NCBI GenBank assembly: GCA_947579665.1 | Contig: OX388347.1 | Span: forward strand, 40,370,943 to 40,434,942 | DNA from: Sympetrum striolatum | Lineage: Eukaryota; Arthropoda; Insecta; Odonata; Libellulidae | DNA: 64,000 bases | Reading direction: 5' to 3' | In this document: positions 1 to 64,000 of the stretch, in pieces | Position numbering within the stretch: the first letter of the stretch is position 1 | Layout: every line of letters starts with the position of its first letter | Program-made: the position numbers and the translations under genes | The notes under the pieces: model-generated | The model's database searches: none | What the model was told of the DNA's origin: nothing | The model's input: the letters and a program-made list of their open reading frames with translations, nothing else

Positions 1-595
1 TGAAGGTTTACGTCAAGTAATCGAGTGGCTGATTGTTTGTAAGTTGAAACTGGGGGGGCATGTATTGGTGGTAGACATTGGTCTTACGATGTAGTGAAAT
101 GTAGTAAAAGAAAATGTTACCGAGTGGTGGCGAACCATCATCCTAACCAGTATGAGTCAATTACTCAAATCTGGGCAGTGGACTTACGCCCAACTTGGAT
201 TGGACCTACGCCCAACTACGCACAACAAAGCTTGGATTTAAACTTGACTAGGATATCTTTTTACCCCATTTTATCTCAAGACCGGGCATAAATGGAAGAA
301 ACTCACTCATGACACTTATTACTATCTCACTGTCTTCTTTTAGGTAGAAAAGGTTTTACCGTGATTTTTGTCGTTGTTTCTTGTTAGTATTATTCACAAA
401 TTTTAAGCTTTGACCATGGAGGCCTTCATGAAGCGAAGGATATAGATTTATAGATATCTCGATTTAGGAATCAGGAAAAGATTGGTTAAATCCTTGATTT
501 AGTGTTTTTCTGTATGGATGTGAAAAGTGCACCTTTAGAAAAAGGAAAGAAAACATTTGGAGACCTTCGAGATGTGTGACATAGAATGGAAAAAG
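1..595. other. AT-rich non-coding, no gene seen
   Basis: No convincing gene. The only visible structure is a short direct repeat, GACYTACGCCCAAC, at 181-194 and 203-216 (22-bp period). The 65-codon frame at 94-291 runs through this repeat and shows no recognisable domain. Confidence 0.5.
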
Positions 596-880
596 TATGC
601 TCAGTTGATAGGAAAACAAATACGATGCTGTAGGTGGTTAGGAAGGAAAGAGTTTTAATAGAAATCGGTAAGCATTATCAAAAAAAGATAGATAGTACTA
701 ATATTAAGAAGAGAAGGAATGCTAAAGAAAAAATTGAGAGTAGAATACAGAAACTGGAATAAAGCAAAGGCAGATGATGTCACATGACGTGAAGAAACCA
801 AGAAGCTAAATAAATGGCATTGAATAGGGAATATAGAAACATATGAACTAATCGAATGGTGAAACTGTCGTGTGATAAGA
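596..880 (+). mobile_element. LINE 3'-end relic (same family as 21.5 kb)
   Basis: This degenerate stretch aligns by eye with 21,508-21,745. Both contain the run from 'atatta/gaa..agaaggaatgc' through 'ctaaag...attgagagtag', and both end near 'agggaat...catatgaac'. Conceptual translation near 699 gives ILRREGMLKK, which resembles the C-terminal tail of many arthropod LINE reverse transcriptases (pattern LLKxVIEGRxEGKxxRGRxR). The frame is broken by stops, so it is a fossil. The family is assigned only by this tail motif and by the paired copy; the exact clade is not determined. Confidence 0.4.
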
Positions 881-2580
881 GAATAATATTTTTATGTGCT
901 GTCGGTATTAACCCGTTTCTCATATTGGGTATTTTAAGAGAGAAAAAGCGGTTGCGGACAGGGATTTAAAGAGAGATTTAAAATACTTTTTAATCCGTTG
1001 CGCAGCTGGCAGAGAGCTTTCGCTGTAATCAGTTCAAGGAACACAGCAAGAGTTCTGGAAATAGAGTCGTTCTTAGAAGTATTATATACGATTTGTATTT
1101 CAATAGACAAGCCATCATCTTCAAGGGTCGAGCTTTCTAAGCTTTCCCAGCATCGTATCTTGATGGAAAGAATACATTTAAGAGCACAGCACAATTCAGA
1201 GAATATGTATATTTCGTTTACTTTACCTCACTTCTGTCTCTTCCGTCATGGATTTGACGATGTGGAAGCTACCGATATATGAGTAGTACTGAGAATTGCC
1301 CTTGATCTTAATAATATCTTGTTGAATCTATGTGCTACTCCTGGTACTGCACTTAAGTGGAAATTTTCTATTCATAGTATTCTGCCTCAGTGAGCAGAGC
1401 AAAGGTATATTACCTCCCTTACTCTTTACTCTCACTCATGCTAAAACCCATTCCCGTTCTAGAGCTTCTAGTAACTGAAGTGGCTGAAGGGTTGAGAATC
1501 CAATCAGCCTCCTGGCTGTTGATTTTATACAAAGACAGATCTTCACTTAATCATTTCTCGCACAAAAAATCCCTCGCTTGAGGTTAGGATAACTCGTTTT
1601 TATGTTAAAGCGCTTCATTTCAGTTCATTTGCTTTCTTAATCAGTTAAAGTTGTGTATGCGCAACTAGGGTATGAATAAACGTACGATATCTCTTTTTGA
1701 GTTACGGAATTGTTCTTACAAATAATATGATCCATACTCACTACTACTCCGGAATGAGTGAACTTTTTGAGGTCTTATTACCATGAAGCGACTAATTCAA
1801 GCTTTAATAATGAGAACTTGAGGTATCAATTTGCAGGATAACGTCTAAAGTATAAAGCAATGATTTACGTCTGAGAAATAAGATAGCTTTATTGTCTAAA
1901 ATAGTTTGATTTATACAAATTTATTTTATCTATTCATGATACTGCAAGAATGAAGAATCATTACTGCGAATTCCGTTACTTATAGACACTCAGCCAGTGA
2001 GAAGGAGTGATTTAATTAATGCTGAGGCACCAATTGCATTGGCCTTCCAGAAGCCGTCTCTACTCAACTTTATCCATGTTTAATGGAGCGTTCCTTCTCA
2101 ATAAAAGCTAACGACAGCCAACCTGTTTGTTCGGAAGATATATTTTATGGTGTTTGAAAACTTTTGCAGCAATTTTGTATTCATATTCCATTGTTCCGTC
2201 CCACAGACGTTAGCTTATGTATGGAATTTGTGGAAACTCTATTTTAGCATAAGGATTCCATCTTTCAAAGTGAAATTAGAACCGACAAAGTATTTATTGT
2301 ATCAATCGAGTTATTTATTGTAGTTTTAATTTGAGAAATTACTGGACTTCGATTTTTTCAATACTAAGTATTAGTTAAAACGATGTGACAGAAAGAAAAC
2401 TAGTAACATTATAATTAAAAATGGTTGAATTGTAGCAACAGTTACATTATTATTGTATTGTTATTTCCATATATTATTATTATGTATGTTAAGTAGAAAT
2501 ATTTATATTATTAATTATTTGTAATTAATTTCTAAGTCGAAACGTTGGAGGAATAGGGTCACTGCCTGGTAAGGTGATGT
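881..2580. other. AT-rich non-coding, no gene seen
   Basis: There are only short overlapping frames on both strands (for example 934-1194 minus and 998-1282 plus, which shadow each other) and nothing recognisable in translation. No repeat structure is evident by eye. Confidence 0.4.
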
Positions 2581-2589
2581 ATAGCGGGG

Positions 2590-2734
2590 CCCATGTGTGC
2601 CCAGTAGACATGGGCGCCGTTATGATTTTTGTCAGCGGCGGCGTAGGGGGAAAATGAAGCCGGCGGCGGCGGCGTAACGGCGTGAACGCTGACTGCTTAA
2701 TCGTCGGCGGCGGCGCGGCGTAACCGGCGGCGTG
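2590..2734 (+). repeat. GC-rich GGCGGC dispersed repeat, copy 1
   Basis: A sharply GC-rich block of about 145 bp in AT-rich surroundings, dominated by GGCGGC runs. It starts with a palindromic head (CCCATGT...ACATGGGCGCCG, 2591-2618). The head and the GGC-rich body match the reverse complement of 9,824-9,959, which ends in GGCGCCCATCTCTAGTGCCC. The two copies therefore belong to one dispersed family and lie in opposite orientation. No coding capacity is evident: the 146-aa minus frame across it is a by-product of the repeat. Confidence 0.6.
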
Positions 2735-2795
2735 TAAAATTTCGTTCGTATATGGCAGAAAAAAGGCGAATAACTCGAATATCTGAGAGTACATT

Positions 2796-4644
2796 ATTAC
2801 AATTATATCATACCAATAAAAATATAAAAATAAGATTTTATGCGAACACTTGGAAGAGGACCCAAAAGCGTTTTGGTCGTACGTTCGTGAGGTCCAAGGT
2901 AAAGAGCAAACTGTTGGTTCATTAAAGGATACTAGCGGTAATATAGTAAATGATGCTAAAGGCAAAGCTTAATATCTTGAATGATTTTTTTCGAAGCGTT
3001 TTCACGTCTGACGATACGTCAAATACTCTCCCGAATGTTGATAAACCTGAATCGATGTCGAAAATCACCTTCAGAGAAGACGGCATCATTAAACTATTGC
3101 AACAGATTAAACCGAATAAAGCTCCGGGTCCTGAAGACATACCGGCTCAGGTGTTCAAGGAAGTTGCGGAGAGCGTAGCACCTTTTCTTAAAGTTATATT
3201 TGATAAGAGTATGAGCGAAGGAAAGGTCCCGAAGGATTGGAAAATTACAAATGTCACACCAATATTTAAAAGCGGCTCTAAGGACGATCCAGCTAATTAC
3301 AGACCTATATCATTAACATCACTGAGCGGTAAAATTATGGATCATATAATAGCTACCTCTTTAATGTGTTTTCTTGAAACGTCTAATTTCATAATTAGGA
3401 ATCAACACGGTTTTTGTAAGACTCGTTCTTGCGAGTCTCAGCTGGCTTTATTAGTACACAATGTTCTAAACTCTGCTGAAAAAAATAAGCAAGTCGATGC
3501 GATATTTTTAGATTTTCGGAAGGCTTTCGATAAGGTACCTCATCATAAATTGCTGTACAAATTAGAAGTTGCGGGTATCAATGCAGAAGTTATTAACTGG
3601 ATAAAAGACTTTCTCACCGATAGAGAGCAGCGAGTTGTACTCGATGGTATTAGTTCCAACTTGGTTAAGGTGACCTCGGGCGTCCCTCAGGGCAGTGTAA
3701 TTGGACCGTTGTTATTTTTAATATATATCAACAACCTCAGCAATCACATTGAAAGCAATGTTAGGATATTCGCAGACGACACAGTCATTTACGGGGAAAT
3801 AGTTAGTTCAGAGGATAGATTAACCCTTTCGAACGACTTAGATAGAATTATGAACTGGTGCGATGATTGGCAATTAGAGCTTAATTTGGAAAAGTGTTTG
3901 GTTAACTTCTTAAGTTAACTTCTTCGAAAGTAAATCTATAATAAATGATTATTCTTATCGTCTCCGAGGGGTAAACCTAATGACAGTAGAATCGGTAAAG
4001 TATCTTGGAGTAACTCTCACGAATAATCTATCATGGAGTGCCCACATCCGAAATAAATGTGGAAAAGCACTTAAGAAACTCGGTTTCGTAAAAAGAATAG
4101 TCGGTAGGAGCGAAGAAAAAGTTCGCGAGCGATATTACTTAGCGTTAGTTAGGCCTCACCTTGAGTATGCATGTAGTGTATGGGACCCCGCTGAGAAATG
4201 TCATATTCGGGATTTAGAAAACGTACAACGAAAGGCGATACGATTTGTAAAGAATTGCTACGATAAAACAGCAAGTGTCACTCAGATGTTACAGGACGCG
4301 GGATGGGAATCATTAGAAGATAGAAAAAAATTCAAAGGATAAATTTATTAAATAAGTTCAGAGAAATTACGTTTTCAGATGATGTAACCGATATAATGCG
4401 ACCCCTCTTTTATATGGGCCGTTCTGATACTGCCAGAAAGATTAGGGAAATAGATGCTAGAACGAATCGCTTCAAAAATTTATTTTTCCGCGAAGTATAC
4501 GCGAAAGCAACCGTTTAGGAAAATAGAGTCAAGGTGCCTGCACCCCCTGCCACACGCCGAAAGGCGGCTTGCAGGGTTCTTACATAGACATAGACAATTA
4601 TATTTATATTTATATAGACATTACAATTATATCATACCAATAAA
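2796..4644 (+). mobile_element. 5'-truncated LINE (CR1/L2/Jockey-like) with 25-bp target-site duplication
   Basis: A non-LTR retrotransposon copy of about 1.8 kb (2,821-4,619) is bracketed by a perfect 25-bp direct repeat at 2,796-2,820 and 4,620-4,644 (starts ATTACAATTATATCAT, ends CCAATAAA). The bracketing fits target-primed insertion. The endonuclease half is missing: homology begins just before the reverse transcriptase with the motif DPKAFWSYVR (about 2,859-2,888), so the copy is 5'-truncated as is usual for LINEs. The reverse transcriptase and C-terminal tail follow in three frames. The 3' end is a short AT-rich tract with TAGACA and TATATT repeats rather than a clean poly(A), as in CR1/L2-type elements. 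Clade assignment is from motif style only. Confidence 0.9.
2823..4518 (+). pseudogene. LINE reverse transcriptase, broken by three frameshifts
   Basis: This is the C-terminal half of a LINE ORF2-type protein, which in an intact element copies RNA into DNA at the nicked target. In the central open frame (2,950-3,918) the order is NKAPGPEDIPAQ (residues 56-67), YRPISLTS (117-124), FLDFRKAFD with catalytic D188, the primer-grip region SGVPQGS (243-249) and FADD (274-277, second catalytic aspartates). The tail with YLGVTL and LENVQRKAIRF is at 3,980-4,336, and the last part (INLLNKFREITF onward) runs to a stop at 4,516-4,518. Frame breaks: an extra base near 2,970 joins the upstream frame (GNIVNDAKGKA); a 13-bp tandem duplication at 3,901-3,925 gives stops at 3,911 and 3,916; a shift beside the A7 run at 4,324-4,330. 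All three lie in otherwise well preserved protein sequence, so inactivation looks recent. The endonuclease domain is absent. Confidence 0.9.
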
Positions 4645-5270
4645 GACAATGTAGAGCTATCTTGAATAAGCAGCACAATGGGCTAGAATCGAAAAAACCT
4701 GGCAAAAAAATCCTTTTCTTGAGTGCGGACTTTAGTACTGGCAATTCTCAAATAAATCCTGCCTATTACCACCAAATTATTTACGCTGATTTCTACCTAT
4801 TAAAATTCCACCGGCGGTCAAAATTGACCAAAATTCTTGAATAATGTCAGGTTTATATTTTTGCAAAATTCTTCAGCCTCAAACCAAACCCAAATGAGCA
4901 GAATCATCGGGAAAAAATCAATACAGTATTAAATAATCAATCCTTAAGCTTAATTATGATTTTTAAGTGTTCACAGTTGAATATTTGAATTATTGCATCA
5001 CTTCCATCAGATCTCTGAATTAGCTTCTTTTGGTGAAATACTCACTTCATACAACATGTCTTTTAAGCTATATTTCTTTCTCTTATCCTCTCTCGTACCC
5101 TCCGATTTAAGGAGAACGAGCTCACATAAGACGCTGTCTGGGAATATTATATGCAGAACTTATTGAGGTATAGAAATGCGAAGTTTCAAAGTTCACACTC
5201 AAAAAATGTTTCCTTATTCTTGGCCAGCATTTTTCGATTCTAGCTCGCTCTGCGCCGTAAAGGGGTTAAT
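4645..5270. repeat. MITE-like element with ~60-bp imperfect inverted ends
   Basis: The stretch 4,682-4,743 (GCTAGAATCGAAAAA..CTGGC...TTGAGTG.G.ACTTT) matches the reverse complement of about 5,185-5,244 with scattered mismatches and small indels. The arms enclose about 440 bp of AT-rich DNA with no coding potential. This is the layout of a non-autonomous DNA transposon. I could not define the exact ends or the target-site duplication, so the superfamily is unknown. It lies immediately downstream of the LINE's right target-site duplication. Confidence 0.5.
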
Positions 5271-5542
5271 TTGGCAATACATTGCTTTCCTTATTTTCAC
5301 AAAAGCATGTTTCTTATAATTGCGCTACATTACTTTAAGAACGTTTAAAGAGTGGTATCATAAATTGGGCACAAATAGCCAGTAGAATGTCGAACAATGG
5401 ATGTACTATTGTTGTGAATTAGTTTAACATCAAATTTGCGCCACATTTTTCAAGTATGGAATCCAGGAATAGACGTTCAATTGACATTTCCAGAAAATAA
5501 AAAATGTATAAATGATGAACGCAAATCAAAACATTTAAATTT
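5271..5542. other. AT-rich non-coding, nothing seen
   Basis: No gene or clear repeat structure is visible by eye. Confidence 0.4.
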
Positions 5543-5723
5543 GAAATTGCAGCAATTTTTAAGGTTTGTTTAAGCCCCTCCATGACTGAATTCGGAGAGT
5601 GAGTAGTAGGGATAAAGTGAACCTACGTGTAACGAAAAATTTAACGCATGCAGAAAGTAGTAACAGACAAAATAACGTTAGCCGCTGGAATACCACCTGA
5701 AGATATAGGACAAACTAGTCAGT

Positions 5724-5924
5724 GTGATGTTGAGGAATGCTCGTCATGCTGATCTAATAAAAGAAATTCTAACAAAAATTAAAATATCCGATGGATCGAT
5801 GAAAGTTCAACTATTGACATTGGCCCCAAAGAGTTGGTCGATAGCACTTACAGCGAAAACATTTGGGGTATCAGAACGTACAGTGAAAGCAGCACGGCTG
5901 GTATTGCATGGCTATCGGGCGTGA
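5724..5924 (+). pseudogene. Fragment of repeat-associated helix-turn-helix-like protein
   Basis: The 66-codon frame contains LLTLAPKSWSIALTAKTFGVSERTVKAARLVL. It reads like a winged or homeodomain-type helix-turn-helix segment (TAKTFGVSERTVKAAR), as found in transposon-encoded and transposon-derived DNA-binding proteins. It ends abruptly at TGA (5,922-5,924) with no downstream catalytic domain, and the first residues have no support as a true start, so it is probably a stub. Thirteen bases after the stop base begins a 22-bp-arm hairpin. I do not recognise the parent family with certainty. The link to the surrounding inverted repeat is inference from position. Confidence 0.4.
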
Positions 5925-5934
5925 CCCCTACGGG

Positions 5935-5983
5935 CCATGACGGGTACTGGTAGTGATGATGTCACTACCAGTACCAGTCATGG
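5935..5983. repeat. Strong hairpin/cruciform (22-bp arms, 5-nt loop)
   Basis: The left arm at 5,935-5,956 (CCATGACg then GGTACTGGTAGTGA) pairs with 5,962-5,983 (TCACTACCAGTACC then aGTCATGG) with a single mismatch. The loop is TGATG. It sits directly downstream of the helix-turn-helix fragment's stop codon. It could be an RNA 3'-end structure, a transposon sub-terminal palindrome or two fused short inverted ends. Confidence 0.75.
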
Positions 5984-6084
5984 ACCAACGCAATATACTA
6001 AAAATGTCTACATAAAATAACCAGGACGATAAACAACAGAAGATATGTGGCGCCACCATAGCAACTTTCTCAACTTTGATAATT

Positions 6085-6445
6085 TTTTAGGGCTGTACGT
6101 GCTCGCGATGAAAAACCAAGTGTACTTTTTTAAGAGGTTTGAAACATGCTCTTTCAAATGAAAATAATTTACGAGAGTATCGAAAAGGTCTTTCTTTTCT
6201 AAGAGCGGACAGAAAATAACCTATTTTTGCCGTTTTTACAAATGTCATCCTCATAGTTGTCCCTATTTCTAGGGCCTTATATGCTCGAGATGAAAAACTA
6301 GATATACTTTTTAAGAGGGTTGAAATCATTCTCTATTTAATAAAAATTTTTCAAAAGAAATTCCAGAGGGTCTTTTTTTGTAAAAGAGGGGGAAAAATAG
6401 CCTATTTTTGGCTTTTTAACAAAAATTGTCAAATGTTGACTCAAT
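6085..6445 (+). repeat. Two diverged tandem modules of ~180 bp
   Basis: Copy 1 (from 'agggctgtacgtgctcgcga', about 6,090) and copy 2 (from 'agggccttatatgctcgaga', about 6,272) align along their lengths. Both share 'gatgaaaaac', 'ttttaagagg.ttga', 'aggtctttctttt' or its counterpart, and 'aatarcctatttttg'. No open frame is preserved. They look like an internally duplicated section of the surrounding decayed element. Confidence 0.6.
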
Positions 6446-7360
6446 TTTTAAAATAATGGAAAGTACTAGGAATATGAAATTTTATATTCATAAACTATGT
6501 ATTTATATGTTATCATGCGATAAGTTTCACGTTGTTTATATCATTTCTTCTTGAAATATAAAAAGCCAAAGTTTTAATTTTTTTCTCGATCCGCAATTTT
6601 TTGGGCCAGTTTTGCACAGAATTTTCTGCAAGGAAGTCGCTCTTACAGTTATTTTTATTACTTTGTTTAATAGAGCACAACAAGTTGTTTAAGATAGCCA
6701 AAGTGTGTTTACTTCGTAAAACAATTCTCTGAGATACAACGCCTCAAAGTTACTGAAAACTCATAGTCATGTTGAAGAAGGCAGCGACACGGGGTCAAAC
6801 AATCTTCTATATCTCAGCAAGTTTACCATCGGCGAAAGTAAAACTTTACAAATGTTCATAAGAGATATGTGTGAATGTCCATACAAAATTTCATCGAAAT
6901 CTGTGATGGTCGAGCGGGGCACTTCTCTGAAATCAGACCACTTGGCATGGAATGACCCTATAGTTAAATTTTATCACATTTACAAAAAAATAAGAAACGA
7001 AAAATATTTAAAATTAAAAATTTGGAAATTCGTAGCGAATTTGTTTGTACATGTTCTTTAAATACTCTCATTTCAGAAACAAAGAAGTTCTTATTCTCGA
7101 TAATTTTCTTCCTTTTATGATCTTTTTTCGATACTTTTAAATTTCCAGGTAAATATTCTGGGAAAATACATCCTGAAAATTTTGAAGGGAATGTCGAGAG
7201 GTTTGAGAAAAATGCGTCCAAAAAAGTAGTTGGCTGCGACTTTTCGCTGTACGTCATTCATTAAAAACATCCAGCGAGATAGTATTCTGAGAAAAGACTG
7301 AATTTTATTTGTGTTATTTTAAATCCCTATTTTCCATTATAAACATTCGAAAACGAACAT

Positions 7361-7390
7361 ACATTGCGGAAGTTACATCTTCTGCAATGT
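7361..7390. repeat. Short hairpin (12-bp arms)
   Basis: ACATTGCGGAAG (7,361-7,372) pairs with CTTCTGCAATGT (7,379-7,390), one mismatch, 6-nt loop. It lies 40 bp before the first B-box element copy. Confidence 0.6.
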
Positions 7391-7429
7391 ATTGTATGAA
7401 TTATATTACGTATGAAATATATTATTATA

Positions 7430-8346
7430 TACGAGTAAAAGTAGCTTGGATACTGCACGCTTATAAAAGGTATTTATAATCTTTGTTCACATGCCACGTT
7501 TTGAGTTTCAATGTTATCGGGCAGGGCTTAAACAAACCTTAAAAATTGCTGCAATTTCTAATTTTTGTAACCGCCTGATGTCGAACCCAGCACCTATTGG
7601 AATATGCAAATAGGCATAATAACTTGTTAAGACCTAATCTTAATTAATACAAAGTTTAAAGTAAATATCATACCGGGAAGGTCCTGAAATAAGACTACAT
7701 TATCCCCTATCTGAAATGCATCGGATATAACATATTAGCAGCTGTGAATGCATATTATGACTTGTTAGGACTTGATCTTATTTAATGCAAAGTTTCAACT
7801 CGATATCATGTCTGGAAGTACCTAATATTTGTTTCCGTTATCTCCATAAAAAATGCATTGAGGAATGTAAATTTCCCTCTGGGATCGAACCAAGGACAAT
7901 CAGCGAATTGCTAAAATTAGATTATGAAATATATTTATGATCTCTATCCAAGTGCTGAGTTTCAAGTTTCCATCTTATCGGAAAGTGATAATAAAAAATC
8001 TTAAAAACCGCAATGTAAATTAAACGGGAGCATATTTTCCCCGACCTAGCATCGAACCATGGACAATATTCGAAAACGTCTTTTTGATGTTCGTCGGATA
8101 CGCATGGCTTCCAGCGATCCCTTGAATTTCAACTCTCTACTTTGCATGAAAGTGCCTCAAAAAATTTTTCGAAAATCCCCACCATGTATCTTTATGGAGA
8201 AAATCGGGACTTTGCGGCCTTCTGGAATCGAACCCATGACACCGAGGTTCAAAGTCAGTTTTTTTCTGGAGGTTACACGTCATGGCCAACACGTAAAAAT
8301 TTCAAGACAGTGGCATTTGTGGAACATGGTTAGAATTTTGATCCCC
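7430..8346 (+). repeat. B-box-unit element, copy 1 (internally deleted)
   Basis: It begins with the terminus TACGAGTAAAA (7,430) and ends with GATCCCC (8,340-8,346), the same two ends seen in the isolated copy at 24,993-26,068. Inside are units with the box TCGAACC-N-NGG at 7,581 (type F), 7,885 (type A), 8,052 (type B) and 8,228 (type C). On the minus strand each box reads GGTTCGA-NN-CC, the consensus of the internal B box of tRNA genes. Relative to copy 2 the front units (most of D, then E, B', C' and A') are missing, and a partial second F unit lies between F and A. Nothing is protein-coding. Unit names are mine, given by shared flanking sequence. Confidence 0.7.
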
Positions 8347-8353
8347 TACGAGG

Positions 8354-9690
8354 TACGAGTAAAATTTTGCTAGCATACTGCAAGCATATCGACAACACTA
8401 ATTTCATGTCGGCATCATATCGAGACGGTCCTCAATAGCCAAAAAAGGATTGGAAATATTCTTAAAATTCGCTGTAATTTAATTGCCTGGCATCGAACCC
8501 GGGTCTTTCTGGTCATACTTACTATGCAGCACAACAGAACATCACCATCTCTAACTATGTGTGAAAATTAAAGCAGAAATATTGGCTGCAACTGCCTCAA
8601 ACGACGTCCTACTTTTCACATATTTTCCTTATGTGAGAAATGTTAATGTGCTCTGGCATCGCACCTAGGAACAGCATGGTCTCATATAATTTTTTTCTTA
8701 AACACGAGTCTTAATATACATCTTTTAGCCAGGCACGAACTTCCTATCATTTCCATAAGTGCATCAAAAAAAATAATGAAAAACTACCAAAATGATTTTA
8801 AAGGGTAGATTTTTGCATCGTCCTAGCGTCGAACCAAGGACTTTTTCCGTAAAAGTCATTTATGTTTTCGATAGATGATGACCATATATATAAGCTCCTT
8901 GAGTTTTGATTCTCTTCCTATTAAGGAAGTAATTTTAAAAAATTCCCGAAAATCAAAGCAATACATTTAAAGGGGAAAAATCGGGACTTTGGGGCCCTCT
9001 GGAATCGAACCCATGACACTGAGGTTCAAAATTGCAATTTTTTGTTGGTTACACGTTATGGCCAAAATGTCGTAAAAATTTCAAGTCAATGACGCTGGTA
9101 TATCATAACAGGAAGGTCCTGATATAACTCCATTATCCCCATCTGAAATGCATACGAAATGTAAATGGCTCTCTGAGATCGAACCAAGGACGATCAAGAT
9201 ATCCTAAAACTGAGTATTTGAAACATATCAACGATCTTTATCTATATGCCGAATTTCAAGTTTCTATATTATTGGGAAGGGGTTCAAAAATATTCTTAAA
9301 AATCGGATCACCTTCTGATTTTAGAGACGGCTGGAGTCGAACCAAGGCCATATTGGCATCTGTGAATGCACAGTATGACTTGTTCTGACTTGATCTTATT
9401 TTATGCAAAGTTTGAAGTCAATATCATGCCGAAAAGTGACTAAAATTGGCATCTGTCAACTCCATAAAAAATGCATTGAGGAATGTAAATGCCTCACTGG
9501 GATCGAACCAAGGGCCATCAGCGAAAAGGTGAACAGCGTACATAAAATTTATAATTGATCTATATCTGCATGCCGAGTTTCAAGTTTCTATCTTATCGGG
9601 AAGTGATTTAAAAAAATCTTAAAAATTGCAATGTAAATTAAACGGGAGAATATTTACCCTGACCTAGCGTCGAACCAAGGATAATCATCG
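8354..9690 (+). repeat. B-box-unit element, copy 2 (longest, 3'-truncated)
   Basis: It starts with TACGAGTAAAA at 8,354, directly after copy 1 (junction GATCCCC-TACGAGG-TACGAGTAAAA). The boxes lie at 8,493 (D), 8,659 (E, degenerate TCGCACC), 8,829 (B'), 9,005 (C'), 9,179 (A'), 9,337 (F), 9,503 (A) and 9,670 (B). The spacings are 166, 170, 176, 174, 158, 166 and 167 bp. Homology to copy 1 stops shortly after the last B box, and the final C unit and the GATCCCC end are missing. A GC-rich repeat follows about 130 bp later. The near-constant spacing shows an element made of serially duplicated units of about 170 bp that have since diverged into recognisable types. Confidence 0.75.
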
Positions 9691-9823
9691 ATGACTGTTT
9701 AATGGTTTTAATACATCAGCGCCCTCGTGGAAAGCCCGAGATGTGTTCTATCAGTTCAAAGCGTATCTCTTCGAACAACTTGTCAGCATATTTTCGACTG
9801 TGGGACTTTGTATTAAATCCAAG

Positions 9824-9959
9824 CCACGCCGCGCCGCCGCCGATAAAATTTCCGGCGGCGGCGCGGCGGCGCGCCGTAGTTATTTTTTCGGCGGCGGCGG
9901 CGTGCCCGATATTGTCGGCGGCTGGCGTAATCGGCGCGGCGCCCATCTCTAGTGCCCAG
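9824..9959 (-). repeat. GC-rich GGCGGC dispersed repeat, copy 2
   Basis: A block of GCC/GGC runs ending GGCGCCCATCTCTAGTGCCC. It is the reverse orientation of the block at 2,590-2,734, which begins with the matching head (GTAGACATGGGCGCCG). The CpG density is extreme for this window. It is probably a non-autonomous mobile repeat; the superfamily is not recognised. Confidence 0.6.
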
Positions 9960-10330
9960 GAATCGACACGTTAGTCGTGAACTTTGAAAATATTGAATGT
10001 TACAGTAATGTTATCAGATAAATTTTAGTTATATGTATTAATTATTGTATTAATCAATTATATTTATCAAATACTGTTAAATCAATCTGTTGAATATTAT
10101 ACATGAATTTCTTATTATTATTATTTTCGATTTTATGTGCAAAAATATGCCGCCAGATGTTTTCTAACTGCGGCGGATGATGAGTAAATAAAATAAGTGA
10201 TTCGTAAATGTTAGTGAGTGGACATAAGTAAAGAAATCCCGAGCTTTATAGAGTGGAAAATCGATTTATCGAAGAAAGTTCTAAGAAGAACTTTGGCGAA
10301 ACCATGATTTATCGATCACCGTTGTTTCTG
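9960..10330. other. AT-rich non-coding, nothing seen
   Basis: No gene or structured repeat is visible. Confidence 0.4.
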
Positions 10331-10860
10331 ATTCGGGTACCTTCCACTTCCCCCTTTCATATATTTGGCCCCGCCTCGCTAAGGCGCCATCTCTCTCTTC
10401 CCCTGCTCTCTAAACAAGTAATACCTGCGCCGTTCTCTTTCCTTTTACTACGCCCCATTTGCCTCTTCCCGACATCGCCGTCCGACGCCCAAAGTTGCGT
10501 AACTTGCCCACTTTGTCACCCCAAACTGCGGTTCGGCCGGGCAGGTGCGAGCAAGGGAGGGTCAGGGAGTAAGAAGGGGTGTAGCCCAGGATCGAGGGGC
10601 AGCGCGGGAGTGGATTTTTGGAGAATGCGGGCGAAGAAAGAGGAGTGCTTCAGCGTCGGGTTGATTGCGACCGCCAGTGCCTTCTCGCGTTGCTTTTGGA
10701 ATGTGTGATAGGGGAAGGATCGTTGAAGGTGAGGATGAACGGGAAGGTAGGAGTAAGAGGGAGAAGAGAGCAATTAGATGAGGCGAAAAGGGAAGGAATG
10801 TAAGGTAAGGGTGCGAGAAGGAGGAAACTGGAGGAAGACATGTTAAGGATTTTATTGGAC
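10331..10860. other. Pyrimidine-to-purine switch region, CpG-containing
   Basis: About 10,331-10,520 is pyrimidine-rich on the + strand (CTCTCTCTTCCCCTGCTCTC). About 10,540-10,850 is strongly purine-rich (GGGAGGGTCAGGGAGTAAGA, then AGAGGGAGAAGAGAG). Open frames on both strands are compositional artefacts (Pro/Ser/Leu-rich on one strand, Arg/Glu/Gly-rich on the other). No promoter motif could be assigned. Confidence 0.5.
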
Positions 10861-13099
10861 CTACACGAAGTCAGAAAGTACACTCGTTTGCGATAGGAAA
10901 AATGAGGTATCGAGAGGCATGAGTGATGTAAACATGGAAAAACTACGTTACTATAGAGACAGTATGGAATGCACAGATATACGCTTGATTGCGGTGGTAC
11001 TCAATGTTAATGGTTGCTTAACATGTTCATATCTGTACCTCAACTCAGCCTGATACCTTCAGCATTCGAATAAAACAGGAAATTGACGTAATGTGATATT
11101 TCGCCAATGCAGAAATTGATAACTAATGCCGGTAAATCTTGCCGAAGGGCTTATGTAACTTGATGAAAGTCAAAATACCAATAAAATTTCATAAGTACAG
11201 GAAATAAACCTAACTGAGTCCCAGCTAATGGGTTTTTAAGCTCTACTTATGGAAAAATGGTTTGTCATGAAGATTTAAAGAAAGACATATCTAGTAAATT
11301 TAAATCCAAAAGTATTTGGATTTTTCTGCTATGCCTTCGCAAAAAAGTGCTAAATTGTAAGGCTCCGTTCAATAATCTTCCACGAGCTTCTTGAACTGAT
11401 ATGCATAGAAAATCGACGAAAGATGAGCAAGTAAAATTAGCGAAAGTAGTGCCAAAACGGTATTTCGGTTACATTTGATTACATATATATTCCATCTGTT
11501 CGACAAGAAACTGCATACGCTCAGTTTAAATGTTTTACTATATTGAAAAAAATAATTGATTGAGAGTATGGCCCTTAAACGAAGCTTGAGTTTGACAACA
11601 TACTGGATTGCCTCCATCTTATCCTTATCAAACAGAAAATTGGTTTCTATGGAACTCTCATTGGCATTCTCTTCTGAGAATGAGAAAAGGGGATTAATGA
11701 AGAATGAAAATAAGTTTTATCTATTCAGCTTCTGTGTTGCGTAAGATATGTCTCCAAATTCGTACAATTTGTCTCATTATGAAGTCACGAAATCTTCTTA
11801 ATTTAAGTGGATTGCAGATAAAATGAGGAATTAGAGAAAGAACGTCAATGAATCTGTGACCGATTAAGCATCGATGATATAATTTTTGATTACACAAAAT
11901 TATTGCTCTAAATTTTTACTCTTTGCCGAGATATGTGTTAGCATAATTTAACCTCAAAAATGAATTTCCGAAGTTATAATGTATTCAATAAAATGTAATA
12001 TAAAAATAAATATTTGAGATAAAATTTGGAAACAGTTATTTATACGGAACGCTTTTAATTATTAACGATAAGTGAAAGAATTCCGTAATTTTTATCGGTT
12101 TAAGGTATGATAAAATTATTGAAAAAGTAAACGTTGGTTTTGATTCCTCAAAATAAGGTAGGAAGTTAAGAGAACTTAAAATATTCTTTGAGTTCAAGAG
12201 ACGACAAATACGTAGGAGGACGAAGCAGATGAGAAGAAATAAGAATGCAACGTGAATGATACTCGTATTTGTAGAAAAAATAATGTAAGCATTACAAAGA
12301 AAGAAATATCAGAGGTTATGTAAGAGAAAGAATAAAAATCGTCATTAACAATTTATAAATAGCAAGATAAAAGAGAAATGACGAAACACATTTTTAAGAG
12401 TTTACTAATGAAAAGGATGAAAGGCAGAGGTGATTAAAGAAGAACTTAAAGAATGAAACAGAAAGTCAAATGTTATTGCGAACACTCAACCACTTATAAA
12501 AAAATAAAGGATGTACAAGTTTTATATGGATTAAGGATGTTAACAAAGGTTAATAATCGTGAGGTTGAAGATAGAAATTGAATAAATTATTAAGGTAGCT
12601 AAAAGGGAAGGTATTAATAATGGAGGGATAGCAGGTGATGAAAATTGGTAAAAGAATAAATTCAGTAGAGAGATAAAAGGAGAAAATGTAACAAACTAAG
12701 TAAAATTGGAATTCTGGATGAGGTAAAATTCTCTCAATGTAAAATTTTCGTTTAATTTCTCAACAACTTTTGGCGTTAATTAATTTCGCTTGTTTACGTT
12801 ATTTTTCAAAAGTTAATTAACTAATTTCGTTATCGTTTAATTTTGAACTTGTTTAATTTATGGTGGCCATTGGCTCCATGTTAGTCTCATCATTTTGCTT
12901 TGCCATAAAATATTACGTTTTTTTCATTGTTTCAATATATCTCTGCTCTGAATTGTTCCACTCCGATTTAACTTTTTCAGTTGAACATCCTGTCTTTCTA
13001 TCGACGAGGGACATTGGCTACCAAATATATTATCTAAGAAGGAATTGTTTGTTACCAGAGATATATTAAGAAGGAATGATTGGAGTCGAGGTGAGGTGG
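10861..13099. other. AT-rich non-coding, no gene seen
   Basis: There are only short frames without recognisable content. About 12,130-12,720 is A-rich and purine-rich and might be a very old retroelement, but no motif supports that. Confidence 0.4.
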
Positions 13100-13650
13100 A
13101 AAAATCCAGGCATTAGGAACAAGAAAGAGAGCGAGCGTGTGAAAAAAGATAAGAAATGGGAAATGGGGATAAGGGAGAAAAGGGATACAGCGAGAGATTA
13201 GAAAGAGGGCAGAAGTGGGCAGAAGGTCATAGAGTGGTGTGGAGGAGAATCGGGAATGAGGGACGGGTAGATCAAGAGCGCAGGAAAGAAGAGGAAGGAA
13301 GGGATCAAGTGTTAGAGGGGGAAAAGAGGGCGGAAGGATCGAAAGAGAGGCTGAGGATGAGAGAGGAAGACGGTGATACCAGAGAACACTCTTTTTCTTT
13401 CCACTGTTACATCCCCCTATTGAATTTGGCGGCGGGTTGCTGGGGCTGAGAAATCTGTTACCTTCGATGAAGGAATGCAGTTATAACGAAAGCGGGGTGA
13501 AAAATGGACGCTCGGGATATTTCGCGTGCAATACCTGAGGAAATGAAGATAAAGTAATAGTTTCGCTGTGGATTTCCGCGGGAGCTGCTTTACTAAATGA
13601 CGAATGACTGAGATAGAAAGTCGCGGTAATGCCTCTAATACCTGGTGCAC
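13100..13650. other. Purine-rich tract followed by CpG-containing segment
   Basis: About 13,100-13,380 is G/A-rich on + (GAAAAGGGATACAGCGAGAG; GGAAAGAAGAGGAAGGAAGG). It is followed at 13,425-13,640 by GC-richer DNA with several CpGs. The 97-codon frame at 13,156 is Arg/Glu/Gly-rich and purely compositional. Confidence 0.5.
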
Positions 13651-15326
13651 TCATATAAATAGTGTTGCAGGAGTCGTGTGTTTTGAGTAGAGACGTCGCC
13701 AGTAAATTTTCAAATACAGCAACTAGTATCTAGGGGCTAGTTTCCGATCGCTGTTCCTGGAGCTAATCGTGCTAACGTTTTACTAGTTTCTGAAATATCA
13801 CTTCTCGGAAGGGTAGATTTTCCGAAAATCCCAAAGATATTCGAGGTAACAATAAGAAATGTATAAATCGAGAGAAGAAACAGGAATATATTTTCAGACG
13901 AAACTAAATTATATTTTTATTAAAAATTTGCTAAATACCATACAAATTTTGAAAAGAAATCTCCAAATCCAAAAAGAGGAATAACGGTGGGAAAAACTAA
14001 TATGAAATTTCTATTATTTCTAAAGATGGCAAAAACAAAAATTGATATAATTTTTAATTTGAAATAGCATTATTTCTATAGTGGAGTTTCAAGTGACGGC
14101 TTGCTCAATTAATTCTGTACAAAAATAGGATTTAGTTTTGTGTGAAAAGTTTTTCCAATTTTATCTTTCGACGTAACGGAATGCCACAAAGCTAATCGCC
14201 AGTAAATTGATTCTAAACTAAAGAAAATTAGTGTGCAATAACAATTTTATTATATTATAATTTAATATATTTATATTTTATATTGCATAAGACAAGTGAA
14301 TGCCGACAGCATAAACTTTGCAACCATACACCCTATCTCTGTTGGCCGTATTTTTCAAAATATTAAACTGGATCATATTTCGTGTTATCACGGCTGATGA
14401 AGTAAGGTTTAACTGAAATATTAGTGCTGCGTATCTCTTTCCCACTAGAATTCATCTAGATTACTTCGAATAATTTTTGTTGCTAAATTATGGCTCAGAG
14501 GAGATTCGAAAATGAGAATTTCCAGGAATCCATTTCATATTCAACTTTTGGTATCCGTGATAAGTGTTAGGCATGGCTGCAATGAGAAACTTTATTACGA
14601 TTTTATTGCTCGTGATTGAACTCGGAAGCGCGTCCTCATAAATGGGCAATAAACAAGAGGAAAGGTCCATTGAAATTAATAGAAAATTTGTGGCAGCCTA
14701 AATTAAGGCACTCTTTATTATACTGGTGCGATTTAATGAATGAGTCTGTTAATGACTATGAGTAATGACATTTATATTCGGTAATATTAATAATATGGTA
14801 TAAAATCATGCTGTGTGCGGATTAGAAAAAGTTAGGAAAGTAGGGCACGACGTAAAAGTGGTGTTGTTCATCATCATACTATTACTTACATATTTTTTCG
14901 AATGACTTATTAAGCTATGAGATAGTATAGTAAGATAGCAGTAAAAAACGTCATTTAATTAATTTTAAAAAATTTTGATTAGGATGAAGTTTGAAAATGT
15001 TGAGATTATTTCCCTTATTCTTTTTATCGAATAAAGTACCAGGCGTTTGCTCTCTCGTGAAAGGAAATGTATAGGATTAAGTATGAGTACATTTAGTAAT
15101 TAAAACTTAATATTTATTTAATCTCGTTATTTGTTTTACTTTGTTGATTAAGCTCTATAACATATTATTGTTTTAAAAGAAGCCTTCTAAGTAGTTCAGT
15201 CAAATAAATCGGTATGTTTATGACTTTATGTGTAATGAGTAGTTAATTGTTGCATAAAAATGTTTTATTACTGGCATTTCACATAAGCTAATTTTTGAAA
15301 ATCATTCGGTGTATATTTTGTTTCAG
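13651..15326. other. AT-rich non-coding, no gene seen
   Basis: No supported feature. The stretch just before 15,327 contains a plausible branch-point (GCTAAT near 15,287) for the exon candidate that follows. Confidence 0.4.
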
Positions 15327-15440
15327 GGATGAATAGATTGGCCGATGCTGAATTGAAATAGGAAGACACATTCATCTGAGCCACAGTTTATGGCCGATAA
15401 GAAATACTAGAAGAGAGACCCGAGGATCGAGATGAAAAAG
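15327..15440 (+). other. Candidate non-coding or 5'-UTR exon
   Basis: The upstream acceptor is strong: branch-like GCTAAT about 40 nt before, then TATATTTTGTTTCAG ending at 15,326. The donor AAAAAG/GTATCA follows at 15,441. The 114-bp interior is GC-richer than its flanks but has stops in all useful frames (ATG-initiated mini-frames end quickly). If spliced, it would be untranslated or carry only the initiating ATG AAA AAG at its 3' end. It could easily be chance; only transcript data would settle it. Confidence 0.2.
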
Positions 15441-16829
15441 GTATCACTCATTTAATTTTTTCAAGTCTTAATTTTGCAGGTATTGTTATTCTATAAGGAT
15501 TTAAGTTGTGATTTAGATATTTGTTATAGTGGGTGTATGATAAGAGTACATATATACCTCCGCGTGATACGAAGATAGACGAAATAGTGGTTAAAATTAT
15601 TTAAGGACTTTCCCAAAGCAGAACTTCAAATGGCATCCACGAAAAAGCTTTCTCATGTCTATGCAATTGATTCATAAGATACTTCAAAAAGGTATTCAGG
15701 AGAAAGTTAAAAGTGTTATAAATATGCTAGTATGCATGTCTGTGGGCGCACGTATTTATATGAATGAATAAACGTTTGGAAGAACAGAGGATACACCGTC
15801 TCTGAGGAGAAAAATTGCCCCTCGCCTGGGAACGTAATCTTTTAGTACTCTTTTTTCCCAACTTAGCTCTCGCATTTAATCCCCACTTTTTCGGTATCTT
15901 TTTTGTCATCTACCACACCTAAACATCTTCCGGACCATTACCCTTGATAAACATGGTCACATCATTAAGTTGGATTGCAACGAAAATGGCAAAACGGACA
16001 TGCTCCGGAGAACTCATTCCTACATCAGTTTACGACGAGAAAGATCTAAAGCGGGTTGGAAGGACTTTGCAGGCATTCAAAGCCGTTTTCGTCCAGTTTT
16101 CGTGTATATTTTTCCTTCCTCCCCTTCCAACCTTTGGCAAGGGCTTTGAAAGGCCTTGATGACGAAACCATTTACGGAACATTGAACGAAATGGGAGTGG
16201 GGGAGATGAAGGAAGTTGCGTAAATGGAAGTTAAAATATTTTTCCACATTAAGGGGACGCGGTCTTAAATCCTCTCGCTATCTCTTCATGCCGCGAAATT
16301 AATCCTCGGGAAAATTTTCGGTTCATCCTGCGATTACAATGAATTAATGCTTCTGCGCGGCTCACGCTACCGGAAGCGGGCCGTAAACCAAGGGGAATAA
16401 CATCCGCAAAAAAGGACGGTTCTGCTGCAAGGCACATTAACTATTTTCTAGGAGTTTCTACGGGTCGAGGAGATCGCGGAGGCCCATGAGTTATGGTCAT
16501 CCCACGGAGTAACGTTCAGTAAAAGAGCCTTTGGTTGGCGCTAATTATTTCTAATGGATTTTGGCGAAACGGTTCCAGCTCGTGTTCGAGTTGAAAAGGG
16601 TGTGATTTTATTAAGTTTTAACACTCGGAAGGGGAGGTGATTAAAATAACGTGAATGGCCGAGGCTGGGTCATTTATGACAGACTGTTATGACCTGTCTC
16701 TTATTTTCCGATTCAGAAACTTTTTATCGCTATAAAGAATTTAATATACAACACATAACGCTTAAATATTTGTCATAGTTGAAAATAAATTGTTAATTGC
16801 TGAAATAAACTATTTGGTTGTCTCAGGCC
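15441..16829. other. Non-coding; CpG-containing island at ~16,250-16,640
   Basis: Mostly AT-rich. From about 16,250 to 16,640 CpGs are dense for this window (CCGCGAAATTAATCCTCGGG; CGGCTCACGCTACCGGAAGC) and mixed with AATTAAT/TAATTA motifs, the look of an unmethylated regulatory element. No coding content is recognised. Confidence 0.35.
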
Positions 16830-16867
16830 GAGTCGCGTTGCATCGGAGTCGCGTTGCATCAGAGTCG
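16830..16867 (+). repeat. 16-bp tandem repeat, about 2.4 copies
   Basis: GAGTCGCGTTGCATC starts at 16,830 and 16,846, and a partial third copy (GAGTCG) starts at 16,862. Confidence 0.85.
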
Positions 16868-16877
16868 TGCCGAGTCC

Positions 16878-19800
16878 GACCCGAAGATGCTTTCATAGTC
16901 TCCCAGGGTATATAACGGGTCTATTACGGGTGTAGGTGCTATTGTTTTTTATCTATGGGTCTAATAACTCTTTGCAAATATGGAACTTCATATGCAAAGA
17001 ATATATATATCTTAAACCCTTTCGTCGTGCCTGCCTTTACCGACTCTAAGCTAAATAATCTTGTTTTAATTTTGCCGACAAATCATGAGGAAATCAAAAC
17101 CTTTTATCATGAAAAATCATAATAAAGTCATCCCTCGCTCTTTTGCGCTTTGAATTTTGTGGTTTCACTCTATCGCGTCTTTTTCATGTTTTTTTCATCA
17201 AAAGTTACGGTATTTGTAACCTCTAATATGTCTTCTTTTATTTTCTCCAATAGCCTGGGTGATACGAATGTAATGGTGACTTAAGGGTGTTATTTTATAT
17301 TTATAGGCTCTAGTAATGCTAAAAACGTATTTAGGTCGTAAAAAATTATGCTCTAACTACGAAAATATTGGATTTATAAATGAGGAATTCTGCTTCGCTG
17401 GAATCCACCAATCGTGGTGGTCTGGAATCAACCAGTTTAACCGCGATAAACGATGGCCGATTGTTTTGAAATACTTAAACAATATTTAGAATTGCATTAG
17501 GAATATCCGATAAGAGTCAAAATTGGGTCAAAAAAGACGCGATATTCACCGTTTAGGTGCTAATGAATTGTGTGCGTTGTCGTTCTAACAAATAACGGGA
17601 CTGAATGGAAAATTTGTTCGGGTCGATGCATAATGGCTAACCAGGTGTACCTTCAATTCACCCCGTTGCCCCAAAGTGCGTTTACTTTTGCGAGTTGGTG
17701 CACGAACGCTTCCAAGGATCTGTGGAAAATTAATATGTGACGCGTCTGAGTGCACGGGAATTCGTGAGTACATAAAGACTAGTGACTCTATAAGGATCCC
17801 TAAGAGGCGCTTCCAGAATGCTTACACGGACGTAAATTTCAAGTTGATAATGCGCGGGTTGCGCAAGAAATTGCACGTACTTGGACTAATTACTACTTGT
17901 GTGCTCTCTATGTATTCGCGAGGAAGAAACTGTTTGCATAAGATTGATAAAATTGCATTTTATTCCTGAAATGTTCTTGTAAACTCCTTTTATACTAATG
18001 TTACTTAATTTGAAGTTTTGTAGTATTGATTGCGATTTGTTGTAGTTCGAGTGGTAATTCATGAAATAAAAAGCTTGGCAAACTATAATGAATTTAAACG
18101 TTTTAGAAAATTTGTACCAAGAAATATTAGAGAAACATTTTAAAAGTCGTTCAATAATTGTAGGCTACATATCCAGAAATTTACAGTTATTTAAGGTTAG
18201 AATATTTTATAATTGTAAAATAAATTATGATATGAATTTATATTGTTAGATACTATTGAAGTTTATTATATTAGAGGATGTAGCCGACAGTATGCTACTT
18301 TCCTGTTATAAAGGTTGCTATGATGAGGTATATCAAGAAAACAGATGCTAGAACTTGTCAGTTCAAGGGTTCGATTTTTTCAATTTGTTGTAAAGGTTAT
18401 AAAATTACATTTATATGCAGTGGTTATCCGTTAAATCCGTTTAAAAATAGTCTAGAGTAGAAGTGTTACCATTTGGAGGTTTTAGTTCTTATGTTTCTTT
18501 CTCTTATTCCTATGAAGCATATCCACTAGTTTTCAGGCTATAAATGAACTAAACTGTGATGAAAACATGTAGTATTTATGTTAGAGATAGAGAATGGTAA
18601 GATAAGGAAAACAGGATACGTAATTGTCATTCGCGTTACAACAGAATTTTTCCTCATTAAATAAAGTAGTATTTAACGTAATCGTGAAGTTCATGTACGT
18701 ATAATGCATGGAGATTTGTATTCTTTTGCTAAATAACGAACGACTGACTAGAATAAAATTTATTTGAAAGTCGCTAAAACTTTGAACACAGTAGAGAAGA
18801 GTCTTACGTTGGCCTGGGGTCCGAAACACAGTCATTAAACTTCGTCGTTGGAATGCGACACTCGTTAGGAAGACGAGCCTGTCATAAAGTGATCGCCCAT
18901 CCATTCGAATCGTAACAAAGAACATTTTTTAACAAGCACGGACTCCTTCGAACATAAATCTCTGGAATGTGTTACAAAGCACATAAAGGGGCAGCAATGA
19001 TTACGAGATCCTTCCCTGGTACGGTGTCACTTTTACTAATCCTAATTTGAAGTGAAAAATCGGTGAAACTTGGATTAGCGAGAGAAGAGGCGAAGGAGAT
19101 GAATGGATGGTGGAGTAAAAATCATAATATTTGCAAATAGATATACTTGCTCTTTTAATTAATGAATGGTATAGTTTACTAAATTTGCCTCTGAATAACT
19201 CGGTGATAGTATTCAAGGACATACAAAGCATTCAAATACTGCAAAAAAATAATTTAAAAATTATAAATATATATTAAAAGCCCATTAAAAGTCATTTTTA
19301 GCTTAAATTACATTATACTAATTAGATGAACTTATATTACATCTTTAACAAGGAAAGATTGAGCATCTTCCCGCATCGTTGAATTTAGTTCAGACCATAT
19401 TATTAAATTTCGTTCGAAATATAATTAATCAGTAAAGGAAGATAAAACTACTAAATAGATTTAGAAGTCCTTCCGCAATTGTCAGTAATAAGGGTGAACT
19501 AAGAAAAAATAATAATAAGAATAATAAATTTTATTCTTCTGTCCATTATATATTATTAATATGAGAAACCGATTTAATCAAGGAACATAGCTACCTCTAA
19601 GCAGAGAGTCACTTGTTCCAGGGTCACCGGCTCTTTATTTATTAAAAATATATTAGTTAAATAAATAATAGGATTAATTCCTTAAATATACAAAAATAGG
19701 CATAAACATAGTGTAGTAATACAATAAGAGTACATAAATGTATACAATATAAAATGTTATATTAAAAAAACGATACAATAATAATGATTAATTTAGTGAT

Positions 19801-20089
19801 CATGGCTTTAAAGCCACTTTAATCATTATATCTACGTAACATTATTAAATATTTAAATTTCCCCTCAAATATTTTTGACTAAATTCCACCGGATGAAGGC
19901 CGTTACGGTAATATTTATCAAAGAAAATAGTTTTTTGGATTAAAAAGTCGCTCTGGATAGAGAGAGATGAGGGAAAGTCGGCTTGAATTGGTAGTGCGAG
20001 AGGGAGGAAAAACAAGAAAGATTTCCCTCATAAAGGCGTAGAATTTATAAATATTAAAAAAATGATAAAACCTCTCCCCGCGTATTAAT
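16878..20089. other. AT-rich non-coding, no gene seen
   Basis: Scattered short frames (17,585-17,969; 18,581-18,925; 19,001-19,231) lack recognisable motifs and overlap frames on the other strand. About 19,590-19,640 is somewhat GC-richer, next to an AT-rich tail-like stretch. It could be a retroelement end, but I cannot support that. Confidence 0.4.
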
Positions 20090-20480
20090 CAGAAAAGGAA
20101 AAGAGAGGGAAACGCGTTTTTTATTCTCGCTGCTGTGCCATTTTATCTGCTGGGGAGCTAAAAAGCGTTTAAATATTTTCGGACGTGTTTCCACTGCAAA
20201 CAGAACTCACGTTTCCTCCGCCATTATGTAGAATCGACCTTGGGAACGTGAGGTGGCCGTAAAAGTTCGCTTGCGTTGTTATGACGATGTTCAGCCCCGC
20301 GCTAACTCTCCGCGCGTTATACCGGCTGCATAAGATTAAGGCTGAAGAACGAGAATTATTTTAGGGATTCCGACACCGTGCCTCATTTAAATAATTCTTT
20401 AAATTGATATTAAAACCGGAATATATTATTTCTCGTTATCCGAGCTTACAGCCGTGCACGAATGCGACGATGTTTTTGTT
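20090..20480. promoter_or_regulatory. CpG-containing island, candidate regulatory element
   Basis: GC and CpG rise locally (GGGAAACGCGTTTTTTATTC; CCCCGCGCTAACTCTCCGCG; TTATACCGGCTGCATAAG) inside AT-rich DNA, with no coding frame. It resembles insect conserved non-coding or enhancer-type sequence. Function is inferred from composition only. Confidence 0.25.
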
Positions 20481-20789
20481 TGGCGTGAACTCGTTTTTTT
20501 TTGCTGTCAATTCAGTTGTATGATATGTATAAAGGTTTAATTTGGGTGCTTTTAAAGCTCTTTGAGAAGTTAAAATAGATAGAATTAGTTTCTTTAAATA
20601 AAGATTAAATGCCATTTCCTCGAAGGGATTAATATACTATTAAAAGTTAAATTAGCGGATAATCGCTCCTATTCATGTTACATCTAGTTTCATATTCCAA
20701 TGGAAAATTGATAGTTCTTCGGTAGTTGTAATAAAAGTATACTTAAAAGAGTTTCGACAGCTTAGGTAATTTCGCAAATGAGCCCCTAC

Positions 20790-20858
20790 TAGAAATAGAA
20801 CTCGGACTGATTTCATGGAAGCCGATCGCACTGCCCACACGGCACCCTGATAGATCTT
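20790..20858 (-). repeat. Possible tRNA-derived SINE fragment
   Basis: On the minus strand the segment reads GTGTGGGCAGTGCGATCGGC, then a short spacer and CCGAGTTCTATTTCTAG. This has the layout of a SINE head, with a degenerate A-box-like part and a B-box-like GAGTTCTATTTC. Both boxes deviate from consensus, and no tail or target-site duplication is clear. Confidence 0.3.
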
Positions 20859-20888
20859 CGGGTTAATAAAATACGAATTGATGGTCAT

Positions 20889-21507
20889 TACTGAAAAGGG
20901 GAATGGTATTGTGAATGAGATATTACAGTTTAAATAGAAAGAATTAAAAGTATCTGCGTTAATTTTCCCACGGATATAGCTTATTATCCATCGAGCTTTT
21001 AATAAAATTTAATCTCAGTAATTAACTTTATGTCATAGCTTTACCCAGATTAAAGGTCTAATTAAATCTGGATTTTCAAAAATAAATTCATCAAATAATG
21101 CAATTTTTATAGGTGCATAGGGACATTACCCATTTCCATTTTTATTTACTAAAGTTTTTATCTACACGTCTCATTAAGGATGAGAAGGATCTTTTAGTTT
21201 TATTTTTAAAGCAAGTATAATAGATTCACGAAAAATGATAGGAAATCATAATAAGTCTGACTTATTTTACTACTGTAATGAAATTTCAATTTTCATTTGA
21301 TTAGAAACCTATTCAGCACCATGAGCTTCATAATTTTTAATATTCTGTGCAATAATTTCCAATATATTGTAATGAACATCTTTTTCATTATAAACGAGCT
21401 CATAATTCGTCCTAGTTGTACCTCATTTGTCTCATTTTACTTAATATCGATGACATCATAGACTATTGTTTTTTAAACCTAAATTTCCTACACTGAATAA
21501 ACGCACT
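20889..21507. other. AT-rich non-coding, nothing seen
   Basis: No gene or repeat structure is visible. Confidence 0.4.
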
Positions 21508-21745
21508 TATTGATTGGTAAAGTAATTATGCATAGACAGAGAAAACGGACGGGTCAGATATTGAAAGAAGAAGGACTGCTAAAGAAAGTAATTGAGAGTA
21601 GACTGAAAAAGAAAAACATAGAAGAGAGGATGATGGTGAAAATTGTTCGATGGAATAAAAGATGGGTAAGCTATGAATGGATGAAAGAAATAGGTAATAG
21701 GGATTTTAAGGCATATGAACCTACCGTAAGATAAAACTCTCTTTG
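21508..21745 (+). mobile_element. LINE reverse-transcriptase tail fragment
   Basis: The open frame 21,510-21,734 reads ILKEEGLLKKVIESRLKKKN and, after further residues, WMKEIGNRDFKAYEP. This matches the layout of the C-terminal tail of many arthropod LINE reverse transcriptases (GLLKxVIEGRxEGK...MKxxAxDRxxWRxxxP). The catalytic domain is absent, so it is a 3' fragment about 240 bp long. A second, more eroded copy lies at 596-880. The start codon is not meaningful; the frame is a relic within a truncated copy. Clade undetermined. Confidence 0.5.
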
Positions 21746-22299
21746 ATTGATTGATTAGTATTTACATTTTACGATATCCTTGCAATAGGAAGGGATCTTA
21801 ATTAAACCTTTTGGTACCACTTAGAAATTTAGGTTGACGTAATAAAGTCTTGTATATAGTTTTTAAAACACTCGTATCTTGAATGTTTAAATAGGTTATT
21901 TCGTTGATGATCGTTGTTGATTTAGATGCGGTTGCCATGTACTTGTTTAGATAGCAAGAATATTGAGATTGGCACAATATCCAAAAGAAATAAATTCTTA
22001 TTATTATTAGGGTCTTTATTAGGCGAGATTGAGACTAAAAAGTCTCCTCTTCCATCTAAATGTTGATATAAAGACTTAAATTCAATTGCTTGACGCATCA
22101 AGGTATAGAGGAATTTCACCGGACAATCAATTAAGTAATTTACGTCAATATCGAAATCCAGTCTGAAGTAATTTTTTTTTTCACTCTGAAATACTATTCT
22201 ATCGAAAGATTACGGCTTAACATACGAAGAATTCCGTCCATACTAGACTCCATTTAAGAAAGGCTATAGAACTCTCTTCTACCCCTCTTACTGAATAAC
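21746..22299. other. AT-rich non-coding, nothing seen
   Basis: No supported feature. Confidence 0.4.
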
Positions 22300-22740
22300 G
22301 TAATCGATTTCAAGCAGAGAATAGTGGGTAAACTGTTTGTGGGTAATGGAAAGAGAATGGGAATCGTAGGGGAATGAAGAAATGCAAAGGAGAAGGGGTG
22401 GCAGGCAGGGAAGGTAGGGCAGGTAAGGGTGAAAGGACGGAGGATGCGAAAGTTTGACTCTGCCTTGGCACACATGTTCTGTTTGGGTCTGTTTATTTTC
22501 TAGCGTTCCGTGCACAAGGAGAATGGGAACTTGTAAGGGAACATTTCAGTCAACGCCTTCCTCCCCTCCCTCTCGGTCGGAATCATATTTTACAAAAACA
22601 TAGCGGAAGGCGAGTTCGCATTTCATGTTTCGAGGTGAAATATCCCGCCCGTAACTCCCGAGTAAATAAGTCGAAATAAAAGTGGTTTGTTTGAAGCCTT
22701 TAAAACGGTCTCGGGAGTGAAATTATGCTCGGAAAGAATG
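22300..22740. other. Purine-rich tract followed by CpG-containing segment
   Basis: About 22,315-22,450 is G/A-rich on + (GAAATGCAAAGGAGAAGGGG; GGCAGGGAAGGTAGGGCAGG). A brief pyrimidine run (22,555-22,575) and CpG-containing DNA (GTCTCGGGAGTGAAATTATG, to about 22,740) follow. The minus-strand Pro/Ser/Leu frames are compositional. Confidence 0.5.
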
Positions 22741-23479
22741 AGGATGTGTTTTATTCTGGTAAACTTTGCGGTTTCGGTAGCATATGCCTTGTTTGGGAAA
22801 TTGATGGAAAGATAAACTTAGGATATTGTATTTTGGTTGGGCACTATTTTGTTTTTTCCCTCTCAGGAACCAGACAATCAGCGAACTAATTTTGAAATTC
22901 AGTGGAATAAAAGAGCGTGTAACTTTCATTTTGCAATACTAATAATGAATTTGTATTTAAAGTTCTTTGCCGATCGAATTTTTCTTAATAAAGAAGTATT
23001 TCAGAACGAATATTTTATAAGCTAACATTTATTTTAGTTTTTTCCATATGCTGGATATTAATTTACGCAGAATCTCCGTTAAGAACGAAGAAAACCCATG
23101 GAAAGCCTTAATGAACTAATTTTACGTCATACTAAGCTAATTTTTGATATGATAAAAAATCAGTTTTCAAGAGGAACATGTAAAATGTGTGAAATGTAGT
23201 CTTTCTCCATCGATTTGAAAGTCCAATAAGCTGAGCTGCATTTTAATTGTTTCTGTTTTTCATATTGTTTTCCCGAAATTATGCATTTCCATGTCGAAGT
23301 AGCTATGTCGTAAAAGATTCTTATTTTGATCTGCTAACCACCCGAATCAAGTCATTTAGAGTATTGTTATTGGCATCGAAACTAGAATCACGTAATTCAT
23401 ATACGATGGTATTATTCCATTCATTATCTAGGAAACAGAGAAGTAGTGGTATAATTATTAATTTAATATGTTAATGGAG
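22741..23479. other. AT-rich non-coding, no gene seen
   Basis: Short frames only. Confidence 0.4.
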
Positions 23480-23950
23480 TAACTTCTAAGCAAAAAATCT
23501 AACGTCGGCATAGTTCGTCTCGTCTGGAATTCATAGGGTTCCAGAAGTTAGATAAGCATGCCGGGAATAGTCGCTTGAATGATCATACGCAGGAATGGAA
23601 TTATGACATGGGGAGGCCCCCCGGCGTTGTTTCCCTCACTTAGAGAGTGACTTTAGGAATGCCGCCTCCTTCGTCCCCAATTTACTCGGTTCAGCTGTTG
23701 TTTTAGTAACCGTTTGGTATTCGCGAAGCATAGGAAACCCCTCACAACCAAACCGCTCGGGTCCATTCGTTCGGAGAACTCATTATGATCCAAGTCAGGT
23801 ACATACACAGTAGTCACACAGTACGGGGAAGTGTTTTTCATTAAGCCTTCGTCCTTGCATACAAGCAATGGTGACTACCAATGCTAGCAGCTTAGGCTGC
23901 AGGCGAAATTGTATGTCGCCCCCAAGCTCGAAAGACAATTTCTCCATCGT
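23480..23950. other. GC-richer island with a 71-codon minus-strand frame
   Basis: This segment has near-even base composition and a minus-strand frame (23,653-23,868) reading MLVCKDEGLMKNTSPYCVTT and, later, DPSGLVVRGFLCF. The composition and the absence of low-complexity residues make it one of the few frames that could be a coding fragment. No domain is recognised and no splice signals were located with confidence. It could equally be part of an unrecognised repeat. Confidence 0.25.
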
Positions 23951-24992
23951 AAATAGGAAAGCTTCCCTCGAAGTTTATAAGACATTGAAAAAGAACTGCT
24001 AATGGAGTACTTAGATGGGGCATTGGGAGTTTCGTCCATGAATTCCATTAATAATTTTAATTAGTAGGTTAATCATGGAGGAAATCCTAATATAACTGTT
24101 GCTAATATCATTACAAGATAATGAAGGTAATACATAGACAAAAAATAAATAAATGAGGAAATAAAAGTTATTGGAATTCTCACTCTTCTTATTATTTGAT
24201 TACTCATCTAAGAGTGAATATGTTATTTATATATTACTATTTCTAGTTTATGTTTGAGTGATCAACTTCTGCGAGATGTTCACCAAACAAACGATCATGT
24301 ACTTCCATATATTTCGAATATATTTTCACAAAATCTCAGCTGATTTGCCTTTTTTCTATATTTTTGTCCTAGGTAAATATTTTCTGAATTTACTGAAATT
24401 GTCAGTCAATTACGTAAATGTTGCGACTAGATAATGTGTTACCTCAAAGAGTTTTCTGTTTTTTCGTGAAATGTTTTGAGAAATGATTTCGAAGATAAAT
24501 TTTATCTTTTCTCGCATTCTTCAATATTTATTTATTTTGACACATTTATTTTTAATAGAACTATTTAGTTTCTACGATTTAAAAAATACTCAATATCCGT
24601 ATAGTACCAAGTTTTACTTTTCATAAAGGTTTTAATGTATTATTAAATTCCTGTAATTGCTACACCTCATCCACATAATCATAATAATATGATCAAAATA
24701 CGTCTGTAATAGTTTTAGAAGGATAAGCTACATTGTGAAATCAATATGTTGTTTAAAACAGTATGAGAACCTCTTACACTCTAATTTTACCAAGTGATGT
24801 TATTGTGTTCTCTTCAGCACATATATATTACCAAGCGTACATAGAAAGCTTGATATTGTGCCTTTATTATGATAACAAGAAAAGTTGAAAGTAGTTACCA
24901 ATGTATTGTAGTTTGAATTATGTATCCGATATCAAATTATCTATTATATATAGACGCTTCTCCGGATATACCTATATATACATTCATTCATA
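23951..24992. other. AT-rich non-coding, nothing seen
   Basis: No supported feature. Confidence 0.4.
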
Positions 24993-26068
24993 GGGGATCA
25001 AAATTCTAACCATGTTCCACAAGTGCCACTGACTTGAAATTTTTACGACGTATTGGCCATACCGAGTAACCTCCAGAAAAAATCCGACTTTGAACCTCGG
25101 TGTCATGGGTTCGAGTCCAGAAGGCCCCAAAATCGCGATTTTCTCCATAAGGATACATGACGGGGATTTTCGAAAATTTTTTGAGGCACTTCCCGGAAAA
25201 GGAGAGAGTTGAAATTCAAGGGACCGCTAGAAGCCGTGCATATGCTACGATACTCAAAAAGACATCTTCGAATATTGTCCATGGTTCGATGCTAGGTCGG
25301 GGCAAATATCGGCCGTTTAAAATGCATTGTGGCGATATTTAAGATTTTTTTGCACCCTTTCCTGATGTCATGGAAACTTGAAATTCGGCTTGAGGTTATA
25401 GATTATAAATGAATTTCATAATCAAATTTTACATGTTCGCTGATGGTCCTTGGTTCGATCCCAGAGAGCCATTTACATTCCTCAATGCATTTCTTATGGA
25501 GATGATGGAAAAAATTTAGGTACTTCCCGGCATGATATCGACTTCAAAATTTGCATGAAATAAGATCAAGTCCTTAAAAATCAAACTTAGCATTCACAGC
25601 TACCAATGTGTCCTGGGTTCGACACCAGGTGTCTCTACAATCAGCACCTGATCCGATTTTTAAGAATTATTTTGAGCTTATTCCCAATAATATAGAAACT
25701 TGAAATACGGCACGTAGATAGAGATCATAGATATATTTCAATAACATGTTTTAGATCTCCAAGATCGTCCTTGGTTCGAATCCAGAGAGCCATTTACATT
25801 CATGAAAAGTAGAACGTCGTATGAGGCAGTTGCAGCATATATTTCTTCTTGAAATTTCACACATAGTTTGAGATGGTGATCTTCTATTGTGCTGCATAGT
25901 AAGTTTACCAGTAAGACCCGGGTTCGATGCCAGACGATGAAATTGCAGCGAATTTTAAGAATATTTTCAATCCTTTTTTTTTTCTTCTGAGGACCGTCCC
26001 TATATGATGCCGATATGAAATTAGTATTGCCGATCTGCTTGCAGTATGCAAGCTACATTTTACTCGTA
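24993..26068 (-). repeat. B-box-unit element, copy 3 (both ends present)
   Basis: Inverted relative to copies 1 and 2. It starts GGGGATCAAAATTCT (24,993; complement of copy 1's AGAATTTTGATCCCC) and ends TTTTACTCGTA (26,058-26,068; complement of TACGAGTAAAA). GGTTCGA boxes have their TTCGA at 25,110 (C), 25,285 (B), 25,454 (A), 25,618 (F), 25,775 (A') and 25,923 (D), spaced 175, 169, 164, 157 and 148 bp. In element orientation the order is D-A'-F-A-B-C, that is copy 2's order with exactly E, B' and C' removed. At 1,076 bp with both termini it defines the family's ends. No target-site duplication is obvious. No protein-coding content. Confidence 0.75.
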
Positions 26069-26480
26069 TGATATACATATATAATTAAATTTACTCAAAT
26101 AGTAACGAATGAGATAAGTGCTGTAGATTATACAAGGCACAGCGAAGTATGAATTAGAAGAATTTAGTCTGAAAAGGATTGTGTCGTAAAATATTGTCAT
26201 AGCTTATATCTACTGTCGAAACAGAACTTTTTCCTGCCTGTATAATTTTGTAACATCTACTTTGGCTTGATTTTGTTACCTTAAATGCTGCTTAAAAAGA
26301 ATCATTTTGGAAGAAACTTCTGTAATATGAGGAAATTATGAGAATTCTAAAAATAAAAGCCGAACGCATCTCTTCAGTGGAAACGCTATATTGGCTCCTC
26401 CAACTAACGAACTGATCCAATACTCTTTTGTTTCCTTATCAAAAGTCAATAAGGAAACCTAATACGTAGAGAATTGAGGG
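26069..26480. other. AT-rich non-coding, nothing seen
   Basis: No supported feature. Confidence 0.4.
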
Positions 26481-26960
26481 AAGGAGAGCAGTGGGTGAAG
26501 AATCGCATGCTGGGAAGCGTGGGCGGGCGGACTTCAATGGAAGCAAAAAAAGGGAGTCAAAGAAGTGTGGGAGCTATTTGTTACTGTGGGTGGGAGAAGG
26601 AAGACTTCGAGAGAAGTGGAGGAGAAAATGCACGGTATACCGATTTACCCTGACTAACAAAACATTCGATGTGAGGAAAAAACTCTCCCTTGCTGATTAG
26701 CGTCCTGGTCTTGAGATATTACCGTCGTAACTAAATCCCGCGCTAAATAACGGAGGTATCGTGAACCGGGAAAACAATAAACAAGTTTCGAAGGAGAGGG
26801 TCCTGAGAGAAGGAAAGGGCACGATCACTCAATCCGATCTGATAGTTCTTCCTACAAGTTTAACGCTCGGAGAAGTAACGGTGACGTTGTTTACCCTTTG
26901 GAGTAATCGAAGGGTTCTCTCAAAGAAGGAAGAGCTGCGTTTAATTAAAGAATCCGCCGT
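26481..26960. other. Purine-rich tract and CpG-containing segment
   Basis: G/A-rich on + from about 26,481 to 26,625 (GGGTGGGAGAAGGAAGACTT), then moderately GC-rich DNA with CpGs (CGTCGTAACTAAATCCCGCG) to about 26,960. Open frames here are purine-composition artefacts. Confidence 0.4.
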
Positions 26961-29110
26961 ATTGAAAGATTTGTTTTTCTTAGACTGATTTGGTTTTCCT
27001 TTCTTAGGGGCTTACTTTGAGACTTGGAATCAAGGCGAGGAGAAGTAACTATGTAAAGGGGGAAAGGATGAAACTTGGTGGATTTCCACCGTACTCATTT
27101 CCATGGTAAATTATTTATTTTACACGCACGAATTATCACGTAAAATATGACGATCTTCATTCTGAACCTACTGGATGTCCACAAATTTAGTGTATGTTTT
27201 TGTGAAATCGAACATTATTTTTAAAAACTCAAGTTTATTGAGATTTATCATACTTCAAAGGTTCTAAAAAAGAAATACTGAATTTTAACATTTTTTGTGA
27301 ATTTTCATCCAAATTCCTCAATATTATTCCTTAAGAATTAACTAGCTATTTTTGTAGATAGAATAGTGAACTGTTGAATTATACAGATTTTCCCCAACTG
27401 GAATTTATAAACGGAATATTTGGTTTGGTTTGGAGTAATATTAGAATTTTTAAGCCGTGCTTACTTTCACAGTCCAAGCAGTCTTCTTAGCAGCTTTAGA
27501 GAAAAAATACTTAATTTAGTTTTATTTATTTCCTTGGTCTCGCATCTCTGAATATGCTTTTATCCCTCTCTCGTTTCCTAGTTTGTGATTTCCAATCAAG
27601 TTAGCAACAAAAAGCTAATAAGAATTAGTAATGAACCAAAGTAAAACTTTTTGCAACAATTCCTGGCATATATCGGAAGCACAGCCACTTTGAATTAAAT
27701 CTTGAAATGCTTCAATTTCGTTCATAATCCCTCATTATTAACCCTTGCTACAAATTTTCGAGTTACAGAATCAAAATCCCTTTCTAAGCTTTGTAACAAA
27801 ATGTGGAAAACTTAGGCTTGTTTAATTTCTTTTTTTCATCAATTCCAATGTTCCCTTTTAGGGATCTTTGCTTCAAGCCCGCATAACCTGTGCCAGGATT
27901 CAAAAACGAATCAATGTGGTGAATTCGTCTCCATTTGAAACAAAAGCACCCTCCAGTATTTATCATTCATAATGAATTCAACTGCTAAGCCTGTCGTACA
28001 GCCACGTCATTACTTCAAAGCCAAATCGGGCATGCACGTCATAGCTTTATCAATTCACAGAGGTTTACACAGTTCTCGTATAATACATACTATTGTCGAA
28101 AAAACTAAGTAGGATCCGTGTTAAATTGCAACTAATCTGGGAATAGCTGTTCGTATCCCTATGAATGGAGCCATGTTTAGAGGGTTTAACTGTAGATTTT
28201 GGTTTGTATTTGAAAGGAAATTTTTTGGCTGCAATTACTACTGATTGTTTGGAGCACAGTGGTTTCATTAATTCTTAGCATTTAATCCAAATTTGTTGAC
28301 AGCGAATCTAAGCTCTGCTAAAAAACTGTATGAAAGCGTGCAGTTAATACACAATTATAAACACTCCATAAATAAAAGGTGATTAGCTTGTGCGATCAGC
28401 CGATTGAAATTTGAAATTGATAGAATTTGTGGGATTTTAACTAGTTTACTTGCTTCTAAACTGCAGTCTGAAATAATCTCTCTTCAATGAAGATTAATAA
28501 AGATTGTTTTCACCAGTAAGTAATTTTACATACGATTCATGAGAGATGCATTGTTTCAAAGGATATTTAATAAACTAAATCTTTTAATTGTTAAAATAAT
28601 AGTTAAAATTAAAAAATGTACATCTCGGCAGTATTCTTGAGGTCAGAAGAATTCACCTCTTCTATTGCAACTAATCCTTATACGTTTTTTATATACTTGA
28701 ACTATTGAATATTCAGCGTACTTGGTTCATTCATTAATTATTTTTGCTGTTAGAAGAAATATTGTTCTTAAATAGCCAATAATAATATTAAAGAGATGAG
28801 TATACTTATGAATGAGTGTTTGCATGTTCAAGGTATCTTCGTGACTTACAGTTCGCTTCAGATCTATTACCATTTTGACTTTCATGAAGTGAACTTGTTG
28901 AGTGCACCAGCTGAAGCACACACGGGAATCATTCCGAATGTCACATAATATCCCCGAATATCACTTTCATGTCTAATTGGTAAATCAATCTTTATTGGTA
29001 TTGTCAGCGATAACGTCTATAAGCGTAAATACACTAATTTCGAAAATTCGTTCAAGAAAAGTTTTTAGTCCGAGCGATAAGAAGAGGCATTTATTGCTTT
29101 TGTCTCTGTA
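26961..29110. other. AT-rich non-coding, no gene seen
   Basis: Short frames on both strands without motifs, and no repeats seen by eye. Confidence 0.4.
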
Positions 29111-29964
29111 TTACTGTTACTAAGTGAAAAATATCCCGTTAAAGATGAAATGAAATCCTGGATGACACCGACGTCGAAAACCACTTCCTAGTGCCTCGGA
29201 AACGTCGCCTGCGATTAAAGGAATTAAACCACGACGTATGAGCTTTTCCATTTTTTGAAAGGAAAAATATAAAAGAACGGGCACCTCACGGTCGGCACAA
29301 AGGAAGGAATTCGCGCGGGATAGGAAGTCCATTAATTATCTTCCCACCCAAACTCACCTCCGGCCCTGTTTATCATTTTCTTTTTGTGGGAGCGAAAAGT
29401 AATGAGTCATTACTGCGTCTTCCTCCGGTCTAACCCACGGCTGGGATGATTAATCAAACAAGAAAAGAAGAGAGAATCCTCGCGCAACCGGATAAAAAAA
29501 TATATTAGATTATCAGCAAGAGAATGGAAAAGAATGGGCGTTCGGGGTTAGAGGTTAGGGCAAGCAGAGGCGAGGGAAGGAAGGGACGGGGTCGCGGGGA
29601 CAGAGGCGTAGCTACATTTCGAGGCGACAAAGGACGGGACGAGGTTGCAGGGTGAGAAAAAATTAGAAAGATGCGGCCTTAAAAACTAAGGGAAACGCGA
29701 ACGGAAGAAAAGCTAGGGAAAAAATTCTCGTGTCTTTTTCTTTTCCTTCCAGTCCCTGTCAACTGCCATCCGAATAAATAGAACAACATTTTCTGAGGCC
29801 CGGTGCGGTGGGGGAAGTGAACAGTCAGAGAGGAACAGAAATACAGAGGACGAGATAGGGTGTCAGGGAGACGTGGGGGAAGGGTCAAGAGTGGAATGAC
29901 GGAGGAGAGAGACAGAAATGTGGTGTGAAGAGAGATATGGAGGTGAAAGTGGATGGGATAGAGG
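29111..29964. promoter_or_regulatory. CpG-containing island (to ~29,510) followed by long purine tract
   Basis: About 29,111-29,510 has raised CpG density (CACCGACGTCGAAAACCACT; AATTCGCGCGGGATAGGAAG). About 29,520-29,960 is almost continuously purine-rich on + (AGGCGAGGGAAGGAAGGGAC; GAGGAGAGAGACAGAAATGT). This pairing recurs elsewhere in the window. The regulatory role is inference. Confidence 0.3.
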
Positions 29965-29965
29965 T

Positions 29966-30235
29966 TCTCTGTAAAGTATACAGCCCGAAGGCTGGTCCCT
30001 TACCCCCTCTCAAACATTTGCTACAAAGAGCTAGTAGGGGGAATGAGGCTTACTAGGCAAGATGAGGAGTGAGACAGTTTGTCCTCGCCCTCCCACCACG
30101 GCAGAATGTTATAAGCAGAAAATGTCCACGTTAGTGAAGCATAACTACTCCAAGAATAACGTTTTTCCATAAGGAGAGGCCTTAGTTAGTGCCAATGTTT
30201 TATCACGCATGAAGAAGACAGTGATAAAGTAATAA
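29966..30235 (+). repeat. Dispersed repeat, sister of the one at 33.3-33.6 kb
   Basis: It aligns with the reverse complement of about 33,300-33,570. Shared blocks in the same order are CTGTAAAG, CAGCC.GAAGGC.GGT, ACCCCCTC, AGAGCT, GGAATGAGG, TATAAGC.GAAAAT.TCCACG and AACGTTTTTCC or its counterpart. The hammerhead-like motif found upstream of the sister copy is missing here, as if 5'-truncated. No coding frame is preserved. Probably a non-autonomous retroelement. Confidence 0.6.
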
Positions 30236-31185
30236 AGAAAGAAAATTTGGAGTTCGGCTATAAAAGAATTAGAAAATCTCCAGTAGAGAATCGGAGAATC
30301 TTCCTTGTTTCATTCACCGATTTTCGAAGAAAACAAGAAAGGACATCGCACTTTTTGGGTGTTATTCAGTCATTAGGAACTTAGTACCTAATCACTACTA
30401 AAGATGAAAGCATCATTTTCGGAATACGTATTTCGTGTTCTTAAAAAGTGCGGTGTCCTTTATTGCTTTCTCCGAATAGGGGCGAATGAGACAAGGAACT
30501 TCGACAAAGACAGCTTCTAGAGATTTCAAACCTCTAATAAGTGATAAAGTAGATTAAGGATACATTTTTTTTCATCCTGTACTAAAAGAGGATTGAACAA
30601 TATTCCATTAATTATGATATGGTTGCTGCAACATTTTAGAGTTAAATACATTAAGGAGAAGAAGATGCACTGATGATGTTGGTACATTCCTGTATATAAC
30701 GTACGGAAAGCCTTTTTTAATCGCGAGGCTGCCTCTGAAAAAATCAGACCGCACTCGGCTGTATGAAGCCGCGCTTGAGCTGCATATTCTCTGTAATTAA
30801 TTTGACGTCGAAATCGCCTGTTCCAGAAACTTATATAATTATCACATTGTATAACGCATACGTTCTATTTATTTTCCACATATCTTGGAAAACAAAACTG
30901 TGGAACGAAGTAATTTAATTATGTGAGTTTATGTAAGGAAAACAGAAGGGAACGCAGCAGAATGCCAGTTTAGACCGCGGGGAAGCTCGTTTCTCTTGTG
31001 GACCAACTCCGTATACAACAGAAATGAGGTTTATGTAAATAAATCAGGCATTACGCTGCTTTGGATACACATAAGTTGAGTGTTGTTGTACATTTATGAT
31101 ATGAAAATTCTTATTTTAGACGAAAGAAAGAAAATGACTGCACGAACATCAACAGCTAAAATTAAAAATCGGAATTCGTAACTGT
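30236..31185. other. AT-rich non-coding, nothing seen
   Basis: No supported gene. A locally GC-richer stretch lies at about 30,720-30,790. Confidence 0.4.
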
Positions 31186-31355
31186 CTGGAAAATTATTTT
31201 CATTTGATGAGCAAATAAAACCAAGAACTTATTCAACAACAACAGCTAATAATGCGAGAGTCATTTTCAGCCGTGTTATTTGTTGTTTTTCATCTGTTTA
31301 TCGTTTAATAATCATTCGTTCATCGTTATTTGCTCGTCAAATAAAAATTTTCCAG
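31186..31355. repeat. Small inverted-repeat (MITE-like) element
   Basis: The arm at 31,186-31,218 (CTGGAAAATTATTTTCATTT...) is the reverse complement of 31,326-31,355 with two substitutions and one 3-nt indel. The arms enclose about 107 bp. No coding capacity; target-site duplication not clear. Confidence 0.6.
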
Positions 31356-31469
31356 TTAAATGGCTCTACAGAAAGGTATTTCGGATATGATGGGGTTCAG
31401 TTATAACTACCGTAGAGTCTATAGTGGAGGGCTATCAGATACTAATCTCTATATCACCTATGTATTGTA

Positions 31470-32041
31470 CAGGGTGTCCGGGTTATACGTATAATAATAC
31501 AAAATGTAATAACTTGAGAAGCAATTGAGATATTTATTAGGGGTTTGTTTCTACAAGTTTGGTAACTCAAAATGTTCTTAAAAACTGTTGATACACCACC
31601 ATATGTGTATCATTAGTGACAGAAAGACATATCATCTGTATTTTACTCTCTCCAAGTGTTTTGCAGTATTGCAGGCATAACATTCGCAATAACTGCAGGA
31701 ATTCGATTGCGTAGTACGAACTGGTGTCTGGTACACTTGATTCTTGATAAACTCCCACAGCAAAATATCAAGTGGCCTCACGTCTGGATTTCTAGGGAGC
31801 CAAGCAATCGATGGACTACCTCTCCAAATCAAGCGATCTAGGAATTCATTATCCAAGATAATCCAAGAAATCCTTTACAATTAGATGCATACTGCATAAT
31901 GGCAGGGTGCGCATCATCATCAAGCAAAATTAGAAAACATTTTGAGTTACCAAACTAGTAGAAGAAAACAGCTGATATGTATCTCAATTACTTCTCAAGT
32001 TTTTAAATTTTGTATTATTATATCTTTTACCCGGACACCCG
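31470..32041 (-). mobile_element. Tc1/mariner-type DNA transposon remnant with TA duplication
   Basis: The 572-bp element starts CAGGGTGTCCGGGT and ends with its complement ACCCGGACACCCG. It is flanked by TA on both sides (31,468-31,469 and 32,042-32,043), the target-site duplication of the Tc1/mariner superfamily. The inverted ends are long: similarity continues about 60 bp inward (ATAATAATACAAAAT, ACTTGAGAAG.AATTGAGATA), and a second shared block, GTTTGGTAACTCAAAATGTT, lies about 90-105 bp from each end. A transposase scrap lies between on the minus strand. The element is far shorter than an intact mariner-like copy, so it is an internal-deletion derivative. Confidence 0.85.
31632..31856 (-). 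pseudogene. Transposase fragment (Tc1/mariner DDE superfamily)
   Basis: The translated minus strand includes FLDRLIWRGSPSIAWLPRNP followed by DVRPLDILLWEFIKNQVYQT. This corresponds to the WPPRSPDLTPLDFFLWGxxK stretch of insect Tc1/mariner-type transposases, around the last part of the catalytic core. Both the N-terminal DNA-binding region and the earlier catalytic aspartates are missing, and the downstream part is out of frame or eroded. It sits inside the TA-flanked inverted repeats at 31,470-32,041, which supports the assignment. It is non-functional; an intact copy elsewhere would be needed to move this element. Confidence 0.75.
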
Positions 32042-32043
32042 TA

Positions 32044-32439
32044 TATCTATAACATTATCATCAGCCATTTTCTATTCTACGTCGGATGTATGCCTCCCCA
32101 AGTGCTTTCAAATTTTCTTTATTCTGAGCTTCTAGTTGCCACGTTACCCTTAATTACTTGAACATATATTTGTTCTATCGGTACTTTGGTCTTCATCATG
32201 GTCTCTTCACTTTTATTGTTAAGCAGTTGAAACTTGCGATGTGGGCTATATTGTATATGTATATGTACCCACTTTTGTTAGGTAATACAATAATCTAAAT
32301 TAATCATACTACAAATGTTGTTAATGAATAAAAGTTTGTTGACATAAAGAGCTTCGTGAGAACAGACTCAAAATTATTTTACCTCCATTTATGTTGTTTT
32401 TATGCAGTATTTTGTACGGAGAAGTTTTTCTGACGACGG
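32044..32439. other. AT-rich non-coding, nothing seen
   Basis: No supported feature. Confidence 0.4.
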
Positions 32440-32900
32440 GAAGTGTGATAAAAGAAAAGGAGAGCATCCGTTTTTAGAAAACGAGCTTCAGGAAATCAAA
32501 AATAAAATGACGTGATATTCAGAGAAACGAGGATAAATGAAGAGACGAAATGGACGAAGAGATAGAAAGAGAGAGCGGTTGATAGATGAAGGGGAGGAGG
32601 GGAAAAAGAGGACACGGCAGATAGTCGGAGGAAGATAGGGAGGACTCCTCCACTCTCTCGCACCACCACACTCTATCCGAGGAACGGACGAGAGTGATTA
32701 ATCCCTTTGGCCAAAAGGGGGGTGTAATACAGGACGGGGGAGGTTGAGGTTAAGAGGAGGTTGGATTGCGATGGGGAAAGAAAGAAACTCCGGAAAGGAC
32801 ATAAAATCCCTGGGGAGATGGACGCGCCGGGAAAGGGTAAAAAGCGATGGAAAAGTTCGAGAAGAAAGGAGAGAAAAGTATGAGGCGTGGCCTCTCGATA
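32440..32900. other. Purine-rich tract
   Basis: G/A-rich on the + strand (AGGGGAGGAGGGGAAAAAGA; GGGGGAGGTTGAGGTTAAGA) with a short pyrimidine interruption near 32,645-32,675. The long frames on both strands are compositional. Confidence 0.5.
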
Positions 32901-33289
32901 TTAATACGATATTCGGGTATTTTTCGTCACAGAAATGGATGACTCGTCGTTTAGAGCTCCTGTATCTGTGTATGTTAGCTAAAAGGGAACTATTCATATC
33001 ATGTGAGTATGGAGTTGGACGGGAAACACTGATGTTATTGAGGAAAATGAAACACGTTATCTTAAGAGATGTAACGGATGCTCTATTTTTCTAGTGAGAA
33101 GTGGAACAATATTTCATGTAATTTTAGAAAGAATATAGATTCTTGCTAGGAAAGAAAAAAACCGTTTTTTTACCCACCATAACGTTTATCGTGTTCCTAC
33201 TTCCTTACTTTGATGAATAGAAAAATCGCATTTGTCATTTGGTACAGGATAGAGAAAAATGTATCTTTCATTTTCTTTTGTCTCAGTCT

Positions 33290-33570
33290 TGATCATGGCT
33301 ATGACGAAATGAAAGCCACCGAGGTATGAGTGAATAATTGCACCAATCAAGGTCCCTCCTAACGGAATGCCAAGGAAAGTGTTACTCATAGAGTCATTGT
33401 GCTTTACTTGCGTGGATATTTTCCGCTTATAGCATTCCGATTCAGTGAGGAAATAAAGTGCAAACTACCTCATCCTGTCTAATGAACCTCATTCCTCTCT
33501 GTAAGCTCTTAGTAGCTTATGTAAGAGGGGGTGACGTAAAAACCGGCCTTCAGGCTGAATTCTTTACAGA
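33290..33570 (-). repeat. Dispersed repeat downstream of hammerhead-like motif
   Basis: On the minus strand this runs CTGTAAAGAATTCAGCCTGA and onward (CACCCCCTC, GGAATGAGG, TATAAGCGGAAAATATCCACG). It is the counterpart of 29,966-30,235. It directly follows the hammerhead-like core at 33,588-33,620 in the same orientation, so the two may form one element. The minus-strand frame 33,186-33,389 partly overlaps it and shows no recognisable domain. Confidence 0.6.
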
Positions 33571-33587
33571 CAACGTTTATCGTAAGC

Positions 33588-33620
33588 GACCACGGTTTCG
33601 ACCTTTAGAGTCATCATCAG
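33588..33620 (-). ncRNA. Hammerhead-ribozyme-like motif 1
   Basis: The minus strand reads CTGATGA (33,614-33,620), a short stem GAC/GTC around a 7-nt loop, GAA, then ACC-GT-GGT closing a minimal stem III, and C at the position where self-cleavage would occur. This order (CUGAUGA, stem II, GAA, A15-U16 pair, UC) is the conserved core of hammerhead ribozymes. Very short stem III is known in hammerheads of Penelope-like elements and other retroelements. Stem I is weak here (first pair C-G only, with a possible distant GACA/TGTC), so activity is doubtful without dimerisation. Confidence 0.5.
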
Positions 33621-34839
33621 GTGTTTAAAATGTCGGCAATAGTCTTGCTGTAAATACCATCACTGATTTTTCTGTCTGAAACAATCAAATAAGAGAGAAA
33701 TTTCTGTAATGATGCTATAAACATTTGTAATTTTTCTGTTTTTCTCAATTTTTCTCTAAACTATTTAGATGTGACAACTATACCTCATGCTGCGATCTGG
33801 GTTTAGGATCCATGATCGATAAACTGAGGGTGTTTGAGTTTCATCGTTTTCCATCAAAGATTTTTATCTTGTCAGTATTTTTCCCTTGAAGAGAGTTCGA
33901 TTGAGTTTAGGGAAGATTTGGGCCCACAAGTTATGTAGATGTTGACTGTTTTTAAATTTGAGGTATGTGTTTATTCTCTCTCCAAATCTTCATATTAAAG
34001 TCATCGAAAGTTTCAAATTAATTTTCATATTTTTAACTTAAAAGCTTTACATATGAAATATTGTATATTATATTGCATAAAATAAAACACATTGGTAATG
34101 GGGATATGGTACTCGTAATCGAGTCTCAGGAAGAACGCATATATAGTAAAATAAAATGTAGACCATCTGTTTTCACAACTATTTATTTGTATAATATGTG
34201 TGTATTTTATAGATTTTATGAATAGGTCGGGCACTCAATGTTCCAGTTTTGATCTAGTATTTCTCTCGTTCATAAAAACTTCTAATTATTTTCTCGATAT
34301 CACAAGACTTGCATCTAACCTTCCTAAAAATTCTCCTAAATTATGTTCTAAAATACATATGAATACTGAACACGTACCCATGTAAATAGAGTGTTTAAAA
34401 GACACATTTAATGGATGTATCACAATACGTTTTATTGCGGATGTAGTGTACGCTTAAAAGTTTGAAGCTTGTTTATCGATTACGAATTCAGCGAGCGAAA
34501 TTCACTCAGCATTTTATATTCTGCAATTTTAAACAGGCGATATTGATCGTTATTGAGCGACGAGTACAGAGGAGACTTTATCTTGAACAATGACAGTGTA
34601 ATCTTTCGATGAATAAATTTCTTCGCTATTAGAACCTTTTTTGAAATTCGTGTAATAAATACAAGTGGATCAGCACTACTAAGCTGAAAGAATCAGATGA
34701 AACACCAATACAAAAACCAATTTATAAACTCAAAGTCGATCCGGAAGCATCCTTCGAACGTCGAAGAGAGAGTTGCAAACTAATTTAAGGACATAATTGG
34801 AAAGATACATCGAAATTGGAACTTGGGTTTATATTTACG
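33621..34839. other. AT-rich non-coding, no gene seen
   Basis: The part up to about 33,990 is upstream of the hammerhead-like motif in element orientation and could belong to the same retroelement, but no reverse-transcriptase or GIY-YIG motif is visible. The rest has no supported feature. Confidence 0.35.
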
Positions 34840-35340
34840 ATTAATTCGTTTCGTTTTTGATGCTCCTTTACCATCGCCGGATTCGCAACAACTCCGACGC
34901 GTAAATTCGTCGATTAATCTACCAATAACGCGTATATTAGTGGCGGGAGGGAATAAATATCCTCCGGCGGCGTTTACCTGCATCACGGAGGGCATTTTTT
35001 ATCCCCTTTTCTGCCGTCCTCTGGGGATTTATAATTCTGACGGTTGGCGTCGAAGATCCACCAAGCGTTTAGACGGATAAAATTTTCATCCCCAGTCGAA
35101 CGGGCCGATCGAATGGAATCCATCCACATTACGGGGGGAGCATAAGGAAAGCGCCATGCTGCAGAAAACAAGCGTGGGAACACGGCGCGGCACTTCGGAC
35201 GGAAGTTTGGATTGATAAAACGATACGGGGAAGACCAAATCACACGTGGATGATAAATGGATTGGACCGGCGCGATATGCTAATGTCATTAGAGTCGGAA
35301 GTAATTTAATAAATTGATTCCGCGGAGGCGTTAGAGAGAG
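34840..35340. promoter_or_regulatory. CpG-rich island with homeodomain/POU-like sites
   Basis: This is the densest CpG island of the window outside the GC repeats (CTCCGACGCGTAAATTCGTC; GGAACACGGCGCGGCACTTC). It carries TAAT-core sites (CGTCGATTAATCTACC near 34,907) and an ATGCTAAT octamer-like site (35,277-35,284). Frames on both strands are open only briefly. It looks like a conserved developmental enhancer or an unmethylated island. The right edge passes into a long purine tract. Function is inferred. Confidence 0.35.
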
Positions 35341-35775
35341 AGAGGAGATTGGGTCCGCCATTTCGCGCAGGGTTTTAAGTGCAACTGGGAGCGGAGAAAG
35401 AAACAGAATTGCACGAGGAGATTGAGTGATAGGGAAGGAGTGGGATTGGGGAGATGGAAATTGAAGTGGCATAGCGATAGCGCGTGAGAGCCACGGATGA
35501 TTGAGGGAGGGGACATTGAGAGGAAGATGTAAATGGAAGGAGTAAGAGATAGCCACAGCGGGAGAGATGAGTGATAGATGGATCGGGGAGGAAAATAGAG
35601 GGAGGAAACTGGATGGAGATAGATGGCGGTAAAGATAACATGGTGGAGCGGTAAAGGGGAACGTAAACGTCTTTATCAGGGGAGGATCGAGACCGTAAAG
35701 TCTCACCTTAAAGAAAACAGGTGATGGATAGGTTTCCAGGGGAAAGAGAGGAAGATGGGATGCAGTTTGAGTGGC
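35330..35775. other. Long purine-rich tract
   Basis: Almost continuous G/A on + (GAGAGAGAGAGGAGATTGGG; GGGGAGGAAAATAGAGGGAG). The 206-codon minus-strand frame across it is Pro/Ser/Leu/Phe-rich, overlaps two other long minus frames, and is an artefact of the strand composition rather than a protein. Confidence 0.6.
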
Positions 35776-36769
35776 GTTACCTTTTTGAGAGCTTGTTTGG
35801 GTTGATTGGAGAAGGAAAGTGCAACTTTAGATAGTAGATAGGGAATTGAGAGAAAAAAAGCGAAAGTTTTATTTGAAGTATAGGTATGTATCCTAAGTTC
35901 AAAGCGATGCTTACACATAGAGAAAGGTAGATCAAAGTGATTGAAATACTATATATTTCAGGCAATGCACTTTCATGGATTTATTCAGTTGAATATATAA
36001 AATCCATAAATTTGCAATATAAGAACTAGTACATGATTATCAAAAAGAGAATTATTACTAAGAATATGGATGTTGAAAAGGATTGTTCGTATATTGAAAT
36101 TGTAAAATTTTATTTGAAACTTAGTCCATTTATTTGATTTTTAGGGTTTCGATGTATGCTCAAAAGGACTAATACCGACTCAAAATATTGAGGATAACTT
36201 CATTGTTCATTTTTAGCTTTAATTTCTATGTGTAACTCTCACAACATGTAGCCTAAGATGCATTTTATAAATATGTGTGTAGATTCACTTTAGGAATATT
36301 GCACTCAATTTCAGTACATCGAACTTTGGTTAAGTGACTTTACACTTGGTGATTGTAGTCCCTTTTATAATAACTATTATATCATTATAGATTTCAAACT
36401 ATGATTAAGCAACATATAAGCAAGATACTGTAGGGTTCAGTCCTCCATTTACTTATCTCCTACTCGTTTACCTCGCGATTTGGGGTATGATATTTACATG
36501 TGTCAAATTAGCAGCCATGCTTTTATTGCAATTTTCACGTAAGAAAAATTGTAGGTATCAATAATAATAATGATAGTAGGTAATAATAATAATAAGTAAT
36601 ATATTTAACCATGCAGGTTTAATATGCTGTATATGCAAAGGTAGTAAGTTTAAGAAAGAAACTTCGAATGAATGGTATAGGCTCCGCGTTATCGATGGCT
36701 TAACTTCAATTTGTGGTGAAAGGAGACGCTTAAAGAGCATATAACGAGCGGTAATGATTGCAAAAAAGG
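35776..36769. other. AT-rich non-coding; (AAT)n microsatellite at ~36,558-36,600
   Basis: An imperfect AAT/ATA repeat (AATAATAATAATGATAG, AATAATAATAATAAG). Nothing else is seen. Confidence 0.5.
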
Positions 36770-37440
36770 AAATATAAAGAAAAAAAAGACAGTGAGAGAG
36801 AGGTAATATATTTCAGCCGCTGAAGAGAGGGTGATTGGAAAGAGCCGGGAGATAACCCCGACGTCATAAAGCAGAGAAGAAGATAGAAAGATCCGCTAAT
36901 GTAAAACGGTAAAGATAGAAGAAGTGAAAAAAATCAGTGGGGAGGGAGACTCTTAATTTAGGAGTGATAATTCGATATCGACGAATGAATGGAAGAGATA
37001 TCGGCGCGAAGAGAAAGGGAAAAGGGTTTTTTCCCTTCGCGAAACCTTTAGGACGGAGAAGGGATGAATGGTAACACTTGCAGGCGTAGCTTGAGAAGAG
37101 GTGGGGACACTTTTTCCTTACTTACGCCTGCCTTTAGTTCCAGCGCCAAATGTTCGCACGGCGAAAGGGATTTTCTGTAGATAAGGGAGGGTTTTTGGGT
37201 AGGGATAACCCCCTCCCCTTATAGGGTTAGGAAGGTTTAGCAGGGGACGGACGGTGATGAGAAAAAAGGGCCAAGGCGAAGAGGGGAGGAATTTTATCTT
37301 TTCAAATGCAATCACGCTCCTGGGCGTGGAAAATTTGACGACTTTGTGGTTTTGCAAAGCAATGCATTGAGGACGAAATTTCGACTGCGCTAGCTCGGTG
37401 AGTTTTTCCGCACTTTAATTCTATTGTTCGCCGAGAGGAA
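36770..37440. other. Purine-rich tract with CpG-containing segments
   Basis: G/A-rich on + (GTGAGAGAGAGGTAATATAT; GGGGAGGGAGACTCTTAATT) with CpG-containing parts (GATATCGACGAATGAATGG; CGGTGAGTTTTTCCGCAC). No coding content is recognised. Confidence 0.4.
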
Positions 37441-39959
37441 GGAAAATGCAACAACTCGTTCGCTTGGAATCGTTCTGTAACACGTACCATCGCGCCTTAA
37501 AGAGGGGGATTAAATTTGTGAAGCACTTAACGAAGTGTATCTCTGTACCTTTTTTCCTGACTAATGGATATGTTTATAAACTCCCTGTTCATTGGATTAA
37601 ATGTTTCTGGTTTCGCTCTTGTAAGAATGGTAGTGTAATGGTTATTTTAATGAAGAATATAATGGTAACATTAGGATTGTAAAGAAATACGTAGTGAGGA
37701 ATAGTGCAGATAAGAACATGGAAAGGTACAGATCAGTTCCTTCGATTCTGAGTTAAAACGTCCAAAAGGAGCACTCGGTTATAAAAATATAACTTTTTTG
37801 GAGCTATTTCCTCTATTTTTAATGATTATGATGGATGATTGTAAAAGACTTTTAGTCGTTAGCGTGTATTTTAAATGTCTTCAGAGGATTATATACATTT
37901 TTAAAGAAGGTGATGGGATATATCTAGCTAATGTAGACGTTCTCTTTTTCATATTATATTCGTGGTTTGGGAAGGTGATCATTTTTAACGGTATAATAAT
38001 TATAGTACGTATCTATTTACTTAAATTTCTGTAAATTTTTGTTGCTACACCACCAGTTCCTATACTCAACAGATGGAAGATGAAAATAATTCTATTATTT
38101 TGGAATTAATTTAAACCATCTCGATAGGATGCATCTATTCCTTTAATCGTTCCATATCTAAGTTTATTGGATCTATTTAATTTATATTTTCATCATTATT
38201 GTCAGAGTTGTTTTGTATCTTATTGATTAAATCCTATACTAATTTTTAGATTTGGAAATGTTAAGGTAAAAAGAAGGCTAATTACTGCGTAGGAAACTTT
38301 AAAATGACAAACTTTTCCATAAATTATGTTTGTAAGCTTCACATCATGTGAGAATATGCGAGTTGCAATATGTAATGCGGCTGAGGTGCAGAATAGCTTC
38401 CTTAGTATGAAAGATATGTCATGCATTACCAATTCCATTCCTTGAACTGTGGCTAGCGAGTCAGCTCTCTGAGGAATGCCAGGAAACTAACACAAAATGT
38501 TTGCCTTGACGTAGGGAAGAATTTTCTGCAACGAATACATAGTTGCTTGAATTCTACGCACCATTGAAAATCGAAGGTGAGAGATTCAGAAGAAGGAATA
38601 TCATTACAAAATTCAAGAAAATTTAAATTTCAATATGTAGTTTTGAAAAATAATCAACCACATTTTGCAAATTTAACGATCCAGGTCATACGCAAGGCGC
38701 CGGAATAGTAAAATAGAGTAAACTAAAATCTTAACACTAAGGCGCATTTGGTAAAAGTTTAACATCCTTTTAATTTAATACGTATCTCAATTAGGTCGGC
38801 TGTTCCGTAAATCACTCATGCCATGATATTACTGCTTTTCTGTTTCTTCACTCTCAAAGCACAAATTAGGATATATTGAAAGGTTTAAAGAGAATTAAAA
38901 GGTTACTGAAAAGCTAATACTTTAATTTAATTGAACTATGAGGAGTTTAGAGTAATTCGTAATTAGCTGCATTTGATGAACATGAATAATACCTTCTAAA
39001 TGGAGTGCAAACACAGAACAGGAAGCGGATAGTAAGAGAGCAATTTATGATTAGTGGATTAATGTAGACAGTAAAGAATAGTGACCTGGATGACAGAAGT
39101 TTTATGCTCATAGATAGCTGAATCATAGAGAGCGGGTAGGTTAAAGTAGAACAACTGAAAGTGTATGTAACGAATGTGGATTCTAATGGGAGAGGATAAC
39201 TGAGAAAATATTAGCTACATACGGTAGTTGTGAATGTAGATATGTGCATACATTATCTGTGGACCAAAGCAGAGTATACATAGATGCATGCATTTATGAT
39301 TGTTTGCATTTGTTTGGGAGGTGAACTTTGGTACGGAAGGAAGGCTATGATCGGAAAGTAAAAGAGAAAATGCAGTTAAAAGAATATTTCAGCTTACGTA
39401 ACGAACTAGGGATTGTGCGAATGATTTATTTTTAATTGCATGTATTTGTGTATATATTGGTGGCTTCACGTCTCCTGAACCGCCTAGTTTATTATTCTTA
39501 TCGCAAATTGTAATGTTCATGAAATGCATAGACAATTCCGCAATTGGTTCTTAGTACATGTAAAAAAGGGTAACCGTGATGTAATATAGTATAATACCAT
39601 GAAAATATATCTAAGGGAATGGAGTTTAATCTGATAATATTGAAAAATGACTTAGTTTCCTTAACTGAGAAGGAATTGAACAACTAAATATTTTGTTTTT
39701 AAATACATGCAAGATGTATCGTAAATATATTACTCTAGATTTTGGTAGGGTCATGTGACTTGAAATATCTTCTTCATTATTCTTACCATAATTAAATTAT
39801 GTTCATGAAATGTTAAGAAACTTCCGAATTTAGTTCTTAATAATAATGGTTTATTTTAATATCTTATAATGATTATATTCTATTCTATAATGATTTCTTC
39901 CGTAAAATGATAGTATTTTATTATAAAAATTACGGATTAATATTCGAATGTTCCATATT
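37441..39959. other. AT-rich non-coding; short direct repeat pair
   Basis: Two related segments of about 50 bp, near 39,511-39,560 and 39,796-39,845, share ATGTTCATGAAATG and GTTCTTA in the same order. Otherwise no feature. Confidence 0.4.
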
Positions 39960-40450
39960 TAAGACGAACAAAGAAGACATTTCCTCCCACGCAGCTTCAA
40001 TAATTTGTAGCCTTCACGCTTTTTCCTCCATTACCTTTTTTACTTTATATCTCTCCGAACCGTGGAGGCACGTTCGGCAATTAGTCTTCGAAAATAGATC
40101 TTACGTGTTTTCTATATCCATCCGGACGAAGGCGCTTAAGCCGAAAGCTTGAATTATTTTTCCGTTCCAGTCTTCGCGGAGGCATACTTTAGCCAGTAAT
40201 TGTCAGCTTTGCTTTCCCTAAGCCATGTAGCCCCGCCATACGGCGAATTCCGTTTAATTGGGCCATCGTTTAATGGGGGCAGATGCTTATTTGGGGCAAA
40301 TCTTGAGCAGCGAAACCAAATCGAGGAAATTACCCGCGTTTCATTCGTTTATTTGGGGCGAGGTGCAGGATTGCCGGAAAAGTGCTAAGCCGCGATGCTT
40401 TAAGCGTCTCGGAGCGTGGATTTTATCAATTTGATCGCTGAAAAGGGAGC
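39960..40450. promoter_or_regulatory. CpG-containing island, candidate regulatory element
   Basis: Locally raised GC/CpG (CATCCGGACGAAGGCGCTTA; CCCGCCATACGGCGAATTCC; AGCCGCGATGCTTTAAGCGT) with AATTA/TTAATT motifs and no supported frame. It resembles the island at 34,840-35,340. Confidence 0.25.
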
Positions 40451-40714
40451 GTAGAGTACTTTTGATATGCTATATTATGCGGAGAAGTGAAAATTAGTCA
40501 TAGGAAATGATATTCTTTTCATAATAGTCATGTAGCACACCTTTTTAGAATGACGAATTCCTACCTGTTGAGAACTTGTATCGTGTAGAATAAGTAGGCA
40601 GTTATGATAGAGCGACTTTTTCGTTATTTGAGCATAATAGTTGTTTGAACCAAAGAATTACATAATATAGTGTACTAAAAGAATCCAAAGACCCTAAATG
40701 TCGTTGTTTCTTAG

Positions 40715-40870
40715 CAATTTTTATTTATTTATTCTTTAGTACTGCAGTTAGGCACCGGGCCAGGTGGTAGTCATTTCTGTGGGGGGAGGGAAAAATAAAA
40801 TATTCTGCCTGGTATTCACCCTAGTCAGGAGGAAATCTCCCCAAAACCTCCCGAAGGCAGTAATTATCAG
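40715..40870 (-). repeat. Retroelement 3' end with (ATAA)n tail
   Basis: Read on the minus strand, a GC-richer body (CCTTCGGGAGGTTTTGGGGA ... GGCCCGGTGCCTAACTGCAG) runs into AAAGAATAAATAAATAAAAA. A GC-richer body ending in an A-rich or ATAA tail is typical of SINE and LINE 3' ends. No tRNA-like head is visible. Confidence 0.4.
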
Positions 40871-43121
40871 AGATTTATGCCAGATAAAACTTTCAATAAA
40901 TTCATATGGAAAAAATACGATAATTTCAACCCATTGATGATTCTAGTCACCTAATTACATTCAATTTCATTTCCTAAAATTCCACTTGTATACTACTCGC
41001 TCTACAAAGAGTTCTAATTAATAAAATCAATTCGACTAATGCTCAAATTTACAAGCTTGTAGTTTTTTTACAATTCTTATGCAGCATTTGCTTTAAAGAT
41101 GCAATAAATATTAGTTTTATCTTAATTGATATACGAAGAAGTTTTACTACTACAAACTTAGGTTTTTTCATCTACTCTTTCCAATCTTACTCTGTATATC
41201 TGTTTACGTATATAGAATTCATATTTTTTATTAATACCATTGACGAGAGGTTGGATTAATGAAGAGACTTGCAGAGTGCAATTGAAGGCATTATAGACCT
41301 TCTTCGTAATAGTTCCCAAAAAACAAAATGTGGAGAGGAAAGTTTTGAGGAACAAATTCTAGCAAGAGGAAAGCAAAAATAAGCTTGATGAGCATTAATA
41401 GCAGAAGCCCAACTGGATATCAAATGCATATTAGGAAACTCTAAGTGGCACCATTGTTCACGATCACAGATTGGAACGTCACGGATGAACGAAACACTAT
41501 AAATCGTTCGCATACCAAATGAGGGATCGAATCGAATGGAACTGTAGCTAATTTATGCGTTCTGCTTTGGAAACGAATGCAAATCTTCCCATATTGAATC
41601 TAAGCAATCCGATTGTCAATAGCGTTTAAAACTCGGTGTCGGCGTGAAGAAGGCCGTAATTGAGGGGCATTCCCCCAGACGTTGAGGCATAAGAATCCTT
41701 CGGAATAAATAAATTGGTAACAGATGGAGGAGTTATGGAGGGAATCAGAAAATATCAGATGCCTCATTAACTAATGAGGGCAGAATTCGAAATAAACACA
41801 AATGAAAAATTTTCCCCAATTTGTTTAAGTCTAATTATTTCGTATCTCAGTTTATATTTCCAATTAGTGAATGAAATTACTCTCAGATAGGTTTATCTTA
41901 TGATGCTGCCGAAGAAATATCTTTATAGCATTCTTAAGATGACACGTAATGTATATATATATATATTTACCTTATTTCTACGATATTTCTACCTTATCTT
42001 TCGGAATTACTTAAGTTGGTAGCTTATAATATGGAAGTATTTCTTAACCGCTGAAAGAAGGATCAGTATTAATATTTTGATAGCAAAGTTTCTCTTTGCT
42101 GATATTCTGAACTTGTAACGTGTTTCTGTATCATCTGGAAGATCTTAGTAAGTTATAAAATTTATGGAGTTCAGAATGATTATAAAGTATTCGAGTCATG
42201 CATTTAGCAAGGTATAGGGAATTCGACGTTTCGATCCCAATATTTTGCCTCTGCTGTTTCGCTGCTACTTATTAAAATCTATTAAAATACTACTACTCTA
42301 AATTGTAGAATGCTGGGTATTTTTTCATTCGTTCACATATTTTATTGGGATTTTAAAATATTAGTATAGAACAAGATTTACTATTGACGATATCGTGGAT
42401 GTGGAGATTGTTTAAAAGCGGAAGGGCCTATTCCTTTGTTGGATGGGGTTGGGCTGAGTTTGGGTCGAAGAAAAGTAAATTTTAGATTGCTAAAAACTAC
42501 TTGGAATCATCTGTAAATTCTATATTGAACTATATTTGCGGATAAAATAATAAAAACTAATACACGCAGCGAAATGGTGGTGATGAATTATCCTAGTTAG
42601 GTGTCGGTACAAAATTACCAACATAGAAGAAATTATGGACTGACCAACCGAATGAGTGTATTTAAGGTTATACTTTAATCACTCTGGTTTTTTCTCACTG
42701 TTCCAGTAGTGCATGTTAATTATACCTGAAATAAGATCTGATAAGGATAAAGTACAGCCTCCATATACTCTAATTTTACATTAGAAGCGGGAAGTTGAAA
42801 TTATTTTACCACTATAATACTCATTATTTATTATTTATAGATTAATAATAGACAGGAACTTATGAATTTTGTATTATGAAATCCGCATCACTCTGACTTC
42901 CATTGATTATGAATGAAGACACCACAAAAATCTCGTAAACCCTTTCATCTTGCTCTATGTACAAAAAGAGATAGGAAGGAAAGTTATTTTAAGGAAATAA
43001 AGTTAAGAAAGTTACACAAGTTTGGAAAATCAAAACAAAGTTCCACTAAGAGTTTAATATATTAACTAAAGTGGTACATAATCTTTATTTTATCATTCGT
43101 ATTTCATTTTCCTCTTTGCAG
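40871..43121. other. AT-rich non-coding; (TA)n at ~41,953-41,967
   Basis: A short TA run and otherwise unremarkable DNA. A slightly CpG-richer patch lies at 41,620-41,700. No gene seen. Confidence 0.4.
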
Positions 43122-43224
43122 GAATTTGCGGAAGATATTTTCTCTCTAAAAGTTCAGAGGGAATGACTAGAACCCGGAAATAAGAATTATTCAATCTAGG
43201 AGATCTGAAATTGTGAAAGATCCA
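43122..43224 (+). other. Candidate exon with strong splice-like borders
   Basis: The preceding acceptor TTTCATTTTCCTCTTTGCAG ends at 43,121 and the donor CCA/GTAAGA follows at 43,225. The 103-bp interior has stops in every frame (the longest opens for about 20 codons), so it could only be an untranslated or non-coding-RNA exon. Both borders are close to consensus, but such pairs also arise by chance in 64 kb. Confidence 0.2.
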
Positions 43225-44454
43225 GTAAGATGGAGGGATTCATAATACAAAATTTCTTCGAAATGAAGAAGTTGGAGATAGGAAAACATGTAGAGAGATA
43301 TCTTTGATATTTACTTGGAAAACTTATCAGATCAGACATTCTAGGAAAGTGGAAGGAATTAGGTGAATATTGGCAATCTAGAGAGGTTTATAGAAAGCGA
43401 GATTAATTCTGCGAGAGTTCGATATGAAATTTGAAACTTTATTACAAATTTTTTAAAGATTAATAATGAAAAAGATATTGATATAAAATTTTAACATGTG
43501 CATATTAATTCAGCCAAGACAATAGAAACAACACCTCAGCGTAAGCAAAATATATGTTACTTATATCTTTAAGAAGGATGAGTAAATTAATTTGTTGAAT
43601 AAAAATCAATAATCTTATGATATACTTATACTTATATTAATATTAAATTCAATCTGTATCCCATTGAGCCAATTACTTGAAGATGAGTAAACATACGAAT
43701 AGAAGCCTATCCTTTGTTCATTTTACGTTGTTTTTTGAAAGGAATGGTTATTGGTGTAAATTTGTTTAACTTTTCAATGTTACGGCCGGTATATCATTAA
43801 AAGAGATTTCTTTGTCATCACAACATAATAAGGTTGTCTCTTTAAAAAACTTCTGAAAGATTCGGAAAACATTTTAGTGTAAATAAGAACCTTAAGTGAT
43901 GTATATTAAAGTAAATTAAAGATGTATAGAATGTATTATCTATTGATCCATATCGGTATACTGCAATGTTATAATATTAGCATTTTTCATAAATTAAAAT
44001 GCTTCGAATAATTTCGACTTCTTGAGTTCCCTTGATGGTAATTATACTTAACAGAAAAAAAGGGGTTGGGTTGGGTTGGTTCTTCATAGTTTTCAGAAGT
44101 AAAAATAGTAAAATTCTTCCCAAAATTACGAAATATAACCTACGAAGTAAAATTGATATATTCTGGCGAGTTAAGTAGATGCTTTGTAATTTATAGTGTT
44201 TTATTTTAAATGCAGAATAGAATTAAATATAAGTTCATTTTATGTTTTAAATGCAATATCACTCACCTACTGAAAAAATTGGTTACACTATCATATATTT
44301 CTTGTAATTAATATTTCATCTGCTTTATTAAATTAAATGGCTTGTATCTAGAAGTTTGATGAAAAGGTCACTTAAATAGTCTCCTCGGAATAGTTTCTTC
44401 TTAGAAACGCAAATCTTCTTCGAAGCACTTTGTTTATAACATCTTCACAATTGA
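43225..44454. other. AT-rich non-coding; TTGGG micro-repeat at ~44,062-44,080
   Basis: Contains GGGGTTGGGTTGGGTTGG only. No gene seen. Confidence 0.4.
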
Positions 44455-44900
44455 AGCGGATGTAGAGAGAGATAGAAAAAGAAAGGGACGGAGGAGAAAG
44501 GAGAGCTTGCTCTAAGTGGAGAGATGTAAGGATCGGAACGTCCTGTTTATGTCATGAGAAGGATGAGAGAAATGGAAGAAGGGCTTAATTTCGGAAGACG
44601 TAAAGAGGGGTGGAGTGGAAGATGTGTTTCAGAGTGGTGCAAGATAAAGCAGAAAAGGGGAGCTTGAAGAGGATGTGGAATGAAAAGAGAGAACGAAAGG
44701 GATAGAGATAACGCTGATGGGGTTAAAAGCGATTTAATTCGTTTAGACGACCATGAGCCGAGGAATAGTAGGACGAATTGTGAAAGGTGGCATAAAAGAA
44801 TGGGAAATGAAGTGAGCTGACGAAAGAAAAAGCGGTGCGCAAAAATGTGTCAAAGGATTCCAGGGGGAGAAAGAATCGGGTCACCGTCGCGGCAGCAACA
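44455..44900. other. Purine-rich tract
   Basis: G/A-rich on + over about 440 bp (GAAAGGGACGGAGGAGAAAG; AAGCAGAAAAGGGGAGCTTG). No coding content. Confidence 0.5.
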
Positions 44901-45099
44901 CCGTATATAGGATTTGGGGAGGTTTTTTTTAAAGGAGATGTTAATGCTCGCCATACTGATGCAGTCCAGGGGAAAGAAACCTTAAAGTAGAAAATGAGAA
45001 GATGCGGTGATTAATTACACGTAAGACTTTTTTAAAAACTCTCGTTATGGTCATAGCTTATCGGATTTACGGTTTAAAAATCCCTGTCGGAATTTTAAT

Positions 45100-45600
45100 T
45101 AGAGAAGAGACACTTGGAGACGATATATAGACCGTGCCGGGGTTGTTTTAAGACGCAATGGTTTCGCGGAGAACGGCCTCACTTTACGAAGCTCTTTAAA
45201 ACCTCCTCCTTTTTGCTATAGTGTTTTTCACAGCGCCCTTTAGATAAGAACGGGGAGAAGAGTGTGGACGGAAGGAATTAATTGCGCGGTACGTACACGA
45301 ACGTCCTATTTTGATATCCCGCTCGTCGCAATGATATCTCGCAGAGCATTGAATTTGCGGCGAATGAAAACGAATTTCTGTGATATTTACGATGCAAACT
45401 GCCCGTCGAAATAAAAGAATCATGGGTCCTGCGGAAGTCGGGCTCATCATTAATTCGCCGCACGCGTGCGCTATGCGGAAAGGCCCGAATTTATATCTTC
45501 TGTGCATCAATTTTTTGCCTTTATTTCCCCGCGTCCGTAATGAGTTAAAATTTCCCCTCCTCTCCATATTTCGATCCATCGTTTGTTGAAGATGTAATTT
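45100..45600. promoter_or_regulatory. CpG-containing island, candidate regulatory element
   Basis: CpG-rich for the window (GAACGGGGAGAAGAGTGTGG; TAATTCGCCGCACGCGTGCG; TTCCCCGCGTCCGTAATGAG) with AATTAATTGCG-type motifs. The long minus frame 45,196-45,780 overlaps other frames and runs into the 14-bp minisatellite, so it is not accepted as a gene. Confidence 0.25.
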
Positions 45601-45680
45601 GTGTAATGATCCGTTTTTACAGCGAATTACCATCATGTTGTGATAACTCAATGCCAAGGTATGGCTTGTACGAAATCTAG

Positions 45681-45764
45681 AGTGAAATATTGATAGTAAA
45701 ATATCAATAGTGAAATATCGATAGTGAAATATTGATAGCGAAATATCGGTAGTGAAATATTGAC
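45681..45764 (+). repeat. 14-bp minisatellite, six copies
   Basis: Six consecutive units of AGTGAAATATTGAT with substitutions (AGTAAAATATCAAT, AGTGAAATATCGAT, AGCGAAATATCGGT and others). Related but spaced motifs (GTGAAATATTGATAGCGATG; GTGAAATTTCGATTATGAAA) continue at about 46,055-46,270, suggesting an older, larger array interrupted by other sequence. Confidence 0.9.
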
Positions 45765-45969
45765 GGAAAATAATAATCATTATAGAAAATTTCGTTAGCG
45801 TATTTCAATTATACTTCTAAATAAGGTCAAAAAAGCCTATATCTAGATTGAAAGAGCAGCTTGTTCATATTATAACTACAAAAAACTTTATTAATTAGAT
45901 AGATAGCTGAAACGGCCTAAAAGCTGACATAGGAGCATTTGACATTGAGTGGGTCGAAGTTAAAATCAT

Positions 45970-45983
45970 ATGTATGTATGTAT

Positions 45984-46021
<38 letters not shown>

Positions 46022-46022
46022 G
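45970..46022 (+). repeat. Compound microsatellite (TATG)n-(CA)n-(TA)n
   Basis: TATGTATGTATG, then about 12 CA units, then about 8 TA units, ending near 46,022. Confidence 0.9.
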
Positions 46023-46259
46023 CATGAATTAGAAACTTCCTACAGGAGGATATATTGATTGTGAAATATTGATAGCGATGTACGTTAATGGTAGATAAAA
46101 TTCAATAGTGAAATATCAATTCTGAAATATCGATAATGAGATACCAATATTGAGAATACAGAGAATTTAAATAAAATTATAAAACTTCGGTAATGAAATT
46201 TTGATAGAGAATTTTCCATTATGATGTATCGATTGTGAAATTTCGATTATGAAATATTG

Positions 46260-46540
46260 ATGCCGCGATATCGATCAATCACTCCAGCCTCCGAAACAGG
46301 CGAAATTATTTATCGGCAATGAAACGCTTTATGGCCGCTTGATTTCTGAGCGAGGCTCTCGTCGATGTATGGATTATCCAGATTGCAACTACCATAATCG
46401 ATTAATCGCCTCCGATCCCGAAAGCGGTCGGAATTGTTTATCGCGTTACCTATTTCCCGTCAATTTACGTTTTCCGAAACTTAAGCAGCAGCGCCGCATT
46501 CGCCTTGCTCGGGAGCGCCTCAATTAAAGAAATGCGAAGA
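46260..46540. promoter_or_regulatory. CpG-containing island
   Basis: Dense CpG and TAAT/CGATTAATCG motifs (CATAATCGATTAATCGCC; CCCGAAAGCGGTCGGAATTG; TTTATCGCGTTACC). No accepted coding frame. A candidate enhancer or conserved non-coding element by composition only. Confidence 0.25.
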
Positions 46541-46599
46541 GATAAAAGGGTAAAAGGAAGGCAAAGAAGAGGAGGCCTCTTGGAATGTGTCGAGTCTCA

Positions 46600-47070
46600 T
46601 TTAGAGTTTAGCAACTACGACTGTTTGTAGCAGTTAATCTCAACCGAACCGAAACGTGCCAAGTGGGTCAGAGGGGCGTTAAAAAATAAACGGGATAGTA
46701 CGGCGTGAAATGGGAGCTGAAAAAAGGTCCTCTTTTCGTCCCTGTACATTTTATGAGCCATAAGGTAAGTCGCTCCTTTCAAATTCATCCAACGGTCGGG
46801 GGATGCACTGCGTCACTCGAGACGTACGCTCTGCGATAGTCTCTTCCCGCCCATATCTCTCAGTTGCTCGTATTTTATTTAAATATGGTGCGTTTTCGTG
46901 TTTTCGTTGTCTCCGTGGAAACCAGTTCACACTCAACGGCGTACTGTTGAAGCCTACACCGGTTTCGCTCGTATTGTCGGTCATAAAATGGTCGTGAAAC
47001 CGGGTTAGAGATACTTTCACACGCAAGAACCGGGCCAGCCATAAACAGACCCGGTTGTCTCTCCGGCGTC
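46600..47070. repeat. GC-richer block with ACCGG motifs, left partner
   Basis: Contains TACACCGGTTTCGCTCG (about 46,956-46,972), whose complement appears at about 47,943-47,960 as CGGGCGAAACCGGTGTA. Other ACCGG/CCGGG motifs cluster in both blocks (GAACCGGGCCAGCC; GACCCGGTTGTCTC). This suggests two inverted members of one repeat family or the ends of a single element of about 1 kb. Confidence 0.35.
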
Positions 47071-47659
47071 TCTCCGGGAAAAAATCAATTCTTTTTGGAA
47101 TTTCTGACTCAAATAACTTTAATTTTTAAAATTACTTGCTAATTTCCTCTACATCCACTACTTCATTCGACATTCGTTTTTTTCACTTTCTTCTTAAGGA
47201 TATTTTCTACCAAATTTCATACACATTATCAAATGTGATAAATAAAATCACGGCACTTGTCCACATGTTGTTGTTTATTACATATCACTACACTCTGTCC
47301 CTTACCTGCCCTAATTAACACCAAATTATTTTCGGATGTGAAATTCTTAATATATTAATTTGTAAAATATTGTTTGATATATAAATACAATATATATCAG
47401 TGAGTGATTGGTCCATTGCCAGTAGTTAAAAAATATATAATTGGGAGTACGCTTAAATAAGAATTTGTCAAAGTTTAGACGTATAATGACACCCTCCCTC
47501 CCCACCAACAACACCTTATAAACATTCATAACGCAACAACTTTTTTTACCCGGCAGCGGCCGCATGTCAAAAAGAAAAAAATCAACCTTACTTATCGGTG
47601 AATGATAAGTGATTTATGTTTACATTCAACAATTACCGATGAAAAAATAATCGATACTA
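47071..47659. other. AT-rich non-coding between two CCGG-rich blocks
   Basis: No supported gene. Confidence 0.4.
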
Positions 47660-47975
47660 GTGGTTTTAAAAGGTCAAAAGAAGCAGGAAAGCAGTAAGGG
47701 ATGGAGGAAGGCACCCAGCAAAAACCGTTCAATGTGAAAGTGCTTATTTGACCGACGTGCATTACTACTCACACCCGGTCGTAAAGGTCCCAACCCGGTG
47801 CCGTCCTCTTCAGTCGTTGTGCCGGCAGTTACCCGGCGACCAAGAAGTCTATAATCCATTCTCGGCTAGTGTGAAAGGCTTCATTTACTTCCATTGCTTA
47901 CTACCCTTGTGAACCAGCTTAAAAACCGGCTACGGTTTGCCGGCCGGGCGAAACCGGTGTATGTGTAAATATCCT
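47660..47975. repeat. GC-richer block with ACCGG motifs, right partner
   Basis: Inverted counterpart of 46,600-47,070 at its right edge (GGGCGAAACCGGTGTA). It also holds AAAACCGGCTACGG/TTTGCCGGCCGGGCG and CACCCGGTCGTAAAGG. No coding frame accepted. Confidence 0.35.
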
Positions 47976-48999
47976 AAAACGCCCGAACTCACGTATAATT
48001 TATCGCAACATATAAATGGGTAATTGAAATAATTATTCCTTTTTTTTAATTTTGACTATAACAGGAATCTAATTGCAAAAATAATATTTTACTAAACTAC
48101 TGAAGATTATTTAAATTTATTGATTATTTAATGTCTATTTTAATACCCCGTTTATATATTTAGAAAAATACAGCAACTAGACTATATTTAGAGAAATTTT
48201 AGTTAAACGATATTATGAGTAATTTTTCTCTCAATAAAGTATTAGGGCCACGTGCATGCATAAATTTTATTAAATACATACATAAAAATTTATAATTAAC
48301 AAAGACTATGGTTCATTTAAAATTAAGATACCGGAAAAGCGATTCTCTCCTTTACTTTTTCCAAGATAACAAGAAAGAGTCAGTGATTATGCCACAATAA
48401 TTTTCAGAAAACTTGTAGCATTTTTGCATGTTCAAAAATTTTCAATTGGTATAAGAATATCTGAACTATGTTGTAATTTGCAAGTCGAAGTTTTTTCTCG
48501 GTAAATGCAGATTTTTTTATCAAATTTTCATGGAGAACATTTTTGCAATATTTTTAGGGAAAAGATATGGTAAAGAATCAGTCAATGTGAAGTGTATACG
48601 CTCATTAATGAAATGTATTACTTCAGGTTAATTTATGGCTGTCATTTAATGTAGGAGTGTAGCTTGAACACACACACTGTTATAAATGGTCACTAAAAAC
48701 CTCGCTCATGATAATTAAGCGATATGAAAGCAACATTTTGCAAGAAAATGGGAGATTCTCTCGATATTTTGAATTGACATGAAGCATTATAGAGATAATA
48801 GGATTAGAAAGATAGTTATTGTAATTTAAGTACTGTATTGGTTAGAAAGCAACAGTTCCGATATTGTAATGCCTCAACAGATGTGCTTATTCTCGGTGGG
48901 ATTAATTCTGCCATGAGATGTATGAGGATAATTTCCTGGACCCGCTTCTGTCATTTTCCTCAAATGACACTTTAATTGGGCTAATGCTTTAAATTTTAC
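47976..48999. other. AT-rich non-coding, nothing seen
   Basis: No supported feature. Confidence 0.4.
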
Positions 49000-49520
49000 T
49001 TGGAGAGGGAAGAGGCAGAGAACACTCGTAACTGTAATTCATTATCCGTTCTGATCGGAAGACTTGAAACTATTCCGATTCAGAGAGAGGTCATATTCAG
49101 CCGTTAAAAACGATTCCTTTTCCGTTATGTAATTGATGGAGTGCCCTCTAAACGACGAAAGAAAAACAAGGAAAAAGTAAATTGCGCGTTTCAGCGTGAT
49201 ATATCGTTATGGACGTTATGGATGCGAAATCTCTATCCTCATAGGTAGAGAGAGAGCTGGACGACGTCCCCTTGGGAAGAACACCTCTAAACATCTGACA
49301 AATGCGGAGAATGAATGGCTAGCCATATTTCCTCCCAAAATCTGTCGCTTTGCATCAGAAGAGTTGGCAAGGTATGTAGGAGCCCTGTAAAGTCTTTCTT
49401 TCCCATTTTCCTCTTTGTGTGTCATAGTCTATGCTGCATTGCTCTATCCTTCATTTTTTTGGGGATTTCAACGAAGGCTAAAGGCCAAAGTAAAGAGGAT
49501 TAGACGTTTGAAAGGAAAGG
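49000..49520. other. Mixed-composition segment, no accepted gene
   Basis: Moderate GC with some CpGs (GAGAGCTGGACGACGTCCCC). Overlapping frames on both strands (49,196-49,503) lack motifs. Possibly a weak regulatory island. Confidence 0.3.
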
Positions 49521-51089
49521 GCTAAAAGAAAACTAATTTCCGAATTATTTCCTTGGTTAGGGCTTGAAATATTTTCCATGAAACTCTGTAAAGGGTTCCT
49601 TTCGTAAGTGATTGATTACTATACGCATTGCGATATACTGCTAGATAAACAGCATCTAGTCATATTCTTTTATGTATGGCTAATGTCTGCAGATTAACTT
49701 CTCTGTGAATTTGGACCAATACGTTACAAAAAATCAGCGAATCTCTAGGGCTAACAGTGATAGGCTATTAAATTCCTAACTAAAAAAATATGAAGTATAA
49801 TGCCATTGACAGTAAGCTTTAGTATCACGGATACTATTTGAATCATGAATCATACTTGATTTCAATTCGCAATGTACGTGGGTAATTTGAGGGTGCGATA
49901 ACCATTTTAGAGATAAAATAAATTCGATAGAATTCAATTATAAAAATGTTGAATAATAATTTTGATAGAGATATAATTGATATATTAATTAATCGATTAA
50001 TTTATGAAAATAATTACTATTTAATAAAGTTGAGCAAATTTAATATTATTTATGAATGGGAAAGGTTATTAATTAATACTAAATTCAGTGATTTAAAAAA
50101 ATATTATCTCACCCGTATTTAAGTTAATTAAATTTCAAGGAAACAAGAATGTGCTTATAATGTCACCTAGCTGTTTGCGCCAGTTGTGTAATACATAGAT
50201 AGGCATTCCTATGCGTGAAATATCACGGTGAGAAATTCCCTGAATAATGCACGCTTTGAAGCAAGCGTAATTTTATAAGATGTTGATTTGTTTTACTTGT
50301 ACTGTAATACATATATAACGAGGTATTTGATCAACATCGTTAATAATGTCATCAACATTCTTTCTTATTTTTTTACCATGAGCCAAATTGGAATGGGGGT
50401 CGGAAGTAAACGGTGAACTCTAACTCGTGTAGTCGAATATAGGACTGCAACTACTTCGAACTAAGTCTGGAAGCTCCTCTATCTCGTCTCATGATTTTTT
50501 TACTCGACAAGTTTGCTGTATTACGGGGTTTGCGTAATCAAATTAAACGCAAGTAGCACAGCTCTGATGGTGGATCCTTGACACATTTAAGCTTTCTACG
50601 TATATTAGATAATGACGAAATCACTCCAGATCTCGTCTCTCAAGACAAGCTCAACTTTTAGTACACCTCTGTCTACGTAATCTACGAATGTAAGGAACAG
50701 TTTACTTTATTCGGCAACGTAGAATTCTACATTGAAATCATAAAAGCTGTCAATCAGTAAGCGACAGGGGTTATAAAGATGGAAGGATAGAAAAATATGT
50801 GTTGATGAGTAAACCTCGTATCTATCAAGGAAACAAATTTCTAAGCCGTTTTTGCCTCACGTTGGCTGTCAATTGGGCCGTGGAAGCAAATAAGTTGTGT
50901 TGTTTTCGTACCTATCTTTGAAAGTGCTTTCTTTAATTTTATTTAACAACCTTCGCCGAGCTTCTTCTTTCTTACAAACGTTTTCAAGGTGGATTATCGC
51001 GCTTCTAATTTTGAAACAAAAAATTTGGAACAGAAATTGGAATTACTAATAAATTTACACTAAAATACACTTTCATGCATGGAAGAAAC
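49521..51089. other. AT-rich non-coding; extreme AT at ~49,915-50,110
   Basis: The AT-rich core (ATTAATTAATCGATTAAT and similar) could be a matrix-attachment-type region. No gene seen. Confidence 0.35.
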
Positions 51090-51122
51090 GACCATGGTTT
51101 CGATGCATGGCATCATCATCAG
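51090..51122 (-). ncRNA. Hammerhead-ribozyme-like motif 2
   Basis: The minus strand reads CTGATGA (51,116-51,122), a 5-bp stem GATGC-CAT-GCATC, GAA, then ACC-AT-GGT and the cleavage-site C (51,090). All core elements of a hammerhead are present and stem II is better than in motif 1. Stem I is weak. Just upstream on the same strand, TGGTTTCGAT is the inverted partner of ATCGAAACCA in the core, as in retroelement termini that carry these motifs. The host element cannot be delimited and no reverse-transcriptase frame is visible nearby. Confidence 0.5.
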
Positions 51123-51278
51123 ATAAATGATCGAAACCAGTCTTTCTTTCTTTTTATTTAAGTGTGATTTAGTATGGATACATTTAAATAAATATTGCAA
51201 AACATTAATTTATGGAATTTCATAATTATAACAAAAACAAAAGATAAAACTTGCATAATTACCACAAGTAGAACCGAA

Positions 51279-51340
51279 AAAGAGGTTTACCGGTTTTCGT
51301 CGGATAAATATATTTATAAAGAGGTTTAACGGTTTTCCAC
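51279..51340 (+). repeat. Short direct repeat pair (39-bp period)
   Basis: AAAGAGGTTTACCGGTTTT is followed 39 bp later by AAAGAGGTTTAACGGTTTT. Confidence 0.7.
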
Positions 51341-51584
51341 ATCTCCAAAAAATTTGTTATTACAATTTCTGTTATCATAGAATACCAAAATGCCTATTTC
51401 ATCGATATTAGACATTTTGGAACCGAAATACAGAAATAATTTCTTTGATTTATAAATTTACGCCCTACACTTATTGAAATACCTTGCAGTGACGTTTTAC
51501 AGAAGTACAACCTTTGATATTCATTACATGCGTATCCACGCAGAACTCGTTTAATTACTCCTTGGTAGGCGTTCAACCATTCGA

Positions 51585-51925
51585 CACCCATCCCCTCTGC
51601 CTCTCAACCCCTCACTCATTTCCTCTCTCTTTTTTCTCTCCTGAACCCACGCCAGAAAGGGGGCTTGGCTCTTAAGTGGGAACTTGCATAGGATTCACAT
51701 GCGTCAGCGAAAACTTCATACGGTGTGCCTCTTAGGGAGTCGCTCGGGCATCGTGGTATCGCGGACACTCAACACTCTGTCTCTGGCACCAAACGAGGAG
51801 AGGGGCGGATAAAAAATAAAAAGGAAGAAGAGAGGAGGAGGCGAAAGTTGAGAGATATAGGCTGGGAAAAGGTGGAAGCACGATCAAGGGGAGAGATTCA
51901 TTTGTGGAAAACAAACAAGATAGAT
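51585..51925. other. Pyrimidine-to-purine switch region
   Basis: About 51,590-51,645 is pyrimidine-rich on + (CTCTCTTTTTTCTCTCC) and about 51,790-51,910 purine-rich (GAAGAAGAGAGGAGGAGGCG). Opposing frames (51,725-51,928) are compositional. Confidence 0.4.
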
Positions 51926-52784
51926 TAGATAAAATTTACTGATTTATCTTAAAAATATCGATCGTCAGCCATGATCAAGATGTCAATGAGTCTAGTTTGC
52001 AACAAATCTCCATGAAAACCATTTTGAAGAATATTATTTTAGTTTAGTATTTTGTCCACAGAGAATATTAAAGTAGTCTGTCATAAAATTAGGTAAAATC
52101 GTGTATTCTTTTGTTTATTCGCTTACTCTAGCATAGTTAGTTTTCTACGGATCTAACTCGTCCGTACTCACATTGGTAGATGTATTGTATTGTGGCTTAG
52201 GTGTGTTTTTAGTTAATCTATTACAAAAATACGACTTCTAGTTTACAAAATTGATTAGTTGTCATTTATTTGTAGTGTTATTTTTTATGATGATTATAAA
52301 TAAGGATGTATTAAAATGTCTTTAGCAGAATTAGCTAAGATTTACATAAATAAAAGCCAAGCCAATCCTGTATTAGCATACACTCATTATTTTATGATAA
52401 ACAATAAAATAGCTTTTATAATATATTTATTAATATTTTTCATAAAAATTTAAGGGTGATAAAAGCTAAAGGAGAGAAAAAAGATTGGGAAATGATTTTG
52501 TTATGATTGTGAAAATGTTTTGCGCGGAAAGGAAAATAAATAAATATAATTTTGATGTAGGAAAAAGTAAGAAAAGTGCTTTGAAATATTTTTATCTATT
52601 TTTTGCTACATAGTTTAAAAAATTAATTCTAAATTCTTACTTTTTAAATAGTTACTCGTTATAAATGCCTTGGTATTTTTTCGTATGCTTCATTAATATT
52701 TGAACTTGCGGTTGTATAGCTATTTATATTGTCAGCGTACAGGTTTACATTCGTTTGCAGCAGTTTAGGAAGTATCATTCTCCA
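51926..52784. other. AT-rich non-coding, nothing seen
   Basis: No supported feature. Confidence 0.4.
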
Positions 52785-53150
52785 CTAACCTAACCTAACC
52801 TGTAAAAGCTTTAGGTTCGCAAAGACCGCGTGAAGTTACAACCTTGTTACAGCCCACTACGCCTTCCAAGCGTCTCGCAAATGGAGCATAACCTCCCAAC
52901 TGCGCATAGATACTCCGTTCTTTATATCTTGGACACCCTTTAGTGGACGCAAACGGGAGGTTTAAGAGGCACGCATTCTTTGGTACATTTCCCCTTTTGG
53001 GCTCTCTGAATCCAATGCTGAGATATTCGGAGGAGGTATAGACGTATACCCCAAGTTAGGGGGTGGAATCGCTATATGGCGGTATCAGTTATATGCTTCG
53101 GTGATCATAAATCAGGTGTTCTGATTTCCCCGAACGCTTGAATAAATATA
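52785..53150 (+). repeat. Unrecognised repeat candidate beginning with CCTAA telomere-like repeats
   Basis: CTAACCTAACCTAACCT (52,785-52,801) matches three units of the insect telomere repeat (TTAGG)n. It is followed by about 350 bp of GC-richer DNA (GTTCGCAAAGACCGCGTGAA; GACGTATACCCCAAGTTAGG) ending near GAACGCTTGAATAAATA, which looks like a retroelement 3' end. Whether the telomere-like start belongs to the same element is unknown. Confidence 0.35.
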
Positions 53151-53884
53151 TTTTTCACTTGATATATATATACTAGGTGATGGATAGTAGTATCGTGTTG
53201 AAATATTATTTTTCCACGTAATCCTTGACACTCTGAAGTGAAGGTACTAGCTTTAAACAAATTTTGTCTGTGCGTTGAAGGTTAACGTAAAATACGTTCT
53301 ATTTATTAACGATCTTTCACTTATACCGAGCCATTTCTTCAGAAAAGTGATGCTGATAGAATTCTAAAGGGGGTCTCGGTTTACATTTTGGTAGACGAGT
53401 GCGATTCTTGATCTTGTCGTCTTTTTGATTGGTATATTCTTTTAGCTCACCGCAATTCAGTGAACCTTAGTGATTTGTACACCGACTTTAAAATTTATGT
53501 TAAGATACCGAGTTTATACGAGATATTAAGTAAACTAGGTAATACCATTTAAAATTTTATTAGTAACTTTAGCTGGATTATACCAAGAATTAATTTATTG
53601 AAAGAAGAATCTCTCTACATTTCATGTGGGACGGATACAGTTTGTAACAAATTGTATAAAGGTAAAGATTAATATTCCAAACTTATTAAAATCGATACAT
53701 TGGCTGTGACATTAATCATAATAGTTATCTATGCAAGAGAATAAGGTTTTACATTATATCTGGAAATAGGTATTTGGGTTTACTTAACAGGGTTATCCTT
53801 ATAAATTTGATTAATTTTCATAACCATTCAGATTTGTTTCATTTCAACAACTTTTATTTTTAAAATTACATCCGTTTCATTATA
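53151..53884. other. AT-rich non-coding, nothing seen
   Basis: No supported feature. TA at 53,883-53,884 is the left target-site duplication of the next element. Confidence 0.4.
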
Positions 53885-54942
53885 TGGGAGAGTTTCCTAT
53901 ATTGTACCGGCGCCTAAATTGTGCCACCACCGTAAAATGGAAGAGCTTCGTAGTTAGATCGAGATCTGTCCTGAGTAATTGCAACTAGACGCCGAAATTC
54001 CAGTCGTAATCTTTGTGCGTTCGAAGACGGAATGTTTGTGAGAGAGATACGTTTTTGCTGTTTAACGCAATTTTTTCTTCACGTGGCTAAGGGAATAACG
54101 TTAATAGGGTATGTGTAAATAAACTGTATTACTTATCAGATGAATGTACATAAATATGCATAAGTTTTCATACAGATATGGTTCTGGCAGCTGGTTAAAT
54201 AGTTAGTGGCAGCATATTTAAATCGGGATTACGGTCTGAAAGAATATGCACTTATTTATAATATCTCAAAGATAACTATAAAAAGGCACGCTGAAAATGA
54301 AAATAAAAGCGTAAATGTGGAAGTAAAAATTTTTAGTCACAGTATTTTGGAGGAAATTTAAGTGGAATTAGAGTAACACATCCTAAAATATGAAGAGATA
54401 ATGTTTGGTTTAATCTCATCCTTTGTACAAATCTTGCATTTGACATTGCATAAAGAAACGGAATAGATCACAACTTAAACGTCGAATAAGGCATTGCAGG
54501 CAAAAGAGGGTTCTATGCTTTGATGAAGAGACATTCAATTGTCATGCAGACACCTTCATCCATGGCTCGGGCCAAAGGATTCAATAAACAAAAGGTCTAC
54601 AAGTACAGTATAATGTATTAATTACAATAATCTGATCTGTGATGGACTTATTTAGCTTCAATTGATACGAGTAAATGTTTGGTCCAATCTAGGGAATAAA
54701 TGGTACAAATTAGGAGATTTCCTAATTTGTACCACTTGCAGATATTTATAAATTCAAAAATATTTTCCTTTTAACGGCGTGATTTTGAATATTTAATTAT
54801 CAGATTGTAATGTATCTAATATGTAATAATATGTAATACATCACAATGAACAAATTAAAGTAGTTGCAACTATAGTGTAACTAAAAATTTGAGCTATATT
54901 AAATAAAATGTAAAATGTGGTACAATATAGGGAACTTTCCCC
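53885..54942 (+). mobile_element. pogo/Tigger-like DNA transposon remnant(s) with TA duplication
   Basis: The ends are 24-bp inverted repeats: 53,885-53,908 (TGGGAGAGTTTCCTATATTG, TACC) and 54,919-54,942 (the complement with three substitutions). They are flanked by TA at 53,883-53,884 and 54,943-54,944. A decayed transposase N-terminal region lies inside. At 54,701-54,734 a perfect 15-bp-arm hairpin repeats the terminal motif in both orientations (GGTACAAATTAGGA / TCCTAATTTGTACC). This suggests that two elements abut or are nested: one of about 0.83 kb and one short MITE of about 0.2 kb. The TA target and the CENP-B-like fragment both fit the pogo/Tigger branch of Tc1/mariner. Confidence 0.8.
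54221..54621 (+). pseudogene. pogo/CENP-B-type transposase N-terminal remnant
   Basis: Two same-strand pieces are readable. The first is FNRDYGLKEYALIYNISKIT, then IKRHAENE (from about 54,218), resembling the first helix-turn-helix (psq/CENP-B N). The second is AGKRGFYALMKRHS, then SSMARAKGFNKQKVYKY (54,496-54,621), which matches the second DNA-binding domain of pogo/Tigger/jerky proteins (GKxWxxxFLKRHPxLSLRxPExxSxARAxGFNKxxV). The stretch between them is frameshifted and has stops, and the catalytic DDE domain is missing. It lies inside TA-flanked inverted repeats. Dead as a gene. Confidence 0.75.
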
Positions 54943-54944
54943 TA

Positions 54945-55393
54945 TGTGTCGTTATTTCACAAAAGAATTACTTTGGAAATGTCCTATAATGCCTTAGAAA
55001 AGAAATACAAGCTATATTGAAACATGCTATATTTGCCTTTTTGGCTTGGCCAACTATGCTTATCACATTTTTATTCCATTACAGTAAGATAACAAAAGGG
55101 ATGTATATCACCGTATTTACCAAAGAAACACAAATTAAAGACTCGGTGTACGGAAACATTTCAGTGGATTTCAACTTAATTAAACATGCTTTGTTCTTTA
55201 GATGAAGGTTTATATTTTTTCGCGCTTCAGGAAATATGCTATGTGTAAGCATAAAGAAAATATCAATTAGCAGTAAAGGTACCTGATTTCACAATTTCAA
55301 TCTAGAGTCAAGGCAAGGTTTCCTTGTTGAGTTTTTTTTAAACTTGTATATCATTATTATTCTCGTTGACTTTTTATGTTTCCTTCCTTTCAG
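54945..55393. other. AT-rich non-coding; acceptor-like pyrimidine tract at its end
   Basis: Ends in TTTATGTTTCCTTCCTTTCAG (the last 20 bases are the acceptor-like tract), considered with the next entry. No gene in the rest. Confidence 0.4.
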
Positions 55394-55617
55394 CTTTGTT
55401 TGCGTCACAATCAGACAGAAGCGAAATTGGAACGCAGATAGGTGTGAGATTCGCGAATAGTAAAATAGGATTCGTTGGAGATGAAAATCAAAACCGCAGG
55501 AGAATAAAGGAGGCGCTCAAAATTACGACGTTATTAGTCGTGCGCGCCGGAGATGGAACGAGCTATATGGAGATAAGGAATGCCGACTCTGGAAACAGTG
55601 ATGCGTTAAACACATAG
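55394..55617 (+). CDS. Candidate terminal coding exon (hypothetical, low confidence)
   Basis: A strong acceptor (ATGTTTCCTTCCTTTCAG) ends at 55,393. From there one frame stays open for 74 codons to TAG at 55,615-55,617, reading LFASQSDRSEIGTQIGVRF and later NRRRIKEALKITTLLVVRAG. The residue mix is balanced and not low-complexity, CpG is high for the window, and no donor is needed if this is a last exon. No domain is recognised and no upstream exon can be identified in the window. An internal ATG at 55,366 would also make a stand-alone small frame, but that ATG lies within the pyrimidine tract. It may simply be a chance open frame in a CpG-containing island. Confidence 0.2.
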
Positions 55618-55639
55618 ATGTGTAGCTTGATGAGACGAG

Positions 55640-56320
55640 ATGTTAAGCAAAGATAACAAATAGCCCGGAGAGAATACGTATGGGATGGGAAAGAAAAGGA
55701 GGCTTGGGATGACAGGAGATGGGGAGAAAGGAAGGAGGAAGAGGGAGGCAATAAAGCGGACGCTGCGAAGGAAATGATATTATCGCGAGAGCCCTCCCTC
55801 AAAAACTCCCTTTTTACACGTATGATAAGGCTTTGTGTGTGTGATTGGGGAAGGGATAGGTTCGGTGGGGGCTATATAGAGAGGAATCGGCGTACATAAC
55901 GACGATGAGGTCAGCTGAGGTATAATGGGCCTTTTGAAAGGGAGAAAGTGAGCGAGACGTAGGCGTCGTCCATTAGAAGCCGAGAAGAAAGGTGGATGAA
56001 ATAAGCGAAGGCGGTACTCTCTTTCTATCGTTTTATCTCGTGTACTTTGGCGACGACGCGATTTTGTTTCGATGGAAGCCTTTTCGCCGAATTCGGCGGC
56101 GCCAATTTGCAGCCCTCGCCTTAATGAAGGGGGATTCAGGATAATAAGGGAATGAAGGAAACGGCTTGATGAGTGTTTCGCACTGGAGTCGAGGAGTTTT
56201 CGCGTGTCGCAAAAGATGGGATTTATTTGGGAGTTGTTTCCAAACGTGCGATAGTGTATTATGAGGAAAGGAATGTAGGATATGTGATGTTATTGGTAAC
56301 AGTTCGCGCAAACGCCCATC
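55640..56320. other. Purine-rich tract followed by CpG-containing island
   Basis: About 55,660-55,990 is purine-rich on + (GGGAAAGAAAAGGAGGCTTG; GGGGAGAAAGGAAGGAGGAA). About 56,030-56,320 has many CpGs (TTTGGCGACGACGCGATTTT; TTCGCCGAATTCGGCGGCGC). Same composite layout as at 29.1-29.96, 34.8-35.8 and 61.6-62.4 kb. No gene accepted. Confidence 0.4.
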
Positions 56321-56522
56321 TTAGATGGGTCCCTGATATTGATAAGCATCCGACCCAATTTAAAATTTCATCTGTATTCATGCCTTCATTACTATACTGT
56401 ATACAAGCCTTCAGCCAAGGAGTTTGTCCCCACACCCCAATTCTATTATTTTTTTACCTCTTCTTTTTATTTTATTTCTATATATATATTTATTTATTTG
56501 TATTGTTTTTCCACCTTTTTTT

Positions 56523-56644
56523 ACTTTCTCCATATACGAAGTATAGAGAAAGTATTGTTTTCATGAAAAAATTCGACTTCGAGATTTCAACGGAAATACA
56601 TGTTTTGGGGTCCCTAGAACACGTTTTAACCATTTTCGGAATGA

Positions 56645-56686
<42 letters not shown>

Positions 56687-57539
56687 TGTATGTGTGTGTG
56701 TGTTAGTGGGCGCTCTAACGTAAAAACTATTGGTCGTATCAATACCAAACTTCATATATAGTACTGTGGTGTGTGCTGTCAGAGTCGATTAGTTTTTGAA
56801 GTAAATCGGTTAACCGGAAGTCGAGCTTCATTCATCAAAGCTCATTTCCGGTTTTCAATATATCTCCCTAAATATGATATATACGTATGTTGTATTAATT
56901 ATAAAAGTTTTAGATAATATAATTTTCTATAACTTTTGTATTTAACATATTTTTGTATCACCGGTTGATTAGGAGTTATTCGTGAGATACCGATAAACCG
57001 GAAGTAGCTGTTATGTACTTTGTGGGCGCTCTATCATGAAAACTGTTTGTTGTATCAACACCAAATTTCATATATTGTACTTTGCTTTATGTATTTAGAG
57101 TTGATTAGTTTTTGGAGTAAATCGGTAGACCGGATGTCGAGCTTCACTCTTCAAAGCTCATTTCCGGTTTTCAAAATATCTCCATAAATATGATATTTAA
57201 GTATATACTATTATTTATAAAAGTTTTAGAAAATAAAATTTACGATAACTTTTGTTTGAAACATATTTTTGTATCACTGATTGTTTAGGAGTTATTCATG
57301 AAATACTGATAAACCGGAAGTTGCTGATTATGTACTTCGTGGGCGCTCTGGGCTCAATGGGCGAATGACCAATTTCATCGCTTTTCATCGATCATGTCCC
57401 GAAAAACATTATTTATAATGTTTTTGACGTCAAAGATAATAATATATAATTTAATCACTTATCTTCCAAGTTTAGATGGAATATAGAGTTCGAAATTACT
57501 GTCGTAGATAAATATTTACATCTTATACATGGAGAAAGT
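56523..57539. mobile_element. Repeat element with inverted ends, TG microsatellite and 316-bp tandem units
   Basis: Bounded by ACTTTCTCCATATA (56,523-56,536) and its near complement TACATGGAGAAAGT (57,526-57,539). Inside lie a (TG)n microsatellite (56,647-56,703) and two tandem units starting at GTGGGCGCTCT at 56,706 and 57,022, with a third start at 57,339 (periods 316 and 317 bp). Each unit contains an internal stem (CCGGAAGTCGAGCTT ... AAGCTCATTTCCGG). There is no transposase. The assembly is probably a non-autonomous transposon family carrying internal repeats. Confidence 0.6.
56647..56703 (+). repeat. (TG)n microsatellite
   Basis: A TG run with interruptions (GTCTGTATG). It is responsible for the Cys-Val-Cys-Val stretch in the overlapping frame, which is therefore not a gene. 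Confidence 0.95.
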
Positions 57540-57574
57540 CATGTGCTGGCCACATCAGATTTTTTGAATTTAAC

Positions 57575-57663
57575 ATTAGTCATCCTTAATGGTTAGGTGT
57601 AAGAGAGGCCCTAATGGGCCTAACCTCGCCAAATAAAGAGTTTTTATTATTATTATTATTATT
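57575..57663 (+). repeat. Retroelement 3' end with (TTA)n tail
   Basis: GGTTAGGTGTAAGAGAGGCC, then a palindrome AGGCCC-TAAT-GGGCCT, CTAACCTCGCC, AAATAAAG, and a TTA tract (57,637-57,663). A conserved short 3' block with a microsatellite tail is typical of non-LTR retroelements. The body of the element is missing. Confidence 0.5.
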
Positions 57664-58000
57664 ACTAAAAATTCACTCACGTATCTACTTAAAACATTTA
57701 AAAGAATTTTTGAAATATACTTAGGACTAAATTTAGTTTGTTCAAAGGTGAAGCCATAATAAAATTGGGATTGAACAGTTTTTCCTGAAATGGTATCTGG
57801 AAATTTGCGATCTCTGCTCTGATAATTTTGCTAAAAGGAACCAAATTAAAAATATTACACCTCGTTTTTATAGTATTTTTTAAAATTAAAAATTCTTAGA
57901 ATGTTTGGAACTGGTATGCCTGTTGCCACTAACTCCTTCTAAGACGTTGGAATAAGAATAGTATATGGCACGTACAAGAAGAATGAAAAGCAACTTTACC
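57664..58000. other. AT-rich non-coding, nothing seen
   Basis: No supported feature. Confidence 0.4.
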
Positions 58001-58216
58001 GGCCTTGGTGGCCGAGTGGATAACATGCCATCTAAGCTATCGCTCCTTCCCCAAAGTCCTGGGTTTGAATCCCGGCTGATCAAATTTTTCCAATCAGGGA
58101 ATGGTTGCTTATGTTCGTTATTACTGTTGCCTCCGTTAAGCACCTCCTGATAAGTTCATCAGAGCTTTTGAGGACTTCACCGGTGAAGGGCAACAGTAGC
58201 TTAGCACGAAAAAAAC
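58001..58216 (+). mobile_element. tRNA-derived SINE
   Basis: The head is tRNA-like: A box TGGCCGAGTGG (58,009-58,019, fits TRGYNNARNNG) and B box GGTTTGAATCC (58,062-58,072, one change from GGTTCGANTCC), about 43 bp apart. The GGCCGAGTGG form resembles tRNA-Leu or tRNA-Ser. A non-tRNA body of about 130 bp follows, ending near TTAGCACGAAAAAAA. The T arm cannot fold with a normal acceptor partner, so it is a SINE and not a tRNA gene. Target-site duplication is unclear. Confidence 0.75.
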
Positions 58217-61216
58217 TAAAATGATAGGAGAATGATTGCACCGAACAGGCATCGCCTTTAGTTTGTGAAATTATAGTGTATGATCGGTATAAAAGTAAAA
58301 ATATTAACGGTTGTTGATTCTGTTTTAATCGTTAGATTAAGAGGATAATCTTTAGAGAGAAAAATACAAAGAGTTAAATTTAAATGATAATATCAGACAG
58401 TACACGTTCTCGGAAGGGGTAGTATATATTCTGTGGTGATACAGTTTACGTGGTGTATCCAGAATTTGTAGTTTTTAGGAGCCATTCACAGATGCAATCA
58501 CACGTCATTTATATTATTTCTCAATATCGAACTTAAAGTAGTATTTCCCTATTACTTATCAATTAATCGTTGAAGAAGATCGTATGTAACCGAACTCACG
58601 ATATCCATTTTTAGAAGTAAGGTCAACAAAATTTACCAAAATAGCAACTATCATCTAAGATAAATAAGATAAATAGTAACTATCATCAAGCTATTGGGAT
58701 GCAAGTAATTTTGGAGGTAATTATTGTTAAGAGTTATTTCCATCATTTAAAATTCTTTGAGAAAATTTGACAAGGAGTTTTGAAAATTTTCCATAATCGA
58801 GGAAGATATTTGAGCTCTATAACTGTCATATTCCATTTCAAACTCAAAGAATTGTGAGGAGTTGTAGGCTTACAACTCTAAAGAGGAACGGACATTTATT
58901 TCAAGCATTATGTTTACGAGAATCGACACCGTAGATGAAACTTCTGCCCTGAGTATTTAAAGGCTAGTACTTCGCTCTCCGTTTTGCATCGCAGAAATAA
59001 TTGATCATACATGCTGGGTGTCAGAATTCGTCTGCGATCCGCATGCGCAGAAGAACATTTCATGAAAAAGGAAACAAAACTGCTCAAACGCTGATTTTGT
59101 GCGGCCATGCATTTCTAGGGAGCGCTTTCGATGAAAAATATTTACCGAATTCCTGAGGTCTGTTTGACCTCCTTCTTGGCTTGTAAAATATCCTTTGAGT
59201 GAAAATAATTGGTCGATTCACGCTTAAGGACCTATCTCTGCAAGGATTTTTACGTGCCTCTATCTACAAAGCGTCACTTATAATTTCGGTATGATATAAT
59301 CCAATTTAGATGGAAATGTTTTGATTCGCGAGAAACATCAACTGCAAACAACGATACGATGTTTCTTTTTTCGAAATAGTTTGCCTGTAACTGCGGTGAA
59401 AAAGTTGCCCCGGTATAAGCATAGCCTTTCAGAACTGCAACTCAACTCCGAATGTGTGTCATGGGAGGCAAAGGCATTTCATAGAATGAGTGACAGGGCT
59501 TTGGTGCACTCTCTGGAGTAAATGAAACTAATTTTGTTTGCGATAAAAGCCATCTGCTGACGTATTAACCTACTAAGGAAAAAATGTGCCTATGAGGCAA
59601 GCAAGGTTGTCTCATTAACGAATGGGAGGAAAAATCCTCAAAATGCAGTCATTTTATATGCAGATGAAATTAAATGTTATTCATCTCATATTTCGCATCG
59701 TGCATTACTTCATTTTCATTCGAAATGCTCTGTGTGCATGAATGCATATGCACTCCATAAAGAGATTAATGCAGATGCAGTTCAAAGAGTGGAAAGGTGT
59801 AACCTTGGATTTATGAAAGTGCATATCGAGATGCTATAGTGAAGGTGATACAAGTTTGAGGACCAGGAGATAAGAAAGCCTCAAGAATTGCTTCTTGTGA
59901 TCCAGGGAATATTTTTCAGTACCTTTTTTCACTTCTATGGAAATAATACATATCGCTTTCTGAGAATAAGATATATTAAAGTTTCTTCAATTGTAGATTT
60001 ATCACTGAATTTTTTGGCTAGACCTTCAAAAAGTTACTATGCTCCAAATTTAAATGCCTCTTCGCTTTCTCGTTACTCCTTCGAATACTTCGAATTCAAA
60101 ACTGTCAAATTCTCAAAATAATCAAATGCATCACCGAGGAATTCTATTAAATCTAATATCCGTCATTAAATAACAATTTTATTCATATTTCGTAAGATAA
60201 TATGTATTAAGTATAATTAACTCATCGTTTATTGATCGTCATTCATCCATTGTCACGAACTGGTGTATTTGAAACAAATGATTTTCGAGGATTTCTTAGT
60301 GGAATTATAGACGTATATGATTTTGTAATTTATTTTTAGAGCATTAATCAACATTAACATGGCTGACTGAAGGTGTGAATGAATGAGAAACAACTGACGA
60401 GCTAAACTTATCCTTCGCTTTACCGAGCGCAATGTAGGACTAATCAGTCTACGCCGTTCGCAATGTGAACATTTTTCCCCATAACAAGTGGGAGGCGTAA
60501 AAGTTAAGTATTTATATTTCTTAAGATGCGAAGTTATGAGATAGGTTATCCATTTTATCAGATGAAAGATTAGAACATAAAATAAGCTTCAAAGAGCAAT
60601 TGAAGCTATAGGACGAAGGATGATTCATTTTAATTTTGTACATTTATTAGTAATAACGACGCAGAAATAGCGCGCTCTGCTATGGTTTCGTAAATGTATT
60701 AGTGTTTAATAAATGTAAATTTAAATGATGGCCTATGGAATTTTGGATGAAATGCGATTATGTATATTTAGCATAACACATATTTCTAGATATCTTTGTG
60801 GTATCGAGAGACAATCATAATTTCCCTCCATTAGTCATCAATTGTGTTGTATCGCAAACATTTTTATTATAATTTTTAATTTATATTTAATTGTACATCA
60901 GAAATATGTGTAAGATTAATAAACAGAAGCAAAGATAAAACTTCAATTTATGTAATAACGATAGTTCATATTCTGTGATGCATTTCCGACTTTTCTTATT
61001 CGTGATGAGACCAAATAGTTCATCGATATAACAAATAGCAGTGGTTCGCAGCGTATTAATTGTTTATTCGTAATTGAAGATTTTTGACATTCATATTGAT
61101 TTCTTAAATCTTTAATTACCTGTGACCTTTCAAGGTGATTTTTAGGTTGTCTAAATTTTCAATAACCTATTATGTGATATTATTTTTCGCTGAAATAAAC
61201 CGAAAACATTTGATCG
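58217..61216. other. AT-rich non-coding, no gene seen
   Basis: Short frames (58,914-59,108 minus; 59,321-59,521 plus; 59,888-60,121 plus) lack motifs. Small local repeats such as AACTATCATC at 58,648 and 58,680 are the only structure. Confidence 0.4.
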
Positions 61217-61218
61217 TA

Positions 61219-61295
61219 CACTCCTGGCCAAAATTAACGCAGCACCTCCCTAGCGATCCTTACGGCTGGTGCTGCGTTAATTTTGACCAGGACTG
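61219..61295. mobile_element. 77-bp TA-flanked palindromic micro-MITE (Tc1/mariner-like ends)
   Basis: CACTCCTGGCCAAAATTAAC... (61,219-61,246) pairs with ...GTTAATTTTGACCAGGACTG (61,268-61,295): 28-bp arms, two mismatches, 21-bp spacer. TA lies on both sides (61,217-61,218 and 61,296-61,297). CAGTCCTGG-type termini with a TA target are typical of Tc1/mariner elements. Only the two ends remain. Confidence 0.85.
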
Positions 61296-61549
61296 TACAT
61301 TATGTAAACTTACTATCTTGGCTATGTATGCATTTAATATGAAGCAAGGACATTTAATACACCATTTGTGATGTATTTTTTCGGGGATCTATCGGTAGCT
61401 TTATCCATAATGAAGGTTCTTATACATTCCAATTACTCAGAGACGTTTTATTAGTGTTTAGCACTGTTAACAAAAAACATATTTATAATTAAACGAACCA
61501 AAACATCTATAAGAGGTCTATGGTATAGTGCTAGTCGAAATATTTACCA

Positions 61550-62345
61550 TTTTACTGTCCAACCCACGAAAATATTCCACTCGTACCGAATCGGAAAGTC
61601 TCTCCAACGAAATTCCCGTTGTAAAATAATCCATTTTCATTATTTTCATGCCCTCAATCCATCTTTGTTCGCACTCTCATTTCCCGGGAAGACCTCTCAC
61701 GGCGAAATAAGCAAATTCTTTTGCGGAAAACCTTAAGTCTCGTATTTAATATTAGAGATAGAAAGTGAAGTGAGAGAGGATTCCACGCGAAAGAATTCTA
61801 TCCCATCCATCGACCCCGCATTCCGGTGAATAATAAAATAGCCTCCATAATTCATCACGGAAGACGGTCAGTGTGACATCCAGCCCCTTTAATAATCGAC
61901 GCAGTGGAATCCTCGGCGACCGATTGGCTTCCTCTCCGCCAGCTTCCCATTCCTGCCTCCCCGATTCCCTCACACCTCCCGACCGCTCGTCAACTCTCTG
62001 CTCATCATCTCTCGATGACTCTCCTTTCCACTCATGGGCGGGCTAATGACTGCTCGGAGAGTTTTTAATGCTCGAAGGGACAAGTGTCGGGGCGGGGAAG
62101 GGCGTTCGCTGCGGGAAAAAAACGGAAGAGGAAATCGAGCCGTGGATGGCGAAAGAAGGAGAAAGATGCGTGTGTAACAAGGTTGGGGAGAGGGGCAGAG
62201 AAAGTGGAAGGATAAGAGGGTGGGGTCTGATAGGAGAGATGGGAATGATTAGCGCCCTGGAAGAGATGAGTGGGGGATAAGGAGAGATGCGGAGAAATTT
62301 AGGAGATGAAGGGAAAAGAATGCGAGGATGAGAAGGAGGAATGTA
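61550..62345. promoter_or_regulatory. CpG-containing island, then pyrimidine run, then purine tract
   Basis: About 61,550-61,920 has CpGs and TAAT motifs (CGTACCGAATCGGAAAGTCT; GCAGTGGAATCCTCGGCGAC). About 61,925-62,035 is pyrimidine-rich (CTTCCTCTCCGCCAGCTTCC). From about 62,080 the + strand is purine-rich (GGGAAAAAAACGGAAGAGGA; GGGGAGAGGGGCAGAGAAAG). Frames on both strands are compositional. Regulatory function is inferred from composition only. Confidence 0.3.
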
Positions 62346-62349
62346 TAAA

Positions 62350-62512
62350 GGAATTGGATGGAGGAGGGTGAAGTAATAAACGAACGATGAGGTAAGAGAG
62401 AAATGAGGTAGGTGAAATTAGATGGGAGTTAATGGGGATATATATTAAAGAAAAATGGTAATTTTGTGGGAACGCACGAAAGTAGTACCTGGCTAGGAAT
62501 GGCAAAACAAAG
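62350..62512 (+). repeat. Direct repeat, copy 1 (~165 bp)
   Basis: It runs from GGAATTGGATGGAGGAGGGT to GGCAAAACAAAG. It shares CGATGAGGT, GGTGAAATTAGATG, GGGATATATAT, TAATTTTGTGGGAAC and GTAGTACCTGG, in order, with 62,752-62,925 (402-bp offset). Confidence 0.8.
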
Positions 62513-62751
62513 ACAATGTAGACACCGACAAGGTATGTGTCATGAGACGATCCATACGTATGAGCTAATGTTACAGGTGGCATATTGTCTCATGTGTACG
62601 TATCGTCATATGCTCACACGAATGCACTGAAAATATACAAGAAAGTGATTTTAAAAAATTGGAAAAATTAAGTGCTCAACTAGCTCTTAGTTACATTGCT
62701 TTATAAAAATTAATTGAGAGCGAATCTTATAATATAAATTTGCATTTAATT

Positions 62752-62925
62752 GGAATTGGATGGAGGAAAGTGAATTAATAAACGATTGATGAGGTGGGAA
62801 AGGAATGAGACAGGTGAAATTAGATGAGAGATGATTGGGATATATATGTAATATGTAAATGGGAAAAGCGATAATTTTGTGGGAACACACGAAAGCAGTA
62901 CCTGGTTAAGAATGGTAAAACAAAG
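62752..62925 (+). repeat. Direct repeat, copy 2 (~174 bp)
   Basis: Diverged copy of 62,350-62,512. The sequence between the copies is not itself repeated downstream, so this is a spaced duplication rather than a simple tandem array. The overlapping minus-strand frames in both copies are Ile/Ser/Leu/Pro-rich and not genes. Confidence 0.8.
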
Positions 62926-63205
62926 TAATAGACTTAGATGAAGGACCAATGGATTAAGTACATCAAAGAACTACGAGACAGAATGTGGGAGATTTAATGG
63001 CAAAAATCGAGTAATATTGATAGTATTCATTCATTACTTTAATAAATAACAAAAGAAGTAAAGTACCAATTAATAACTCCATTTCAAGGACTATTTCACG
63101 AGCAAAAAACCCATGTACCTACTTCAATTTAGCTTGATAGATTTCAATTCGCGAACCCCAAGACGTAAGAACATCTCTCTGACCACTTATCTATATTACA
63201 TCACC

Positions 63206-63248
63206 ACAATAACTCTGGTCATAGAAGAACTATGACGAGAGTTATTGT
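63206..63248. repeat. Strong hairpin (19-bp arms, 5-nt loop)
   Basis: ACAATAACTCTGGTCATAG (63,206-63,224) pairs with CTATGACGAGAGTTATTGT (63,230-63,248) with one mismatch; loop AAGAA. It is too short for a canonical pre-miRNA. It may be a palindromic transposon remnant. Confidence 0.8.
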
Positions 63249-64000
63249 AACCACATAGACATCGAAATCAGGGTAGGAATACATAGTAGAAGAAAAAGAG
63301 TAGTTTTCAAGGTAGAGAGCGAAAAACGGAGAAAGGGGTTTGTTGAAATAAGATGATTAGTGGGGAATCGAAGGGACAATAAGCACGTAATTTGAAGCGA
63401 TTCGAGATTGAGAAGGATAGAAATAAAAATCTAAAGGAAAAGATTCAGCTACCGTGATTACCACTAAAAAATTGATAAAAAGGCAATGGCTGGACAGAAA
63501 CATTCGTGAAAGTACTAATCATGGTTTTGGTAGAGATAATATGGAGCAAATTTTGCTCTAAGTTACTTTAGTACCAGATTGGATGTAGCTTAAATTTGGT
63601 ACCACAGAATTATTGATCAGTACTGTTTATACTCGATTTATCGGTGAATATGGTTCTTCAATGTTTTTTGTTGTCTGCTATTTGGACACACCTGGACTGG
63701 CATGGATCGGTCCATTTGACACGTGGAGAGACTTAAGAGTTGGGAAAACGGGAAAGTTATCAGAACAAAGCTTTGGTCGACGATAGTCAAGAGTAGTTAT
63801 GCCCAGTCTGCGGGCTGCATATCTATTTCCGTAACCTGAGAAAACGAGCCAGTGAGTTTGTCATGGTGTGAGACTAGAGTGGGCGAGTTACATCAATTGA
63901 GGTCCTTGTTTAGAGGTTCATCTGAACTAAATGTCTATTTACCAAAGAAAACGTATTTCTAATAATATTTCATTAAATACGTTTTAGAGAATGTAGATTC
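63249..64000. other. AT-rich non-coding, nothing seen
   Basis: No supported feature to the window end. Confidence 0.4.

Follow-up and report, generated by a model that had tools for sequence, protein, structure and literature searches.

In the 64,000-nucleotide stretch of Sympetrum striolatum DNA analyzed here (the window), a short motif resembling the B box of tRNA genes recurs at a spacing of roughly 170 bp in two stretches, which we call E1 and E2. What kind of repeat is this, and what has preserved the motif in it? The boxes themselves are plain: GGTTCGANNCC occurs 11 times in the window where 0.17 would be expected, six times in E1, five times in E2, and nowhere else. Chance is excluded as their source because none of 100 shuffles reached 11 occurrences. 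Outside the elements, GGTTCGA is found once in 60.5 kb. E1 carries 11 exact boxes, read as TCGAACC on the plus strand, and a box damaged to TCGCACC, which completes the twelve that the initial annotation had counted between 7,581 and 9,670. The form TCGAACC-NN-GG that it gave for all of them is present in 8 of the 11 exact E1 boxes, and the minus-strand form GGTTCGA-NN-CC in 6; the rest depart from it. Successive E1 boxes lie 158–176 bp apart in 9 of 11 intervals, in agreement with its description of most spacings, the exceptions being 265 and 304 bp, and the six GGTTCGA boxes of E2 follow one another at 175, 169, 164, 157, and 148 bp.

We built a profile from 18 aligned box regions, 17 of them picked for the heptamer and one for the damaged box; the latter row (8659) sits five bases off in the profile, although MAFFT nonetheless aligned it. 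A search with this profile returned 19 units over the inclusion threshold, all within E1 and E2 and nothing else in the window, a result that holds by construction for the E1 and E2 units, because the profile was built from 18 of them; its weight lies in the absence of matches elsewhere in the window. One unit has the damaged box, and one partial unit has no box. All-against-all scores separated the units into types 1, 2, 3 with 5, 4, 6, and a lone 7, some of which match one another no better than expected by chance. Read in the sense direction from 9694 to 7430, E1 runs 2-3-4-5-1-2-7-6-end and then start-1-2-3-4-4′-part of 5-end; E2 runs 1-2-3-4-5-6 (Table 1). The unit types proposed earlier are therefore real by these scores. 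Their order, which had been taken as fixed, recurs but is only partly so: in E1, it jumps from 5 to 1, and units have been lost. The proposed serially amplified monomer is likewise supported, as a diverged unit of ∼167 bp. A further 41-bp segment at 5537–5577 is 97.6% identical, in inverted orientation, to 7524–7564 in E1 and contains no box; by its likeness, it is an isolated fragment of the type-4 unit region.

Table 1. Features of E1 and E2. Unit rows rest on the profile and the all-against-all scores unless stated otherwise. E1 boxes are given by the position of TCGAACC on the plus strand and E2 boxes as ranges that begin with GGTTCGA.
Feature	Position	Strand	Remarks
E1	7430..9694	-	5′-truncated head-to-tail pair; sense strand of GGTTCGA is minus; 11 exact boxes and 1 damaged
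E1, unit type 2	9609..9766	-	Box 9670; profile match, pairwise homology stops at ∼9694
E1, unit type 3	9459..9614	-	Box 9503
E1, unit type 4	9285..9445	-	Box 9337
E1, unit type 5 (related to type 3)	9122..9290	-	Box 9179
E1, unit type 1	8936..9121	-	Box 9005
E1, unit type 2 (diverged)	8769..8938	-	Box 8829
E1, unit type 7	8626..8770	-	Damaged box TCGCACC 8659
E1, unit type 6	8453..8601	-	Box 8493
First E1 copy, 3′ end TTTTACTCGTA	8354..8364	-	
Second E1 copy, 5′ start GGGGATCAAAATTCTAACCATG	8325..8346	-	Common with E2
E1, unit type 1	8158..8335	-	Box 8228
E1, unit type 2	7992..8163	-	Box 8052
E1, unit type 3	7825..7990	-	Box 7885
E1, partial unit type 4	7738..7825	-	No box
E1, unit type 4 (diverged)	7529..7690	-	Box 7581
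Second E1 copy, 3′ end TTTTACTCGTA	7430..7440	-	
E2	24993..26068	+	Single element copy, 1076 bp, six boxes, unit order 1-2-3-4-5-6
E2, 5′ start GGGGATCAAAATTCTAACCATG	24993..25014	+	Common with second E1 copy
E2, unit type 1	25004..25184	+	Box 25108-25118
E2, unit type 2	25178..25352	+	Box 25283-25293 (GGTTCGATGCT)
E2, unit type 3	25348..25518	+	Box 25452-25462
E2, unit type 4	25515..25674	+	Box 25616-25626
E2, unit type 5	25670..25805	+	Box 25773-25783
E2, unit type 6	25821..25969	+	Box 25921-25931
Palindrome GCTTGCAGTATGCAAGC, 17 nt	26037-26053		Near E2 3′ end
E2, 3′ end TTTTACTCGTA	26058..26068	+	4 nt past palindrome GCTTGCAGTATGCAAGC

E1 and E2 contain copies of the same ∼1.08-kb element, and these copies have exact ends in common. 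The 22-mer GGGGATCAAAATTCTAACCATG at the 5′ start is matched just twice in the window when up to three mismatches are allowed (0.00 expected), and the exact matches of TTTTACTCGTA in the window are the three element ends and no others. All three copies end in ACTCGTA, and the GGGGATC start is preceded by TC-R-TA in both copies that have it (two copies only). The two E1 copies lie head to tail, with 7 bp (8347–8353) between the end of the first and the start of the second, and in pairwise comparison the homology of E1 to the other copies stops at ∼9694. E2 is flanked by ...CATTCATA on one side and TGATATAC... on the other. Unit-like sequence reaches to within ∼11 bp of the E2 start (E 2e-5). 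The second E1 copy has it in its final ∼105 bp (E 0.0007), and close to the two remaining ends the similarity is weak (E 0.017 and 0.17). Neither a terminal or subterminal inverted repeat common to the copies nor a target duplication could be demonstrated in E1 and E2. Among the 13 frames listed, no stop-to-stop frame of at least 120 aa falls in E1 or E2, and the reading as a coding repeat was rejected on this ground.

E1 and E2 thus look like a dispersed element with defined ends, and the earlier claim of mobility gains support, as a probability, from two dispersed loci with the same exact ends. A fragment of an ordinary satellite that recombination or extrachromosomal circles had scattered, with no selection on the box, would account for the satellite-like monomers, the tandem head-to-tail copy, and the unit jumps and losses. 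Such a fragment would not be expected to have the same start at two places and the same end at three, nor the constraint on the box described below, and we regard this origin as quite improbable.

The window contains other repeats and mobile sequences. A reverse transcriptase of a non-LTR retrotransposon with thousands of relatives lies at 2950–3918 (Pfam RVT_1, E 6e-36), and a second frame at 3914–4342 looks, by eye, like its continuation. Very GC-rich, self-complementary GCC/GGC repeats stand just past E1 at 9825–9904. Two inverted repeat pairs, 29957–30160 with 33381–33581 (71% alike) and 31472–31576 with 31936–32040 (86% alike), are possibly mobile elements. Arrays of 14-bp repeats (AGTGAAATATCGAT and others) occupy 45681–46255, and at 56706–57349 a 316-bp repeat is present twice in tandem (85% alike), directly after a TG microsatellite.

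To judge the constraint on the box, we compared it with the rest of the unit, a comparison on which the initial annotation had staked its reading; all conservation figures are drawn from two loci and about three partial copies. In four alignments of E1 against E2, for which boxes were picked in the E1 row only and no E1 stretch was reused (the E2 stretches overlap), the box was identical at 89 of 90 positions, whereas the 161 phases averaged 0.80 (sd 0.07), and no phase outside the box neighborhood (−10 to +14) equaled it. In the same alignments, the box CpG was kept in 10 of 10 cases compared with 37 of 51 for other CpGs. Seven same-type alignments, in which nine fixed core positions were scored and boxes were recognized in either row with one mismatch allowed, gave 134/136 identical positions in the box core and 1908/2403 outside; the Fisher p of 5e-11 is optimistic because sequences recur between the seven alignments. 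Nor did any other of the 158 nine-base phase windows score as high as the box (0.956, median 0.79). The box is thus the most conserved phase between same-type copies and also over the aligned units of all types, and the outcome that the initial annotation had named as refuting its reading did not arise. It had the highest information content over the 18 units (1.72 bits against a median of 0.67), a figure that is raised because 17 of the 18 rows were picked for the heptamer and in which the damaged-box row (8659) lies five bases off, as it does in the A-box and T-run counts below. Moreover, bases that played no part in the choice of rows are also kept: AG after the box in 18/18 units, C at −4 in 17/18, and G at −6 in 16/18. 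The conserved box extends to as much as 19 bp, roughly GTCCTTGGTTCGANNCCAG, and its position 9 is a purine in 9/18 units.

A second conserved block, CTTGAAA-like, lies ∼74 bp upstream of the box at near-fixed spacing (71–75 bp upstream in 12/18 units with a strict pattern). In the E1-vs-E2 alignments, it is the next most conserved phase (0.93 compared with 0.99 for the box) and, being nearly as conserved, it shows that the box is not the sole constrained part of the unit. Across 100 between-type pairs, which omit units 9670 and 8659 and the type 3-with-5 pairs, similarity is strongest in the box (z 48, inflated by row choice) and the upstream block (z 22) and weaker elsewhere (z 4 and 10). This between-type similarity fits common descent with two constrained blocks. 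A mobile composite with a maintained box is the probable description of E1 and E2.

GGTTCGA is the core of the tRNA T loop, and a B-box core is present in 17/18 units. The yeast consensus GWTCRANNC, as quoted in PMC4228148, is fitted by 15/18 units and the strict human consensus GGTTCRANYCY, as quoted in PMC7279448, by 8/18. A passage of PMC4228148 attributes the affinity of TFIIIC mainly to the B box and also places TFIIIC at sites without Pol III. The polymeric SINE relative suggested by the initial annotation, or a decayed chain of tRNA-like genes, would be transcribed by RNA polymerase III and would explain the B-box cores as well as the T runs of at least 5 within 80 nt after the box, found in 14/18 units (shuffles 10.6, sd 1.7; A runs 4/18). 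This T-run excess is a weak hint toward a Pol III reading, and the further tests went the other way. ARAGORN found no tRNA. Rfam gave no match at gathering score, and its ten weaker matches at E up to 10, all below the family gathering score, included no tRNA; a known Rfam RNA was rejected accordingly. The A-box search that had been called for covered 18–100 nt upstream of the box: TRGYNNARNNGG averaged 5.39 of 8 compared with 5.71 in shuffles, 198 of 200 being as good or better, and with two stricter patterns 200/200 and 130/200 shuffles were as good or better. The T stem showed no covariation, with positions 51-63 paired in 10/18 units, 50-64 in 16/18, and 49-65 in 7/18, about as in re-dealt letters; pairs 53-61 and 52-62 stay intact in 18/18 units, their letters being almost invariant. 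With no A box, tRNA, T-stem covariation, or gathering-score match found, the polymeric SINE or tRNA-gene chain was rejected; it is already largely refuted, and we give it next to no credence. Since the DNA is conserved and no tRNA, A box, or covariation was found with it, the motif was probably kept as DNA.

Which protein would then recognize it? Because conserved bases continue beyond the B box (AG in 18/18), the bound factor may be one other than TFIIIC, such as a transposase, a domesticated transposase, or a zinc-finger or architectural factor, the B-box likeness being coincidental. The extra conserved bases at −4 and −6 point in this direction, as do the fit of only 8/18 units to the human consensus, the second block at its near-fixed upstream distance, the A box and T-stem covariation that were not found, and the purine at position 9 in half of the units, a feature not expected of a plain B box. 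Against coincidence stand the 15/18 units that fit the yeast consensus, the identity of GGTTCGA with the T-loop core, and a survey of viral contigs, where a loose two-box pattern matched 99 stretches. The 16 of these that were scanned all hold tRNA genes (3 to 38 each), so the pattern is typical of tRNAs. Weighing both sides, we hold a different protein to be a serious contender, though at rather less than even chances.

With blastn, the best 20 matches listed between the 99 stretches and the element span 17–33 bp, and none looks like a further copy; the profile gave weak matches to the 99 stretches, the best at 19.2 bits (L078, about 100 bp). Strict box patterns had no match in viral contigs or genome contigs, which says little because one such pattern finds just 3 units in the window itself. 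A distant blastn search of E2 against phages gave no match.

We next consider whether the units could be the central satellite-like repeats of a non-autonomous Helentron of the HINE or pearl type, with the box playing no special role. As described in the cited portions of PMC7492417 and PMC4067079, Helentron central repeats measure 140–180 bp, pearl has up to six repeats of ∼160 bp, sometimes two arrays occur, and non-autonomous members carry subterminal inverted repeats (subTIRs) and a 3′ palindrome. In CvA, a 156-bp unit is repeated 2–6 times, with truncation of the first copy, by the account in PMC5874043, a study that, in the part cited, used tRNAscan-SE for A and B boxes. Oyster monomers of different clusters, in the section of PMC7492417 that treats them, have two conserved segments in common and are otherwise dissimilar; the words tRNA, TFIIIC, and polymerase III are absent from the main text of that paper. 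The six units and, perhaps, the 17-nt palindrome of E2 resemble this architecture, as do the two conserved blocks amid diverged units, and TC precedes the apparent start in both copies, as it would in Helitrons. Tandem spacing falls within 140–180 bp save for the E1 intervals of 265 and 304 bp. However, taking subTIRs of 11–15 bp as the criterion for HINE, DINE-1, and pearl, the best E2 candidate scored 12 (shuffle mean 13.5; 429/500 as good), and a match in the second E1 copy (score 18; 30/500 shuffles as good) does not recur in E2. An exact palindrome is present at only one of the three ends, that of E2, and the E1 ends fold poorly (shuffles as good at the 3′ end: 12/200 for E2, 14/200 for the first E1 copy, and 74/200 for the second). 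Because unit similarity comes to within ∼11 bp of the E2 start, a distinct 5′ flank module would hardly fit. A canonical Helitron 3′ end was rejected, CTRR being expected where all three copies have ACTCGTA. Finally, a box without a role is at odds with its clear constraint (89/90). We lean against this reading while keeping it in play, and Helentron membership is not claimed, because no common subTIR was found despite the matching unit length, unit number, and non-coding nature.

The explanation that we favor, at about even odds for the whole of it, is that E1 and E2 belong to a DNA-transposon-like element that is dispersed, non-coding, and non-autonomous. It measures ∼1.08 kb, its body consists of ∼167-bp satellite-type units, diverged and arranged as a short array, and the box would be maintained by a candidate binder. 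All units would descend from one ancestor, and the box would have been kept during multiplication of the element by sequence-specific binding of a protein to the DNA; unequal exchange and tandem duplication among units would have produced the type jumps and losses of E1. Given a mobile composite with a maintained box, TFIIIC as the binder has a chance appreciably below even. Of the factors that can be named, polymerase-free TFIIIC is the strongest candidate, though unproven, and another factor is about as likely. The action of TFIIIC would not involve RNA polymerase III, as is the case at extra-TFIIIC sites, and one site per nucleosome-sized unit could keep the array open or phased. In a bolder version, which we think unlikely, a transposon spreads ready-made higher-order arrays of candidate TFIIIC-only sites spaced at nucleosome pitch. 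It would be a portable element that bounds or phases chromatin, and its boxes would have been selected at each step of its spread.

Transposon-borne satellite-like arrays are already known, and in our judgment, the upkeep of likeness among their monomers is poorly understood. In the element described here, sequence beyond two short blocks has diverged until some types no longer align, and the box and its adjoining bases persist. If the box is bound, the element would provide a natural dispersed array in which to ask whether polymerase-free TFIIIC sites organize chromatin and also, a route to asking why mobile elements carry satellite arrays. Among the open-licence literature matches listed, no title or abstract opening named a B-box unit array in a transposon; we make no claim of absence from print.

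Several known systems resemble the element in part. Extra-TFIIIC (ETC) sites occur, as far as they are known, singly at host loci, whereas one repeat here contains up to 12 putative sites. The two are alike in the B-box core, which in the yeast form given in PMC4228148 is that found in 15/18 units, and no A box was found here. tRNA-derived SINEs also have the B-box core; the element differs from them in having many boxes per copy and neither a tRNA head nor the A box that would lie 30–40 bp upstream of the B box. Alpha satellite combines ∼170-bp monomers, a higher-order type order, and CENP-B boxes, and the likeness extends to monomer length, type order, and one short box per monomer, but the array here is short and dispersed. 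The CENP-B core motif is TTCGNNNNANNCGGG; at up to one mismatch, it has 8 matches in the window (7.4 expected) and none in E1 or E2, and a CENP-B-box satellite was rejected on this basis. Cassandra retroelements, which have a Pol III 5S origin, are similar as mobile repeats tied to Pol III signals and forming tandem arrays; they differ as plant LTR-type elements with a 5S rRNA promoter instead of B boxes in each unit. Cassandra in tandem arrays is the subject of PMC7215508.

By analogy, the closest known kind appears to be the non-autonomous Helentron with ∼160-bp central repeats (HINE, pearl, Cg_HINE). Insertion at T-rich TT and an autonomous Rep/helicase partner are features of HINE, DINE-1, and pearl elements. 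Unlike Helentrons, the element has no common subTIR that we could find and no separate flank module or microsatellite that we could recognize, and it carries one B-box-like motif per unit, with some unit types at chance-level mutual scores. Like DINE-1/HINE, pearl (CvA, CvE, MgE), and Cg_HINE, it is dispersed and non-coding and consists of a short array of 140–180-bp units, with conserved segments in its diverged monomers. It resembles pearl in unit number (up to six), and a further likeness may lie in the 3′ palindrome, exact in E2 only.
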